Source: Bdellovibrio sp. ZAP7 (GTDB taxonomy: Bacteria; Bdellovibrionota; FAC87; UBA2466). Taken from it: a stretch of 64,000 bases of DNA. The position numbers were made by a program, and so were the translations under genes. A model generated the notes under the pieces. That model saw only the letters and a list, made by a program, of their open reading frames with translations. It had not been told where the DNA came from and searched no databases. Shown here in pieces: positions 1 to 64,000 of this stretch. The stretch covers positions 1-64,000 of the forward strand of contig CAMCTJ010000001.1 of NCBI GenBank assembly GCA_945878405.1, in the 5' to 3' direction. Positions within the stretch are counted from its first letter, which is position 1. Each line of letters starts with the position of its first letter.

Positions 1-301
1 TTATACTCAGCCCAACAAACCTTTTGCGGCAATCATTGATTATGAGATGAGATAGAAATAGCCCTCTGTCTGAACTTAGCCAGTTACCTTTCAAGCTTAT
101 TGGGAGACTGACACACTCTCTCTCGGAGCAGTCTCTAAAATTTCGACGATTGCACCCACCCATTCAGGTTCAGCATTGAGTGATGGAATTAAAGTCAATT
201 CGAACACCTAATTATAGCAAATAAATCCCCTCCCTTTACAGCTAGTAAAAGGCGAGAGGCATGGCACCTAATGGCGCCGAACAGTAATTCTTTGATTCAT
301 C
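1..301. other. Left-edge stretch with no supported gene
   Basis: No convincing gene is seen. On the minus strand a short open frame from about 213 to 105 would encode roughly 35 residues and has a TATAAT-like hexamer just upstream, but it lacks a Shine-Dalgarno site and resembles nothing I recognise. The stretch may be decayed remains of whatever the 302-517 ORF belonged to. Confidence 0.3.
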
Positions 302-517
302 TTGGAATTGCTAAAGTCTGGTGGAGGTTACTCCATAGTAGGCGAACCACTTACCGTTGATGAAGAGTATGCAGCGGTTTGGAAGAGAACAAAGCTAGAT
401 ACGGACGTGCTGGCGAGACTTCGATTTAGCCAAGGCTGGACTATGAATCGGTTGGTGGCTCATTTTGGATATAGCCGAACGGCTATCAAGAGTGAATTTA
501 AGAAGCTTAGGATTTAG
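302..517 (+). CDS. Small helix-turn-helix protein, possibly the C-terminal remnant of a site-specific recombinase
   Basis: A 71-residue frame opening at a TTG without a clear Shine-Dalgarno site; an in-frame TGA lies six bases upstream. The last 35 residues read as a helix-turn-helix (LVAHFGYSRTAIKSEFKKL, residues about 51-69), the kind of HTH found at the C-terminus of serine recombinases and in invertases. The N-terminal part shows no catalytic residues. No transposase or intact recombinase lies nearby, so this is either a decayed fragment or a very small DNA-binding protein. The recombinase assignment is a guess from the HTH pattern. Confidence 0.3.
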   Translation: MELLKSGGGYSIVGEPLTVDEEYAAVWKRTKLDTDVLARLRFSQGWTMNRLVAHFGYSRTAIKSEFKKLRI

Positions 518-659
518 CAACTTTCAACTGAAAGTCTGGCTTGATCTTGGCAAACAATCGCACCAGTTTGCCAGTACTGAATCTGTCAATGCGGTGATTA
601 AAAATCCGGCTCATATCTGATTTTGATCTGTTTTCGAGGATTTTGGGGTTGGTGGGCAC

Positions 660-1823
660 CTATCTTCCAGCTGTAATTTCTCCACTCCAAAGTTTTTCTA
701 AAAAAATCTTATACGGCATGATCAAAATGCCATCCTCTGTTTTCCTTTGATAGGTTTCGTTGCAGACAAGAATCCGACGTTTTACTTTGGGGTACTCAAT
801 TTTCAGTTCTCTTAATCCTTTAAGGTGGCCGGAGCGAATTTCAGAAGCTGCTTTGACTTCAACGGCAACTTCCATGGCACCCAAAATAAAGTCTACTTCG
901 TTTTGGGTCGTTAAGGACCAATAGGATAATTCTAATTCAGGATTTTGATACTCCACATAACAGCGCAACTCATGAAAAATAAAACTCTCAAATGCTTTAC
1001 CAAACAGTTCAGAGCCCTCCACAATTTTTCCCCGTTTAGCCAGATAATTGACTACCCCGACGTTATCAAAATAGAATTTAGGTGTTTGCCTGGTCCTTCG
1101 CTTAGCTCGTTTGATATAAGCGGGTAGCCAAGCCCCCTGGTAGGTTTCTACCAAGATCTCGAAATATTCTTTGATAGTGTGACCAGAAACACCAACATCA
1201 CTTCCAAATCTCGAAAAATTTACCGGTTCGGTATCAGAGAGGGCTGCAACTGAAAGAAAGGAGCTAAATGCAGGGAGGTTTTTAACTGCAGCCTCAGCAG
1301 CGATTTCTTCTTTTAAATAATCGGCAACGTAAGATCTGATGAGTGAAAGCCACTCTTTTTCGTCGCACAGAAAGTGGTTAGGCAGATTGCCCTGATTTAA
1401 AAGTTTTTCTAAATTAAAATCGCTGCCCAACTCTTGTGCGGTCAGACCAAGAAGTACGTGTCTAACGGCTCTTCCCCCAAGCAAATTAGCGTGACCTCGT
1501 TTGAGTTTTCTTGCGCTAGACCCACTTAGTGCAAAAATTTGATTTTTGTTTTCAATGAGCCAATGAACTTCGTCCAAAAGAGCAGGGACCTTTTGTACTT
1601 CATCCACTACAGTCAGAGTTTTTGGGGGTTGGTTTCCAACTATCTCTCTAAAAAGTTTGGGGCTTTGTTGAAACCGAAAGTACTCATCAGATTTTAAAAG
1701 ATCGATGACTAGAGCGTTGGGGTAGAGGTGCTTAAGGAGAGTCGACTTTCCCACCTGTCTAGGCCCCCAAATAAAAAAGCTTCGTTTAGGTGTTTTTTGT
1801 ATTGGGGCCAGTCTTTTATACAT
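660..1823 (-). CDS. AAA+ ATPase with C-terminal DUF4143 domain
   Basis: 387 aa. The Walker A motif GPRQVGKST is at residues 20-28 and Walker B LTVVDE at about 70-75, with a sensor-like SGSSARKL near 100. The C-terminal half is DUF4143, with EVDFIL and VEVKAA near 310-325, which resembles a PD-(D/E)XK nuclease core. Proteins of this family are common, often acquired horizontally, and have no settled function; some have been linked to toxin-antitoxin-like behaviour. The gene stands alone. A perfect palindrome lies 16-37 bases upstream of the start and is a likely operator. Family assignment is firm, function unknown. Confidence 0.85.
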   Translation of the reverse strand: MYKRLAPIQKTPKRSFFIWGPRQVGKSTLLKHLYPNALVIDLLKSDEYFRFQQSPKLFREIVGNQPPKTLTVVDEVQKVPALLDEVHWLIENKNQIFALSGSSARKLKRGHANLLGGRAVRHVLLGLTAQELGSDFNLEKLLNQGNLPNHFLCDEKEWLSLIRSYVADYLKEEIAAEAAVKNLPAFSSFLSVAALSDTEPVNFSRFGSDVGVSGHTIKEYFEILVETYQGAWLPAYIKRAKRRTRQTPKFYFDNVGVVNYLAKRGKIVEGSELFGKAFESFIFHELRCYVEYQNPELELSYWSLTTQNEVDFILGAMEVAVEVKAASEIRSGHLKGLRELKIEYPKVKRRILVCNETYQRKTEDGILIMPYKIFLEKLWSGEITAGR

Positions 1824-1827
1824 AACC

Positions 1828-1866
1828 GAAGTAGTATCTCATATTTTCATGAAAATATGAAGTAGT
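1828..1866. promoter_or_regulatory. Palindromic operator-like site upstream of the DUF4143 ATPase
   Basis: Positions 1839-1860 form a perfect 22-bp palindrome with half-site TCATATTTTCA. It is flanked by two direct copies of GAAGTAGT at 1828-1835 and 1859-1866, 31 bp apart (three helical turns). It sits 16-37 bases before the start codon of the ATPase gene, so autoregulation or binding by a dimeric repressor is plausible. There is no T-run, so a terminator is unlikely. Confidence 0.45.
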
Positions 1867-2163
1867 GTTTCTTGTGGTTTAGGACGGATAAGCAGCATAC
1901 AAGCCCATTTCTTATTGAGTTATAATGGCGATAAATAAAGTTATAGCGAATTAATGGGCCCTCATGGGGGTACCTTTCTCGTTTTAAAACGAGTTAGTTT
2001 CAGGAGGGAGTTGAGAAAAATCATCAAGCTGGTCGATAGCAAAATCCAGCTGAGGGGGTGCTGCCAAAGTAGAACTTCTGCCAACTAGTTTTAAACTGCA
2101 TTATTTTGTGGGGAAAAGCATGACAAGCGGGCTTGAAAATTCCGGTTCGAATAGTTTGACAAA
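1867..2163. other. Gene-poor gap between the ATPase gene and the tRNA genes
   Basis: No ORF is supported here. It contains a perfect 16-bp palindrome CTCGTTTTAAAACGAG at 1978-1993, followed by TTAGTTT on the plus strand. It may be a weak terminator for the minus-strand tRNA operon or a binding site. A TATAAT hexamer at 1921-1926 has no matching -35 box. I see nothing else. Confidence 0.3.
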
Positions 2164-2240
2164 TGGTGGGTGCTATAGGACTCGAACCTATGACCTCTGC
2201 CGTGTGAAGGCAGCGCTCTAACCAACTGAGCTAAGCACCC
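2164..2240 (-). tRNA. tRNA-Val(CAC)
   Basis: Cloverleaf on the minus strand. Acceptor GGGTGCT pairs with AGCACCC, the anticodon stem-loop CTGCC-TTCACAC-GGCAG gives anticodon CAC (reads GUG, Val), and the T-arm contains GGTTCGAGTCC. The 3' CCA is encoded (TGG at 2164-2166 on the plus strand). It lies 8 bases after tRNA-Leu in the direction of transcription. Confidence 0.95.
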
Positions 2241-2248
2241 TTCTTTAA

Positions 2249-2333
2249 TGGTGCGGCGGGGGGGACTCGAACCCCCACGCCTCGCGGCACATGCCCCTCA
2301 AACATGCGTGTCTACCAATTCCACCACCGCCGC
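2249..2333 (-). tRNA. tRNA-Leu(GAG)
   Basis: 85 nt with the long variable arm of class II tRNAs. Acceptor GCGGCGG pairs with CCGCCGC, and anticodon stem-loop CATGT-TTGAGGG-GCATG gives GAG (Leu). CCA is encoded. It starts 17 bases after the secG stop codon with no terminator between, so it is probably processed from the gap-pgk-tpiA-secG transcript. Confidence 0.95.
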
Positions 2334-2350
2334 ACACTTAGGAAACTATC

Positions 2351-2695
2351 TTACTTCTTGGGTGCTTCTTCCTTCTTCGCTTCTGGTTCAGCTGCTTTTA
2401 CAGGCTCCTTTTCAGGAGCAGGTGCTGAAGAAGCTGGCTCTTCTTTTATTACGCTACTGTTAAATTCCTTCATGCGTTCTCGAGTCAAGAAAAAGCTAGT
2501 AACCAGAAACAGACAAGCAGCCCCAGTTGTCATTTTGGTTAGGAAGTTTCCGGCTCCTCGACTTCCAAAAATACTTTGGCTACTTCCTGAAGCAGCTCCA
2601 AAACCGACTCCGCCATCGCTTTTTCCCGGTTGTAAAAGAATGACCAAAACTAAGAACAGGCAAATCACAAAATGAATAGCAATCAGTGCTGTCAC
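2351..2695 (-). CDS. secG: Preprotein translocase subunit SecG
   Basis: 114 aa inner-membrane protein of the SecYEG channel. Two hydrophobic segments (about residues 3-21 and 56-70) bracket the conserved cytoplasmic loop LLQPGKSDGGVGFGAASGSS and FGSRGAGNFL, the SecG signature. The C-terminal tail is rich in Glu, Lys, Ala and Pro and is probably disordered. The gene starts 2 bases after tpiA ends, so it belongs to the glycolytic operon; a tpiA-secG arrangement is common in bacteria. Assignment is secure. Confidence 0.95.
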   Translation of the reverse strand: MTALIAIHFVICLFLVLVILLQPGKSDGGVGFGAASGSSQSIFGSRGAGNFLTKMTTGAACLFLVTSFFLTRERMKEFNSSVIKEEPASSAPAPEKEPVKAAEPEAKKEEAPKK

Positions 2696-2697
2696 GT

Positions 2698-3474
2698 CTA
2701 ACTCCTTGATTTTAATCCGTTTTCTACTATCCCCGAAAAGCTCTTGGCGTCTAAGCTAGCCCCACCTACCAAAAATCCATCCACATCGGGCTCGCTCATC
2801 AGGAATGCAGAATTTTCTGGTTTAACACTGCCCCCATACAAAATTCGAGTTTTTTCTGAAAAGGCAGGTGAAAAATGGGTTTTCAGCCAGCTCCGAATGA
2901 ACTGGTGGACCTCTTGGGCCTGAGCGGGAGTGGCATTTTCGCCTGTTCCAATTGCCCAGACCGGCTCATAGGCAATCACAATGGATTTTCCGGCCACTTC
3001 AGCATTTTTTAAAATCCCCAACTGCCTTTCAACAACTGCCATAGTTTGGCCAGCTTTTCGTTCTGGTAAAGTTTCCCCTACACAAAGGATAGGCAATAAC
3101 CCCTCTTTTAGAGCGGCCTGCAACCTTCCCAAAACTCGATTATCGTCTTCGAGATAAAGGTGTCGTCTCTCCGAATGGCCTAAAATCACCCAAGGGCACC
3201 CAAGCTCTTTTAAAACCACAGGAGAAATTTCTCCCGTGAAAGCTCCTGAAGGCGCTTGCCCGCAGTTTTGAGCACCGATTTGAATCGGGGTTTTCTGAGT
3301 CGCCTCTCGAGCCGTCATGAGATGGGTTGCCGGCGGGGCAATCATCACCTCGTAATGAGTTCCTGCTTTTGCGGAAAGAACGTGAAGGCCTTCGAGCAAA
3401 GCCAACATAAAGGGCCGAACTTCCGATACCGCTTTATTCATTTTCCAGTTGGCGGCAAAGAGCGGAAGTCTCAT
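2698..3474 (-). CDS. tpiA: Triosephosphate isomerase
   Basis: 258 aa, usual length for the TIM barrel. It interconverts dihydroxyacetone phosphate and glyceraldehyde-3-phosphate. Signature motifs are AANWKMN at the N-terminus (substrate-binding Asn and Lys), ILGHSERR (catalytic His region), AYEPVWAIGTG (catalytic Glu) and LYGGSVKPEN (phosphate-binding loop). The start overlaps the pgk stop by four bases (ATGA), indicating translational coupling. Confidence 0.98.
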   Translation of the reverse strand: MRLPLFAANWKMNKAVSEVRPFMLALLEGLHVLSAKAGTHYEVMIAPPATHLMTAREATQKTPIQIGAQNCGQAPSGAFTGEISPVVLKELGCPWVILGHSERRHLYLEDDNRVLGRLQAALKEGLLPILCVGETLPERKAGQTMAVVERQLGILKNAEVAGKSIVIAYEPVWAIGTGENATPAQAQEVHQFIRSWLKTHFSPAFSEKTRILYGGSVKPENSAFLMSEPDVDGFLVGGASLDAKSFSGIVENGLKSRS

Positions 3475-4688
3475 CCATCCCCCTGAACTCGATATTCTAG
3501 CGCTTTTAAGCCGGCGAAATCACGCCCCTCTAAAAACTCCAAAGTGGCTCCCCCACCCGTACTGATGAAATCGAATTGATCCTCACAGCCAGATTGAGAA
3601 ATCGCCGATGCAGAATCTCCGCCCCCAGCAAGCTTCAAGGCCTGGGTTCCGGCGATGATTTTTGAGAGCTCGAAAGTTCCTTTAGAAAATGCAGGCTCTT
3701 CAAATACTCCCATAGGGCCATTCCAGAAAATCGTTTTCATTTCCGAAAGTTCTTTTTGAAAAAGCTCCAACGTTTTAGGTCCCACATCCACCCCAAGGAG
3801 ATTTTTTGGGATATCAACACCGTCGGTAATTACTTTGCCTTTCACATCCGAAATGGCAGAAGTAGCAACATGATCCACGGGTAAAAACACTTTTACTTTT
3901 CTCGCATCGGAAATTCTTAGAATTTTTGATGCAAGCTGCATTTGTTTTTCATCGCACAGACTACGACCGATTTCATGGCCTTGGGCTTTCAAGAATGCAT
4001 ACGCCATCGCTCCGCCCACAAATACTTTGTCTACTTTGGGTAAAAACTGCTCCAGTATTCCCATTTTGTCAGAAACTTTGGCGCCTCCCATAATCAAGGC
4101 AAAAGGACGTCCTGGGTTATCTCGAAGATCACTTAAATATTTGAGTTCCTTTTGAACTAAGAATCCAGCAGCTCGCTGAGCAACCATTTTGGGCAGACCA
4201 ACAGTCGAGGCATGCGCTCGGTGCATGGTTCCGAAGGCATCATTGACATAAATGTCAGTGAGCTCCATAAGTTTCGCAACAAAGTCTGGAGAGTTTTCTT
4301 CTTCGCCCTCATGAAACCGAAGATTTTCCAAAAGAAGAACATCTCCATTTCTCATTCTTTGCGATAAGCTCTTTGCTCCATCTCCGATGCAGTCATCAGT
4401 AAGAACAACATCTTTCTGTAGGAGCTCAGAAAGTTTCGCGCCCACTGGCTCAAGACTGTATTTCAGATCTTTTTTTCCGTGAGGTCTTCCAAGATGGGAG
4501 GCCAAAATACATTTTCCATCAGAAGCTATCACGTGCCGGATAGTTTCCAGTGCCCCTTCAATTCTTTTGGAATCAGTAACCACCCAGTTTTTTCCATCGT
4601 GTTTGAGCGGAACGTTGAAATCCACGCGAACAAAGACACGTTTTCCTCGAAGTTCCAGATCTTGAATTTTTCTTACTTCTTTTTGCAT
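3471..4688 (-). CDS. pgk: Phosphoglycerate kinase
   Basis: 405 aa with the chosen start. It transfers phosphate between 1,3-bisphosphoglycerate and ADP. Motifs: VRVDFNVPL, ASHLGRP, ENLRFHEGEE, NDAFGTMHRAHAST, NGPMGVFE and GGGDSASAI. The frame could extend to an ATG at 4709 inside gap, but the ATG at 4688 shares one base with the gap stop codon (TAATG) and gives the normal N-terminus just before KIQDLELRGKRVFVRVDFN, so it is preferred. Confidence 0.97.
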   Translation of the reverse strand: MQKEVRKIQDLELRGKRVFVRVDFNVPLKHDGKNWVVTDSKRIEGALETIRHVIASDGKCILASHLGRPHGKKDLKYSLEPVGAKLSELLQKDVVLTDDCIGDGAKSLSQRMRNGDVLLLENLRFHEGEEENSPDFVAKLMELTDIYVNDAFGTMHRAHASTVGLPKMVAQRAAGFLVQKELKYLSDLRDNPGRPFALIMGGAKVSDKMGILEQFLPKVDKVFVGGAMAYAFLKAQGHEIGRSLCDEKQMQLASKILRISDARKVKVFLPVDHVATSAISDVKGKVITDGVDIPKNLLGVDVGPKTLELFQKELSEMKTIFWNGPMGVFEEPAFSKGTFELSKIIAGTQALKLAGGGDSASAISQSGCEDQFDFISTGGGATLEFLEGRDFAGLKALEYRVQGDG

Positions 4689-5704
4689 TAAAAACTCTTT
4701 GCCATCCAAGCAGCCAAATCCAACATGCGACAGGAAAATCCAGTCTCATTGTCATACCAGCTCAGAACTTTCACCATGCTTCCATCGATGACCATGGTGG
4801 AAGCTAAATCGATGCTTGAAGACCACTGGGTTCCATTAAAATCCGAAGAAACCAACTCCTCTTCGACGGCATTTAAAATATTTTTGAGGGGTCCCGCCTG
4901 AGCCGCTTTCTTAAAAGCGTCATTCACTTCTTCAACGGTTACAGTTTTTCCTAGATCCGCCACAAAATCTACCAATGAAACATTGGGAGTGGGCACTCGC
5001 ACTGCAGTTCCGGTGAGTTTCCCTTTGAGCTCGGGGATAACGAGAGTAACTGCCTTGGCAGCCCCGGTAGAAGTGGGAATCATATTTAATCCGGCAGCTC
5101 TCATCCGACGATAATCAGAGTGCACGAGATCCAAAACACGCTGGTCATTCGTATAAGAATGGATTGTCGTCATCAGGCCCCGTTGCACTTTAAAATTGTC
5201 ATTCAAGACTTTCACCACTGGAGCCAAACAGTTCGTGGTGCAAGAAGCATTGGATACGATATTGTCTTGCGCAGGATTGTAAGTTTCGTGATTAATTCCC
5301 ATCACAAAGGTTCGAATTTTATCGTTATCTTTGCAAGGGGCGGAGATGATTACTTTCTTAGCACCTGCTTTTAAATGTTTGGAGGAGCCAGCATAGTCAG
5401 TAAATACCCCGGTGCTTTCAAACACTAAGTCCACACCCAACTTTGCCCAAGGGAGTTCCGCCGGATCTCTCATGGCAAAGACTTGCACCGATTGCCCATT
5501 GAGTTGAAACCCTTCCTTTTCAGCTTTAACCGTCTTATCCCAGGTTCCATGAACGGAGTCGTATTTTAGCAAATGGGCTGCTTGATCCGTGGGGGTTAAG
5601 TCATTGATAGCCACTAATTCAAACTCTGGGCGATTCATCAGAAGTCGAGTTGTCACTCTTCCAATTCTTCCAAATCCGTTTATCGCAACTCGGGTTTTTT
5701 TCAT
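4688..5704 (-). CDS. gap: Glyceraldehyde-3-phosphate dehydrogenase, type I
   Basis: 338 aa. It oxidises glyceraldehyde-3-phosphate to 1,3-bisphosphoglycerate with NAD. The Rossmann motif INGFGRIGR is at the N-terminus and the catalytic cysteine is in SNASCTTNCLAP near residue 155; SYTNDQRVLD and SWYDNETGFSCR are typical. Upstream TTG (5719) and ATG (5710) codons are possible, but AAAGGA lies six bases before the ATG at 5704, which also gives the family's usual MKKTRVAING start. It is the first gene of the gap-pgk-tpiA-secG-tRNA operon. Confidence 0.97.
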   Translation of the reverse strand: MKKTRVAINGFGRIGRVTTRLLMNRPEFELVAINDLTPTDQAAHLLKYDSVHGTWDKTVKAEKEGFQLNGQSVQVFAMRDPAELPWAKLGVDLVFESTGVFTDYAGSSKHLKAGAKKVIISAPCKDNDKIRTFVMGINHETYNPAQDNIVSNASCTTNCLAPVVKVLNDNFKVQRGLMTTIHSYTNDQRVLDLVHSDYRRMRAAGLNMIPTSTGAAKAVTLVIPELKGKLTGTAVRVPTPNVSLVDFVADLGKTVTVEEVNDAFKKAAQAGPLKNILNAVEEELVSSDFNGTQWSSSIDLASTMVIDGSMVKVLSWYDNETGFSCRMLDLAAWMAKSF

Positions 5705-5740
5705 GGCCATTCCTTTCAAAAAGGTTCTTATTATTAGGGA

Positions 5741-5769
5741 TTTATATTGGCTTTTAAGTCACCCGACAA
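5741..5769 (-). promoter_or_regulatory. Probable sigma-70 promoter of the gap operon
   Basis: Read on the minus strand: -35 TTGTCG (5764-5769), 17-bp spacer, -10 TATAAA (5741-5746). The predicted transcript starts about 30 bases before the gap start codon. Four of six bases match the -35 consensus and five of six the -10. No obvious operator is visible. Confidence 0.55.
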
Positions 5770-5820
5770 TGGATTTCATCAGAATTGCCGAATCGGTGTT
5801 CCTGTGCCATATCTACGCCC

Positions 5821-6582
5821 ATGAATGAGCTAGAAGATATCTTAGAGACTGCAACTGAAATAGCTGAGCGAGCTGCCGAACTGGCCTATTCCTATTTTCG
5901 AAAGCCCATCCTGATAGAAATGAAGGAAAACCAGACCCCGGTGACTGTAGCTGATAAGAAAACCGAGGAATTTATTCGAAAATCCCTCCTGGAAGCCTTT
6001 CCCGGTTTTGGAATTTTGGGAGAGGAACTGGGTGAAGAATCTACCCATAATCAGTATGTCTGGACGGTAGACCCCATAGATGGAACCAGAAGCTTCGTAC
6101 GTGGCATCCCCTTATTTGGAACTCTCATTGGCCTATTAGATCGCGGAGAACCCATTGGTGGAATCATGGTTCTTCCTGCTTTGCAGGAAACCTACTGGGC
6201 GGGAGCGGACCTAGGGGCCTACTGTAACGGCCACCAAATTCACGTAAGCGACGCCCATGAATTAAAGACAGCTGTCATGGGAGTCGGGGATGTTTACGCC
6301 TTCCGTGAAGCCGGTAAAGAAAAATTATTTCGTTCTCTCAACGAAAAAACTGAAATTTGCAGGGGCTACACGGATTGCTTCGGTCACTCATTGGTCATGA
6401 GAGGGGCAATGGATGCGATGGTTGATCCTGTGATTTCCATTTGGGATATTGCTCCACTTGCCTGCCTCGTTGAAGAGGCCGGCGGAGAATATTTTGATTT
6501 TCACGGAGAGAGAACAATTCGTGGACAGACGTTTATTACCTGCGGGCCAGGCCTTAAAAAGGAAATTCTCTCGTTAACCTGA
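5821..6582 (+). CDS. hisN: Inositol monophosphatase-family phosphatase, histidinol-phosphatase (HisN) type
   Basis: 253 aa. Mg-dependent phosphomonoesterase fold with the metal-binding motifs GEELGEE, DPIDGTRSF and WDIAPLACLVEEAGG. The stretch DPIDGTRSFVRGIPLFGTLI matches the HisN subgroup better than SuhB, so histidinol phosphate is the likely substrate, although inositol phosphate or PAP cannot be excluded. The frame extends to an ATG at 5785, but the ATG at 5821 gives the usual N-terminus; neither has a strong Shine-Dalgarno site. It is divergent from gap and one base ahead of the next gene. Confidence 0.8.
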   Translation: MNELEDILETATEIAERAAELAYSYFRKPILIEMKENQTPVTVADKKTEEFIRKSLLEAFPGFGILGEELGEESTHNQYVWTVDPIDGTRSFVRGIPLFGTLIGLLDRGEPIGGIMVLPALQETYWAGADLGAYCNGHQIHVSDAHELKTAVMGVGDVYAFREAGKEKLFRSLNEKTEICRGYTDCFGHSLVMRGAMDAMVDPVISIWDIAPLACLVEEAGGEYFDFHGERTIRGQTFITCGPGLKKEILSLT

Positions 6583-6583
6583 T

Positions 6584-7720
6584 ATGTGGCTCAGAGTTTT
6601 TTTTATCTTTTTTCTATTGGGGTTAACGCCTTCAGCTTTTTCATTTAATTTCTGTCGAAGCCCTTGGGTTGAGTTTTCCAGCGAACCGGGTCGATTGGGA
6701 GCTTTTCCAGAAACCCACGTCAGCTATTTTCGTTTTTCTTTCCAGTTGCCTCGGGACCAAAAAATTAAGTTGAGAATTAAGGGGCTAGTACCCAAAGGGC
6801 GCTATTCAACTTTAAACTTATACGATCAAGACACTCGCTCCAGCTTGGGCAGCATCCCCGACAGTCAATTTCAAATGGATAATCCCGAACTTCAAAGCCA
6901 ACTGCACCCTGGAGAGCCGTTCACTGTTTGGTTAACCCCCGCTCAAGCGTTAAACCATACGTTTGAACTGTGGTATCGAATCTACTTACCTCAAGATGAT
7001 ATTCAAGGAGGAGTAAACCTTCCCACCATTGAGGCCTTTGACCCCGAAACTCATCTGCCAACCCATTGCCCACAGAAGCTTGAAGCCTTGCCAGCTCCCG
7101 AAGGATCTCTTTTCGAGTTTGCCAATCTTCCGCCTAAACCTACTGAAAAGGGAGACATCTTTTTTTATGCGAGCCGTGGTTTAGGCTTTTACAACAATGC
7201 AGACAATCAATACCTAGTTGCGCGTCTCGATTTTTCTCAGAAGAAATCTTTTGCACTCTTTCGCTTCAAATCGCCCAGTTTCGGACTTGAAAAACAGGGG
7301 CATCCTCAACCCCAAGTTCGTTATTTTTCCTTTTGTATGGGAAGTGCGAAAACGACCCGAACCTCAGGTTGCATTAGCGATGCGGAATTTAAAATCACTG
7401 ACAATGAGACATTCTTATTGGTAGGTCCTGAAATAGAAGATGGAATAAATGTTCGGGACCTCTGTAAGGCGAATGGGATTAACTTTTTGCCGAAGGGTAA
7501 AAACTTTATTCCGCTCATCATTTATCGGAATGTCCTTGCGCGAGAGGACTTCCCTGGAAGAGTAGACACCCGATTTCTATGGCCCCCCGAAAATGAACAG
7601 CTCAGTAAAGAGGAAGCTTCTAGTTCCTACGCCCAACACAATTTCTTAGGAAGCTATTCCCCTGTCGGAAAACAATTAGATTTATACGAATCATTAACTT
7701 GGATCAAATCAAAGCATTGA
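6584..7720 (+). CDS. Secreted protein of unknown function
   Basis: 378 aa with a clear signal peptide (hydrophobic FFIFFLLGLTPSAFS, cleavage near residue 20). The segment LRIKGLVPKGRYSTLNLYDQ resembles the beta-rich pattern of DUF1214-like proteins, in which an aromatic- and Asp-rich strand is followed by a 'SLGSIPDSQ' turn, but this is only a resemblance. The start ATG comes one base after the hisN stop, so the two are cotranscribed. There are no membrane segments after the signal peptide. Periplasmic location is inferred; no function is assigned. Confidence 0.7.
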   Translation: MWLRVFFIFFLLGLTPSAFSFNFCRSPWVEFSSEPGRLGAFPETHVSYFRFSFQLPRDQKIKLRIKGLVPKGRYSTLNLYDQDTRSSLGSIPDSQFQMDNPELQSQLHPGEPFTVWLTPAQALNHTFELWYRIYLPQDDIQGGVNLPTIEAFDPETHLPTHCPQKLEALPAPEGSLFEFANLPPKPTEKGDIFFYASRGLGFYNNADNQYLVARLDFSQKKSFALFRFKSPSFGLEKQGHPQPQVRYFSFCMGSAKTTRTSGCISDAEFKITDNETFLLVGPEIEDGINVRDLCKANGINFLPKGKNFIPLIIYRNVLAREDFPGRVDTRFLWPPENEQLSKEEASSSYAQHNFLGSYSPVGKQLDLYESLTWIKSKH

Positions 7721-7723
7721 TCC

Positions 7724-9127
7724 TTACTGAATTAACTCAGCAGGTGTAATTATCTTTGAGATTTTGAGTTGGCTCTCGTAAGGAATTCCCTTTTGTTCCT
7801 CAGCTAACTGAGCAGCGATCACGTCTTTATCGGCTACCAAAGTAATGATCCATCCTTTTTCTGTATGCCGATCTTTCAGAGCTTTCTTGAGTTCTCTATT
7901 GCCCACTTTATCTAAAGTTTTTTCGTATTCCTCTTGAGTCAGAACAGGAACCCCGTAGAGTTCACTGTACACTCTCTGTCCCAATCTCTTTTGAGCAGAT
8001 TCAAACTCAAAGGGATAGGAATTGACTGAACTTTCTTGTGCTAAGCTCAATTCGTCTTTTCGAAGTCCATTTCGCATGTAATCTTGCCAACTAGAAAGCG
8101 TCTTAAAGAGTGTTTTTGTTGTGAACTCAACTGACGGTGTTGAAACAATGGAAAAAATTCCTGGCTGATACGACAAACTTCCCATAGCTCCATAACTCGA
8201 ATTGATTGCATAGGTCCACCCTAGTTCTCCCCGGATGGTCCTAAAGAGCCTACTTACGAGAGGTTCCCCACCAAATGAGAAATTACCTATTCCCAAAGCG
8301 TAACGCTCGGGATCTTGAGCCGTAATGCCTTTTTGGGCAAATGTGAGCACTCCCGTCGATGTCTTAGGCTTATGAACTACGATAAGAGTTAAGGTTTCGG
8401 GAACTTTGGGTTCAAAAATACGCCGTGTTTTCGGTGCTCCATCCGGAAACTTTTTCCACATCTCTTTTAATGCTGTTTTCCACTGCGATTCCTTAAAAGG
8501 TGAAGCGACCGCAAAGAGCATATTTTGTTTAAAGAAAACATTATTGTAGGCTCGCAAAATATCGGGCATTTGCAGTTTTCGAACGGAACTTAAAGTACCA
8601 ATAGCGGGTTTTTCTATTGGAGTGCCTTTAAAGAGTTCTTGGCGTATCGCAAGCCCACCCAATCGGTTATTCGAATTCTTGATATGGGAAATCTGATTAA
8701 TGATCTCAACTTTCAACGAGTTCAATTCTTTCTCATCAAATTTGGGCTGAAAGAGGGCTTCCTCCAGAAGCTTCATAAACTCAAAAGTATTCTCCTTGAT
8801 TACCTCGCCAGAGAAAACAATTTGATCATGAAAGACTGATACCGAAAGGGTTGCTCCCAACCTTTCCAGCGTGCTCTGAAATTTTTGTCGATCATATTTC
8901 TTTGTTCCTCGGAGCATGAGTTCCGAGAAAATATTCGTCAGTCCCTGCTTTCCGACCGACTCCTCTGCGGAACCAGTTCGGATTACCACTTGAATATCTG
9001 AAACTAACGAAGAAGGATCTTCCTCATAAATGAGTTGGGGTTCCTCAGCTGAGACGGCAGGTGCTGCCGAAGCAAAATGATTAGGGGCAACCAAACATAA
9101 CCACAGACAAATGAATACTCGACTCAT
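7724..9127 (-). CDS. M16-family peptidase homologue lacking the zinc-binding motif
   Basis: 467 aa with an N-terminal signal peptide ending near ASAAP. The fold matches insulinase/processing-peptidase M16 proteins (GLTNIFSELMLRGTKKYD, R/Y pair FRTIRGELGWTYAINSSY). At the place where active enzymes have HxxEH it reads NIFSE, so no zinc can be bound in the normal way. It overlaps the active M16 gene upstream by four bases. The family often works as an active/inactive heterodimer, so this is probably the non-catalytic subunit of a periplasmic protease complex. Confidence 0.85.
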   Translation of the reverse strand: MSRVFICLWLCLVAPNHFASAAPAVSAEEPQLIYEEDPSSLVSDIQVVIRTGSAEESVGKQGLTNIFSELMLRGTKKYDRQKFQSTLERLGATLSVSVFHDQIVFSGEVIKENTFEFMKLLEEALFQPKFDEKELNSLKVEIINQISHIKNSNNRLGGLAIRQELFKGTPIEKPAIGTLSSVRKLQMPDILRAYNNVFFKQNMLFAVASPFKESQWKTALKEMWKKFPDGAPKTRRIFEPKVPETLTLIVVHKPKTSTGVLTFAQKGITAQDPERYALGIGNFSFGGEPLVSRLFRTIRGELGWTYAINSSYGAMGSLSYQPGIFSIVSTPSVEFTTKTLFKTLSSWQDYMRNGLRKDELSLAQESSVNSYPFEFESAQKRLGQRVYSELYGVPVLTQEEYEKTLDKVGNRELKKALKDRHTEKGWIITLVADKDVIAAQLAEEQKGIPYESQLKISKIITPAELIQ

Positions 9128-10494
9128 GATACTTTTCCCTTTTTAGACGGCCTGACAATCACAATCGAACGATTTTCTTTTTTGAAATATTTTTTTGCGA
9201 TTTTCTGAAGATCTCCAGAATCCAATTTCTTATAACCCTCAAGAACTTCAAGTCCTCGAAGATAGTTCCCAGAAATCATCAGATACTCGCCGAACAGATT
9301 AGCAAGCGCATTATTGTTTCCGATTGAACCGTAAACACTGAGGAGCTCTTGGTTAAGAGCGCGCTCAAAATCGGATTTGCTGATTTTGCTTTGATGAAGA
9401 AGTGCTACTTCTCTATCAATGATTCGGATAGCTTCCTCAGCACTGTGCTTTTCAGATAACGAGACACTGACTTCAAAGAGGTCTGGACGATTACTAATTC
9501 CCGCACTGGCTCCCACTGCAATGCCAGTATCCACCAAAGCTTTTCTAAGGCGAGATTCCATCCCATTAGAAAGGTGCGAAGAAATTAAAGATAAGGGAAT
9601 GATTTCTGGATCGGTCACGGGAGGAATCCGATAGGCCATGAGTAGAATCTCGGAAGTAGCCTGCGCATGCTTTCCTTCCCATTTTCTCTCTTTGGTCTGG
9701 GGAGCTTCGTCCTTTAACGTTAATTTAGGAATTTCTTGGGGCTTCATGGAACCGTAATATTTATCAACCATCGGAAGAAGGTTCTCTTCTTTGGCATCCC
9801 CAACCACAATGATGGTGCAGTTATTGGGAGCGTAAAAGGTCTTATAAAAATACTGGGCATCTTCTAATGAAAACCCTTTGATTTCTTCCTCTGTTCCCAA
9901 AACAGTGAAACGGAATGGACTTTCAGTGTAAACAAGTCTCATGAGCTCATCCCAAGCAAGGCGATTGGGATTATCCATGGCCCGTCGGAACTCTCCCACC
10001 ACGGCACCTTTTTCCTTTTCAAGTAACTCGCCGTCTAAGATGAGATTCGCCATTCGGTCGGATTCCAGCTCCATAATTTTTTCGAGTTGATAGGCAGGAA
10101 CGCTCTCGAAGTAGTTGGTGCGATAATAGTAAGTAGTGGCATTCTGTTTGTCGCTTCCGAGACGCGAGGTCAACTCATCAAACTTTCCATCAGGATATTT
10201 TTTGGTTCCTCGAAACATCATGTGTTCGAAAAGATGAGCAAGACCTGTTCGGTTCAGTTTCTGGTCCATTTTTTCATTCAGAGAACCCACATCGAACCAA
10301 ACTTGGTAAGTGAGAACGGGAGCCTGATGGCGAGAAACCAAGAGAACCTTTAGACCATTTTGAAATTTAAACTCTTTTACGGTTTCTCCATTAAAGAGTT
10401 TTTTTTCCGCTACTTTTTCATAGTTAGCTGCCCAGGAAGAACAGGACAGTACGAGGCCAAGAAGGACCCCTTTTAACGAAGTTTTGAGTTTCAT
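9124..10494 (-). CDS. M16-family zinc metalloprotease (catalytic subunit)
   Basis: 456 aa with a signal peptide (LLGLVLSCSSWAA). The inverted zinc motif HLFEH occurs in GLAHLFEHMMFRGTKKYP, and the third ligand is the Glu in EKEKGAVVGEFRR about 75 residues later. It resembles pitrilysin-like periplasmic or envelope peptidases that degrade short peptides. It overlaps genes on both sides by four bases, forming an operon with the outer-membrane barrel and the inactive M16 homologue. Confidence 0.92.
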   Translation of the reverse strand: MKLKTSLKGVLLGLVLSCSSWAANYEKVAEKKLFNGETVKEFKFQNGLKVLLVSRHQAPVLTYQVWFDVGSLNEKMDQKLNRTGLAHLFEHMMFRGTKKYPDGKFDELTSRLGSDKQNATTYYYRTNYFESVPAYQLEKIMELESDRMANLILDGELLEKEKGAVVGEFRRAMDNPNRLAWDELMRLVYTESPFRFTVLGTEEEIKGFSLEDAQYFYKTFYAPNNCTIIVVGDAKEENLLPMVDKYYGSMKPQEIPKLTLKDEAPQTKERKWEGKHAQATSEILLMAYRIPPVTDPEIIPLSLISSHLSNGMESRLRKALVDTGIAVGASAGISNRPDLFEVSVSLSEKHSAEEAIRIIDREVALLHQSKISKSDFERALNQELLSVYGSIGNNNALANLFGEYLMISGNYLRGLEVLEGYKKLDSGDLQKIAKKYFKKENRSIVIVRPSKKGKVS

Positions 10495-11774
10495 AGATCA
10501 CCTTGAGATTCAGTTGGCTCCGTAGAAGTTGGAGCTTCTTTGGGAGCTGGTACTTCTTTAACCGGTTGCTTAGCAGGAACGACCGATTTTCTTTCCTCAG
10601 GAGTTGCGGGAATCGGAGCTGGAGGAGCACTTCCCCAACCTAATGCAACTGTCAGCGCGTAACGCCGGCTGCCTTGTTTCGTATTTTCCCCAGTTTCTTC
10701 ACCGTATGTAGCAGCATCCAATCGGATACCGTACAGATTCATGCCAAATCCGGCTGTGAGGTACCCCTGATGAAGTCCCCCACGAACACTGAATCTACCG
10801 ATGGGAAGCTCAACACCCAAATTAACTTTCTTTAAGAAGGAACCTGTTCGAGCACCAAGATCAGGATTTGTTTCCCCTCCAATTGAAATATTGGAAATAT
10901 CGGCTAGTACATGGACATTGTCCACAAACGCAAAGCCATCAAATGCAGTGTACCATCCCAAATTCATCGTTCGATTCAGCCGGGGAACAGCCCCATATTT
11001 GTGTGAGATAGAAAATTCAGAAGCTAGAAGATTACTGAAAACGAGAGATGCCCTACTTAATATACCGAACGGAAGGTTCTTCATTTCATAAGTAGCTCCT
11101 AAATCTAAATCGACTCCCATTCCACTTCCGCCGATTGTTTTAGGATCGAAATCAATTTTGCCGTTAGCGAGATACTCAGCCGCAGTAAAAAACTTTCTGC
11201 CCCCTGAACGGAAAAGACCTTTTAAATTTGCACCAACGTGAAGGTCCGGATCTCCTAAAGATTGTGCATAACCAATAACAACTCCCGAATCACTGATAAG
11301 TGTAATATCCGCAATCTCAGTCGATGCCGGCAAGCTTACAATTTCAGAGCTAGATGTTGAAATATTAAAATTGATTTTGGTATCAGCCAGCAGCAATCCT
11401 ACTGCTAGATTTTTGGAGACAAAGTAAGGTAAAAGCCCAGCATTTCCATATAGTGGCTTGCCTTTATACTTGTCCAAACGATTAATGGCTGTTTGAAGGC
11501 TGCTTCCACTCAAACTCGTAAAATCTTTAAATCCGGAAATAGCATCCGCAGACACATGCCCATTCACCCTGAGCATCGTCTCCGCTCCCGTTCTTCTTAA
11601 GCTCAGCCCCGCAGGATTCGAAAAAAGTGCGTACTCATCATCGGAGAGTCCGAAAAAGGCACCGCCCATTCCAAGAGAACGAATGCTTTTAGATAAATCG
11701 TAGTACTCCTTAACGCCAAACGAAGGAGCCGCCAAAACAAGGGCAAACAAAATAACAAAGAAAGATTTTTTCAT
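10491..11774 (-). CDS. PorV-like outer-membrane beta-barrel protein with a proline-rich tail
   Basis: 427 aa. A signal peptide (FFVILFALVLAAPSFG) is followed by SIRSLGMGGAFFGLSDDEYALFSNPAGL, the start typical of UPF0164/PorV-type barrels related to FadL. Alternating amphipathic beta strands fill the rest. Residues from about 385 are Pro/Ala/Lys/Glu-rich (PPAPIPATPEE... to the end) and may reach into the periplasm. The gene heads the operon with the two M16 proteins, four-base overlap downstream. Function is not known; a transport or secretion pore role is inferred. Confidence 0.75.
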   Translation of the reverse strand: MKKSFFVILFALVLAAPSFGVKEYYDLSKSIRSLGMGGAFFGLSDDEYALFSNPAGLSLRRTGAETMLRVNGHVSADAISGFKDFTSLSGSSLQTAINRLDKYKGKPLYGNAGLLPYFVSKNLAVGLLLADTKINFNISTSSSEIVSLPASTEIADITLISDSGVVIGYAQSLGDPDLHVGANLKGLFRSGGRKFFTAAEYLANGKIDFDPKTIGGSGMGVDLDLGATYEMKNLPFGILSRASLVFSNLLASEFSISHKYGAVPRLNRTMNLGWYTAFDGFAFVDNVHVLADISNISIGGETNPDLGARTGSFLKKVNLGVELPIGRFSVRGGLHQGYLTAGFGMNLYGIRLDAATYGEETGENTKQGSRRYALTVALGWGSAPPAPIPATPEERKSVVPAKQPVKEVPAPKEAPTSTEPTESQGDL

Positions 11775-11867
11775 GGGTTTCTCGCTGTTCTTGGTAAAGC
11801 TACTAATAAGGTGAGAGTAAATTTACCACACGCTCAACTAATGTAAAAAGGTGAGAAAACTAATTTT

Positions 11868-13862
11868 TTACTTCGCGACGCGCCAATTTCTCTTTTGGCT
11901 TAGTCGTAAGGAATTTCCCACCACTAAAAGAGAGCTGAAAGTCATCGCCATACTTGCAAAGGCAGGACTTAAGCGAAATCCCCAAATCGGGTAGAAAAGA
12001 CCCGCGGCAAGAGGGATTCCAATGATATTGTAAGAAAAGGCCCAAAAAAGATTCTGATGGATAATACGCATCATCACTTCACTGAGTTGGAAAACCTGCT
12101 CAAAAACACGTAAATCACCGTTCACTAGGGTGATACTTGCACTTTGTTTGGCAATATCGGTTCCCGTACCCATTGCCACGCCCACATCGGACTGAGTTAA
12201 AGCTGGCGCATCGTTAATTCCATCTCCCAGAAAAGCAACTTTCTCCCCTCTGGCCTGCAGTTCGCTGACTAGCCTGGCCTTATCAGCCGGGGAACAATGT
12301 CCTTGATAGTTGGGTATTTCAAGTTGTGCGGCTATGAGTTGCGTGTTCTTCTGATGGTCTCCAGAAGCTAGAAAAAGATTTAATCCCTTTTGCTTTAATT
12401 CTTTGATAGCCGCCTTTGCCGACGGTTTAAGAGGATCTTGAATGCCAAAGACCGCTTCTAAGGTCCCTTCAACCGCTAGGAGTAAAACGGTCTCTCCCCG
12501 GTTTCTCATCTGGCTTAGCTCGCTCTGAAACCTTACGAGGTCAATCGCTTCAGTTGTAAGAAACTCTTCGTTACCAATCAGGATTTTTTTTCCCTCGGTC
12601 TTTCCGGTGATTCCTCTTCCCAGAACACTTTGAAAATCTAATACTTTTAAAAATGTCTGAATGCTTTCCTGCTTTGCTTTTTCCAAAACTGCTTTAGCTA
12701 GGGGATGTTCACTCACCGATTCCAGGCTTGCCGCGAACGTCAGAAACTGAGATTTTTTTCTTTCGTCGGTCATTAAGAAAGTAACGACTTTCGGCTTTCC
12801 CTCCGTAAGGGTGCCCGTTTTATCAAAAACCACCGTTGTCACCTTTTCCAAAAGTTGGATAGCTTCCAACTTTTGAAACAAAATACCTTGTTTCGCAGCA
12901 ACGCTAGTTCCCACCAAGATGGCAATGGGAGTCGCAAGCCCCAGGGCACAGGGACAAGCAATCATCAAAACCGATACCGATTGGATTATCGCTGTGATGA
13001 GTTTGGGCTCGTCCCCCCAAACAAACCAAACAAGTGCCGTTAGAACCGCAAAAACAAAGACCCACGGAGTAAAAATAGCCGAGACGAGATCGGCTGTTTT
13101 TTGAATGGGAACTTTCTGCATTTGAGCGGATGACACCGATTCGATAATTTGCGAAAGAACCGTTTGAGACCCCGTTTTTTCTACCTTAAAGATGAATGTT
13201 CCAAGACCATTCAGTGTCCCTCCGATTACCCTATCCCCAGTTTTTTTCTCCACAGGTAAGGACTCTCCCGTCACTAGAGATTCATCTACCCCACTCTGTC
13301 CCTCAGTGATTGTTCCATCCAAGGGGATCTGACTTCCCGGTCGAACTCTGACGTAATCTCCTACGCGAACCAAAGAGACCAGAACTTCCCTATCAGTTCC
13401 TTGAGGGGTAACAACCCAAGCCGTTTTGGGAGAAAGCGATAGCAGGGCATCCAAAGATTTCAGTGTTTTTTTGGAGGCTTGAAGTTCCAAAACTTGTCCG
13501 AGAAGAACAAAACAAACCAAAGTTGCTGCTCCCTCAAAATACTCCCCAGAAAGAGTAAGACTCAATCCAAACGCACTGATGAGTCCCACTCCAATTAAGG
13601 AAAACATGTTGAGATTTCTGTTTTTAAAAGAAATCCAAGCGCGTTTCAAAATGGGCCAACCACAACCAAAAATACTGATTCCAGTTGCTACGGAAAGAAG
13701 GATCTTGTGCTGTCCTCCCGTATGGTTTCCTGCCATGGAAAACCACCAAACAGGAACCGCACAAAAGAGAGAGCCTAAAAATCTAACAAAATAATCTCTC
13801 AATTCAGAAGCAGTGTCTTCAGCGGGCTTCGGGGCACAGTGATGACAGGACTCTTGGTTCAT
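11868..13862 (-). CDS. copA: Copper-type P1B ATPase
   Basis: 664 aa. It pumps monovalent copper out of the cytoplasm at the expense of ATP. Motifs in order: [12 protein letters not shown] (actuator), [10 protein letters not shown] (metal-binding TM segment), [12 protein letters not shown] (phosphorylated Asp), SEHPLAKAV (SEHP, the P1B signature), [10 protein letters not shown], and two final TM helices. There is no N-terminal heavy-metal-associated domain. Instead the protein begins [13 protein letters not shown], a short Cys/His metal-binding start. The stand-alone gene has no visible CueR or chaperone partner here. Confidence 0.9.
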
Positions 13863-13884
13863 CCTGTTAACTTATCAGGGGATC

Positions 13885-13928
13885 AAAAAAAAGAAACCCA
13901 GAGCTTCACCAAGAAGTGAAGTCTGGGT
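13885..13928 (-). terminator. Rho-independent terminator of the Gly/Ala/Pro-rich lipoprotein gene
   Basis: On the minus strand a hairpin with arms ACCCAGA plus CTTCAC pairing with GTGAAG plus TCTGGGT (one bulged base, six-base loop) is followed by TTTCTTTTTTTT. It lies 43 bases after the stop codon at 13971 and before the copA start. Confidence 0.85.
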
Positions 13929-13970
13929 CTCTTTGCCCTTACTGATGTCCTTACTGATAATCGATAAAAA

Positions 13971-14753
13971 TTATCCTCCCAAATACTGTTGGAAGGTGTT
14001 CATGGGAATCCCCAAAGTAGGAACTTGTCCCATGTACTGCTGTAAAAGTTGCATCGGAATAGCAGAACCCGTTTGTGGAGCCATTTGAAGAGCGGCTTTA
14101 CCACCTTGAGCAAGAAGGAAAGCTTGGAAATTAGGATCTTGCATGGGAGCTCCGGGTAACTGAGCCTGAACGTTGCCGCCAATCTGATTGATGAGACCCC
14201 CTAAAGTCTCTGCAAGCCATTGCTGGGCTTCTGGTAAATTCGCGTAAAGCACTTTGCCATTTTTACTTTTGATAGTGCTAAAAGTTGCGATCAAATTCTT
14301 AAGATCATTTTTACAAGAATCTGTCTTGGGTTGTGGAACTGGCATTTGAGGCACTTGAGGGGCTCCACAAACGGGAGCACCCGGATAAATTCCTTGTGTA
14401 GGTTGCGCAACTGGAAAACCTGCCATCACAGGAGCTCCAGCAACCGGTGCCCCAGCCAGAGGGGCTCCACCAATGAAGCCTCCGCCCGGATTTCCAGGAA
14501 TAGCGCCTCCAGCACCGCCACACGGCGTTTGAGGAGCTGCTAGATATTGTTGGGCTGCCAAAACCATCACAGGCGTATAGTCAGATGCGCAACTTGCTTT
14601 CGCACGGTTCGCGTGATCATACAGATTGTCTAAGACGCTTTGTTCGACCTCATTACCACCCGTAGGCTGGGGAGGCTTACTATTGGATCCACTGCAAGCA
14701 GTGAAGAACAGAAAAATTCCCGGTGCTAAAAATGCTAAAATGCGAATCATCAT
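13971..14753 (-). CDS. Lipoprotein with a Gly/Ala/Pro repeat region, unknown function
   Basis: 260 aa. The lipobox LFFTAC at residues 15-20 marks a lipid-anchored protein (next residue Ser, suggesting outer-membrane sorting). Residues about 80-130 are low-complexity repeats of GAP and GGAP (for example GGAPLAGAPVAGAPVMAGFP). Two cysteine pairs flank this region. The C-terminal half contains several Gln/Met-rich amphipathic helices. AAGGAG lies nine bases before the ATG. A strong terminator follows. I do not recognise the family. Confidence 0.7.
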   Translation of the reverse strand: MMIRILAFLAPGIFLFFTACSGSNSKPPQPTGGNEVEQSVLDNLYDHANRAKASCASDYTPVMVLAAQQYLAAPQTPCGGAGGAIPGNPGGGFIGGAPLAGAPVAGAPVMAGFPVAQPTQGIYPGAPVCGAPQVPQMPVPQPKTDSCKNDLKNLIATFSTIKSKNGKVLYANLPEAQQWLAETLGGLINQIGGNVQAQLPGAPMQDPNFQAFLLAQGGKAALQMAPQTGSAIPMQLLQQYMGQVPTLGIPMNTFQQYLGG

Positions 14754-15031
14754 TGGGGGCTCTCCTTATCGATTTCTAACACCTAGAAGGTGCAACCCCT
14801 TTGCCAGTTGGGAATACACTGGAATCTGGAATAAACCCACATGATATCAAATACTTGGAAAAGACATGGTGAGCCAACCAAAAATTAAACACTTTCTTTC
14901 TTTTTAACAGGGCTAATAAAAACTTTAAAAGTCATTTAAAATTAAAGAACTTAGGGTGCTCACCCCATAGGCAGTTGTTGGGTGTATTCTCTAACTGATG
15001 CTAAATAACCAAAATTAATAGGCTTCTTTAA

Positions 15032-16796
<1,765 letters not shown>

Positions 16797-16797
16797 T

Positions 16798-18768
16798 ATG
16801 TGCGGCTTTGCAGGCTTCCTCAATCCCCAAGCTGATAAATCCTTCGAATGGTATCAAAGCCGTTTGTCTGGGATGACTAACGCCATTCGGCATCGAGGTC
16901 CTGATGATGATTCTTCTTGGATAGATGAAAAGCAGGGAATTGCCTTCGGTTTTAGACGTCTTTCTATCTTGGATTTATCGGAACAAGGGAGACAGCCCAT
17001 GCAATCCGCATGCGGTCGATACTCACTCCTTTTTAATGGTGAAATCTATAATCACCAAGACCTCAAACAGGAAGTTATCGATTCTTCCCGTTTTCCCTTT
17101 GCCTTTCGTGGACATTCAGACACAGAAACCCTATTAGCTGGTTTTACCGTTTGGGGAATCACGGAAACCCTGAAGAAAGCCAATGGAATGTTTGCTATGG
17201 CTATTTGGGACAGAGAACTGAAAACCTTGTTCCTAGCCAGAGATCGTGTTGGAGAAAAACCCCTCTACTACGGTTGGGTAGCGGGATCATTCGTTTTCGG
17301 TTCTGAACTAAAATCTTTTTTTTCTCTCCCGGAGTTCACTAAAGTCCTCGATAAAAAAGCCCTGAATCTTTTCTTTCGTCACAGTTGTATTCCTGCTCCC
17401 TACTCGGCTTTTGAGAATATAAAGAAATTAACGCCAGCCTCAGTCTTGAGTCTCCAACCCTCGCAAAAAGAATCTCTTTCCATAGTTTCTTACTGGTCTG
17501 CTAGAGAAATCTGCAATCGAGCAGTGAAAGATGGATTTAAGGGAAATTTAATTGAAGCAGAGTCAGCACTTCATCATCTCTTGAAAGATGCGGTTAAAAT
17601 CAGAATGGAAGCCGATGTTCCTTTGGGAGCTTTCCTATCGGGTGGCATCGACTCATCCTTGATTGTTTCCCTGATGCAGGCCCAAAGCAATCGGGCCATT
17701 AAGACGTTTACTATTGGATTTGAAGAGGCTGCTTTCAATGAAGCTAATTTTGCCAGACAAATAGCCGCACACTTAAAAACAGAGCACACAGAGCTGATGG
17801 TGACTCCCCAACAAGCTCGAGACGTGATTCCTTTACTCGCGTCTATGTTTGATGAACCCTTTTCAGATCCTTCCCAAATCCCGACTTATCTTGTTTCCAA
17901 ATTGGCTCGTGAAAAAGTAACTGTTTCCCTTTCGGGAGATGGTGGGGATGAGCTCTTTGCGGGATACAACCGCTATTTATGGGGGAAAAGTTTTTGGGAT
18001 CGGTTTGGTGAAGTGAGTCCTCAAGTAAGAAGCCGACTAGCGCAACTTTTAAATTCTGTCCCACCTCGTTATTGGGATAGGCTTTTTCATTCGTTAGAGA
18101 AGGTTCTGCCAGCAAAGTTTCGGTGGGCTGCCCCAGGAGAAAAGATTAAAAAGCTTGCGGAAGTTCTTGGCGTTGCAAACTCTCAGGAACTTTATGTTGC
18201 TCTGACCTCTCATTTTAATCCGCCGAGCGAGTTAACGGTTTTTGCAGAGGAACCTCCAACTGTTGTTACTAACCCGGCAGGGTGGCCTGATTTCGAAGAA
18301 CCGATTCAAAGAATGATGTTTTTTGATTTGATGACCTATTTGCCCGATGATGTTCTCGTAAAAGTAGATAGGGCTACGATGGCAGTAAGCCTTGAAGGAA
18401 GAATGCCCCTGCTCGACCCGCGAGTCATTGAACTCGCTTGGTCTCTTCCCCAGTCGTTAAAACTTCATCAAGGAGATGGAAAGTTCATTTTAAAGAAAAT
18501 TCTCGAAAGCTATGTTCCGAAGGCTTTGTTTGATCGTCCAAAAATGGGTTTCAGTGTGCCGGTGGGAGAATGGATTCGAGGGCCTCTTCGAGATTGGGCA
18601 GAAACTCTGTTGTCGGAAGAACGTTTGAATCGAGAAGGCGTTCTCCGGGCCCAAGTCGTTCGAAAGCTGTGGAAGGAACACCTTTCGGGGGAACGCAACT
18701 GGCAGCACCAGCTTTGGGACATACTCCTCTTTCAGGATTGGTTAAGTTATTGTAATCAAAGGTGTTAA
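16798..18768 (+). CDS. asnB: Asparagine synthase (glutamine-hydrolysing)
   Basis: 656 aa. The N-terminal class II glutamine amidotransferase domain starts MCGFAGF with catalytic Cys2 and shows AIRHRGPDD and [10 protein letters not shown]. The C-terminal ATP-pyrophosphatase domain has [14 protein letters not shown] and [15 protein letters not shown]. Such AsnB forms are frequent in capsule and O-antigen loci, where they may amidate a sugar acid instead of making free asparagine; both roles are open here. The start codon is one base from the divergent glycosyltransferase start and has no visible Shine-Dalgarno site. Confidence 0.9.
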
Positions 18769-18834
18769 TCCAGAGCTTGAAAACCCACTTCAAAATAGAT
18801 AAGACTGCGGGTTTGGGGGCAGGAGATTAATGGA

Positions 18835-20700
18835 ATGTGCGGAATCATTGGCTATAACGGAAGTAGCGACCCTAAAGAGATTCTGATTGATGGTTTAAAG
18901 CGCCTCGAATATCGGGGTTACGACTCTGCTGGAATTGCCATTCTAGAAAAAGAACATGTCGATGTTTACCGTTCCAAAGGTCGAATCGAAAAACTAGAAG
19001 ATAAACTAGTTGGAAAACACTTTACTGGTTCATTAGGTATTGGCCACACTCGTTGGGCAACTCACGGAGCGCCTAATGAAATAAACGCCCACCCTCATCG
19101 AGTTGGATCGGTCACTCTGGTTCATAATGGAATTATTGAAAATTACCTCGACCTCAAAGAAGCCTTAAAAGCTCAAAAAAGAAAAATAGCGAGTGAAACA
19201 GATACTGAAATTGTTGCTCACTTATTTGATATTGAAATCCAGAAGGGGTCCTCTCTTCAAAATGCTGTACGCGCTGTGATTCCTCAACTTAAAGGCTCCT
19301 ATGCGTTCGTTGTCATGAGCGATCAGGAACCAGATGTTTTATTGGGAGTAAGACACGGGGCTCCTCTCCTGGTGGGGATAGGAGAAAAAGAGAACTTTTT
19401 AGCATCCGATGTTCAAGCCATTCTTCACCGAACAAATAAAGTTATTTATTTAAATGATGATGAGTACGTGATCTGCAGAAAGAAATCGGTGGAGGTTTTC
19501 AACTTTAACGGTCAACCCGTTCAGTTCGAAATTAAGACTATTCAATGGACTCCTGATCAAATGGAAAAAGGCGGATACCGCCACTTCATGTTGAAAGAGA
19601 TTTACGAACAAGGGCAAGCTGTTGCGAACACCCTAGAAAACAAGATTGATCTTGCTAAAGGGCTCGTTTCCATTCCCGAACTCCAGAAGCATCTTGATTT
19701 ACTTAAAAGGGTAAAAAGCATTTCGATAGTAGCCTGTGGGACTGCAAGACATGCGGCTCTGGTTGGTAAGTACTACATAGAAAAATTTGCAAGAGTTGCG
19801 GTGGATGTCGATTTTGGTTCTGAGTTTCGTTATCGGGATCCCATTCTTGATAAAGAATCATTAACTATTTTAATTTCTCAATCCGGCGAAACTGCTGACA
19901 CTTTAGCTGCTCAAAAAGAAGCTAAATTAAAAGGCGTCAAAACACTTGCTATTTGTAATGTTCGAGAAAGCACTCTGGCCAGAGAGTCCGACATGGTTAT
20001 CTACACACAAGCTGGCCCTGAGATAGGCGTTGCTTCTACCAAAGCTTTTACGACCCAATTAGTTGTTTTGTACCTCGTGGCTTTGGAGCTGGGACTGATG
20101 AGAGGGGCATTAACCGAAGCCCAAGCTAGGGAATATACATCGGACGTTTTAAAACTCCCTTTCCTCATTGAAAACACTCTGTCCTTGGAACAAAAGGTCG
20201 AACAGATTTCTTCTCACCTTCAAAAGAAAGACTTCTTTTTCTACTTAGGAAGAGATGTCAATTATCCCATCGCTCTTGAGGGATCATTAAAACTGAAAGA
20301 AATCAGTTATGCCCATGCGGAGGGATATCCTGCCGGTGAAATTAAGCATGGACCTATCGCGCTCATCGACAAGAAAGTAGCCACGATTGTTTTAACTCCC
20401 TCAGCCACTTCCTCGGAAACTAATCCCGATACTACCAGTGGTATCCTCTATGAAAAAATGATGAGCAACTTGCAGGAAGTTAAAAGCCGTGGAGGCATGA
20501 TCATTAGTATTGGTAGCGGAGAAGACAAAAAGTTAACCAACGAATCAAATTTCTACTTAGGAATACCTAAAACCACCTGGGCACTAAATCCCATTCTTCT
20601 TACCATTCCTCTTCAATTGTTGGCCTATCATGTAGCTGTTGGTCGGGGAACTGATGTCGATAAACCTAGAAATCTAGCAAAGAGTGTAACCGTAGAGTAA
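18835..20700 (+). CDS. glmS: Glutamine-fructose-6-phosphate aminotransferase (isomerising)
   Basis: 621 aa. It makes glucosamine-6-phosphate, the entry step to UDP-GlcNAc for peptidoglycan and LPS. The N-terminal amidotransferase (MCGIIGYNGS with Cys2, RLEYRGYDSAGI, GIGHTRWATHG) precedes two SIS domains (ISQSGETADT, GPEIGVASTKAF). The C-terminus DKPRNLAKSVTVE is diagnostic. AGGAG lies eleven bases before the ATG. No glmS ribozyme-like structure is evident in the 66-base leader. The 3' end overlaps the convergent LtaS-like gene by 35 bases. Confidence 0.97.
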   Translation: MCGIIGYNGSSDPKEILIDGLKRLEYRGYDSAGIAILEKEHVDVYRSKGRIEKLEDKLVGKHFTGSLGIGHTRWATHGAPNEINAHPHRVGSVTLVHNGIIENYLDLKEALKAQKRKIASETDTEIVAHLFDIEIQKGSSLQNAVRAVIPQLKGSYAFVVMSDQEPDVLLGVRHGAPLLVGIGEKENFLASDVQAILHRTNKVIYLNDDEYVICRKKSVEVFNFNGQPVQFEIKTIQWTPDQMEKGGYRHFMLKEIYEQGQAVANTLENKIDLAKGLVSIPELQKHLDLLKRVKSISIVACGTARHAALVGKYYIEKFARVAVDVDFGSEFRYRDPILDKESLTILISQSGETADTLAAQKEAKLKGVKTLAICNVRESTLARESDMVIYTQAGPEIGVASTKAFTTQLVVLYLVALELGLMRGALTEAQAREYTSDVLKLPFLIENTLSLEQKVEQISSHLQKKDFFFYLGRDVNYPIALEGSLKLKEISYAHAEGYPAGEIKHGPIALIDKKVATIVLTPSATSSETNPDTTSGILYEKMMSNLQEVKSRGGMIISIGSGEDKKLTNESNFYLGIPKTTWALNPILLTIPLQLLAYHVAVGRGTDVDKPRNLAKSVTVE

Positions 20701-22399
20701 GACCTTCGTTCTTGTCGTTAAACAAAGATAAAGAGTAGAGCCAATCGGGATAAGCTCTCCTAAAGATCCTATACTGTCTTTTCTCCTCACTAGAGCACAA
20801 CTTCTGTTCCTTACTGAATTGAAAGGCTGGAACTCCTGATTGAAGAAACTCATCGTCCATTGCTTGGCTCATGCAAAAAAATGGGAGGCCTGAAGCGGCT
20901 TTCACAACTCTATCAACGCTATCTTTTTTTGAAGATCGAACATAAACCGGAACATCCCCTATCAGCTCCCATTGATTAACCTTATCAAAAGCATCAGCAG
21001 GTAAAATTCCAGCCCTAATATAGAATTCGTTTAAAGAAGGCTTATGATCACCAAACACCAAGATGAGAGCATCTGGATCGATTTTTAGTGCTTCATCTAC
21101 AAAACCCGCCAATTGGGAAACCGTTCGATTAATTTTTATTCGATAATCTGTAACCCCCGAATCATTTCCATTCTCGTAGGGGCCGTGACTGTAAACGGTC
21201 GTCAAATACAAAAAGAGGGGCTTACCCTTAGTTTCCTTTAGGACCTTAAGAGCCGAATCGAACAGAATGGAATCATCCGCCCACCCTTTGCGCGATCCCT
21301 TATAATCCATGTCCTGCAAGCCGATGAATCGTTCGAAACCAAACTTCGGATTGATAATATTTCGATGCCAGAAATTTCTGTCGTGGTTGTGAACAGCCAC
21401 GGTAGAAAATCCCAGGTTATTAAGATGGCGGGGCAATGCGTGGGCCCTTTTCCCCATTGAAGAGGCATATTCTTGATAAATAACGCCATTAAGAGAGTTG
21501 GTGCGTGAGGGCAACCCTGTCATCACTTCAAAAGCTGCGTTAGCTGTAGCGCCTCCGTAAACCGGAGAGATAGAACGAAACTCTCGAAACCCTCTTTCTC
21601 TCAAAGGAGAAAATATTTCCGAAAAATGAGTCTCATCATGCCAGCAGGACTCGCATAAGATGTAGATAACGGTTTGGGGGCGATTAATTTGGGAAACTTC
21701 CTTATTCACCAGCTTTTTAAATTCCTCACGCTCACTTTCAATGGGTAGTGCGGGATTTTTTTTTCCGCTAGTGTGAGCCAAATGATAGGGCAGGCCGTAC
21801 AGCTTTACGTCCTTTTTCCAATCTGGGAAAAAATAGGCGAGCTTATTTTTCCAGAGGTGATGCCTCAGAATTCGAGCGCTTTCAGACTCACCTTCAGCAA
21901 AATGTGAAAAAAGGACAATCGGATATAGAAGTATGGCCAGAACTAAAAACGCGAGGCGCGCTTTCCAGGAGTAAGGACCCTTTTTCCCTTCGAAGCGAAA
22001 AATAAGGAACGAAATGGTAACCAAAACGGTGAGAAGCGCTAAGTGCCAAAAGGTAACATAACGAAAGACTATTGAGTAGTTCGGGGTTTGGAAAATATCT
22101 CCCCAGGAGAGAGCTTCGTTGATGATAGCCACCTTGCTAACATGCGCAACACTGAGAACAAATTCTAAACTCGTCACCGCAGCTGTCGAAAAGATCGGCC
22201 TAAAAAACACTCTCAAAACAAAATAGCTGAAAAGCACTGGGAGTGGAGAAATCCAGAATGCTAGCCAACGCGGTCCTTCCTCGCCGTAGAAGTCGAACTT
22301 ATGGAAATACCTTAAACAAAGGAAATGAATCCCCAATAAGAAAAGGAGGGAGCAGGCCTCAGAGAAAAGATTTAGGCCTCTCGACCGATGAAAGATCAT
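20666..22399 (-). CDS. LtaS-like membrane phosphotransferase (sulfatase superfamily)
   Basis: 577 aa. About five hydrophobic helices occupy residues 12-185, followed by an extracytoplasmic alkaline-phosphatase/sulfatase domain. Conserved points are ILCESCWHDE (metal), GGATANAAFEVMTGL (Thr nucleophile position), AVHNHDRNFWHRN and LVFGDHKPSL. The fold matches lipoteichoic acid synthase and the phosphoglycerol or phosphoethanolamine transferases of Gram-negative envelopes. With LPS-sugar genes on both sides, transfer of a phospho-group to a surface glycan is the likeliest role; the substrate is unknown. Confidence 0.8.
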   Translation of the reverse strand: MIFHRSRGLNLFSEACSLLFLLGIHFLCLRYFHKFDFYGEEGPRWLAFWISPLPVLFSYFVLRVFFRPIFSTAAVTSLEFVLSVAHVSKVAIINEALSWGDIFQTPNYSIVFRYVTFWHLALLTVLVTISFLIFRFEGKKGPYSWKARLAFLVLAILLYPIVLFSHFAEGESESARILRHHLWKNKLAYFFPDWKKDVKLYGLPYHLAHTSGKKNPALPIESEREEFKKLVNKEVSQINRPQTVIYILCESCWHDETHFSEIFSPLRERGFREFRSISPVYGGATANAAFEVMTGLPSRTNSLNGVIYQEYASSMGKRAHALPRHLNNLGFSTVAVHNHDRNFWHRNIINPKFGFERFIGLQDMDYKGSRKGWADDSILFDSALKVLKETKGKPLFLYLTTVYSHGPYENGNDSGVTDYRIKINRTVSQLAGFVDEALKIDPDALILVFGDHKPSLNEFYIRAGILPADAFDKVNQWELIGDVPVYVRSSKKDSVDRVVKAASGLPFFCMSQAMDDEFLQSGVPAFQFSKEQKLCSSEEKRQYRIFRRAYPDWLYSLSLFNDKNEGLTLRLHSLLDF

Positions 22400-22422
22400 A
22401 GATATAAAATTGTACCATCTTC

Positions 22423-22434
22423 GGTAAATTTACC
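22423..22434. promoter_or_regulatory. 12-bp palindrome upstream of the LtaS-like gene
   Basis: GGTAAATTTACC is a perfect palindrome 24 bases upstream of the LtaS-like start codon and 13 bases after the gmhB stop. The inner ten bases GTAAATTTAC recur at 11817-11826 upstream of the PorV-like operon. It may be a repressor site or a chance AT-rich palindrome. Confidence 0.25.
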
Positions 22435-22446
22435 CGCTGCACAATC

Positions 22447-23007
22447 TTAGTTCTTCTTGGAACGTTGAATAAAATCCACCGCCTCCAGCCAAGTAGCAAA
22501 GACGGACTGATTTTGCGGGCCTAATTCCTGGGGGGCTGGCTCGGGTGTAGCCAAACTGAGCAGAATCCCCTGAGCGCCTGAGCGAAATCCCATCAGCACA
22601 TCGCTCCATTTATCCCCGATCGTATAGCTTTGACTGAGATCGATTGAATGGGTCTTTGCCAAATCATGAATCAACTTGGTCTCCGGCTTGCGGCACTTAC
22701 AAAGATCCTCAGGCTTATGGAAACAGTAGGCGAACTCTTGGACCTCAATTCCAGATTCTTTTAACAATTCGCAAAAACGTTCGTGAACTGCTCGGAATTC
22801 ACTATCTGAAATAATTCCTCTTCCTACCCCAGACTGGTTACTCACGACAAAGAGAACAAAACCAAGCTTTTGAAGATCCTTCAGGGCGCTTTCAGCTCCA
22901 GGTATCCATTGGACTTTTTTCGGATCTCTTGGATAGTGCTGGTCCTCGATTAAGGTCCCATCCCTGTCCAGAAAAATGGCTGGTCTTTTTGAAATGGGCT
23001 CTTTCAT
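22447..23007 (-). CDS. gmhB: D-glycero-manno-heptose-1,7-bisphosphate 7-phosphatase
   Basis: 186 aa HAD phosphatase. FLDRDGTLIEDQHY holds the nucleophile and acid Asp; VVSNQSGVGRG is motif II and IGDKWSDVLMG motif IV. The zinc loop CFHKPEDLCKCRKP is typical of GmhB. It dephosphorylates heptose bisphosphate for LPS inner-core heptose. The start overlaps the upstream oxidoreductase stop by four bases, making it the last gene of the rfbBAD operon. No other heptose gene is in the window. Confidence 0.92.
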   Translation of the reverse strand: MKEPISKRPAIFLDRDGTLIEDQHYPRDPKKVQWIPGAESALKDLQKLGFVLFVVSNQSGVGRGIISDSEFRAVHERFCELLKESGIEVQEFAYCFHKPEDLCKCRKPETKLIHDLAKTHSIDLSQSYTIGDKWSDVLMGFRSGAQGILLSLATPEPAPQELGPQNQSVFATWLEAVDFIQRSKKN

Positions 23008-24086
23008 ATTATTTTTTCTACTATTCTGCCCACTTCGGCACCCAAACTCAATGAAGCGGTTAATCCAGGAGATTCGATTCCCAGAAGATGAAGATATTTC
23101 CCATGAGCTTCGACCAGAAAATCTGGGTGGGCCTGTCCTCGGACAAAAAGTTTAGGCCTTAAACCTATGAAACCCGGCTGGAGATGTTGCACTTTCAAAT
23201 CCGGCAAATACTTCTTCGTTTTATTTAGAAACACGGACTTTAAATCATCCCAATGACAATCTAGCTCTGAACTCCAATCGGAATCAGGTCCCAAACGAGC
23301 AGTTCCCTTGAGATCAGGGGTTAGATGAATGCCTAGGCCATCCGCCTCTGGAACTGGATAAACTAAACATTGCAAAGGCTCCTGAAAAAAAGATTTGAGG
23401 ATAAAGTATCTTCCTCGGCAAAATCGATGTTCATAGATATCGGTAGTTAATACTTGATTCGAAATTTTAGCAGCTTCCCCTCCAGCTGAATTAATCAAAA
23501 TTTTTGCTCTAATTTGAATGGTTTGACCTCGTTCCCGTACTTCAACAGTCCAAGGGTCTCGGTCCAACACCTTTATAAATTCAGAACGGTAGCTCAGAAC
23601 AGCTCCCTTTTCCTTTGCCTTTTTTTCGAGCGTTTGAAGATATCGATGAGAATCAAAAACCCCAGACAGAGGAAAAAAAAGACCTGACGTAGCTTTAATA
23701 AAGGGAATTTTTCTTTTCAACCAATCAGAACCGATTCTTTGAAAGGGGACAATTTCATATTCGCAATGACTGGCTAATTCGGCTAACCGCTCTTCTTCAT
23801 TCTCAGTGGTGGCAATCACATATTTGCCACATTGCCGGTGAGGGATCTGGTTCCCCTGACAAAACCGATAAAGTTCATTTCGGCCTACCTTGCAATGTTC
23901 CGTTTTGAGTGACTGGTGCGGGTAGTAGATTCCGCTATGAATAACTTCACTATTTCGAGACGATGCTTCTTGCCCAAATGAGGAATTTCTTTCGATCAAA
24001 ATACGACTTAAATACGGGGGTACCTGATTCAAACAACTCAGACCAATAGCTCCCCCTCCCACTATAAGAATATCGGTATCAATCAT
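23004..24086 (-). CDS. lhgO: FAD-dependent oxidoreductase, L-2-hydroxyglutarate oxidase-like
   Basis: 360 aa. The N-terminal FAD motif ILIVGGGAIGLSCLNQ is followed by SSRNSEVIHSGIYYP, a hallmark of the LhgO/DadA-type DAO family, and the C-terminal HLLGIESPGLTASLSLG. Canonical LhgO oxidises L-2-hydroxyglutarate to 2-oxoglutarate. Here the gene is embedded between rfbD (8-base overlap) and gmhB (4-base overlap), so it might act on a sugar- or polyol-derived hydroxyacid instead. Family is sure, substrate is not. Confidence 0.75.
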   Translation of the reverse strand: MIDTDILIVGGGAIGLSCLNQVPPYLSRILIERNSSFGQEASSRNSEVIHSGIYYPHQSLKTEHCKVGRNELYRFCQGNQIPHRQCGKYVIATTENEEERLAELASHCEYEIVPFQRIGSDWLKRKIPFIKATSGLFFPLSGVFDSHRYLQTLEKKAKEKGAVLSYRSEFIKVLDRDPWTVEVRERGQTIQIRAKILINSAGGEAAKISNQVLTTDIYEHRFCRGRYFILKSFFQEPLQCLVYPVPEADGLGIHLTPDLKGTARLGPDSDWSSELDCHWDDLKSVFLNKTKKYLPDLKVQHLQPGFIGLRPKLFVRGQAHPDFLVEAHGKYLHLLGIESPGLTASLSLGAEVGRIVEKII

Positions 24087-24939
24087 TTTGGACCTGACTT
24101 AGAAACTCCTTCAAGGAAGTTTTCCAACTGCCTAAACTCTGAACGCCTAATTGCTTTTTTAGTTTTTCATTTGCTAGACGACCATTCAAAGGCCTCTGAG
24201 CTGGGAGATCAGCGTCGCGAGTATGAGCAGGGATAAGTTTTACCGGTAGTTTCCATTCTTCTTTCACAACTTGGTAGACATCCATCCAAGAAGCGAAATC
24301 ATCATAGGCAAAATGAAACAAACCCGTAGCTTCCTGAGCCATGAGAACGAGTAGAGCTTTAACAACATCTCGAGTCCAAGTGGGCGCCCCAAATTGATCA
24401 ATGAATGGAGAAAAAGTCACTCGATTTTTCAAAGTCGAAAATCGATTTCTTTTTTTCCCATAGAGCCACTGGACTCGAAGGACCAAATGATTGGGATAAT
24501 TCAAAACTGCTTTCTCGCCCATGAGCTTTGTCTCTCCATACCAATTCGGAGTGACTGGCTCTCTAGAATCCGTTTCCGCCCAGGGCTTTTCCCCTTCTCC
24601 ATTAAAAACATAATCAGTACTGAAGTGAATTAATCGAGCGTCTAGGCTAGCGGCAATGTTAGCTAAATGGCTGGGCCCTGTGGCATTGATGAGTCTGGCA
24701 GAATCCCTTTCTGTTTCAGCTTTGTCCACATCGGTATAGGCCGCCGCATTTATGATCCAATGTGGTTTTATTTTCTTAATGGCATCAGCGAGAGCTTTTA
24801 CATCAGTGATATCTAGCTCACTTGAGGTTTTCTTAATCAAACTGATTTTCTGATCCTCTAGAGCCGAGGCGATTTCACTACCCAAAAGCCCATTAGCACC
24901 GATTAAAAGGACAGGACCCGAAATAATTAGCTTGGACAT
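24079..24939 (-). CDS. rfbD: dTDP-4-dehydrorhamnose reductase
   Basis: 286 aa SDR enzyme. It carries out the last step of dTDP-L-rhamnose synthesis with NAD(P)H. Motifs: LLIGANGLLGSEIASAL, INAAAYTDVDKAE, HFSTDYVFNGEGE, the catalytic YGETKLMGE and LRVQWLYG. It overlaps rfbA by 13 bases and the following oxidoreductase by 8, so it is translated from the same operon mRNA. A C-terminal substrate domain (RPLNGRLANEKLKKQLG) is complete. Confidence 0.93.
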   Translation of the reverse strand: MSKLIISGPVLLIGANGLLGSEIASALEDQKISLIKKTSSELDITDVKALADAIKKIKPHWIINAAAYTDVDKAETERDSARLINATGPSHLANIAASLDARLIHFSTDYVFNGEGEKPWAETDSREPVTPNWYGETKLMGEKAVLNYPNHLVLRVQWLYGKKRNRFSTLKNRVTFSPFIDQFGAPTWTRDVVKALLVLMAQEATGLFHFAYDDFASWMDVYQVVKEEWKLPVKLIPAHTRDADLPAQRPLNGRLANEKLKKQLGVQSLGSWKTSLKEFLSQVQND

Positions 24940-25646
24940 TCTTCAAACATGAGGCGGTTGGCAAGATAAAGCGAGTTAAAGGTCCCGGCATCCGTCCATG
25001 CTCCCTTAAAGAAATCACAAGTGAGGGCTCCTTGCTGGATATAGTAATTATTCACATCGGTAATTTCCAACTCCCCTCGACCACTGGGTTTAAGCGTCTT
25101 GATTACTTCGAAAACAGTAGAATCGTAGAAATAAATCCCCGTTACCGCGTAATTCGACTTGGGAGATTTTGGTTTTTCCTCGATGCTTAAAATTTTATTT
25201 CCCTGAAGCTCGGCCACTCCATATCTGCCTGGATCGGGAACTTCTTTAAGGATGACTTTCGCGCCTTTTTTTTGCTCTTGGTAGGCGGTCACGAATTCAT
25301 TCAAATCGTCAGAAAAAATATTATCTCCCAGAATGGTAACGAATTTCGAATCGTGGATAAAGTCCTTCACCAATCCGAGAGCTTGAGCAATTCCGCCCGC
25401 TTCATCTTGAACTTTGTAGCCAAAGCGAACTCCATAGTCTTTTCCTGAGCCCAGCAAGTTGACCACGGCACCCATGTGCTCGACACCCGTAACGATCACA
25501 ATGTCAGTAATTCCCGCTTTGATGAGTTTATCAAGGGGATGAAGGATCATGGGTTTACGGCCCACGGGCAAAAGATGTTTGTTTGTAACTTTCGTTAGCG
25601 GATAAAGACGAGATCCCGTGCCGCCTGCAAGAACCACCCCTTTCAT
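24927..25646 (-). CDS. rfbA: Glucose-1-phosphate thymidylyltransferase (short form)
   Basis: 239 aa nucleotidyltransferase. It starts MKGVVLAGGTGSRLYPLT, the nucleotide-binding loop of the RmlA family, and has KHLLPVGRKPMI, ILGDNIF (metal-binding Asp) and the VEEKP-like IEEKPKSPKSNYAVTGIYFYD. At 239 residues it is shorter than RmlA from enterics (about 290), lacking part of the C-terminal dimerisation extension, a form common in many phyla. It overlaps rfbB by four bases. Confidence 0.9.
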   Translation of the reverse strand: MKGVVLAGGTGSRLYPLTKVTNKHLLPVGRKPMILHPLDKLIKAGITDIVIVTGVEHMGAVVNLLGSGKDYGVRFGYKVQDEAGGIAQALGLVKDFIHDSKFVTILGDNIFSDDLNEFVTAYQEQKKGAKVILKEVPDPGRYGVAELQGNKILSIEEKPKSPKSNYAVTGIYFYDSTVFEVIKTLKPSGRGELEITDVNNYYIQQGALTCDFFKGAWTDAGTFNSLYLANRLMFEECPS

Positions 25647-26686
25647 GATGTCACCTCACCTGTTTTCGATCCCTTGGGTTGGTAATTGGCCTGGTAATAT
25701 TTGAAATATTCTTGGTCTCTTACTTTTTCCCACCAAGACCTATTTTGTCGGTACCAATCTACCGTCAGCTGAAGCCCTTGTTCCAAATTGTATTTGGGTT
25801 TCCATCCTAATTCGTTTTTAATTTTTTCAGGATTTAATCCGTAACGACGATCATGTGCTGGTCTATCCCCCACAAATGTGATGAGGCTCTCTGGTTTTTT
25901 CAGTAACGCCAAAGTTTTCTTAATTATTTCCAAATTAGGAACCTCAGCACTAGAACTTATATTGTATACCTCGCCCGATTTTCCTTTTCTCAGAACGGCA
26001 TCGATGCCACGACAGTGATCCTCAACATAAATCCAATCCCGCACTTGTTTTCCGTCGCCATAAACCGGAATTGGCTTATCCTCCAGAGCATTAGCGATAA
26101 TTAAAGGAAGCAGTTTCTCTGGGAACTGGTAAGGACCGTAATTATTTGTACATCGAGTAATCACAATATCTTGTTGATACGTTCGTTGACTTGCCAATGC
26201 CAAAAGATCCGCTCCGGCCTTAGACGCTGCATAGGGAGAATTCGGGGATAAAGGAGTTTGCTCGGTAAAAGTAGGATCTTGAGGTTCTAAAGAGCCATAA
26301 ACTTCATCTGTTGAAACATGCACAAATCTCAAGTTTCCAGCTTTACGGGCTGATTGAAGTAGATTTTGTGTTCCTAACACATTGGTCCTGACAAATGCTT
26401 GTGGATCCAAAATACTTCTATCCACGTGGGTCTCTGCTGCGAAGTTAACGATGGCCTCAATGTGATGGGCTTTAAGAACTTGGGCAACTTGAGGATCGCC
26501 AATATCCATTTTGTAAAAGTGATAGCGGTTTCCCCCTATCTGACCTAATCGGTCTACGGTATCCGGATGGGCTGCATAGGTCAGACAATCGAGATTCACT
26601 ACCGTAGAGTCTGAATATTCCCTTAAAAAAAACTCAACAAAATGGGAGCCAATGAACCCAGCTCCCCCGGTTACTAAGACTTTCAT
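25643..26686 (-). CDS. rfbB: dTDP-glucose 4,6-dehydratase
   Basis: 347 aa extended SDR. It converts dTDP-glucose to the 4-keto-6-deoxy sugar. Motifs: VTGGAGFIGSHFVE, NFAAETHVDRSI, HVSTDEVYGSL, YAASKAGADLL (catalytic Tyr and Lys) and VYGDGKQVRDWIYVEDHCRGI. It is the first gene of the rfbB-rfbA-rfbD-lhgO-gmhB operon. The expected 3,5-epimerase gene rfbC is absent from the operon and from the window. Confidence 0.96.
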   Translation of the reverse strand: MKVLVTGGAGFIGSHFVEFFLREYSDSTVVNLDCLTYAAHPDTVDRLGQIGGNRYHFYKMDIGDPQVAQVLKAHHIEAIVNFAAETHVDRSILDPQAFVRTNVLGTQNLLQSARKAGNLRFVHVSTDEVYGSLEPQDPTFTEQTPLSPNSPYAASKAGADLLALASQRTYQQDIVITRCTNNYGPYQFPEKLLPLIIANALEDKPIPVYGDGKQVRDWIYVEDHCRGIDAVLRKGKSGEVYNISSSAEVPNLEIIKKTLALLKKPESLITFVGDRPAHDRRYGLNPEKIKNELGWKPKYNLEQGLQLTVDWYRQNRSWWEKVRDQEYFKYYQANYQPKGSKTGEVTS

Positions 26687-26799
26687 GGAAACCTCGTTAA
26701 TTCAGTCATTTACCATACAGTTTAAGGAGCTACCAGCTCGTTAAAACCAGCGCAATGAGTCATGCTTTAAAAAGGCGCGGGGTCTGATAAGCTAGCGCG

Positions 26800-27726
26800 A
26801 TGTCAAAAGGGCGAATTCTGATTACAGGAGCTACGGGTTTTTTGGGCCGAGCTTTAGTCCAGATTCTTCTTGGACAACACTCCCTGCACACCGTGGGTCG
26901 CGGAGATTTAAAAATTCCGGGAACAAATCATACATCGTTAAATTTAGAAAACCGTTCAGAAACTCTTGCTTACCTGGCGGAAATTCAACCCACACAGGTT
27001 TATCATCTTTCGGGACTATCTAGAGTTTCTCACTCCATTCCGATGGCCGATTATTTCACTTCGAATTACCTCCATACTCAACATTTAGTAGACGGGCTCA
27101 GTTACCTTTCGGGAAAAACAAAAATTTTACTGGCTAGCTCGGTTCATGTTTATGGAAACCAAAGCGGGGTTGTCACAGAAGAATCGAGCGTTCATCCCCA
27201 AAGCGCTTATGCTTTTTCAAAATTTTTGTCCGAAGAGTGCCTCAAAAGCTTTTCCCGCCTCGATGATAAGTTTAAAGCAGTTACAGTTCGCCTCTCTACG
27301 TGCTTTGGTCCCGGACAAACATCCGGCTTTGTTGCCAGCGATCTGGCTCAGAAAGTTAAAGAGGCCAAGCTTAAGAACTTGAAACAAATTACCACTGGGC
27401 CACTCACATCCTTTAGGCAATTTATGGACTTTAGAGATGTTGCCACTGCCTTTCAAATGATCATGGAAACGGAACAGGCTACCCCTTTTGAAGTCTATAA
27501 CCTTGCCTCTCCCCAAAAAACACCCATTCAGGATTTACTCAATGAACTGCTAGATCTGGCGAACCTCAACGTTCAGATTGAAAGCAAGGATGCGGGGGAC
27601 AATTCTTTTCGCGGCCTAGATATTCCCTCGACGAAATTTCATTCTCAATGGCCCGCTTTTTCGTTTCGGCCCTTTAGTGAAACGCTCTCGGAACTTTGGG
27701 ATTACAACCCTAAAACACCAAGTTGA
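26800..27726 (+). CDS. NAD-dependent sugar epimerase/reductase
   Basis: 308 aa extended SDR with ITGATGFLGRALV (dinucleotide binding), LLASSVHVYGNQ and the catalytic SAYAFSKFLSE. FRQFMDFRDVATAF and VYNLASPQKTPIQDLL are typical of sugar-nucleotide enzymes acting on a 4-keto intermediate. Given gmd in the same region it may be the GDP-6-deoxy-mannose reductase (Rmd), making GDP-D-rhamnose, but an epimerase acting on the dTDP branch is equally possible. It is divergent from rfbB across a 113-base gap. Confidence 0.75.
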   Translation: MSKGRILITGATGFLGRALVQILLGQHSLHTVGRGDLKIPGTNHTSLNLENRSETLAYLAEIQPTQVYHLSGLSRVSHSIPMADYFTSNYLHTQHLVDGLSYLSGKTKILLASSVHVYGNQSGVVTEESSVHPQSAYAFSKFLSEECLKSFSRLDDKFKAVTVRLSTCFGPGQTSGFVASDLAQKVKEAKLKNLKQITTGPLTSFRQFMDFRDVATAFQMIMETEQATPFEVYNLASPQKTPIQDLLNELLDLANLNVQIESKDAGDNSFRGLDIPSTKFHSQWPAFSFRPFSETLSELWDYNPKTPS

Positions 27727-27775
27727 ATTCTCCTCTCATCCTGACTACACTTAGCATTCACTTTGGAGGTTTTTC

Positions 27776-28702
27776 ATGAGCGTTGAGAACGTTATTATTG
27801 TTGGTTCTGGACCTGCGGGATATACTGCTGCAATCTATGCAGCTCGAGCTAATTTAAATCCTCTCATGATTGAAGGTTATCAGTCGGGAGGTTTGCTCAT
27901 GCTCACCAGTGAAGTAGAAAACTTTCCCGGGTTTCCTAAAGGAATTCAGGGTCCCGAACTCATGTCTCATTTCAGAGCACAGGCCGAACGGTTTGGAACT
28001 CGTTTTGTTCAAAAAAACGTAACCGATGTCGACTTCTCTCAAAACCCAAAGAAGGTCATGATCGAAAGCGAAATTTTAGAGGCCAAGAGTGTCATTTTAT
28101 CTACGGGAGCCGCAACAAAATGGATTGGTTTAGAGTCTGAACAAAGGCTACTGGGAAAAGGAGTGTCGAGTTGCGCTACCTGTGACGGGGCTTTTTTCAG
28201 AGGCGCAAAATTAGTTGTTGTGGGAGGAGGAGATTCCGCAATGGAGGAAGCCCACTTCCTGACTCGCTTTGCATCACATGTAACCGTAATTCATCGCAGA
28301 GACACGCTCAAAGCGTCGAAGATCATGCAGGACAGAGCTAAGAACAATCCTAAGATTAGTTTTATTTGGGACACCGAAGTTTTGGAAGTTCTCGGAGAAG
28401 ACGCAGTGAAAGGTTGTCGAGTGAGAAATCTTAAAACTGGGTCGATTTCTGAGGTGCCTTGTGAAGGATTTTTCGTAGCGATTGGGCACGAGCCAAACAC
28501 CTCATTCCTTAAGGGAAAACTAGATTTGGATAGCAAGGGATATATCGTCCTAAATCATCGTCCCACAACTAACACCAGCATTGCGGGAGTGTTTGCAGCG
28601 GGAGATGTTCAAGACACCATTTATCGACAAGCTATCACTGCAGCAGCTTCTGGCTGCCAGGCAGCTATCGACGTGGAACGGTATCTAGAAAGCCTTCATT
28701 AA
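27776..28702 (+). CDS. trxB: Thioredoxin reductase
   Basis: 308 aa flavoprotein, the usual length. It reduces thioredoxin with NADPH. The FAD motif GSGPAGYTAAIYAARA, the redox pair CATCDGAFF, the NADPH motif VVGGGDSAMEEAHFL and the terminal AAGDVQD with QAITAAASGCQAA are all present. TTGGAGG lies eight bases before the ATG. It is cotranscribed with the M3 peptidase, three bases downstream. Confidence 0.97.
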   Translation: MSVENVIIVGSGPAGYTAAIYAARANLNPLMIEGYQSGGLLMLTSEVENFPGFPKGIQGPELMSHFRAQAERFGTRFVQKNVTDVDFSQNPKKVMIESEILEAKSVILSTGAATKWIGLESEQRLLGKGVSSCATCDGAFFRGAKLVVVGGGDSAMEEAHFLTRFASHVTVIHRRDTLKASKIMQDRAKNNPKISFIWDTEVLEVLGEDAVKGCRVRNLKTGSISEVPCEGFFVAIGHEPNTSFLKGKLDLDSKGYIVLNHRPTTNTSIAGVFAAGDVQDTIYRQAITAAASGCQAAIDVERYLESLH

Positions 28703-28705
28703 TTT

Positions 28706-30640
28706 ATGATTTCAAAATTGCATTTTGATTTTACGCCAGAGCAAATTGAAAACCTTGGTAAAGAACAGTTCGCACATTTACAACAGCGGCTCAATGCGAT
28801 TGGAAAGGCAAAAAGTCCCTCTTCCGTTTTTGACCTAGAATTTGTCCTTGCTGAGTTCTCAAATGCTTTGAGTATTCCCCTCTTTTTAAAATATGTATCC
28901 CCTGATACCGAAGTACGAAAAGCTTCCGATCTGCTAGAAACACAAGTCCAGAAGCTGATGGTAGATATATTTACTCGTGAAGATCTTTTTCATGCAGTCG
29001 ATACGTCTGAGAAATTATTAAAAGAAAAATCTCCAGTCCAAGATGAATTAATTAAGGAATACCTATTCAACTTTAGAAAAAATGGCCTGGGCCTTTCTCC
29101 AGAGTTAAGAAAGACTTTTATCGAAAAAAAGAAACGACTGGTTGAGCTGGAGTCTCAGTTCTCTCAGAATCTCATGTCTGAGCACAAAGTCTTGGCGTTT
29201 ACGAAAGAGGAAATGGCGGGACTGCCCGATTCCTTTATTCAAAGCCTGAATAAGACTCAGGATGGGAAATATGAAATCACCCTATCCTATCCTCATGTTA
29301 CTCCTTTCATGGAAAACGTCATTAGTACCGAGGCCAGAAAGGAAGTCAGTTTTCATTTTAATAATCGAGGAGGGTCCAAAAACAAGGCCCTCTTAGAAGA
29401 GGCGATTTCACTGCGCCATGAACTTGCTCAGCTTCTGGGCTACAAAAATCATGCTGAGCTGATTCTCTCTAGACGAATGGCGCTCAAGCCTGAAACTGCG
29501 ATGCATTTCCTAGAAGACTTAGCTAAAAAACTTAAGGCTTTGGGTGAAAAAGAACGAGCTGACCTGCTAAAGTTAAAAAGGGAAATACTTCGCGATGAAA
29601 GTCCTCTGAAATCTTACGAGTGGCGCTTTCTGCACAATCAGCTCCTGAAAAGACGGTACACCGTCGATCCGTTACAACTACAAGAATATTTCCCACTGGA
29701 AACTGTTCTGAAAGGGATGTTCGATATTTTTCAAACAGTCTTGGGGGTAACGTTCAAAAAAGACTCCTCTGCTGAAGTCTGGCATTCCTCAGTGCAAAAA
29801 TTTGAGGTGTGGAAAAATGAGGCTTTAGTTTCTCACTTCTACATGGATCTGTTTCCTAGAGAAGGTAAATACGGTCACGCTGCTGCATTCACCTTGATTT
29901 CGGCTTATCGCCAAGCAGATAGTTCTTATCAGATCCCCTTCTCTTCAATTGTAGCTAACTTTAGTAGTCCAACCTCTGAAAAGCCCTCGCTTCTGCTTCA
30001 TAGTGAAGTAGAGACACTTTTTCACGAGTTTGGCCACATCATGCACCAGGTTTTAACTCGAGCATTCTATCCGAGCTTTTCTGGAACAGGAGTAAAAACT
30101 GATTTTGTGGAAGCTCCCTCTCAAATGTTTGAGAACTGGGTTTGGGACAAAGAAATGCTGAAACGCTTGAGCGGCCATTATCTGCGTCCCACTGAAACAC
30201 TACCCGAAGAACTGATTAAAAAAATGTTGGCTGCGAAAAATTTGAACCAAGGATTGCACAATCTCCGTCAGATCTCTTTTGGTTTTTTTGATTTTGATTT
30301 ACATACCCACGCACAAATTGATTCGACTGAAGCTTACTCCCAGAGAATGGCTAACGTTTTGGGAATACCGATTCAATCTGGGACCCTTCCCCAAGCGAGT
30401 TTTGGACACCTGATGGGTGGTTATGATGCTGGTTACTACGGATATCTTTGGGCTGAAGTATTTGCACAAGATATGTTTACTCGCTTTGAGAAAGAGGGCC
30501 TCTTGAATCCAAAGACGGGTGAAGATTACAGAAAATGGATCTTGGAACCCGGCGGAGAGAAAAACCCCAACGAACTCCTTTGTGGGTTTCTTGGGAGAGA
30601 GCCCAATTCAGATTCTTTTCTTAAAGGGCTTGGCTTCTAG
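28706..30640 (+). CDS. M3-family oligopeptidase (thimet-oligopeptidase-like)
   Basis: 644 aa cytoplasmic zinc peptidase. The zinc motif [11 protein letters not shown] sits near residue 440, with the third ligand in [12 protein letters not shown], as in the M3A group (neurolysin, Dcp, OpdA). A long helical N-terminal region precedes the catalytic domain. No signal peptide is present. It probably trims peptides left by larger proteases. It follows trxB by three bases and overlaps the convergent DUF2490 gene by four. Confidence 0.92.
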
Positions 30641-31323
30641 AAGCTCGCATTTAAAGCGTAAAAAATAATATGATTGATTCGGTCTTCTGCCGAACGTGGA
30701 CGCCAAACATAATTAAACAAATAGGCAAAATCCGAATTGATTTCCTTGGCCCATTGATAGTTTATTCCCAAAAATAAGCGGTTCTGATCAAGTCCCGAAT
30801 TAGGACCTGTGGGTTGAGTAGTGTTCACGTTTACAAATAACTCATTTGAAATCAGACCCCTCATAGCTGTGTTTTGAAACCAAGGGTGGAGCGTTCGGAG
30901 CTGGTACCGCACACGGAAAGAGGCGTCCTCTGTGGTGCTTAAATTTCTATCCTCAATTCTCAAACGATGAATCCACTGAATCACTGAGCCACCGCCATGA
31001 TTAAAAATAGCTTGGGCGAACATCCGAGTTTCATCGATAAATGACGGCAAATAGGCCGGTTGCCATAGGAACCCGGCTCCAAAGTTCAGATGAGAATCGA
31101 CTTCATAAACAGCTGCAAAACGTGCCAGCATAACGGCTAGAGCGCTTTTGGTAAGAGAAATACGTGGTTGAAACTCAGCAAAGAGTTTAACGGGCCCACT
31201 TACCGGAAAGGTTTGGTTCAGTTGAACCCAGTTTTGAAGCTCTGTCTCCACACCCAAACTGGCCGTTGGAATAATCCATAGGAGACCAAGAATTAAAATA
31301 CTTTTTTCTAAAAGTGATTTCAC
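30637..31323 (-). CDS. DUF2490 outer-membrane-like protein
   Basis: 228 aa. A signal peptide ([16 protein letters not shown]) is followed by [10 protein letters not shown], alternating beta strands and the family pattern [17 protein letters not shown] near the C-terminus, ending in an aromatic residue as barrels do. The frame can extend to a GTG at 31341; the GTG at 31323 gives the four-base GTGA overlap with the upstream gene and puts the signal peptide at the start. DUF2490 proteins are predicted beta-barrels of unknown function. Confidence 0.75.
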
Positions 31324-32240
31324 TTTCGAGCTTCGAGCCACATCCGGCAGAAACTAGAGTAGTTACTAGCTATCTGGTCAGAAGCCTGCTCTCGATTGAT
31401 TTTTCCTTCTTTGAGGGCTTTTAGAGGTTCCCAAAATACTGTTCGCCCAACAGCAAAGCCGATGACACCTTTTACGTTTACTCCGGCCTGTAACCATTCG
31501 CGTACTTTTTCACTGCTTTCCCCTCGGCCGAGAACGATACAACCCACTTTATCTCGTCCCCCTTCCCGAGCCACTTGGCAGACCTTCACAAAGTCTTCGG
31601 TTCTATCTAATCCTTCAAGCTTCCAAACATCTGCTTCGATGCCTGATTTTTGGAGCTCACGGATGGCCCGGACCATGAGAGCGGGTCTCATTTCCGTGTC
31701 GAAAACTTTCTTGTCCCCTTTACACTGTTCAAGTTGAGCAGCAGTGGCGGGCACTAAAAGTTCAAACATGAACTTTCTATTAGTTTTTTCAAGATACCGA
31801 CTCAGTTCCGCTAAGCGGCCAGCCTGGCGGCAATTCATTTCCTTGTCTCCTTCAGGGTTATATCGAACAAGGACCTTCACCAAATTTGGGTTGGTTTTTT
31901 CAATGTGTGTTTGATAATCCGTGTATTCAAAATCGAATTCATCCTGTCCACTTTTTTCTGCGGGAACAGAAACAGAAAAACCTGCAGCCTTGGCTCTTTG
32001 AATGACTTCAGTCCCAAATTGTTCATCAACAAGAATACCCATAATGTCTTTAGGAAGACCGCTTCTCACCGCTTTTTCAAAACCTTCATAGATAACAGTT
32101 TTGTAGGACGCGATCATCTTAGTTTCTTCGGGAGTTGGTTTCCCTTTGATACCAAATAATTTTTCTTGGAAAGAACCTCGATGATCAAAAGGAAGAACTA
32201 GAAGTTGTTTGTTGTAGCCTCTGTCTTGAACACTTGCCAT
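31320..32240 (-). CDS. DUF2090 (aldolase-like TIM-barrel) protein
   Basis: 306 aa. [42 protein letters not shown] and DVWKLEGLD match the DUF2090 domain found as the C-terminal half of myo-inositol IolC (deoxy-keto-gluconate phosphate aldolase side). Here it stands alone without a kinase domain. It probably is a class I-type aldolase acting on a phosphorylated sugar; the substrate is unknown. No other inositol or ketose genes are near. It is followed by the overlapping DUF2490 gene. Confidence 0.8.
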
Positions 32241-32320
32241 ACTGACTCCTTAAATTTAACTCCCCAAGTCTAGGCAAAAAGAAGGGCATTAGCAACCCAC
32301 ATTGTGAACTCGATAAGCCC

Positions 32321-32932
32321 ATGTTAGGATTTATCCCACACATGACATCTATTTCCGTTTCAGACTTCTTGGAGTTTTTAACGCCGTTGAAAGCTCAAGA
32401 CTTTAAAAGCGAAAAAGTGGATCGATTTTTGGAAGCACGTTGGTTCTCGGAAGATACCTTCTTGCCCTTCATTCACTTTCGAGATGACACATACGGACGG
32501 AATCTCGTATTTCGAAATAACTTTTTTGAATTGGCTATCCTAACTTGGCTCCCAGGTCACAGAACGCCCATTCACGATCATGGAGATCAGAGATGCTGGA
32601 TGATGGTTGAGTCGGGTGAATTAACTTTCAAAAACTATGAGTATCCCGCTTCAGATTCCGCAAAACTCAAACCCCTTGGTCGAGCAAAGGCTATCAACAG
32701 GGGAACGAAAGTTTACATTGATGACGACTTGGGGGTGCACTCAATTACCAATGCAACCCAAAAACCTGCGGTTAGCGTTCATCTGTATGCGGCTCCGATA
32801 AACTCATGTCGCATATACAATGAAGCCACAAAGCGCTTTGAGCGAAAACTTCTCTCTTACCTTACTGAAGGGGTTTGGTCACCAGAAGGTGAACTAATTG
32901 AAAGCCGCCTTTGTGAACCCTTGCTTTTTTAG
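32321..32932 (+). CDS. Cysteine dioxygenase (type I)
   Basis: 203 aa cupin. It oxidises cysteine to cysteine sulfinic acid using non-haem iron. The iron ligands are seen in TPIHDHGDQ (two His) and GVHSI (third His). RNNFFELAILTWLPG and YAAPINSCRIYN fit the family. The first ATG is at 32321 and a second at 32342; neither has a good Shine-Dalgarno, so the start is uncertain by seven residues. It is convergent with the glycosyltransferase gene two bases away. Confidence 0.85.
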   Translation: MLGFIPHMTSISVSDFLEFLTPLKAQDFKSEKVDRFLEARWFSEDTFLPFIHFRDDTYGRNLVFRNNFFELAILTWLPGHRTPIHDHGDQRCWMMVESGELTFKNYEYPASDSAKLKPLGRAKAINRGTKVYIDDDLGVHSITNATQKPAVSVHLYAAPINSCRIYNEATKRFERKLLSYLTEGVWSPEGELIESRLCEPLLF

Positions 32933-32934
32933 AA

Positions 32935-33876
32935 TCAAGAAAACTCAAAGGGAACTTTTTCAATAGTTAACGGGGCCCGAGGAGGAACTGGGTTCAATTT
33001 TTTTCCCGAAAGAATACTTTCATATTTTTGCAAATAATTTTTGGCCATATCAAGGTAGTGAAATTTCGACAGGGCCCAATCACGACAGTCTTTTGGCTTA
33101 AATTCTCTTAGGTTTTTCGCAGCTAAAACAAATTCGTCATAATTATTACAGATACGTCCTACATGAGGATCAATCAATTCTTTCAGGGAGCCAAAGGGAC
33201 TAGCCAAAACAGGAGTTCCCGATACTAAGGCTTCGGTAACTGCAATCCCAAAGGGCTCATTCCACAACACTGGAAAAAGAAGTCCCTCCGATTGGGAGAT
33301 CCAGTTTACCTTTTCGACTCCCCCTAGCATTCCCCGCCAGTGGATTCCACGCCACGTTGGGCACCACCAACGACTTCCTCCAACAATATTCAATCTCTTT
33401 CCGGCACGTCTAGAAACTTGAATAGCTCCGTTCACATTCTTAACTGCCCAAGATGCCTTAGCTAAAAACAGAAGCTCACCATTCTTTTTTTCCTGAAAAA
33501 TATAATCATCGGGATCTAAACCGTTATAGACAAAAGCTTCACTTCCATTTCTAAGGGCGTGGTTACGGCTCACAAAAACGGTATTCGAAAGAAAGACCTC
33601 ACCCGCCTTTGCATTTCCTTCAATAGTAACTAAGTAGGGGTTGTCAGGCTCGTGGGGGGGGGTATTAAAAAAATGGGTGATATCGACTTGGGGATGGGCT
33701 TCGCGAAGGTCATAAACTCTGCCAAAGGGACAGGTCGAGCCCGGAAGACAAACCAAATTAACCTGATGGCCTAGTTCGGATAGCCCCTTAGCAAGCCACC
33801 ATACGACGCGCTCGGTCCCTCCGTATTTCTGCACGGGAAACCGAGCTTCGTGAATAAGTGAAATTGAATAGGCCAT
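32935..33876 (-). CDS. Family 4 glycosyltransferase with a C9 tract
   Basis: 313 aa, GT-B fold. The N-terminal domain begins SISLIHEARFPVQKYGGTERVVWWLAKGLSELGHQVNLV, and the C-terminal domain has FPVLWNEPFGIAVTEALVSGTPVLAS, where E...E is the nucleotide-sugar and phosphate-binding signature. A run of nine C residues on the coding strand (33654-33662) encodes part of FFNTPPHEPD and could allow slippage. The acceptor is unknown; it lies outside the main polysaccharide block but probably serves the same surface. Confidence 0.85.
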   Translation of the reverse strand: MAYSISLIHEARFPVQKYGGTERVVWWLAKGLSELGHQVNLVCLPGSTCPFGRVYDLREAHPQVDITHFFNTPPHEPDNPYLVTIEGNAKAGEVFLSNTVFVSRNHALRNGSEAFVYNGLDPDDYIFQEKKNGELLFLAKASWAVKNVNGAIQVSRRAGKRLNIVGGSRWWCPTWRGIHWRGMLGGVEKVNWISQSEGLLFPVLWNEPFGIAVTEALVSGTPVLASPFGSLKELIDPHVGRICNNYDEFVLAAKNLREFKPKDCRDWALSKFHYLDMAKNYLQKYESILSGKKLNPVPPRAPLTIEKVPFEFS

Positions 33877-33902
33877 AGGCCTATAGAAAGTAACAGAACC
33901 GG

Positions 33903-34352
33903 TTATTTTTTGGCAATTTGAGAACTAGTAACTCGATATAAATGCTCGTCCGCTTCACGAGCCCATTCTTTGATAAATCGTCCGACCCACCTTTGGATTT
34001 CAGGATTCTGAGACGTGAGGATTACCTCTCTTCTTCCCATTCTTTCGGCCTTATCGACCAATTCAAATCGAAGACCTTTTAAAAATCTAGCTGCTGCTTC
34101 CGGATTTCTTTTCTTTAGTTCCGTAAAACTTGTAATCATTTTTCTTGTGCTGGAAGCATCAACTTGATTTCCAATTCGAACAACAAAATCAAAGTAAGGC
34201 TGATAATTAGTTAAGATATCGGACGTGTCCTTGACCAATCGCACACTCGGAAATGCTGTACTGGCATAACCGTTTGTTGATAAGGATGCTAGTCCCAATA
34301 AGATAGTACTAATCGAAACAAACTTTTTAAGATGATTTCTTTTCAAGCGCAT
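33903..34352 (-). CDS. Small secreted protein of unknown function
   Basis: 149 aa. The signal peptide runs MRLKRNHLKKFVSISTILLG to about NGYAS. The mature part is helical and charged (for example SFTELKKRNPEAAARFLKGL) with no cysteine and no recognised domain. The frame extends to 34388, but the ATG at 34352 follows GGGAGGGG and gives the signal peptide a proper charged N-terminus. It is 26 bases upstream of the glycosyltransferase gene. Confidence 0.6.
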   Translation of the reverse strand: MRLKRNHLKKFVSISTILLGLASLSTNGYASTAFPSVRLVKDTSDILTNYQPYFDFVVRIGNQVDASSTRKMITSFTELKKRNPEAAARFLKGLRFELVDKAERMGRREVILTSQNPEIQRWVGRFIKEWAREADEHLYRVTSSQIAKK

Positions 34353-34483
34353 TGCCCCTCCCTTTTCCCCGAGGGCGAGTAAATACAATTGCTATGCCAG
34401 TCGTAGACACTCAGTATTCGCCTGAGTTTTAGGCATTTTTAGATTCTAGAGCCCCAAAAACGTCACTTGTTAGTGCCCAGGGA

Positions 34484-34496
34484 CACAAATTGTGTT
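34484..34496. promoter_or_regulatory. ACACAA-N-TTGTGT inverted repeat
   Basis: A 13-bp inverted repeat with one central base lies in the 293-base divergent gap between two secreted-protein genes. The adjoining TGTGTTACT word recurs at 37635-37643 upstream of the zinc-protease gene. It may be a regulator site; no promoter could be assigned with confidence. Confidence 0.25.
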
Positions 34497-34645
34497 ACTC
34501 CCGACAGCTTTTTTGTTTTTCAGAAAATGTCCTGAGCTGCAGACATCCTGAATACAGGTGGTACGCCCCTTGCTTAGTTCACTCGGGTGACAGGCCGTTC
34601 GGCGGATCGAGCGGCTATGTTGATGAACTGAGGGGGAGAGAATTC

Positions 34646-35206
34646 ATGACATTTCGTAAAGCATCGTTCGTGTTTGCATTAGGACTGGCAATCGTTTCAA
34701 CAAAGGCGATACCAGAAACCGAAGCTAATCCAGAGCTAGCCATCACCAAACCCTATAGAACCTTTGTCACTATTAAAAAATACAACCTGGAAAACAATGG
34801 AATTCCTTCTAAGCCGGTTTCAAATGTAAAGTTAGAGATCTCTTTTCCAGGGGGACATAAGCTTGAACTTCCCGAGGGCGGGCATTATTGGTCCATAGGA
34901 AACAATCAATCTCAAGATATCAACCGAACCTTTGAAATCCCTTATGCTTTTATTCAAAAAGATGGGTTCTCGTTTGAGTTAACCATGGTTCGCAAAGGTA
35001 AAAAAATTCTTCCTTGCCGTTTTGAAGTTGCTCGCTTGTCTCAATTTAATCGATCTTATGTTTGTCGAACGGATGTTGCCTTTCAGATGAATCAACAGAG
35101 CCTTCCTGAAGAAAAAGTAGCAAAAGAAGCTATTGAAGTTCGAGTTTTTAGCGATATTAATTCAACGCCAGCTGAGATCCCAAAAGATGCCATCGCGCTG
35201 AAATAG
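34646..35206 (+). CDS. Secreted protein of unknown function
   Basis: 186 aa. A signal peptide (ASFVFALGLAIVSTKA) is followed by a beta-rich domain with two cysteines (LPCRFEVAR and YVCRTDVAF) that could form a disulphide. The frame extends upstream to 34490, but GGGGGAGA lies seven bases before the ATG at 34646 and the upstream part reads as non-coding. A strong terminator follows. I do not recognise the family. Confidence 0.65.
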   Translation: MTFRKASFVFALGLAIVSTKAIPETEANPELAITKPYRTFVTIKKYNLENNGIPSKPVSNVKLEISFPGGHKLELPEGGHYWSIGNNQSQDINRTFEIPYAFIQKDGFSFELTMVRKGKKILPCRFEVARLSQFNRSYVCRTDVAFQMNQQSLPEEKVAKEAIEVRVFSDINSTPAEIPKDAIALK

Positions 35207-35267
35207 TTTACTCCTAGCCCTTTTTAATAGGGCTAGATTCTCCACGCCATTCTCGGTGTGCGAGACC

Positions 35268-35322
35268 AAAGCCCACTACTTCTCCAAAACTTTTTAGTGG
35301 AGAGTAGTGGGCTTTAATTTTT
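35268..35322 (+). terminator. Rho-independent terminator after the secreted-protein gene
   Basis: A long hairpin with arms 35268-35286 and 35298-35315 (18 paired bases, one bulged T) is followed by AATTTTT. It lies about 60 bases after the stop codon at 35206 and six bases before the end of the convergent gene. A smaller CTAGCCCT/AGGGCTAG hairpin at 35214-35236 precedes it without a T-run. Confidence 0.85.
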
Positions 35323-35328
35323 CCAGTA

Positions 35329-35925
35329 TTAAAACTCTTTGCGCCCCAAGGATTTTCTAAGAATTTTTCCGTCGTCAGAACGGATGAGAAGCTGGGTTGG
35401 CACCCCAGGCCGGGCCTTATCCACAGCAGAAGTAGCAAAAGCTAATTCACCTTCTTTCAAACCCTCTCGAACCAATATGACCAGCGAATCTGCGGTAAGA
35501 CCATCAAGCTGATAGCGCCCCGATTGAGATTTCAAATGAGTAGCTTGCTCTTCCAAAACATTTCGATGAATGGGAATCTCGGAAATGGGTCGGTAACTGT
35601 TTTCTTCTTCTATGAGAGCCCCGTCGGAACGTTCTTTTAATCGTATGTTCATTCCTATAATTGGAACGCCATTCTGAGAGAAGGAATAGACAAGAGTTCT
35701 TCCCAAGGGCGAATCGAAGCTTTCTGTTTGGATTTCGTGATACCGCTGTACTCCCCACCACTCGCTAGGAGTGGGCGTTTTCTCCTGGGTCGGTTGAGTT
35801 TCTGGTGATAGAGCGGTCTCTTTTTGGAGCACTGACTCAGAGGGTTTCGAGAAGCTTTCGACTTGCTTCTCCGAAGAGAGAAACCACACCAGAAAAATCG
35901 GGATAATGAGCCAAAATTTTTTCAT
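35329..35925 (-). CDS. Separately encoded FTP/propeptide-like protein
   Basis: 198 aa. A hydrophobic N-terminus (FWLIIPIFLVWFLSS) acts as signal or anchor, followed by a Pro/Thr/Glu-rich linker. Residues about 60-105 (TLVYSFSQNGVPIIGMNIRL, then DGALI) match the pattern of FTP domains, the propeptide part of M4/M36 proteases in which a strand carries 'F.Q..nGvPV.g..i'. The end (PTQLLIRSDDGKIL) resembles the PepSY-like part of the same propeptides. It overlaps the zinc-protease gene by four bases, so it is probably its chaperone or inhibitor acting in trans. This is inference from pattern and position. Confidence 0.6.
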   Translation of the reverse strand: MKKFWLIIPIFLVWFLSSEKQVESFSKPSESVLQKETALSPETQPTQEKTPTPSEWWGVQRYHEIQTESFDSPLGRTLVYSFSQNGVPIIGMNIRLKERSDGALIEEENSYRPISEIPIHRNVLEEQATHLKSQSGRYQLDGLTADSLVILVREGLKEGELAFATSAVDKARPGVPTQLLIRSDDGKILRKSLGRKEF

Positions 35926-37517
35926 AAACCAAGCTCCAACGGTAAGGTTGTTTCTGGCGCGTTCTCAGAACTCACCTTGAGATAAAACCGAGCTCTTGCT
36001 CGCCCTGAAGCTGCGCGCTTATCAAGGGCTAACGAAACAGAGTTTAAAAAATCTTTATATTGGGTTCCTGTAATTCTAATCGAAGCTCCCCCAGCGAGGT
36101 CTCCATAAGCTTGGAAATCAACATAAGGAATTACCGCGGGATCTGATGAAACAATCTGTGCTCTTACGTTTCTCGCAGTACCACTATTGGGATTAGAAAT
36201 TGCGATCGAAAAAAATATCTCGTCTGCTGAGGTATTGGGGGTAACCGAGTAAATCTGATTATTAAATTCTTTGAAGCCAACCGCTGTTGCTTGCAACCTG
36301 AGGGGTTGACCGAGAGGCGTTCCCCGATCGGGAAATCCTCTAGTTAAAAAAACGTTACTAATGAACGAAACATGACTTCCCTGATTGAGGGACTTATCCG
36401 AATCAAGAAGGGCATTCTTAAAATCGACTAGCGAGGCATTCTTTTTGAGCATGCCTACCGCTGCAAATATCGTTCGATCGGAGAGGAAAGCTCCAGTTTC
36501 TTTGTTTTCCTTTTCAAACTGACTTCTGATGTCCCATAAAACTCGAGTACACCATTCTGCAACATCATATTTTTCTGGAACCCCTTGTGAAGTTTGGTAA
36601 GTCGCAACCGAAGAAAATCGGTTCTTAGAGTCGTTTAGGGAGAGGGCTGCTCGTAAGGGATAGTTGGGCTTAATATCCGAAAGATTTCTAGCGGCCCATC
36701 TACCGATATATCCTTTTTGGGAGGCCGTCTCACTTAAGTAGTCAGCTAAACATTCGTGAATAGCTCCGGCTTCCGTAAAAGCAGCCCCTTTTTCACCGGC
36801 ATCGTCAATGCCGCGACTTGCACTGATGCTTTCATTAAAAAGATGACCGAATTCATGCCAATAGACATCGCGATCAGCACCTAGTGGATATTGAACGTCA
36901 CCAAAGAGTTGTATGTATCTTGGCTTTTGAGGTTGCAAAGTATTGTGGACATAATAGGCATTAATTTCTTGGCTTGTTTGGGAAGTGGTAGACTGCTCGG
37001 GATTGGTATTTGATCGCACCATCACATAGAGCTGCCGAGACTGATCAATAGAGAAACCTAAAGCTTTCACATAATCTGAAATCGAACTAACCGCGTGGTA
37101 GGCCATCACCTGGGAATACTTGGGATCTTGAATGTTCGAAGTCGCTGAGGTGAGCTCTTGAGGCTTTACTAAGAGATCCGAACTATCAAATTGGCTGTGA
37201 ACTCGAATTTTTAAAAATGAATTATCTAAAGCCGAGTAAGTTTGCAGGCCCGGCAAGCCGACCGCCACTTGCGCATGTTGGAAAGCGGATGGGGAAAAAT
37301 CAAAGGCTTTCAGTTGCGGGGAATCGATGGGATTGGGAATGACCAAATAAGCCTGTGGCCCTTGAGAAAACCTATCCAGCCTGAAATCTCGGAGTGTTTG
37401 AAGATTCAGGGCTTGAACATTAATCTCGAGACCGCCACTGTGTGAACGGCGCATTCCACAACCTGTAGTGAGAAGACTTACGAGAAACAAAGCTGTATGT
37501 GCTAGATGCAGTTTCAT
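35922..37517 (-). CDS. Lipoprotein zinc metalloprotease (gluzincin type)
   Basis: 531 aa. The lipobox LLTTGC at residues 15-20 anchors the protein to the envelope. The catalytic motif YWHEFGHLFNE is near 220, and GAIHECLADYLSET about 30 residues later supplies a Glu ligand, an arrangement like fungalysin (M36) and thermolysin-type enzymes. The C-terminal 150 residues form a beta-rich domain (SIAISNPNSGTARNVRAQIV). It carries no propeptide, unlike relatives. The next gene, overlapping by four bases, looks like one. AGGAG precedes the ATG by eight bases. Confidence 0.8.
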   Translation of the reverse strand: MKLHLAHTALFLVSLLTTGCGMRRSHSGGLEINVQALNLQTLRDFRLDRFSQGPQAYLVIPNPIDSPQLKAFDFSPSAFQHAQVAVGLPGLQTYSALDNSFLKIRVHSQFDSSDLLVKPQELTSATSNIQDPKYSQVMAYHAVSSISDYVKALGFSIDQSRQLYVMVRSNTNPEQSTTSQTSQEINAYYVHNTLQPQKPRYIQLFGDVQYPLGADRDVYWHEFGHLFNESISASRGIDDAGEKGAAFTEAGAIHECLADYLSETASQKGYIGRWAARNLSDIKPNYPLRAALSLNDSKNRFSSVATYQTSQGVPEKYDVAEWCTRVLWDIRSQFEKENKETGAFLSDRTIFAAVGMLKKNASLVDFKNALLDSDKSLNQGSHVSFISNVFLTRGFPDRGTPLGQPLRLQATAVGFKEFNNQIYSVTPNTSADEIFFSIAISNPNSGTARNVRAQIVSSDPAVIPYVDFQAYGDLAGGASIRITGTQYKDFLNSVSLALDKRAASGRARARFYLKVSSENAPETTLPLELGL

Positions 37518-37768
37518 GATGAATTCTCCTCAAGAAGTGCAACTTGAATGCCCCGAATCTTGGGCGTGCCCCAGCTCATTCGAAATTGGGTTTTTGTGTA
37601 ACTCTTAGACAGAGAGAATACACCCCCGGTCAAATGTGTTACTTGTCTAATTATTTCATATACTTATAACTGGTGTCGAAGGACCGACAAACTCCTAGCT
37701 CTTGATCGGTGCCGTCGCGGTTGGGATCTATTGGATTTCAATGGTATTCTTCGCCTTTTGGAGGAATT

Positions 37769-39034
37769 TTGAAAGCTGTTCGCGGAATGCACGACATCTT
37801 TGGTTCAGAAATGGCCAAGTGGAAGTGGATTGAAACTCAGGTCCGATCTGTTTTTGAAACTTTTGGTTACCAAGAAATCCGAACTCCCGTTTTAGAAAAC
37901 GTCGAGGTTTTCAGTAAAACGGTCGGGGACGAAACAGATATCGTCGAAAAACAAATGTACCAAGTGACGAAAGAAAATGAATCTCTGGTTCTTCGCCCTG
38001 AAGGCACGGCCGGTTTTATGCGCGCTGTTTTGGAACACCAGCTACACAGAGAACCTTCCATTCAAAAATATTTTTACTACCTTCCTATGTTTCGGCATGA
38101 GCGACCTCAAAAGGGAAGGCTTCGCCAGTTTCACCAATTTGGAGCAGAATTCATCAATGATTCTTCTCCGGAAGCAGATGCGGACGTGATTGCGCTGCTC
38201 GATGCCATTTATCGAAAACTAGGAATCACTGAGTATGACATTCGCATCAATTCTTTAGGCTGCCTGGAGTGTCGCCCTCAAATGAAAGAAACGCTCACGG
38301 GCTTTCTAAGACCAGCGCTTCCCAACCTGTGTGAGCAATGCCAGAAACGTTTTGAACGAGCACCCTTTCGTATTTTAGATTGCAAAAGAGAGTCTTGCCG
38401 GGAAATCACAGCGAAAGGCCCGTCGCTCTCAAGCTGCCTTTGCACCAAATGCCAAACTCATCACACGCAATTAAAAAAGAGATTAGAAGAAGCCCAGATC
38501 CCATTTATTGATGATCCTTCCATTGTTCGAGGATTGGATTATTACTCGAGCACCGCATTCGAATTCACTTCCTCCCTGTTGGGAGCCCAAAGCGCTCTCG
38601 GAGGCGGGGGACGATATGATCAGCTAGCTGAACGTTTTGGAGAAAAGCCCTTTCCGGCAGTGGGCTTCGCCTTGGGAATGGAACGCCTCGTGATTGCTCT
38701 TGAGGCAAAAAATGCTTTTCCTCAACCCCATTTGTTTCCCAAATTATATTTAGCTCCCCTAGGAGAAAGGGCTTTGGACATTCTTTTCCCTCTATCTCTC
38801 CAACTCAGACGAGCTGGCGTCTGGACCGAAATTTCTTACGAATCCCAAAAGAGCCTCAAGGCGCAATTAAAGCATGCGAATCGACTTCAGGCTCATTTCT
38901 CTTTGATATTGGGTGAGGACGAAATCGGTAAAAAAGTGGCGCTATTGAAAGATATGGCGGCTCAAACTCAGACGGAAATTCCCCTTGAAGGAATTTATGA
39001 AAATCTACTGAATAAGGTGAATCGTGAAAATTAA
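37769..39034 (+). CDS. hisS: Histidyl-tRNA synthetase
   Basis: 421 aa class II synthetase. KAVRGMHDIFGSE, LVLRPEGTAGFMRA, RHERPQKGRLRQFHQFGAEF, GLDYYSSTAFEF and GGGRYDQL are diagnostic. The insertion region is cysteine-rich (CLECRPQ, CEQCQKRFE, CKRESC, CLCTKC), which may bind zinc. The start is taken at TTG 37769 because GGAGG lies four bases upstream and it yields the usual short lead-in to the AVRGM motif; a GTG at 37709 is the alternative. It overlaps aspS by 11 bases. Confidence 0.95.
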   Translation: MKAVRGMHDIFGSEMAKWKWIETQVRSVFETFGYQEIRTPVLENVEVFSKTVGDETDIVEKQMYQVTKENESLVLRPEGTAGFMRAVLEHQLHREPSIQKYFYYLPMFRHERPQKGRLRQFHQFGAEFINDSSPEADADVIALLDAIYRKLGITEYDIRINSLGCLECRPQMKETLTGFLRPALPNLCEQCQKRFERAPFRILDCKRESCREITAKGPSLSSCLCTKCQTHHTQLKKRLEEAQIPFIDDPSIVRGLDYYSSTAFEFTSSLLGAQSALGGGGRYDQLAERFGEKPFPAVGFALGMERLVIALEAKNAFPQPHLFPKLYLAPLGERALDILFPLSLQLRRAGVWTEISYESQKSLKAQLKHANRLQAHFSLILGEDEIGKKVALLKDMAAQTQTEIPLEGIYENLLNKVNREN

Positions 39035-40826
39035 AAGAACCCATCATTGTGGTGACTTGAACAAGAATCAGCTGGACCAAGAGGTCGGCTTATGTGGTTG
39101 GGTAGACCGGTGGCGAGATCATGGGGGAGTGGTCTTTATCGACTTGCGAGATAGGTCAGGAATTGTTCAAGTGGTTTTTGATCCTTCTCATAAATCCATC
39201 TCGGATGCCAACACGCTTCGACAAGAGTTCGTTATTGCTGTGAAAGGTAAAATAAGAAACCGGCCAGAAGGAATGAAAAACACCAATCTTGCTACGGGTG
39301 AGATTGAAGTCATTGTAAGTGATCTTGAAATATTAAACCGCTCACAACAACTTCCCTTTTCTCTCCATGAGGATTCCCCGTCTGCCGGAGAAGTAGATGA
39401 GCAACTACGACTCACCTACCGTTACTTAGAACTGAGAAAATCAAAGCTTCAGAATAATCTTCGCATCCGCCATGAGTTTGTTAAGACGGCGAGGGAATAT
39501 TATTTTGAGAATGGGTTCTGGGAAATAGAAACCCCTATTCTTTATAAAACAACACCTGAAGGAGCCAGAGACTATTTGGTTCCGAGCCGCGTACATCCCG
39601 GGATGTTCTATGCCCTTCCCCAATCTCCCCAAACGTTGAAGCAATTGTGCATGATTTCCGGCATGGAACGCTACGTTCAAATTGCTCGCTGCTTTAGAGA
39701 TGAAGATTTGCGTGCAGACCGACAGCCCGAGTTTACTCAAGTGGATGTCGAAATGTCCTTTGTCACGGAAGAAGACATCTATGACATTCATGAGAAGTTG
39801 ATGGCAAAAGTGTTTAAAAATGTCCTAAAAAAGGAACTCAAAGTACCCTTTGAAAGAGTTCCCTACCCTACTGCGATGGAGCTCTACGGAAGTGATAAAC
39901 CAGACCTTAGAAATTCTTTGAAACTAGTGGATTTAACGGAACAGGGAAAGAAGAGTAGCTTTCAGGTTTATCAAACAGCTCTCAGTCAGGGGTCGATCCT
40001 AAAGGCTTTGTGTTTCGAAGAGAAAGAGCCCCTTTCTCGAAGTGAACTCGATGCTCTTCCCAAGAAAGTCAGTCCCTATGGTGCAAAAGGGATTACTTGG
40101 ATCCGAATCAAATCCCCGGGAGATTGGCAGTCTCCGCAAGCAAAATTCTTTGATGAGACACTCAAGAAGGAAATTGAATCTAAATTACCCTTTAAGCAAG
40201 GAGCGATGGTCCTTCTCATTTGCGCAAAGAGCACTGTAGTCAATAATGCGCTCAGCGCTCTACGTCTGGAATATGGAGAGAGATTCGGCTACACCGACAA
40301 GACTCAAGACCGCTTTGCCTGGGTGACTGATTTTCCATTGTTTGAGTACAATGAAGAAGATAAGCGCTTCTACGCCGCTCACCATCCTTTCACGAGACCT
40401 CACCCAGAAGATAGGGATCTCTTCATGAATAAAAATGATGATGAATCCACAGCGAAGATCCGAGCCTGTGCTTATGATCTCGTTTGGAATGGTTTTGAAA
40501 TCGGCGGCGGAAGCTTGCGGATTTATGATTCTTCGGTTCAGGCAAGAATGTTTCAAAAACTAGGGATTTCCGAGGAAGAGGCTCAGAGAAAATTTGGCTT
40601 CTTCTTGCGAGCTCTGCAGTTTGGAACTCCTCCCCACGGAGGAATCGCACTGGGAGTGGATCGAATCGCCATGCTTTTAGCTGGATGCGATGCCATTCGA
40701 GATGTCATTGCTTTTCCTAAGACACAAAAGGCAAGCTGCTTGATGAGTGAAGCGCCTTCGCAGCCAGATCCGAAACAATTGGAAGAACTATTTATCCGCA
40801 CGGTAGTCCCTAAGAAAGAGGATTAG
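39024..40826 (+). CDS. aspS: Aspartyl-tRNA synthetase
   Basis: 600 aa, bacterial type. The N-terminal OB-fold (GLCGWVDRWRDHGGVVFIDLRDRSGIVQVVFDP) is followed by class II motifs FWEIETPIL, RCFRDEDLRADRQPEFTQVD and GIALGVDRIAML, with the bacterial GAD insertion between. It charges tRNA-Asp. The start is a GTG inside the end of hisS, with AAGGTG nearby. The hisS-aspS order is common in related bacteria. The 3' end overlaps the convergent lipoprotein gene by four bases. Confidence 0.97.
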   Translation: MKIKRTHHCGDLNKNQLDQEVGLCGWVDRWRDHGGVVFIDLRDRSGIVQVVFDPSHKSISDANTLRQEFVIAVKGKIRNRPEGMKNTNLATGEIEVIVSDLEILNRSQQLPFSLHEDSPSAGEVDEQLRLTYRYLELRKSKLQNNLRIRHEFVKTAREYYFENGFWEIETPILYKTTPEGARDYLVPSRVHPGMFYALPQSPQTLKQLCMISGMERYVQIARCFRDEDLRADRQPEFTQVDVEMSFVTEEDIYDIHEKLMAKVFKNVLKKELKVPFERVPYPTAMELYGSDKPDLRNSLKLVDLTEQGKKSSFQVYQTALSQGSILKALCFEEKEPLSRSELDALPKKVSPYGAKGITWIRIKSPGDWQSPQAKFFDETLKKEIESKLPFKQGAMVLLICAKSTVVNNALSALRLEYGERFGYTDKTQDRFAWVTDFPLFEYNEEDKRFYAAHHPFTRPHPEDRDLFMNKNDDESTAKIRACAYDLVWNGFEIGGGSLRIYDSSVQARMFQKLGISEEEAQRKFGFFLRALQFGTPPHGGIALGVDRIAMLLAGCDAIRDVIAFPKTQKASCLMSEAPSQPDPKQLEELFIRTVVPKKED

Positions 40827-41275
40827 TTACCGTAAGGGAGTTCGCAATCGTTGTATTTATCGGCGACTTGATTTGCCCAAACTCCATCAAAAGCTGGAGT
40901 AATGGATAAAGTATCGTAAGAAGCAAGTTCGTCTTCGGTAATAACTCCGACCATAACTTCTTTGTTACTTTGAATCACCAAACCATTGATGAGGTTTCGG
41001 TAAGCTCCACTATAGCTATCAGTGAGAGTGACAGAAACGATATCTCCTTCTTGATCAGGTTCGAAAACCACGAGGCGAACTTGATATAAACCCTGGTTTC
41101 CATAGGGCACGGTCGAAACACCGAAATATCCCATAGAGCCTTCGCATTCATATCCACCGCCGCTCGTTAACCAGCTGGAACGTTTCTTTCCACAGCTCGT
41201 TAAAGACAAAGCCAAAGTAGCGACTAGGACTAAAACCCACCATTTATTAACTGTATTTCGAATCGTACCCTTCAT
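40823..41275 (-). CDS. Small lipoprotein of unknown function
   Basis: 150 aa. The lipobox LSLTSC lies at residues 23-28 after a hydrophobic stretch. The mature protein is acidic with two further cysteines (GYECEGS, NDCELPYGN) that could pair. The frame extends to 41371, but GGAG seven bases before the ATG at 41275 and the signal peptide position favour this start. It is convergent with aspS. No family recognised. Confidence 0.65.
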   Translation of the reverse strand: MKGTIRNTVNKWWVLVLVATLALSLTSCGKKRSSWLTSGGGYECEGSMGYFGVSTVPYGNQGLYQVRLVVFEPDQEGDIVSVTLTDSYSGAYRNLINGLVIQSNKEVMVGVITEDELASYDTLSITPAFDGVWANQVADKYNDCELPYGN

Positions 41276-41580
41276 TTTTTTCTCCATCGTCATTTTCACA
41301 ACCGACACGACGAGCCCGAAACTAAGATGTGCTTCCCAGTAGCTGCAAAAGGATTGCCAGTAACACCGCAACTCAAGGACTACGCTCAGAAGGGGTGTAT
41401 TCTGGGAGTGCTTACTGATTTTTCAGATGGAGTAAATTTCGAGATCACTAGACAGGGAACTGATTTTCATTCGAGTTAGGACTGTTTTTGTATGGGGTTA
41501 CAACAAGTTAGTCGAAGTACCTGTCTTTGTTTTAGACTGTGCAGGTGTAAAGAAGATGGACGGGGGTTATTGGCTGATTT
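41276..41580. other. Intergenic gap with a GGTGTATTCT word
   Basis: No gene is supported. At 41392-41406 the plus strand carries GGGGTGTATTCTGGG; the core GGTGTATTCT recurs at 14981-14990 upstream of gmd and, inverted, at 37615-37626 upstream of the zinc-protease gene. It may mark a shared regulatory site. I see no clear terminator. Confidence 0.3.
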
Positions 41581-42474
41581 TTATTGACCCGCAAACCCAC
41601 GATCGTTTCCGTCATCATCTAGCCAACCCATCCATCGGGGTCCCCCTGAGTTGAAGGGGTCATCTTTTTTCGGTATTACTCTGAGAGTGACACCGAAATT
41701 TAGACTGCTCCCTTTTTGAGCACATTCCCACTCCCAATTTCTAATGTCGCCCGTGGGACGGTAACTAGTCCATCGATTGTCCTGCCTTAATTTGGTGTTT
41801 GCTGAAGGAACAGAAAAAATTTCGGAGTGTGTTTTGGTTTTATCATAGATCTGTCTGTAATTTCCCGTGTAAGCTGGAAAACCGGAAATATCAATCCAAG
41901 GACCACTATAACAAGCAAGGGGAGTTGGACTTACGGTACAATCTAGTGCACTTGCTTGCCACCGCGAGGTAAAACTCGCACTAGTGCTCGCCTGATATCC
42001 ATAGGGCCAGTAATAAACCACATCACATTCGGCATCTTTACCAACGTTTATCTGGAAATCAAGTGAGCTGAAAAACAGCTGTGTTTCGGGAATTTCTACA
42101 CCGCAAGTAATGACTCTTTTGTCATCACTGTCTGTAATAAGAGTACCCGGATCGACCTGGCAAGTAGCGCTGCTTAGATCTGCTGCGGTCCCGGTATTTG
42201 CTAAAACCCCACTACCATTCTTACTAATGAGTTTCACATCATACGAAGTAGGAAATGCTTTGCCGGTGTCATTTTCCCAATAACTTTTGATGGACAGGTA
42301 AAACGGACTCTCCACGGGCATACCAATCTCTGATGGTATCCCTGACCCAGATCCCGTCCCACCACCCGTTCCCGCATTCAAACAAGAACCGATTCCCGAA
42401 CAGGAGCTTCCCCCTGTCCCGACAGTCGCGTTCTGACAGCCAGCTAAGATTAGAGCTACCACCCAAAACCACAT
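41581..42474 (-). CDS. Lipoprotein of unknown function
   Basis: 297 aa. A very short signal sequence ends in the lipobox LILAGC (residues 8-13). A Gly/Ser-rich linker with two cysteines follows, then a beta-rich domain with six more cysteines and many aromatic residues (VVYYWPYGYQAS, CYSGPWIDISGFPAYTG). The C-terminus WMGWLDDDGNDRGFAG is acidic. The pattern suggests a cell-surface protein. No family recognised, and no neighbour explains its role. Confidence 0.6.
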   Translation of the reverse strand: MWFWVVALILAGCQNATVGTGGSSCSGIGSCLNAGTGGGTGSGSGIPSEIGMPVESPFYLSIKSYWENDTGKAFPTSYDVKLISKNGSGVLANTGTAADLSSATCQVDPGTLITDSDDKRVITCGVEIPETQLFFSSLDFQINVGKDAECDVVYYWPYGYQASTSASFTSRWQASALDCTVSPTPLACYSGPWIDISGFPAYTGNYRQIYDKTKTHSEIFSVPSANTKLRQDNRWTSYRPTGDIRNWEWECAQKGSSLNFGVTLRVIPKKDDPFNSGGPRWMGWLDDDGNDRGFAGQ

Positions 42475-42597
42475 AGGTCCCCCACCTTTGATACTCTTCT
42501 AGGGTAGCTAATTAATATGAGGAAATTGTGGAAGGCCTTTGCGTTTTACACCACAATCCACCAAGACGGTGGTCTCTTTAGTTGAAACTATGAAAGT

Positions 42598-43317
42598 TTA
42601 CTCAACTTGTTGGGTAGGACTATTTTCTGACCTTGAATTCTTCCATCTCAAATAATCTCTCGCACGATCTTCCGTGGTGATACTTTCCTTCTGACTTTTA
42701 AATCTCAAAGCAACAAAGCCATAAAATCCACTCCACGTCCCCTTATCCCCGCCAACCGTCGTGGGATCCAAAAAGCTCGTAACGCTTCTCGAATAAGTAA
42801 TTCCCAATTGCATTCCGGTATCATCTGCTACGGGAAACTCCAAGCCCCAACCTGCCTGGGCCGAAAGCTCATTCTTCGAAAAGAAGGTAAATTTATCTGC
42901 TAAAACCCCTGCACTCGTGACATCTTCAGCAGATAGCAAAACACCAAATCCACCGCCAAATCCCAAATAAGATCTCCACTTGGCACCATCCGCAAAGTAC
43001 CAACGAAGCATTGCCGATGTTTCCAAATAATTTGCACGTCTTGAAGCTGCACTGTTTTTAGCGCCCTTTTGAGAAAAATAAATACCAGGAGTTAAAACCC
43101 AGGAGGGGCTGAGATATTTCTCTCCATAAACACCCACATAGAGTCCCAGTTCAGAGTTGGTGCTATCATCTACAACCCCTGCACTGTTCTTAATGGACTG
43201 ATTAAAAGCGCTCATCCCACCGACAAAGCCGTAGCTGTTATCTTGTTGCACTGAAAACCCAAGTGTGGCCATGGATAAAAGGGTCCAGATAAGGAAGTTG
43301 GTTCTCATGACTTTCAC
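42598..43317 (-). CDS. Outer-membrane beta-barrel protein (PorT-like)
   Basis: 239 aa. A signal peptide (LIWTLLSMATLGFS) is followed by repeated amphipathic strands: YGFVGGMSAFNQ, ELGLYVGVYGEKYLSP, LTPGIYFSQKG, YLETSAMLRWYF, YLGFGGGFGVLL, and ending FYGFVALRFKS. It fits the small outer-membrane barrel family PF13568. A charged tail follows. It overlaps the PilZ gene by four bases, so the two are coexpressed. Function unknown. Confidence 0.75.
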   Translation of the reverse strand: MKVMRTNFLIWTLLSMATLGFSVQQDNSYGFVGGMSAFNQSIKNSAGVVDDSTNSELGLYVGVYGEKYLSPSWVLTPGIYFSQKGAKNSAASRRANYLETSAMLRWYFADGAKWRSYLGFGGGFGVLLSAEDVTSAGVLADKFTFFSKNELSAQAGWGLEFPVADDTGMQLGITYSRSVTSFLDPTTVGGDKGTWSGFYGFVALRFKSQKESITTEDRARDYLRWKNSRSENSPTQQVE

Positions 43318-43838
43318 CTCATAGTCCCGACTTCCCCCAAGGAAGTCGTTTCAAAAATAGTACAAATCCGTGCGACTCGGTAACGAAGCTCGCTCAAATC
43401 AAGACCTCGCAAATGAGTCAGTTGTTGAAGATGCTTTTCAATATCCGACACAAGAGGACGTCGAGCTCTTAAAACTTTGTCGAGTGCCTCATAGGCAACT
43501 TTCTCATTCTCAATGTATTGGTCTAAGATCCGCTGGTGCTTTTCTTCTATCTCAACAAATTGAAGACCCATTCCACAATCGACTTCTGCCCGTTGACGGT
43601 CAAAGACCAGATGAGCGACTTTAGCCTTGAAACAAATGCTCTTTTCTTGGCCTGGCAAAACAAAAGTCACGTGTCCAATCGAATCCAGCGGCAAAGGCTT
43701 CAGTGTTTTAAGAAATACTCCTCCCCGACTGATATTGAGCGCACCTCCGACGACGGTGCCCTGATTGTCAGTTACTAAAAGGGATACATTTAACGGAAGT
43801 CGGTAAAATCGACGCTTCTCAATAAAGTTTTTTTCCAT
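43314..43838 (-). CDS. PilZ-domain protein
   Basis: 174 aa cytoplasmic protein. The c-di-GMP-binding signature is complete: RRFYRLPL (RxxxR) near residue 9 and NISRGGVFL ([D/N]xSxxG) near 38. A helical C-terminal extension of about 60 residues (KVLRARRPLVSDIEKHLQQL) follows. It probably couples c-di-GMP levels to an output, perhaps the envelope protein encoded by the overlapping downstream gene. The output is not known. Confidence 0.85.
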   Translation of the reverse strand: MEKNFIEKRRFYRLPLNVSLLVTDNQGTVVGGALNISRGGVFLKTLKPLPLDSIGHVTFVLPGQEKSICFKAKVAHLVFDRQRAEVDCGMGLQFVEIEEKHQRILDQYIENEKVAYEALDKVLRARRPLVSDIEKHLQQLTHLRGLDLSELRYRVARICTIFETTSLGEVGTMR

Positions 43839-43842
43839 GGGG

Positions 43843-44163
43843 CTAATCTCTTTCCAATACTTTATTTATTTCTTCGCTCTCATCTTTATCGATGTTTTCA
43901 GCAGGGACCCAAGTCTTCAACTTTTCTAAATTAAGTTTTCTTTTTCCGGTAATTTCCCGGATCTGCTCTTGAGAGGAACTCTCTCTTAAACTTTCAAAAA
44001 AAGCCGTTACTTTTTCAACGGACTTCGAACCAGCCGATTTTTCCAGGAGATTTTTCATCACCGAGATAAATTCCCCGCCAACGGTGGTTTGACCCATTGG
44101 AATTTGACCAATCGCTAAAACCAGACAGATTTTAAATGTTTGTAGGATCAGGCTCTTAATCAT
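43843..44163 (-). CDS. Small secreted protein of unknown function
   Basis: 106 aa. A hydrophobic N-terminus (SLILQTFKICLVLAIGQIP) is followed by a charged helical region. An alternative TTG start at 44199 would put 12 residues before the signal segment; the ATG at 44163 is preferred although its Shine-Dalgarno is poor. It lies four bases upstream of the PilZ gene and is probably cotranscribed with it. No domain recognised. Confidence 0.5.
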   Translation of the reverse strand: MIKSLILQTFKICLVLAIGQIPMGQTTVGGEFISVMKNLLEKSAGSKSVEKVTAFFESLRESSSQEQIREITGKRKLNLEKLKTWVPAENIDKDESEEINKVLERD

Positions 44164-44293
44164 AATTATGTTTTTAGTTTGATTGCCGCGTCGGGACAAG
44201 GTTTTGAAACGTACTCTTTATTTTAGCATATTGGGAAGACAGGGAACTCAGTTTATAATGATTAGAGTTATTCATCATCACTAGGAGACACTC

Positions 44294-44638
44294 ATGTCGC
44301 ATCCAGACCAGGAAATGCGCGGTGAGAGTGTGGGCCAGTGGCTCCCCTTGATTGAATATTCAATTAAGAGTGGAGTGAGTCTCAGCACCATTCGTCGTAA
44401 GATCAAAAGCAATAGCATTCAATTCAGATTAGAAAAGGGAAAGTACCTTATTCGATTTGAAGATCCTATGACCGATAAAGCTGAACGCCCTATCTCTCAT
44501 TCGTATTCGGACAGTTCTGACGAGGCTCAGGATACTATCCAAACACAAAGAGCCCGAATTCGACAGCTCGAACAGGAGCTGAACGAAATGGCTTTGCTTG
44601 TTCAAGTTCTCGAAAACAAGTACGGCATTCGCTACTAA
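44294..44638 (+). CDS. Helix-turn-helix protein with C-terminal coiled coil
   Basis: 114 aa. Residues about 15-50 (WLPLIEYSIKSGVSLSTIRRKIKSNSIQFRLEKGKYLI) form a MerR/excisionase-type winged helix. Residues 80-108 (TIQTQRARIRQLEQELNEMA) are a leucine-heptad coiled coil, suggesting a dimer. AGGAGACACTC leads into the ATG. It lies 12 bases before the BatE-like gene. It is likely a transcription regulator or a DNA-bound adaptor; targets are unknown. Confidence 0.65.
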   Translation: MSHPDQEMRGESVGQWLPLIEYSIKSGVSLSTIRRKIKSNSIQFRLEKGKYLIRFEDPMTDKAERPISHSYSDSSDEAQDTIQTQRARIRQLEQELNEMALLVQVLENKYGIRY

Positions 44639-44650
44639 AAGGGAATTTTT

Positions 44651-45394
44651 TTGAAAATCCTCTTCGTGCTTTTATGTTTTGTTACTTCGCCTCTTTTTTC
44701 CTTAGATCTCAACTCTCTTTGGCAGGAATCGCTCCAAAGTCCCACCGATCAGAGCATCCAGAATTGGACCCATTGGATTGAAGAGGCAAAAACACAGAAT
44801 ATAGTTTCGGCTGAATCCTATTTTAATCTAGCTCAGGCCCACTGGTCCCAGGAACAAGTCAGTTTATCCGTTTATAATCTACTTATAAGTGCACAACTCA
44901 GAACTAGTATCTTTAGTGCCTGGGGAGATCTCGCCCTTCTCAATCGCATCCAGCGCGCCCTTTTAGATTCCCCCTCCCCGATTGAATTAGTCTCCGTGAA
45001 ATTATTTATCTTAGGTAACGATCAAGTACAGACACTTGGAAAACTAGCTCTGGCCTGGATTTTTCTTCTGGTTCTCTTTCTTCACTTTGGTTTTGTACCT
45101 GCCAGAAAGGGCAGTCTCCTTCTTGCTTTTCTTGCATTAGGAATATTTGCAAGTGGAATGGCATTAAATCTTAATCAGAAAAAAATTAAGCTTCCCTCGG
45201 TCTTGAGCAATCAAAATGAGTTAGTTCCGGTTTATCGAACAGCAGAAACCAGTGACGAAACACCGATTTTAGAACTGCCTTCTGGACTCATTATTACCAC
45301 TAAAGGAGAAAAAGGGGACCGGATCAAGATTGAACAACCTACCTCCGGCTGGATCAAGAAAGAGATGACGCTGCTCTTCCCCCGGACAATTTAG
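44651..45394 (+). CDS. BatE-like membrane protein with TPR-like and SH3 segments
   Basis: 247 aa, TTG start. A signal peptide (FVLLCFVTSPLFSLD) leads to a TPR-like helical region (AESYFNLAQAHWSQEQVSLSVYNLLISAQL), then two membrane helices (about 133-170), and a C-terminal bacterial SH3 domain (ELVPVYRTAETSDETPILEL...GWIKKE). This order matches BatE proteins of the Bacteroides aerotolerance system, but no BatA-D gene is here. The 3' end overlaps divIVA by 41 bases on the opposite strand. Confidence 0.55.
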   Translation: MKILFVLLCFVTSPLFSLDLNSLWQESLQSPTDQSIQNWTHWIEEAKTQNIVSAESYFNLAQAHWSQEQVSLSVYNLLISAQLRTSIFSAWGDLALLNRIQRALLDSPSPIELVSVKLFILGNDQVQTLGKLALAWIFLLVLFLHFGFVPARKGSLLLAFLALGIFASGMALNLNQKKIKLPSVLSNQNELVPVYRTAETSDETPILELPSGLIITTKGEKGDRIKIEQPTSGWIKKEMTLLFPRTI

Positions 45395-45905
45395 GTTTTT
45401 TCAAATACTCATGAAGCTTATGGGTTAAAGAATCTTCTGCATCCTGCTCAGTTTTCAAAATTTCGTAATGACTATCTAAAGCAGAGCGAAAGGCAGTGAT
45501 AAAGTTTGCTTTTCTTTTTTCTACTTCTTGAACCTCTTCCAAAATTTCTGTCAGCCAGTTTTCTGTATTTTTTCTGACTTCTTGGGATCGGTTTTCTGAT
45601 TCATCGATTATTTTTTGGGCATCTTCCTGAGCTAGAGTAATGATCTTCTGAGCATCCGCTTTCGCCATTTCCTGTAACTTCTCAAAATCAGCTCTCTTGT
45701 TTTCCCAACTCTTGATTTCAGCTTTTAATTGATCGATTTGGCTATTTAAATCACGCTCTTTCTTTTGAACTTTTTCCCAAAGTTTAGCCACTTGATCTAA
45801 GAACCCAACCACTTCTTCGGGGGAATACCCCAGCACCGTCTTCTTGAAATCCTTGTTTTTAATTTCAGCAGGAGAAAGCTCTTGAGAAGGGATTTGATTT
45901 TTCAT
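45354..45905 (-). CDS. divIVA: DivIVA-domain protein
   Basis: 183 aa. The N-terminal DivIVA signature is SPAEIKNKDFKKTVLGYSPEEVVGFLDQV (residues about 11-39), followed by coiled coil to about 160. DivIVA binds curved membrane at poles and septa and recruits other proteins; in Gram-negatives it is less common but present in delta-type bacteria. It lies upstream of nothing obvious in its direction, and downstream of yggS and maf with an 82-base gap. Confidence 0.85.
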   Translation of the reverse strand: MKNQIPSQELSPAEIKNKDFKKTVLGYSPEEVVGFLDQVAKLWEKVQKKERDLNSQIDQLKAEIKSWENKRADFEKLQEMAKADAQKIITLAQEDAQKIIDESENRSQEVRKNTENWLTEILEEVQEVEKRKANFITAFRSALDSHYEILKTEQDAEDSLTHKLHEYLKKPKLSGGRAASSLS

Positions 45906-45987
45906 AGTGACCTCATGGATTTAATAAAAAAATTTTACCAACGGAGATCACAATTGGGTAGGGGTGAAAAATAACGGGCGCGGTGCG

Positions 45988-46674
45988 CTAAACGGCTTTT
46001 TGAGGACGTTCTCCAAATAAACAGGTCCCTAAACGAATCAGATTTGCTCCTTCTTCGAGAGCTATTGGATAATCCTCACTTGTTCCCATCGAAAGAGTAT
46101 CGAAGGGATAACTCTCGGAAAGCCGAGCATAAGTCTGTTTCAATTCTTTGAAGAAGGGACGTCGCTCTTCCATGGTTAAAGGAGGCGGCATAGTCATCAG
46201 ACCTTTTACCGTTAGGTTAGAAAAAGCTTTGAGATTTTTCAGAAAGGCGTCGAGATCCTCTAAAAGAACGCCGGATTTCTGGGGTTCTCGCCCAATATTG
46301 ACTTCAACCAGGACGTTAAGATTTTTATTCACTATCTGAGAGCGACGATTGAGATCTTCTGCAATATCGATTCGGTCTAAACTCTGCACACAGTCATAGT
46401 CCAGGAGGGACTTTGCTTTTCTCGATTGGATATGCCCAATAAAGTGCCAGTCCAGATCTGAACGGTTAATGACTTCTCTGAGTTTTTGCCCTTCTTGAAC
46501 GTAATTTACTCCGAGAAGGGTAACTCCCAAATCAATTACTTCAACAATCCGCTCCAAAGGTTGAAATTTGGTGACGCCAAGAATTTGAACTTTTTCGGGT
46601 TCAGCAGAATGCATTCGGATTTTTTCTCGAATCGCCTGGAGATTTTGAGAAATAAGACTCACGGAAGAAACCAC
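45988..46674 (-). CDS. yggS: PLP-binding protein of the YggS/PROSC family
   Basis: 228 aa single TIM-barrel. It holds pyridoxal phosphate and keeps its level steady; no enzyme activity is known. The PLP lysine is in VQILGVTKFQP, with GVNYVQEGQ, WHFIGHIQSRKAK, VEVNIGREPQKSG, and MGTSEDYPIALEEGANLIRLGTCLFG. The GTG start overlaps maf by 16 bases. It is the usual neighbour of division and envelope genes, here divIVA. Confidence 0.93.
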   Translation of the reverse strand: MVSSVSLISQNLQAIREKIRMHSAEPEKVQILGVTKFQPLERIVEVIDLGVTLLGVNYVQEGQKLREVINRSDLDWHFIGHIQSRKAKSLLDYDCVQSLDRIDIAEDLNRRSQIVNKNLNVLVEVNIGREPQKSGVLLEDLDAFLKNLKAFSNLTVKGLMTMPPPLTMEERRPFFKELKQTYARLSESYPFDTLSMGTSEDYPIALEEGANLIRLGTCLFGERPQKAV

Positions 46675-47264
46675 TGATAAACCGGGAGGCCCGTGATCTT
46701 AGGAAGTTCAATCAAAAATCTCTCGATGGGAAAACCCATGATGTTGGTGTAAGACCCTTCAATTTTTTCGATGAAGATCGCTCCTAGCCCTTGAATGGCA
46801 TAGCTGCCTGCTTTGTCATAGGGTTCGCGGGTAGCGGCATAAGATTTTATTTCGTCTTCTGACAAATTGCGAAAAGTGACAAAAGAGGAAACAGCGGCGC
46901 TGCTTTGTTTTCCGGTGGGAGTTTGAAGAACCATCCCAGTGACGACTTGGTGGGTTTGACCACTCAAACTACCTAACATGGCCAGCACATCTGAACTATT
47001 CTTAGGTTTTCCTAAAACCTTATCTTTAAGAACAACTAGAGTATCGGCCGCTATGATGACATCGTTTTTATTCTGGGCATGTTTGAGACCTGCAAGGCCC
47101 TTGTTTTTCGCGTTTTCAAGAACTCCCGCTTCAATGGATTCAGAAGTGGGATCAATTTCCTCAACCTCTGCTGGGATGACCGTAAAGGAAAGCCCCAATG
47201 CTTCAAGAAGCTGGCGTCTCCGGGGGGAAGCAGACGCTAAAAGGAGTTTGGGAAGTGCATTCAT
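46659..47264 (-). CDS. maf: Maf-family nucleoside triphosphate pyrophosphatase
   Basis: 201 aa. LLLASASPRRRQLLEALG at the N-terminus and AADTLVVL, LGKP and EPYDKAGSYAIQGLGAIFIEKIEGSYTNIMGFPI are the family hallmarks. It hydrolyses non-canonical or modified dTTP/UTP and restrains septum formation in some bacteria. The frame reaches 47339, but the ATG at 47264 gives the standard N-terminus. It is divergent from carD and followed by overlapping yggS. Confidence 0.93.
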   Translation of the reverse strand: MNALPKLLLASASPRRRQLLEALGLSFTVIPAEVEEIDPTSESIEAGVLENAKNKGLAGLKHAQNKNDVIIAADTLVVLKDKVLGKPKNSSDVLAMLGSLSGQTHQVVTGMVLQTPTGKQSSAAVSSFVTFRNLSEDEIKSYAATREPYDKAGSYAIQGLGAIFIEKIEGSYTNIMGFPIERFLIELPKITGLPVYQWFLP

Positions 47265-47461
47265 AATTTTGAATAGAAATTCGGCGCAGCGACCATAGCG
47301 AAGTCGGTGTGCCCGGTCAAAAAAAAAATGAGGGGGCAAGAAAGAATTTCTTAAGTTATTGTTTTTATTGTTTTTTTAATGGTGTGACAAAAATGGTTTC
47401 TGCCCAAAAATCACTTTTTGGTGCAAAACGTCAAACATTGTGGTATAAGCCTTCACGCTTT

Positions 47462-47977
47462 ATGAAAACAAAACAAACAAGTCACGAATTCAAAGTTGGT
47501 GATAACGCTGTTCATTTATCTCACGGAGTGGGAATTGTTCGTGGGATCGAAGAACGGGAATTTGGGCAAGGGCTGAAACAGCGCTTTTACATCTTGGAAA
47601 TCCAAGACAATGGCGCTCCCAAGAAGGTTTTTGTGCCCATCGGCTCTTCCGGGCAACGGCTTCGTCCGATCATCAAAATGAAAGAAGTCGAAGAAGTGTA
47701 TCGCATCTTAAGAAAACGCGATGGAAGCGATTTAGATTATCAAACTTGGAACCGTCGTTACCGAGAATATATGGAAAAGATCCATACCGGTAAGGTTCAA
47801 GAGATTGCTGAAGTTCTGAGAGCTCTCTTCTTGTTAAAACACGACAAAGAACTTTCCTTTGGCGAAAGAAAACTATTGGACCAAGCCAAAACTCTGTTGG
47901 TAAAGGAATTGTCTTTAGCTCAAAACATCATGGAAGCTGATGTTGAAAGAGAGCTAGAAGCTATTTTTGGAACATGA
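47462..47977 (+). CDS. carD: CarD-family transcriptional regulator
   Basis: 171 aa. The N-terminal CarD/RNA-polymerase-interaction domain is FKVGDNAVHLSHGVGIVRGIEE with FVPIGSSGQRLRPI; the C-terminal helical domain (YMEKIHTGKVQEIAEVLRAL, SFGERKLLDQAKTLL) binds DNA near the -10. These proteins bind the polymerase beta subunit and stabilise the open complex. The ATG at 47462 starts the domain; ATG 47393 or further upstream is possible. An extended -10 TGGTATAAG lies at 47441-47449, so the mRNA could be nearly leaderless. Confidence 0.88.
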   Translation: MKTKQTSHEFKVGDNAVHLSHGVGIVRGIEEREFGQGLKQRFYILEIQDNGAPKKVFVPIGSSGQRLRPIIKMKEVEEVYRILRKRDGSDLDYQTWNRRYREYMEKIHTGKVQEIAEVLRALFLLKHDKELSFGERKLLDQAKTLLVKELSLAQNIMEADVERELEAIFGT

Positions 47978-47980
47978 GAA

Positions 47981-48757
47981 ATGGGTCGCCTCGATGCTAT
48001 TCTACTGGGAGCCGGACACGGAACCCGATATTCCCAGTCAGGAGAGCAACTCAATCCAGTTCCGAAGCAGTTCCATCTCCTAGAAGGAAAACCTGTATTC
48101 ATCTGGGCCCTCCAGTCCCTAGTGGAACAAACAGCAATTCGCCGAGCAGTCATCGTAGTCGCTCCAAATCACTTGGAATTAGTTAAACGCCAAGTAGCGG
48201 ATTACTTTACTCAGCCAGGTGCTCTTCAGCTCGAATTTGTTCTCGGGGGCGATCGCCGACAAGATTCTTCATTGAATGCCATTAATCTGATGAAGGGCCT
48301 TAAGCCCTGGCCTGAAACAGTTCTCATCCATGATGCCTGTCGCCCTTTTTTGGGGAAAACACTTAAAAATGCTTTAGCATCTTTTTCCAAGGATAAGGAT
48401 GTCAGCGGCTGGATTCCGGGACTAGCTGTTACTGAAACCGTTAAGAAGGTAAAAGATGGTCGTGTCCTGGAAACGGTAAATCGCACAGAGCTCATTCGCG
48501 TTCAGACACCCCAGTTATTCAAGTTTGACGTACTGGTTAAACTTCTTGAGCAAATTCAATCAAATTCCGAAATGAACTTCACAGATGACGCCTCTATGTT
48601 GGAGTCATTTGGAGAAAAAATAGCCGTTTTTCCTGGTGACGAACGGAATATTAAAATTACGTACGAAACTGATACCCACGTTCTCGGAAAAATTTTTAAA
48701 ACTAAGGGAAGGATTGAGCCATGCGAATCGGAACCGGTTACGACATTCACCGTCTGA
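47981..48757 (+). CDS. ispD: 2-C-methyl-D-erythritol 4-phosphate cytidylyltransferase
   Basis: 258 aa. It couples CTP to methylerythritol phosphate in the non-mevalonate isoprenoid pathway. ILLGAGHGTRY is the CTP-binding loop, PKQFHLLEGKPV, VLIHDACRPF and RVQTPQLFKFDVL follow the family. It is longer than usual at the C-terminus because its last 12 codons overlap ispF (37 bases). It begins three bases after carD. Confidence 0.92.
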   Translation: MGRLDAILLGAGHGTRYSQSGEQLNPVPKQFHLLEGKPVFIWALQSLVEQTAIRRAVIVVAPNHLELVKRQVADYFTQPGALQLEFVLGGDRRQDSSLNAINLMKGLKPWPETVLIHDACRPFLGKTLKNALASFSKDKDVSGWIPGLAVTETVKKVKDGRVLETVNRTELIRVQTPQLFKFDVLVKLLEQIQSNSEMNFTDDASMLESFGEKIAVFPGDERNIKITYETDTHVLGKIFKTKGRIEPCESEPVTTFTV

Positions 48758-49209
48758 TCCCCACTGTAAAACTTGAAAAGATTCCAGTCGGAGGCATTGA
48801 GATCCCTTGTTACTATCGGGTACAAGCTCATTCAGATGGAGATGTCTTAATTCACGCGTTGATCGACGCCTGCCTGGGCGCACTCGCCCTGGGAGATATT
48901 GGTCAGTGGTTTCCAGATTCTGCAAAAGAACATCAAGATAGAAGAAGCTTAGAATTCCTTAAACCGGTTCTCCAAGAAATAAAGAAGCTTGGGTTTCGAC
49001 TGAAACAAGTAGACTCCACTGTGTTTTTAGAGGAACCGAAACTGGCACCTCACTCAGATGCCATTAGAAGAACAATCGCTTCGGCCGTAGGATTGGAGCT
49101 TTCGGAGGTGAGTGTAAAAGCAAAGACGATGGAAGGCTTAGGCCCCGTAGGGGAACGAAAAGCTATTGCTTCGCAGGTCACAGTCCTACTTGAGGAAATT
49201 CGAGAATGA
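48721..49209 (+). CDS. ispF: 2-C-methyl-D-erythritol 2,4-cyclodiphosphate synthase
   Basis: 162 aa trimeric zinc enzyme of the same pathway. Metal residues are in GTGYDIHRL (Asp, His) and AHSDGDVLIHALIDA (His). LGDIGQWFPD and KAKTMEGLGPVGERKAIA are also typical. It overlaps ispD by 37 bases in another frame and cysS by four, so the three are translated from one mRNA. Confidence 0.96.
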   Translation: MRIGTGYDIHRLIPTVKLEKIPVGGIEIPCYYRVQAHSDGDVLIHALIDACLGALALGDIGQWFPDSAKEHQDRRSLEFLKPVLQEIKKLGFRLKQVDSTVFLEEPKLAPHSDAIRRTIASAVGLELSEVSVKAKTMEGLGPVGERKAIASQVTVLLEEIRE

Positions 49210-50687
49210 TTCAGATCACCAACACGCTTACCAGCAAGAAGGAAATCTTCACTCCCCTAGAGCCTGGTAAGGTGAAGATGTATGTTTGTGGTCCCACGGT
49301 TTACAACTTCATTCATATCGGAAATGCCCGCCCCTTAGTTTTTTTTGATGTGGTTGCTCGTTATCTTAAATTCTCTGGGTTTTCGGTAACTCGAGTAATG
49401 AATTACACCGATGTAGACGACAAGATTATCCAGAAGGCCAACGAAGAAAAAGTGTCCTGCGATACGATCACACGGAAATACATCTCCGAATTTGAAGAGG
49501 ACATGCGGCTTTTGAAGGTAGAGCGTCCCGATGCTCAGCCGACGGTTACAGGGCATATCCCTGAGATCATTAAAATGATTGAAACGCTGATAGCGAAAGG
49601 ATCCGCTTACGTCGCTTCCGATGGTGAAGTGTTCTTTTCGGTTCGTTCATTTCCCCCTTATGGGAAACTTTCTAAAAAGAAAATTGATGACCTCTTGGTG
49701 GGAGCTCGTGTAGCCCCAGACGAAAAGAAAAGAGACCCGCTTGATTTTTCGTTGTGGAAACCCCGAAAAAATGACAAAGAACCTGCCTGGGAGAGTCCTT
49801 GGGGCCCTGGAAGACCTGGTTGGCATATTGAGTGTTCAGCGATGTCTATCAAGTACTTGGGACAGACTTTTGACATTCATGGAGGCGGAATGGATCTCAT
49901 GCACCCACACCATGAGAATGAAATCGCACAATCCGAAGGCGCCACGTCTGTTCCCTTTTGCAATTACTGGGTTCACAACAATCTATTAACGATTAACTCA
50001 GAAAAAATGAGTAAATCCCTGGGCAACATTTGGTTGACGCGAGATTTTATAAAACGTTTTACAGGCGAGACACTCAAGTTCTTTTTGCTGTCGGGCCATT
50101 ATCGTTCGACTCTAGATTTTTCAGAACCTCAGGTGAGAGAGCACCAGTCGGCGCTTCACCGAATCTACAAGACTCTCGAAAAAGCACGAAAGCTATCTCA
50201 GACCGAGGCTCATTTGAGCCAACCTCTCACAACGGAGGGAAATGCGGCTGATACATTTGGAAGATCGTTTGAAGCACGTTGGAAAGAGGCAATGGATGAT
50301 GACTTCAATACTGCCCGAGTTTTTGCTTTGGTGTTTGATTATGTCAGACTGATCAATGCCTTTATCGATAAGAAGGGCTTCAAGTGGACGAAAGAAGCAG
50401 AAACCGTTTTAAATCGTTTCGTTGCGGATATGAAGACTCTTTCCGGGGTGCTCAATTTATTCTCTGAAGAGCCCACGGCTTACTTGCAATCGCTCCGGCT
50501 TCTCTTTTTGACCGATAGAGGCATGAGCGAAGATCAGATAAAAGAAGCAATCCTTAAAAGAATTCAGGCTCGCTCAGAGAAAAATTTTGCTTTGGCCGAT
50601 CAAATTCGAAATGACCTTTTTGCTAACGGAATTGAGCTCATGGATAAAGGCAATGAAACCGAGTGGGATGTGAAGTTTACTGGATAG
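49206..50687 (+). CDS. cysS: Cysteinyl-tRNA synthetase
   Basis: 493 aa class I synthetase. MYVCGPTVYNFIHIGNARP contains the HIGH-like HIGN and the first zinc Cys; GWHIECSAMS and HGGGMDLMHPHHENEIAQ hold the other zinc ligands; KMSKS is seen in SEKMSKSLGN. The C-terminal anticodon domain is complete. It ends 11 bases inside the convergent lepB gene. Confidence 0.97.
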   Translation: MIQITNTLTSKKEIFTPLEPGKVKMYVCGPTVYNFIHIGNARPLVFFDVVARYLKFSGFSVTRVMNYTDVDDKIIQKANEEKVSCDTITRKYISEFEEDMRLLKVERPDAQPTVTGHIPEIIKMIETLIAKGSAYVASDGEVFFSVRSFPPYGKLSKKKIDDLLVGARVAPDEKKRDPLDFSLWKPRKNDKEPAWESPWGPGRPGWHIECSAMSIKYLGQTFDIHGGGMDLMHPHHENEIAQSEGATSVPFCNYWVHNNLLTINSEKMSKSLGNIWLTRDFIKRFTGETLKFFLLSGHYRSTLDFSEPQVREHQSALHRIYKTLEKARKLSQTEAHLSQPLTTEGNAADTFGRSFEARWKEAMDDDFNTARVFALVFDYVRLINAFIDKKGFKWTKEAETVLNRFVADMKTLSGVLNLFSEEPTAYLQSLRLLFLTDRGMSEDQIKEAILKRIQARSEKNFALADQIRNDLFANGIELMDKGNETEWDVKFTG

Positions 50688-51300
50688 AAGAAAGCCACCG
50701 ACTGGAGCGAACTCCTCCGGAATTTCCAACAGACAACCAAACAAGAGCCACTCTTCCTTTGAGACACGAATAAGGAACCGGGCCCCACGTTCTGGAATCC
50801 ACACTATCCAACCGATTGTCTCCGAGAGCAAAGAAATGATCTGCTGGGACATCGACAGGCCCATAATCGGCCATTTGAGTCTTTCCTCGATTGATTTGAT
50901 AGGCTCGTCCGGTTGGCCACTTTTCTGTTACTTCAGTTGACTCGGGCATCTCCTGATACACTGCCATCTGGCCATTGATCCAAAGCGCCCCTTCTTTGAT
51001 TTCTACTCTATCACCGCCTAAAGCCACTATCCGTTTTACGTAGGTATCAGTTCCGCGTTCCGGAACAGAGAAAGCAACCACTTCCGAGCGCTCCGGTTTG
51101 CCCGTTCGGAAAAGCTCAAATGACGAAAAAGGTAACCTCAAATTAAAAGCAGACTTTGAAACAAGAATGAGATCCCCTTTCAAAAGATTTGGGGTCATAG
51201 AATCAGAGGAAATTCTAAAGTCTTCGACTACAAAAAGACGGACCACCAGTGCTGTTACAGTGGCAATGAGAAAAGATTTGGCTACGTTTTTTGGAGTCAT
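50677..51300 (-). CDS. lepB: Signal peptidase I
   Basis: 207 aa. One N-terminal membrane helix (FLIATVTALVVRLFVV) is followed by the catalytic Ser in SSDSMTPNLLKGD and Lys in YVKRIVALGGD; the box E motif is GDNRLDSVDSRTWGPV. It cleaves Sec and Tat signal peptides on the outer face of the inner membrane. A GTG at 51303 directly precedes the ATG and abuts the lepA stop. The lepA-lepB pairing is the classical arrangement. Confidence 0.95.
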   Translation of the reverse strand: MTPKNVAKSFLIATVTALVVRLFVVEDFRISSDSMTPNLLKGDLILVSKSAFNLRLPFSSFELFRTGKPERSEVVAFSVPERGTDTYVKRIVALGGDRVEIKEGALWINGQMAVYQEMPESTEVTEKWPTGRAYQINRGKTQMADYGPVDVPADHFFALGDNRLDSVDSRTWGPVPYSCLKGRVALVWLSVGNSGGVRSSRWLSSIQ

Positions 51301-51303
51301 CAC

Positions 51304-53103
51304 TTAATCCAAAGATAGGGCTGCTAGAAACGCTTCTTGAGGAATTTCTACATTGCCCACAGATTTCATTCGCTTCTTACCTTCTTTTTGCTTCTCAAGA
51401 AGTTTACGCTTTCGGGAAATATCACCGCCGTAACACTTAGCCGTAACATTTTTTCTTAAAGGAGCGATCCGTTCTTTAGCAATAATCTTGCTCCCGATAG
51501 CCGCTTGAATGATCACTTCAAACATTTGTCGTTCGATGAGCTCTTTCATTTTGGCAGCTAGTTCTCTTCCCCGATAGTACGCTTTGTCTTTGTGAATAAT
51601 CCAACTCAAAGCATCTACTGGATTTGAATTAACCAAAAGATCTAACTTAACAAGATTACTGGGTTCAAAGCGCACGAATTCATAATCCAAGCTCGCATAG
51701 CCCTTACTAAAGCTTTTCAACTTATCGTAGAAGGAAAGCACGATTTCGTTGAAGGGAATATCGTATTCCAAAACAATGTGCTTCGGAGAATGGTAGTGAA
51801 GTCGTGTTTGAGTTCCTCGTTTATCTTCACACAGTTTAATAAGATTTCCTAAAAAGGTTTCCGGAGTGTGAATGGTTGCATGAACAATCGGCTCTTCAAT
51901 GGAAGCGATATGCTGCGCTGGAGGGAGGTCTGATGGATTATAAATACTCAGTGTCTCACCGCTAGTAGTGTTCACTCGATAAATCACACTGGGCGCGGTG
52001 GTGACCAAAGCAATGCCAAACTCTCTTTCGAGTCGTTCCTGAATAATCTCCATGTGGAGGAGTCCCAAGAATCCGCATCGGAACCCAAAGCCCAAAGCTT
52101 CTGATGTCTCCATTTCGAAAGTAAATGAGCTGTCATTAAGGCTCAGTTTTTCCATAGCGACTTTCAAATTGGGATAATCCGCACTATCTACCGGATAAAT
52201 CCCACTGAACACCATCGCCTTAACTTCTTTAAATCCTGACAGTGCTTTGGGAGCCGCCTGACTTAAATGAGTTAGGGTGTCACCAATTTTCACGTCTCGA
52301 ACCGTTTTGATATTGGCTGTAAGAAATCCTACTTCACCAGCTCCTAGCTCCGAAATATCTGTAGGGTGCGGATTGAAAACTCCCAGACGGAGAATTTCAT
52401 GTTCAGTTCCCGTGTTCATCATTTTAATTTTATCGCCTAGTTTGAGGCAGCCCTGGACGACTCGAAATTGAACTACCACGCCCTGATAGGGATCAAACCA
52501 AGCATCAAAGATCAGAGCTTGCAAAGGCTCTCTTGCATTTCCCTTTGGGGGAGGTACTAATTCGACGACCTTCTCAAGAACTTCTCGGATATTAATTCCC
52601 TCTTTGGCACTGATGGGAACTGCGTAATCCGTTGGGATTCCGATAATGTCCTCAATTTCTTTTTTTGCATTCTCAACATCGGCACCCGGAAGATCAATTT
52701 TGTTCAAAACTGGAACAATTTCGAGATTGTTATCTAATGCTAAATAAACATTCGCGAGTGTTTGCGCTTCAACTCCTTGTGAAGCATCCACCACCAAAAT
52801 AGCTCCCTCACAGGCAGCCAAACTTCTGGAGACCTCATAAACAAAGTCCACATGCCCGGGAGTATCAATCAAGTTAAGAACATAATCTTTACCGTCCTTG
52901 GCAGTGAAATTAAGGCGAGCTGTTTGGGCCTTGATGGTAATCCCTCGCTCTCGCTCAATGTCCATCTTATCCATGAACTGATCACGCATTTCTCTTTTGG
53001 AGAGCGCTCCCGTAACCTCTAAAAGTCGGTCTGCGAGAGTGGATTTCCCATGATCGATATGGGCAATGATACTGAAATTTCGAATGAGTTTTGGATCGGT
53101 CAC
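51304..53103 (-). CDS. lepA: Elongation factor 4 (LepA)
   Basis: 599 aa, standard length. GTPase motifs [32 protein letters not shown] and [11 protein letters not shown] are followed by EF-G-like domains and the LepA-specific C-terminus ([30 protein letters not shown]). It back-translocates or aids ribosomes under stress. The start is a GTG. It is the upstream partner of lepB. Confidence 0.97.
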
Positions 53104-53115
53104 ACGTGAAACCAG

Positions 53116-53340
53116 TTAATTATCAAGAAGCCGAGATTGGCGAGGATCTTTTCTCGCATCGTCTTCTTGAAGCAGTGAAAGCTGTCCTGGCAGATTTTGT
53201 TTGTGCTTTTCTAAAACCAAATCAATTCCCTCCCGAATATACTCAGCGATGGGAACTTTGGTCTTTTGATTGAGTAACTTCAAAAGATTATTTTGGTCTT
53301 GAGTAATATAAACTGTGGTTGATATTTTTTTTCGTTCCAT
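53116..53340 (-). CDS. Small ribbon-helix-helix protein
   Basis: 74 aa. MERKKISTTVYITQDQNNLL reads as the beta strand and first helix of a CopG/MetJ-type fold, followed by LNQKTKVPIAEYIREGIDLVLEKH. The frame could extend to 53379, but the ATG at 53340 gives the usual start. It is a likely transcription repressor or antitoxin-like DNA-binding protein; no toxin gene adjoins it. It sits between phoH and lepA. Confidence 0.75.
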   Translation of the reverse strand: MERKKISTTVYITQDQNNLLKLLNQKTKVPIAEYIREGIDLVLEKHKQNLPGQLSLLQEDDARKDPRQSRLLDN

Positions 53341-53401
53341 AAAGCCTACGTACAATACATAGCCATACACGTATGTCAATTACTGCGCTGCGCCACAGCT
53401 T

Positions 53402-54730
53402 CTAGAGTAGGTTAGTTGCAATTTCGGCTAAGAGGGATCGCTCCCCTTTAGACAAAGTAATGTGTCCCGAAATCTCTTCTCTTTTAAACCTCTCCACCAC
53501 ATAAGTCAGACCGTTATTGGATGAATCAATGTACGGGTTATCGATTTGATAACAGTCGCCAGTCAAAACCACTTTAGTGCCCTCACCCGCACGAGTGATA
53601 ATTGTCTTTATCTCGTGAGGAGTCAGGTTTTGAGATTCATCGACGATCAAGTACTGATAGGCCAAACTTCGCCCACGAATGTAAGTGAGAGGTTCGATCT
53701 GAAGCATCCCTTGATTGATCAGTTCCTGCCACGCTCTTCGGTTGGGTCGCTTTTGCGGTTTTTCTCCCGCACTAAATGAAACGATATAATCGATGTTATC
53801 AAAAATAGGCTGCATCCAGGGATTGAGTTTTTCTTCGACTTCCCCTGGTAAAAATCCAATGTCTTTTCCCAACGGAAAGATGGGCCGTGAGACTAATAAC
53901 TTTTGATATTTACCATCATCAATTGTTTTCTGAAGCCCGCAAGCTAAAGCCATCAAGGTTTTTCCCGTTCCCGCTTTACCAACAAGACTGACTAAGGCTA
54001 GCTCATCATCTAGAAGAGCATCCATAATACAGGCTTGTTCGGCATTCCTGGGCTTTATTCCCCAAACCCCCTGAGGTGGAGTTTTGAGAGGTACCAGTTC
54101 ATTCACTCCGGCCATAAATCTGGCAGTTGCGAAATGTTCGGGGTCTTTTTGATCTTTTAAAGTGACATAACTATTGGCGAATAGTTCTGGTTGTTGAACC
54201 GGCAACCGTTTATCAAGAAGAAATTTGTCGACCACATCAGAGGGGACATCCATGGTGATCATGCCGGTGTAGAGCTCGTCGATACTGACTCGCGATGGCT
54301 CATAGTCGACCGAATTGATCCCTAAAGCATCGGCTTTAACTCTTAAATTGACGTCCTTGGTAACAAAAACAACGCTAGTATTTGTTTTCTCCTGACGAAA
54401 CTTGAGAGCCACGGCTAAGATCTTGTGATCATTTTTTTCGTGGGCCATGTCCGAAGGGAGGTACTTCTCAGCATCCCTGAACAAATCAACGATCAAAGTA
54501 CCTTTCTTACCAATTTCCACTCCATTGGTAAGAGATCCTCGTTTTCTTATTTCATCCAGATATCGTGAAAAGTGACGAGCATTGCGGCCGATTTCTGTGA
54601 GATCTTTCTTAAAACGGTCCATTTCTTCAAGAACCGTGATAGGAACGACGACCACGTTGTCTTCAAACTTATAAATACACTGGGGATCGTAGAGAATTAC
54701 GCTAGTATCGAGAACGAATGTTTTTTTCAA
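53402..54730 (-). CDS. phoH: PIN-PhoH ATPase
   Basis: 442 aa. The N-terminal PIN domain (FVLDTSVILYDP, acidic residues in VITVLEEMDRFK-like segment, VVFVTKDVNLRVKADALG) is joined to a C-terminal PhoH ATPase with Walker A GKAGTGKTLMALA, LIVDESQNLTPHE (Walker B) and LTGDCYQIDNP. PIN-PhoH proteins have RNA helicase/ribonuclease activity in mycobacteria. It overlaps rseP by four bases. Confidence 0.92.
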   Translation of the reverse strand: MKKTFVLDTSVILYDPQCIYKFEDNVVVVPITVLEEMDRFKKDLTEIGRNARHFSRYLDEIRKRGSLTNGVEIGKKGTLIVDLFRDAEKYLPSDMAHEKNDHKILAVALKFRQEKTNTSVVFVTKDVNLRVKADALGINSVDYEPSRVSIDELYTGMITMDVPSDVVDKFLLDKRLPVQQPELFANSYVTLKDQKDPEHFATARFMAGVNELVPLKTPPQGVWGIKPRNAEQACIMDALLDDELALVSLVGKAGTGKTLMALACGLQKTIDDGKYQKLLVSRPIFPLGKDIGFLPGEVEEKLNPWMQPIFDNIDYIVSFSAGEKPQKRPNRRAWQELINQGMLQIEPLTYIRGRSLAYQYLIVDESQNLTPHEIKTIITRAGEGTKVVLTGDCYQIDNPYIDSSNNGLTYVVERFKREEISGHITLSKGERSLLAEIATNLL

Positions 54731-56373
54731 TGAAGTATTATCCTCGAGATGTCGTTAAATAACGTTAACACGACTAATGTTAAAATGAAAACCATTCCAA
54801 TTTGGTTTGCTATTTCCATCGTCCGAATGGTAACTGGCTTTCCTTTTATGGCCTCAATCGTGAAGAAAAGTAAATGACCTCCATCTAAGATCGGCACTGG
54901 AAATAAGTTTAATAGAAAGAGGTTAATGCTAATCAGGGCCATCATTTGCAGGAACTGCACTAAGCCGGCATCCAAGCTCTTCCCCGCCACTGTGGCAATG
55001 AGAACTGGACCGCCTAGATTTTTTATGGAAATTCCACCAGTCGCTAATTTAGCCAGACTAACTATCATTTTACGAGCCAGTTCATTGGTTTCTCCCACTG
55101 CCTTTACCACAAGAGCCGGAATCCCTCGAACCTGAACCGCAGTGAAATCCGGCTCTTCAAAAACGAGATAAGGAGCAAATCCAATCATGTATTTTTTAAA
55201 TTTCTGATGAGTGATGGGATCTTCTTGGGTTGTTTCGACGGGCTTTAAATCTAAAGTAACTGGTTTTCCCTGTCTTTCAACGGTGACAGAAACCGAGCTT
55301 CCCTGAGCCCCGTAGTTTTGGACACTCTCTACGACGGCATCGAAATTCATCACCCGATTATCACCAATTTTTATGATCCGATCCCCTGCGAGAAGTCCCC
55401 CTTTTTCTGCAGGACTATCTTTAGAAACCTGTCTGACAAATGTCTCAGCAGGAACCCATCCAAAGTAAGAATCTAAATCACTTTCCTTTTGAGCTGGGTA
55501 CGCCAGACTTACTTTTTTTTCTTCGGGCTTCTTTTTACCTTCCGCGAGTTGCTGGTAAACCAACTCGATCGGTTGGGAAGCCTGCCATTGAAGAGACAAT
55601 TCGTTTCTGAGCTCTTCAAATGATCCCACTTCTTTATTTCCTACTTTGGTAATAAAGTCGCCGGTCCTAAGTCCCGCCCGATACGCAATGGTTTCGGGAT
55701 TGGAAATTCCTACAACTGAAGCTAAGGGCGTTGCTGAAATTCCTTTGATGCCCCCCACTGTTTCTTCTTCGCCATAGGCATTCTTTGCTTGAATTTTGCT
55801 CAGCTGAATCGGCAATTTTACTTCTGATTGCGCTCTTTGAACGGTTACTTCAACCGTTTGTCCTTCTTTTGGGCGTGTCCACTCGTCTAGTTCCTGCCAA
55901 GTTGAAACCGATTGTCCATTGAGAGCTAAAATTTTATCCCCTGGCCGAAAGCCAGCTTGCCAAGCAGGACTATCCGTCAAAACAGCTCCCACTCGGGTGC
56001 TTACTTGCGGTTGTCCCACCCAAAAAACCACCATAAAAAGAATGTAAGCGAGTAAAAGGTTAGCAATGGGTCCCGCGGCTACAACAGCGAATCTCTTGTA
56101 GAGAGCTTGAGTTGAAAAAGCTCGATCAGCTTCTTCTGGCGGAACCGCTTTATAGGGATCATCTCCCATTAATTTAACGTAACCCCCAAGTGGGACAAGA
56201 GACAGACAGTATTCTGTTTCGCCCCAAGTTTTTTTGAGAATCTTTTTTCCAAACCCAAGGGAAAATGTTTCAACTTTTATGCGGAAAAATTTAGCAACAA
56301 GATAGTGACCCAGCTCATGAAAAAATATGAGCCCACCCAAAAGAACAACCATTCCAATTAAGGATGTAAACAC
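54727..56373 (-). CDS. rseP: RseP-family intramembrane zinc protease with three PDZ domains
   Basis: 548 aa. HELGH near residue 20 and NLFPVPILDGGHL near 495 are the site-2 protease residues. Between them three PDZ-like repeats are visible: about 110-185 (PAWQAGFRPGDKILALNGQ), 215-280 (AYRAGLRTGDFITKVGNKEV) and 305-380 (AEKGGLLAGDRIIKIGDNRV). Standard RseP has two and about 450 residues. It cleaves anti-sigma factors and signal-peptide remnants. A GTG at 56373 preceded by GGGAGG is taken as start; a TTG at 56385 is the alternative. Confidence 0.93.
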   Translation of the reverse strand: MFTSLIGMVVLLGGLIFFHELGHYLVAKFFRIKVETFSLGFGKKILKKTWGETEYCLSLVPLGGYVKLMGDDPYKAVPPEEADRAFSTQALYKRFAVVAAGPIANLLLAYILFMVVFWVGQPQVSTRVGAVLTDSPAWQAGFRPGDKILALNGQSVSTWQELDEWTRPKEGQTVEVTVQRAQSEVKLPIQLSKIQAKNAYGEEETVGGIKGISATPLASVVGISNPETIAYRAGLRTGDFITKVGNKEVGSFEELRNELSLQWQASQPIELVYQQLAEGKKKPEEKKVSLAYPAQKESDLDSYFGWVPAETFVRQVSKDSPAEKGGLLAGDRIIKIGDNRVMNFDAVVESVQNYGAQGSSVSVTVERQGKPVTLDLKPVETTQEDPITHQKFKKYMIGFAPYLVFEEPDFTAVQVRGIPALVVKAVGETNELARKMIVSLAKLATGGISIKNLGGPVLIATVAGKSLDAGLVQFLQMMALISINLFLLNLFPVPILDGGHLLFFTIEAIKGKPVTIRTMEIANQIGMVFILTLVVLTLFNDISRIILH

Positions 56374-56395
56374 CGGACCTCCCAAATTTTCCTAA

Positions 56396-57556
56396 TCATA
56401 TTCGATTTATAACGGTCTTGGCAACTTGACGTCCGACCCGGTCGGCCTCAAAAACGGCTTCGAGTTGGTGGATAGGCATTCCGGAGAACTCTTGAAGAGT
56501 AGCGTCAATGACTTCTGGAATTTGAGTAAATCCAATCTGACGATTTAAAAAGGCATTTACCGCGATTTCATTAGCAGCGTTTAGGGCGATGACATGACTC
56601 TGGCCAGCGCGGAGCGATTTACGCGCCAACTCCAAACAAGGAAAACGTTGAATATCGGGCGGGAAAAACTCTAACCGAGACATCTGGTCTAAAGTAAGCT
56701 TTTGGATAGGCTGCAAAAGCCTCTCTGGGTATGAAAGGGCGTAACCAATTGCAGATTTCATGTCGGGTAGCGACAACTGCGCCAAATTTGTGTTGTCCTT
56801 TAACCAAATGGAACCATGGACGATGCTCTGGGGGTGAACCCAAACCTCAATCTGACTCTCGGGAACACCAAAGAGAAAATGAGCTTCAATCAACTCAAGG
56901 CCCTTATTCATGAGTGTTGCAGAATCAACCGAAATCTTAGGGCCCATTTTCCAGTTGGGGTGAGAGATCGCCATTTCCGGCGTGACCAGCTTTAAATCTA
57001 AATCTGGTTTTTTAAGAAACGGGCCTCCACTGGCCGTGAGCACTAACGTTTGAACTTCAGATTCATCAACACCATTCAGTAGCTGATACAAAGCATTGTG
57101 CTCACTATCAACAGGGACGACCTGGGCACTACTTTTTCTCACCTCTTCATTAAACAAAGTTCCGGCAGTAACTAGCGATTCCTTATTCGCTAAGCCAATC
57201 AGCTTATTGTGCCGAATCGCGTGAAGAGTAGGCTCTAGTCCTGCAAATCCCACAATCCCGACAATCACAACGTCAATTCCCTCGGCCTCGATGCACTTTT
57301 TGATTCCATCCAGACCTGAACCCACTTGAAGCTTTGGAAATTCTTGTCTTAAAAACTGAAGAGCTGCTTCATCCTGAACACTCACTACCTGCGGTTTAAA
57401 AATGCGAATTTGCTCTTGGAGTTTTGTAAGGTTTTTTCCGGCTGCCAAACTCACAGCCTCAAACTGATCCGGAAACGCTTTAATAAGTTCGAGCGTGTAG
57501 GTTCCGATAGTACCGGTAGACCCCAGAACACATACTTTCTTCTTTGAGGAGGCCAC
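56396..57556 (-). CDS. dxr: 1-deoxy-D-xylulose 5-phosphate reductoisomerase
   Basis: 386 aa. It forms methylerythritol phosphate, first committed step of the pathway. CVLGSTGTIGTYTLEL binds NADPH; ANKESLVTAG, PVDSEHNALYQ, SGGPF, KMGPKISVDSATLMNKGLELIEAHFLF hold the metal and substrate residues. The start is a GTG one base after the cdsA stop. Together with ispD and ispF elsewhere in the window most of the pathway's early genes are here. Confidence 0.97.
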   Translation of the reverse strand: MASSKKKVCVLGSTGTIGTYTLELIKAFPDQFEAVSLAAGKNLTKLQEQIRIFKPQVVSVQDEAALQFLRQEFPKLQVGSGLDGIKKCIEAEGIDVVIVGIVGFAGLEPTLHAIRHNKLIGLANKESLVTAGTLFNEEVRKSSAQVVPVDSEHNALYQLLNGVDESEVQTLVLTASGGPFLKKPDLDLKLVTPEMAISHPNWKMGPKISVDSATLMNKGLELIEAHFLFGVPESQIEVWVHPQSIVHGSIWLKDNTNLAQLSLPDMKSAIGYALSYPERLLQPIQKLTLDQMSRLEFFPPDIQRFPCLELARKSLRAGQSHVIALNAANEIAVNAFLNRQIGFTQIPEVIDATLQEFSGMPIHQLEAVFEADRVGRQVAKTVINRI

Positions 57557-58381
57557 TTAAGCAGTCTCCCAAAGGTAATAGAGACAAAAATAAAAAACGG
57601 GGGTTGTAAAAGCGAGCCCATCGACTCGGTCTAAAATGCCACCATGCCCGGGTAAAAAACTGCCCGAATCTTTCTGCATCTGACTGCGTTTGAGCACTGA
57701 CTCAAACAGATCTCCTAATTGAGCCAAAAAACTCAGAACGGGGGTCGCTAAGATAATTCTCCAATACCGGTCTGGAAACATGGGCTCTGGATAAATAAAT
57801 CGAACCCACAAGACCGTAACTATGACTGAGGCAACTAATGCTGTAACCGAGCCTTCGATTGTTTTTTTAGGGCTAATTTCGCTGGCCAGTTTTCTTTTTC
57901 CCAACTTCATCCCACCAAAATAGGCAGCCGTATCTCCCACAAAAACTATCAAGAAAAGCAAAATCAGATAAGTACGTCCGAGATCGGGCCAACTCACAAT
58001 GTTAAATAAAAAGCCAAACATCATTACAATGTAGGAAAACCCCAAACTTTGATTCGTTACTTCTTTTAAAGCTAACTCAAATTGCCCTGACCGAGCTTGT
58101 CCCAATACCCCCGACCCCAAGATTAAAACCGTAATTAAAGCGTAGGAGTAAAAAGCGGTCAGGTGATCTCCGCCCATAAGAAAAATCTGGAAGGCGACCA
58201 AAACAAACATGGTCCCTTTTCTCACGATTGATTTTCTGGAAAACATCAAAGCATCAAATTCAAGATAGGCACAAGCTCCAATCAAAACCACGACTAACCT
58301 CAAAAGCCCTAAGGAACCCCACATCACAAGAGCTATAAGAGCCATGGCTGCAGGAATACCAGTCAGTAGTCGAGTTTTCAC
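57557..58381 (-). CDS. cdsA: Phosphatidate cytidylyltransferase
   Basis: 274 aa with eight predicted membrane helices. The C-terminal CdsA signature KDSGSFLPGHGGILDRVDGLAFTTP is intact, as is VFVGDTAAYFGGMKLGKRKLASEISPKKT. It makes CDP-diacylglycerol for phospholipids. The GTG start overlaps the uppS stop (GTGA). Confidence 0.95.
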   Translation of the reverse strand: MKTRLLTGIPAAMALIALVMWGSLGLLRLVVVLIGACAYLEFDALMFSRKSIVRKGTMFVLVAFQIFLMGGDHLTAFYSYALITVLILGSGVLGQARSGQFELALKEVTNQSLGFSYIVMMFGFLFNIVSWPDLGRTYLILLFLIVFVGDTAAYFGGMKLGKRKLASEISPKKTIEGSVTALVASVIVTVLWVRFIYPEPMFPDRYWRIILATPVLSFLAQLGDLFESVLKRSQMQKDSGSFLPGHGGILDRVDGLAFTTPVFYFCLYYLWETA

Positions 58382-59127
58382 AAGCTTGCCTCCGTTGTTT
58401 TCTCAATCTGCTCCTGAGTTTTTCCAAATCGGCGATTTCTTCCCGCAAAAACATCAATCGCAGCTCGAAGTGTCTCAGGACGAAAATCGGGCCACAATTC
58501 GTTCATAACCACTATCTCTGAATAAGCCACCTGCCACAAAAGAAAGTTACTGATTCTCGATTCGCCCCCCGTGCGGATAAGGAGATCGGGATCTGGAAAA
58601 CTTGGCTGGTAGAGGAAATTCCGAATGGTTGACTCATTGATAGAGTCGATTTCCAATTCCCCTAGTTTAACTGATGAGGAAATCTTTTTGATTGCGTCTA
58701 TGAGTTCCTGTCGGCCCCCATAGGAAAGAGCAAGGCTCAATCGCATCTTCGGGGTTTCAAACTTCGTAAATTCAATCACTCGCTTGAGTTCTGCCGTTAC
58801 AAAATCAGGTAAGCGTGACAAGGTTCCTTGGGCCGATAAAGAAACTTGGTTCAACTTCAACTTCTTGTCCATGGTCTTTAAGTGACGCACCAAAAGCTGC
58901 ATCAACATTTTGACCTCTAGACCTGGTCTCTGCCAATTCTCAGTCGAAAAAGTATAAAGGGTGAGGTACTCGACTCCCAATCTACAACACTCGGTAACAA
59001 TATCATCGACCCGCTGAGCACCTTCTTGGTGACCAAAGGTTCTAGGCAGGCCACGTTCTTTGGCCCAACGCCCATTTCCATCCATAATAATGGCAATGTG
59101 ACGTGGAATAGATTTTGTCGGGTTCAT
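58378..59127 (-). CDS. uppS: Undecaprenyl diphosphate synthase
   Basis: 249 aa cis-prenyltransferase. HIAIIMDGNGRWAKERGLPR carries the catalytic Asp; GHQEGAQRV, LTLYTFSTENWQRP and LLIRTGGESRISNFLLWQVAYSEI are typical. It makes the C55 lipid carrier for peptidoglycan and O-antigen. It lies two bases after frr. Confidence 0.97.
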   Translation of the reverse strand: MNPTKSIPRHIAIIMDGNGRWAKERGLPRTFGHQEGAQRVDDIVTECCRLGVEYLTLYTFSTENWQRPGLEVKMLMQLLVRHLKTMDKKLKLNQVSLSAQGTLSRLPDFVTAELKRVIEFTKFETPKMRLSLALSYGGRQELIDAIKKISSSVKLGELEIDSINESTIRNFLYQPSFPDPDLLIRTGGESRISNFLLWQVAYSEIVVMNELWPDFRPETLRAAIDVFAGRNRRFGKTQEQIEKTTEASL

Positions 59128-59129
59128 GG

Positions 59130-59675
59130 TCAGATTGTCATGACCTCTTTGGTCTTTGAATCTACGGCTTTATCGATTTCTTGAATGAACTGATCGGTCA
59201 ACTTTTGAATCTCATCTTGATTTCGACGCTGATCATCTTCGGTTAAGGCTTTATCTTTTTTCAACGCATCCATCGAATCTCGTCGGATATTTCTCACTGC
59301 AACTTTTGCAGCTTCCCCTTCTTTGCTAATTTGTTTGACGAAATCTTTTCGTCTTTCTTCTGTGAGGGGCGGCATATTGATGCGGATGATCTTTCCATCG
59401 TTCATCGGAGTGAGACCCAAATTAGCAGCTAAAATAGCTTTCTCAATTTCGCCGAACAAACTTCTGTCCCAGGGTTGAATGGTAATGGTCTTCGGATCCG
59501 GTGTTGCCAAAGCAGCCACTTCTTTTAAGGACATTTGACTTCCATAAACATCGACTCTTACTCCGTCCACCATGGTGGCTGAAGCTCGTCCAACACGCAA
59601 TTTTGAAAGCTCAGAGCGAAGATGCTCAAGAGCCTTTTCCATATGCTTTTTTATCTCATTCATCTGTGGGGTCAT
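59130..59675 (-). CDS. frr: Ribosome recycling factor
   Basis: 181 aa, near the usual 185. Two-domain protein: helical domain ends ([22 protein letters not shown], and [29 protein letters not shown]) frame the beta domain ([38 protein letters not shown]). With EF-G it splits post-termination ribosomes. Overlaps pyrH by four bases. Confidence 0.97.
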
Positions 59676-60403
59676 TTATCCCTCCGAACAATCGTTCCTA
59701 TGTCTTCACCCAAGATCACTCGCTTGAAATTCTCAGGAGTATTTAGGTTGAAAACTAGGAGCGGTAGGTTGTTGTCCATACACAAAGAGATGGCAGTTGA
59801 GTCCATCACCTTCAGATTGTCTTTTAGAACATCTAAATAATCGAGCCGCTTATACATCTTAGCTTTTGGGTTAATGACTGGATCATCATCGTAGACACCA
59901 TCTACCTTGGTTGCCTTCATGATGACTTCCGCATTTACTTCCATTGCTCGCAAGCTTGCAGCTGTGTCCGTAGTAAAATAGGGATTCCCAGTTCCTGCGG
60001 CAAAAATCACAACCCGGTTTTTTTCGAGATGTCGAACAGCTCTTCTTCGGATGTAAGGTTCACAAAGCTCGTGCATTTCAATTGCCGACATCACTCGAGT
60101 GTAGACGTCTAATTTTTCCAAGCAGTCTTGCAGAGCCAAGCTGTTAAGAACCGTAGCTAACATTCCCATGTAGTCACTGGTAGCTCTATCCATTCCCTGA
60201 GCCGTCCCAGCAATTCCTCGGAAAATGTTTCCACCCCCAATTACAATAGCAATCTGGACTCCCAGCTCGTGTACTGAGCGAATCTCTTTAGCTATCCGAT
60301 CAATGACCTCAGGACTAATCCCAAAGGCCTTATCACCTGCTAGAGCCTCTCCGCTTAGTTTCAAGAGGACCCGTTGATATCGGGGCTTGGATGACTGACT
60401 CAT
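59672..60403 (-). CDS. pyrH: UMP kinase
   Basis: 243 aa amino-acid-kinase fold. [43 protein letters not shown] and [13 protein letters not shown] are the PyrH signatures. It phosphorylates UMP. Overlaps tsf by four bases; the order rpsB-tsf-pyrH-frr is strongly conserved in bacteria. Confidence 0.98.
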
Positions 60404-61020
60404 ACGCTACAGCTAGCTTTCGCAGGAGCAGCTTCTCCCACTTGAAAACGGGCATAACGACGGATGGCCATGTTTTCACCCAAAGTCGCAATCGCATTTT
60501 TCAGCAAAGCTTCAATAGTAAGATCTGGGTTTTTGACAAACTTCTGATTGACGAGGCAATGCTCTTCATAAAATTTGCCGATCTTACCTTCGACGATCTT
60601 TTCGACCACTGGACCCTTTTTTCCAGACTCTTCTGCTTGAACTCGGAAAATAGCTTTCTCTTTTTCCAAATCTTCTGCAGGAACGTTATCTTTGTCGAGA
60701 TATCGAGGAGAAGCCGCTGCAATGTGCATCGCAATATCGCGTACTAGATTTTGAAACTCGTCCGTTCTAGCAACGAAATCCGTCTCACAATTCACTTCTA
60801 CGAGAACGCCAATTTTACCTTCTCCGTGAATGTAAGAGAGAACTCGACCCTCATGAGCCGCCCGGCCAGCTTTCTTTGCCGCAGCAGCGAGCCCTTTTTC
60901 GCGCAAGAAAGTCATGGCCTTTTCAATATCATTGCCTGTTTCAAGCAATGCTTTTTTACAGTCCATGAACCCTGCACCAGTTTTTTCTCGAAGTTCCTTA
61001 ACTAACAGAGCTTCACTCAC
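60400..61020 (-). CDS. tsf: Elongation factor Ts (short form)
   Basis: 206 aa. The N-terminal UBA-like domain ([38 protein letters not shown]) and core ([41 protein letters not shown]) are present. At 206 residues it is shorter than the 280-residue enteric form, with only one core repeat, like the Thermus type. It exchanges GDP on EF-Tu. It is 18 bases after rpsB. Confidence 0.95.
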
Positions 61021-61038
61021 AACAACCTCCCAGTACTT

Positions 61039-61956
61039 TTAGGTATCAGATTTATCTTCGGCAACTACTTCAGTAACTTCGGTTGTTTCCTCTTCTTCTA
61101 AGAGGCTAGCATCCCGATAGTCGATCTCTGTGGGAATATTCAGAAGTTTTGGCCGTTTAACTTTTTCAACCACTGGACCTGCGGCAACAGCTTTTTCAGC
61201 TTCGGCTGCTCTGGGCTGTTGGGCTTGTCCTTCGCCAGCTGTTTGTCCCTGAGCTACACGAGCTTTTTGCTCATAAATAGCGGCACCTTCTAAACAAGAA
61301 TCGGCCATCAGGTTAACAAACAAAGTTACCGATTTAATCGCATCATCATTTCCGGGAATGACGTAATCAACGCGATCAGGATCGCAGTTGGTATCTACTA
61401 GAGCCACCACTGGGATTCCCAAACGATTCGCTTCGCGAACCGCAATATCTTCAGTCATAGGATCGATGATAAACAAAGCAGCTGGAAGCTGTCTCATCTG
61501 ACGGATACCGCCTAAACTCGCTTCAAGCTTTACTTGTTTTCTGTCGAAGACAACTCGTTCTTTTTTCTTCAGTAAATCGTAAGTGCCATCTGCGCGTAAA
61601 CGATCCATTTCATCGAGCTTTTCACAGCCTCTACGAATGGTTGCGAAGTTGGTCAAGGTTCCACCCAACCAGCGTTCCGTCACAAAAGGCATATTGCACC
61701 GACCAGCTGCTTCTTTGGTCATTGAAGCTGCTTGATTTTTGGTAGCAACAAATAAAATTTTTCCACCATCAGCAACGGTGTTTTTGATAAATGCACACGC
61801 TTCTTTTGCGTGTTTTACCGTTTTTTCTAAGTCGATAATGTAGATTCCATTACGAGGTCCATAGATAAAGGACTTCATTTTAGGGTTCCAACGATGAGTC
61901 TGGTGACCAAAATGGACGCCAGCCTCAAGCATATTTCTCATGGATACTTCAGGCAT
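61039..61956 (-). CDS. rpsB: Ribosomal protein S2
   Basis: 305 aa. [36 protein letters not shown] and [23 protein letters not shown] are diagnostic. The body ends near residue 230; about 70 further residues are Ala/Gln/Glu/Val-rich ([19 protein letters not shown]..., then an acidic tail), longer than the usual 240-residue protein. The frame extends to 62097, but GGAGG six bases before the ATG at 61956 fixes the start. Confidence 0.97.
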
Positions 61957-61978
61957 ATTTTTCCTCCGGTTAAGCCTC

Positions 61979-62046
61979 CGTTCCCTTGTGCCCTTTCGAA
62001 AACCAACCTTCGAAAGAGACCGAAGTCTAATTAAGGTAGGGGAACG
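61979..62046 (-). ncRNA. Structured leader upstream of rpsB, possible S2 autoregulatory element
   Basis: On the minus strand, 68 bases immediately before the rpsB ribosome-binding region can fold as a three-helix junction. The outer stem is CGTTCCC (62046-62040) with GGGAACG (61985-61979). Inside it, AGAC-UUCG-GUCU (62028-62017) is a C(UUCG)G tetraloop hairpin, directly followed by CTTTCGAA-GGTTGGTT-TTCGAAAG (62016-61993), an 8-bp hairpin. The outer stem closes 12 bases before the Shine-Dalgarno site. Control by free S2 is known for rpsB leaders in other bacteria; here it is inferred. Confidence 0.6.
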
Positions 62047-62157
62047 TGTGTAATTGGCACAAGGAGATAGCATGGGAACTCCCCAGGAGCAAGCCATTTT
62101 ACATAAGAAAATCAGGAACTAAACTGCCCCTTCATACGTTCTTTTGGGATTTTCCGG

Positions 62158-62185
62158 CTGTCAAACACGATGATTACAGTATAAT
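62158..62185 (+). promoter_or_regulatory. Probable sigma-70 promoter of the tatA genes
   Basis: CTGTCA at 62158-62163, 16-bp spacer and a perfect TATAAT at 62180-62185. The ATG at 62184 lies in the -10 box, so the first translated start must be the ATG at 62208, about 16 bases after the expected transcription start. Confidence 0.6.
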
Positions 62186-62207
62186 GTCGAGATTCTTGAT
62201 TAATTCT

Positions 62208-62396
62208 ATGTTGGGTTTTTCGGAAATTTTGGTCCTGGGGATGGTGATTTTCTTACTCCTTAAGAGACATTCTTTACGTCAATGGGGTATGTCGCTGAAA
62301 CATTCGGTTTTTGAGTTTAAAAAGGCTCTTCACCAGAAACCCGAGCGTGAAGTAAAAGAATATCGTTCTGAAAAAGGAGACTCTGATGTTAGGTAA
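62208..62396 (+). CDS. Degenerate TatA-like protein
   Basis: 62 aa. [17 protein letters not shown] is the TatA-type membrane helix, and [15 protein letters not shown] is the amphipathic helix. The hinge motif FGPKRLPEL, present in the next gene, is replaced by [10 protein letters not shown]. It is therefore a diverged TatA/TatB/TatE relative, perhaps specialised. Its start is deduced from the promoter; no Shine-Dalgarno is seen. It overlaps the normal tatA by 11 bases. Confidence 0.65.
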
Positions 62397-62571
62397 TTTA
62401 GGCTTCACAGAAATACTTGTGTTGGGAGGCGTAGTTCTTTTGGTCTTTGGTCCTAAACGACTTCCTGAACTCGCTAAGGGATTAGGAAAAGGAATCCGTG
62501 AATTTAAAAAGGCTCTCAGTCAACCAGAAGAGAACAACGAGAGCGACTCCGACAGCGAACAAAAAAAATAG
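62386..62571 (+). CDS. tatA: Sec-independent translocase protein TatA
   Basis: 61 aa. A membrane helix ([17 protein letters not shown]) is followed by the hinge [24 protein letters not shown] and an acidic Ser/Asp/Glu tail. TatA oligomers form the pore for folded, twin-arginine substrates. AAGGAG precedes the ATG by six bases. No tatC is in the window. The stop codon shares one base with the uvrC start. Confidence 0.93.
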
Positions 62572-64000
62572 TGGTCACTTCAGAAAATTTAAAAGCCGCT
62601 CTGTCCGACCAGATTAAAAAATGGCCGACTCAACCCGGTGTCTACATCATGAAGGATGTCACCGGAAGAATCCTCTACGTAGGAAAGGCTAAAAACTTAA
62701 GAAATCGAATACGCTCGTACTTTCAGGCCCCAGAAAAACTCACTCCCAAAACGCGCGTTCTTGTTAAAAAAATCTATCAGCTTGAATTTACAGTCACCCA
62801 TACCGAACTGGAAGCGCTACTCCTGGAATGCAATCTCATAAAAAAGCATCGCCCCAGGTACAATGTAAGACTGAAAGACGACAAAAACTACCCATACGTA
62901 GTCCTGGATTTTACTCATCCCTTTCCTCAATTTAGAGTCACTCGAAAAATCACCCCTTCCCCTGCCCTTCGATATTTTGGCCCTTTTTCGGGGGGTATCC
63001 GAGACATCAGTCGATTCTTGTTAAAAACTTTTCAAATCCGAGATTGTTCTGATTCTAAATTTAAAAACAGAACCCGCCCTTGTCTCAATTACGAAATTGG
63101 AACCTGTACAGCCCCCTGTGTGGATTATGTTTCACAAACCGACTACGCAGAACAGGTAGAGGAAGCCATCTTGTTTCTCAAAGGCAGAAAACAAGCCCTG
63201 GTTCAAACGCTTCGAAAACAAATGGAAGAGGCCTCTGATAAATGGGAATATGAAAAAGCAAAAAACATCCGCGATAAGATTTCAGCGATAGACCGGATTA
63301 CCGAAAAACAAAATGCCGTTCTCACGGAAAAACAACGCGACATCGATGTCATCGGTGTATTTGAAGGCGAACAAGAACTTTCCATTGCGGTTCTGTTTAT
63401 TCGAAATGGGTTTTTAACAGGAAGAAGAACTCTCAAAATACCTCTCACCCTGGATTCACTCGAACAAACCATTTTGGAGTTTCTCCAACAGTTTTATTTG
63501 GTTTCTTTGATACCGGATGAAATTTGGGTAGCTACTGACTTTGAAGAGCGTTTGCTGTTAGAAAAAATGCTGGCGGAGCGCTCACAGAAAAAACTAAGCA
63601 TTCGAGTTCCTCGCACCGAACAACCCTTGCGCCTTTTAGGCATGGCCTATGAAAATGCGAAACTGATTTATTTAGACCAAAAAAACAAAACAACCATCTC
63701 AGGTGCCGAGGAGCTGCAACGGGTGCTAAATCTTGCAGAGGCACCCCAGACCATCGAAGGGATCGATGTTTCTAACTTGCAGGGAAAAAACCCCGCTATC
63801 GCTCTTGTTCATTTTTCGGACGAGCGCCCTCTAAAAAGCCGTTATCGATTGTACTACCCCAAAACGGTTGAGGGACAAAACGACTTCGCAATGATTCATG
63901 AAGTAGTAACTCGCCGTTTTAGCAAACCAGACCCGCCTCCCCCAGACCTACTTTTGATTGATGGCGGAAAAGGTCAGCTAGCATCAGCGGAACGAGCCCT
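62571..64000 (+). CDS. uvrC: UvrABC system protein C, partial (cut by the window end)
   Basis: At least 476 residues are encoded and the 3' end lies beyond the window. The GIY-YIG nuclease domain is at residues about 20-95 (QPGVYIMKD, ILYVGKAKNLRNRI, ELEALLLECNLIKKHRPRYN); a cysteine cluster (CLNYEIGTCTAPC) and the UVR motif (WEYEKAKNIRDKI) follow; then the RNase H-like second nuclease (EGIDVSNLQG, LLLIDGGKGQL). It makes both cuts in nucleotide-excision repair. The start is the GTG overlapping the tatA stop (TAGTG). Confidence 0.96.
   Translation, partial: MVTSENLKAALSDQIKKWPTQPGVYIMKDVTGRILYVGKAKNLRNRIRSYFQAPEKLTPKTRVLVKKIYQLEFTVTHTELEALLLECNLIKKHRPRYNVRLKDDKNYPYVVLDFTHPFPQFRVTRKITPSPALRYFGPFSGGIRDISRFLLKTFQIRDCSDSKFKNRTRPCLNYEIGTCTAPCVDYVSQTDYAEQVEEAILFLKGRKQALVQTLRKQMEEASDKWEYEKAKNIRDKISAIDRITEKQNAVLTEKQRDIDVIGVFEGEQELSIAVLFIRNGFLTGRRTLKIPLTLDSLEQTILEFLQQFYLVSLIPDEIWVATDFEERLLLEKMLAERSQKKLSIRVPRTEQPLRLLGMAYENAKLIYLDQKNKTTISGAEELQRVLNLAEAPQTIEGIDVSNLQGKNPAIALVHFSDERPLKSRYRLYYPKTVEGQNDFAMIHEVVTRRFSKPDPPPPDLLLIDGGKGQLASAERA

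Follow-up and report, generated by a model that had tools for sequence, protein, structure and literature searches.

How an exported metalloprotease of the M36 type manages without an N-terminal propeptide, and whether the small protein encoded by the gene that overlaps it supplies the missing part, is the question raised by a gene pair in the window, by which we mean the whole 64,000-nucleotide stretch of Bdellovibrio sp. ZAP7 DNA that was analysed. The propeptides of M4 and M36 proteases are intramolecular chaperones, and the initial annotation had proposed that here the enzyme and its propeptide are encoded as two separate genes. We consider it likely that one M36-type proprotease is divided between the two overlapping genes of this uncultured bacterium, with an anchored propeptide that would act in trans as both steric chaperone and inhibitor.

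Both open reading frames lie on the minus strand at the coordinates first given for them, and their overlap, an ATGA shared by the stop codon of the protease gene and the start codon of the partner gene, is verified:

35922-37517, minus strand: M36-like protease, a predicted lipoprotein of 531 aa without an N-terminal propeptide (PF02128, Foldseek and hhalign).
35329-35925, minus strand: separately encoded FTP-PepSY propeptide protein of 198 aa (Foldseek; hhalign to fused M36 propeptides).
35922-35925, minus strand: the 4-nt ATGA in which the protease gene stops and the partner gene starts (sequence).
35268-35315, unstranded: perfect inverted repeat of 13 nt, T-rich on its flanks, between convergent genes (sequence).

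A histidyl-tRNA synthetase-like gene is divergent upstream of the pair and a gene for a 238-aa protein is convergent downstream, so that the pair looks like a two-gene unit. The ATGA overlap may couple translation of the partner to that of the protease, and the inverted repeat is a possible terminator, shared by the unit and bidirectional; the terminator scan missed it because its loop is too long, and the promoter and terminator scan gave signal at chance level only.

The enzyme carries the following features:

37458-37460, minus strand: lipobox cysteine Cys20 of LLTTGC, the predicted lipidation site (invariant in 13 orthologues).
37329-37337, minus strand: PNP motif, residues 61-63, the counterpart of VFDPNP at the mature start of fused M36 enzymes (invariant in alignment A2; hhalign).
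36843-36857, minus strand: HEFGH, the catalytic motif that binds zinc, residues 221-225 (sequence; ligands invariant).
36741-36758, minus strand: HECLAD, with the third zinc ligand Glu255 and with Asp259 (both invariant; opposite the GEGxGD region when fused M36 enzymes are aligned).
35925-36320, minus strand: C-terminal all-beta, Ig-like domain, approximately residues 400-531 (AlphaFold2 secondary structure, pLDDT ~82-96).

The earlier description of a lipoprotein protease with a complete gluzincin site holds, since the TTGC lipobox, HEFGH and the glutamate of HECLAD are all in place, and Cys20, H221, E222, H225, E255 and D259 are invariant among the 13 protease orthologues. That description spoke of M4/M36 proteases, and we find the enzyme to be M36-like rather than M4. 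Pfam assigns the protease to M36 (PF02128, E = 4.2e-6, scoring 26.7 bits where the cut-off is 23.3), with residues 215-395 aligned to positions 179-364 of the profile, and the four best Foldseek matches of its model are fungalysins (4k90_A at E = 3.5e-8, then 7qp3, 7z6t and 7qfy, to 4.4e-7), with a probability of 1.00 and a TM-score of ~0.5 on the target for a model that is weak in part. M4 enzymes rank after the fungalysins among the PDB matches, which also include 3nqy_B. The AlphaFold model has a mean pLDDT of 73.6 and is poor over residues 49-130, so details of the N-lobe and the cleft are unsure.

An hhalign comparison of the protease with catalytic domains of fused M36 enzymes from the same phylum (E = 2.1e-13) begins at the mature N-terminus, with PNP opposite the FDPNP of the fused enzymes, and the ~195 residues that precede HExxH correspond in the alignment to the N-lobe of M36 catalytic domains in their mature form. 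Only ~40 residues separate Cys20 from this mature-start motif, and the protease is therefore without a propeptide of its own; the observation that little room is left for one after the lipobox is thus borne out. A propeptide hidden within the protease was also considered, and is ruled out by the same alignment.

The overlapping gene encodes a protein with three recognizable parts:

35866-35925, minus strand: N-terminal hydrophobic segment, approximately residues 1-20, a probable uncleaved membrane anchor (hydropathy; no AxA motif).
35581-35760, minus strand: FTP-like half, approximately residues 56-115, a beta-hairpin region with YSFSQNGVPIIGM (pLDDT mostly >90; alignment A1).
35332-35580, minus strand: PepSY-like half, approximately residues 116-198, with a conserved R-x-E-F tail at its end (model; alignment A1; tail length near that of 3nqy_A).

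Alignment A1, of the 198-aa partner with its 13 orthologues, shows that the conserved core of the family is the segment YSFSQNGVPIIGMNIRL, which had been likened to an FTP domain. Pfam and NCBIfam scans of the lone 198-aa sequence return nothing useful, with no Pfam match to FTP (PF07504) or PepSY (PF03413), and one member of A1 gives a weak Pfam match at E = 0.023; since Pfam is silent on the single sequence, the FTP assignment draws on profiles and structure. By hhalign, the partner matches the propeptides of fused M36 proteases (probability 97.3, E = 2.7e-11). The AlphaFold model of the partner has pLDDT >90 across most of residues 56-195, and Foldseek matches it at probability 1.00 to 3nqz_A (E = 1.9e-6) and 3nqy_A, propeptide chains of vibriolysin MCP-02, and to 4k90_B, the propeptide chain of fungalysin, a strong likeness to the FTP/PepSY fold; the PepSY protein YpmB (2gu3) is also among the best PDB matches. 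In each of the complexes 4k90 and 3nqy, one chain (4k90_A, 3nqy_B) is the match of the protease and the other (4k90_B, 3nqy_A) that of the partner, and the gene pair therefore corresponds to a solved propeptide-enzyme complex.

The N-terminus of the partner had been read as a signal peptide, but an uncleaved membrane anchor is more likely than a cleaved signal peptide. It is strongly hydrophobic and, unlike in most fused enzymes, has no clear signal-peptidase site (AxA) in most partners, which suggests a membrane anchor that is probably left uncleaved, the topology of the partners being judged from hydropathy. At the other end, the autoprocessed MCP-02 propeptide chain 3nqy_A has 8 residues beyond GEVL, and the residues past the last PepSY strand number mostly 8 in the partners of family f8 and 9 in the window protein; the tail thus ends approximately where autocleaved propeptides end, which gives the partner the look of a propeptide that has undergone cleavage. 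Several f1 partners run 1-12 residues beyond the R-x-E-F tail, and an exact product-like terminus therefore does not fit those proteins.

Conservation of the pair was examined at two distances. Both genes are found in 13 of the 14 same-order genomes searched and are adjacent in 13 of 13, so the pair is not due to chance; neither gene was found in G005, which is 73% complete, and in G008 and in G013 a contig end truncates one of the two genes. The overlap is 4 nt (ATGA) in 12 of these 13 relatives and 1 nt in the remaining one. The scan of genome contigs yielded a single relative. Across 369 genomes of the phylum, a profile search with neighbourhoods inspected by eye and with HMMs recovers an M36-like lipoprotein followed by an FTP-PepSY protein in families f8 (8 of the 8 loci read), f25 and f26, with partners of 264-297 aa that have a hydrophobic N-terminus and lie no more than ~21 nt from the protease gene or overlap it (the partner start at locus L089 is assumed). 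Family f24 has the reversed gene order (L096 and L098), with a small DNA-binding gene in between at L097. Pfam detects FTP in 8 of 13 diverged partners (E down to 1.2e-8) and PepSY in 3 of 13 (down to 5.5e-5), and the profile built from the diverged partners, A3, has as its three best PDB sequences 4k90_B, prothermolysin 5a3y and 3nqy_A, and matches A1 at E = 1.4e-11; phmmer with a single f8 partner found nothing relevant. Conservation of the gene pair, which had been named as a check, is therefore found both within the order and, in diverged form, in several other families, and the arrangement, rather than standing alone, is widespread in the phylum.

One-chain FTP-PepSY-M36 enzymes occur in the same phylum, e.g., at L029, L050, L055 and L101, and the flanking open reading frames of the last three contain no FTP or PepSY partner that we could see. 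The absence of a partner beside the fused enzymes in the loci viewed, the retention of ATGA in nearly all relatives and the recurrence of the pairing in other families with either gene first all argue against the notion that the two genes are merely co-transcribed and that the FTP-PepSY protein has another target, which we regard as very improbable. In a tree of the catalytic parts, split and fused forms cluster far better than chance and the split trait needs 2 changes; the protease tree cannot tell one splitting event from several, both being compatible with it.

A further variant is found in family f9, where 11 readable loci have an M36-like lipoprotein of ~800 aa followed by a protein of 168-214 aa, often with a 1-nt overlap. 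The N-terminus of these small proteins is hydrophobic and their C-terminal strand, VDSxTGxxxxTWxR, resembles PepSY; they lack the FTP part and are probably anchored remnants that retain PepSY only. Compared with A3 by hhalign, f9 partners cover 23 columns at a probability of 19%; Pfam gives PepSY in one of them at E = 0.034, and no relevant PDB match was obtained. In every readable locus of the f9 series L105-L116, a gene for a ~1000-aa protein, secreted where its start is readable, precedes the pair on the same strand, which suggests a three-gene unit of this protein, the protease and the small PepSY-like protein.

The anchor and putative PepSY remnant of f9, together with the hydrophobic N-terminus of partners generally, would also suit a partner that is a stabilizer or tether, holding the enzyme at the membrane until it is degraded for release and having no role in folding. 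YpeB is a precedent, as it has PepSY domains and SleB needs it in order to be stably incorporated and to function (PMC6660665); YpeB-SleB and YpmB are cases in which a PepSY protein outside proteases controls or stabilizes an enzyme, as is proposed for the partner. YpeB and YpmB are not, however, FTP-PepSY propeptides of an adjoining metalloprotease and their clients are not M36 enzymes; SleB is a hydrolase of no relation to them, and the partner and protease studied here correspond instead to the propeptide and the enzyme of one fused family. We judge a tether without folding activity to be quite improbable.

A more serious competitor, still unlikely, is that the enzyme needs no help in folding and the partner is a protective inhibitor only, which shields the cell's own proteins. 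M4 operons with a separately encoded inhibitor exist, since in protealysin-emfourin (PMC9505478) and RhpP-RhpC (PMC6490944) a related M4 protease shares an operon with a separate inhibitor or chaperone, and FTP-PepSY propeptides inhibit besides chaperoning. The same genome also encodes a 377-aa M36-like lipoprotein without a propeptide of its own (L034:1291-2424, G000 contig C8); its gene overlaps a gene for a 213-aa barrel-like protein and has no FTP or PepSY neighbour, and a partner may thus be dispensable for some enzymes of this kind. Against this, the propeptides to which our partner is homologous are established chaperones in M4 enzymes (PMC6490944), whereas emfourin and RhpC are small inhibitors not described as propeptide homologues or as FTP-PepSY propeptides, and RhpC is cytoplasmic; an inhibitor alone would moreover leave unexplained why the enzyme has lost its own propeptide. 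Among the listed Pfam and PDB matches of the partner there is no emfourin entry.

Elsewhere in this genome, L031:1297-3147 (G000 contig C6) encodes a 616-aa protease that, on a reading of its sequence, apparently has an FTP/PepSY-like propeptide fused N-terminally, and split and fused designs thus apparently coexist in one genome.

We return to the preferred reading of the pair as a proprotease in two pieces. FTP-PepSY propeptides of M4 and M36 enzymes aid folding and remain bound as inhibitors after autocleavage (PMC6490944), and a corresponding sequence of events can be proposed for the split pair. The enzyme, produced with no propeptide of its own, would be exported and, as its lipobox predicts, carry a lipid at Cys20, and the partner would be synthesized separately, after the enzyme, from the same message. 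Exported to the same compartment, the partner would keep its N-terminus as a membrane anchor and display the FTP-PepSY domain, which would bind the nascent catalytic domain in trans and aid its folding as a steric chaperone; its C-terminal tail would then fill the active-site cleft and inhibit the enzyme until the two proteins part. Release might, speculatively, come about when the lipoprotein is sorted to the outer membrane and the anchor stays in the inner membrane. Extending this to the phylum is tentative and somewhat doubtful: M36 lipoproteases at large might be controlled by anchored trans propeptides, with control ended by sorting to different membranes, and in one family the propeptide might have shrunk to an anchored remnant with PepSY alone, which could serve as a safety catch under regulation.

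Fused M36 and M4 proproteases (fungalysin 4k90, vibriolysin MCP-02 3nqy/3nqz and thermolysin) have the same catalytic and FTP-PepSY folds as the pair, but in them the propeptide forms the N-terminus of a single chain and is removed by cleavage, whereas here it is encoded by a second gene behind that of the enzyme, probably has its own membrane segment, and serves an enzyme that is a predicted lipoprotein. In gene arrangement the pair is comparable to the Aeromonas sobria protease ASP, for which ORF2, encoded behind the protease gene, is an external chaperone and inhibitor in trans; ASP is, however, a kexin/subtilisin-type serine protease, and neither this enzyme nor the fold of ORF2 is related to the proteins here. 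One weak match to A1, at L051, is not an FTP protein but a partner beside a subtilase. That locus encodes a kexin-like subtilase (L051:1018-3296, G129 contig C147; Pfam S8 and P-domain; best PDB match ASP 3hjr, E = 7e-67) and, behind it, a 259-aa anchored protein that weakly matches ORF_2_N and the fervidolysin prodomain, and is probably a second, unrelated case of a protease with a trans-encoded chaperone or propeptide, of the ASP/ORF2 kind.

Lif foldases have been likened to propeptides (PMC3352829) and are membrane-bound (PMC7046727, PMC13381987), and Lif, LipB and LipH resemble the proposed partner as membrane-anchored periplasmic steric chaperones for an exported enzyme; Lif is nevertheless no propeptide homologue, its fold and client are unrelated to the partner and to M36, and no Lif match to the partner is seen in Pfam or among the PDB matches listed. 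None of Lif, ORF2, emfourin, RhpC and YpeB is an FTP-PepSY propeptide encoded in trans to an M36 lipoprotease, and we find no description of one in the literature searched, the coverage of which is incomplete, so that this silence weighs little.

The pair is a natural, conserved case of a propeptide encoded as a second protein that is probably anchored in a membrane, while fused relatives exist elsewhere in the phylum and apparently in this genome too. Such a split allows folding, inhibition and localization to be separated genetically, and offers a natural two-component system for the study of propeptide action in trans. It also predicts a function for many unannotated small proteins that are encoded beside lipoprotein proteases of this phylum.
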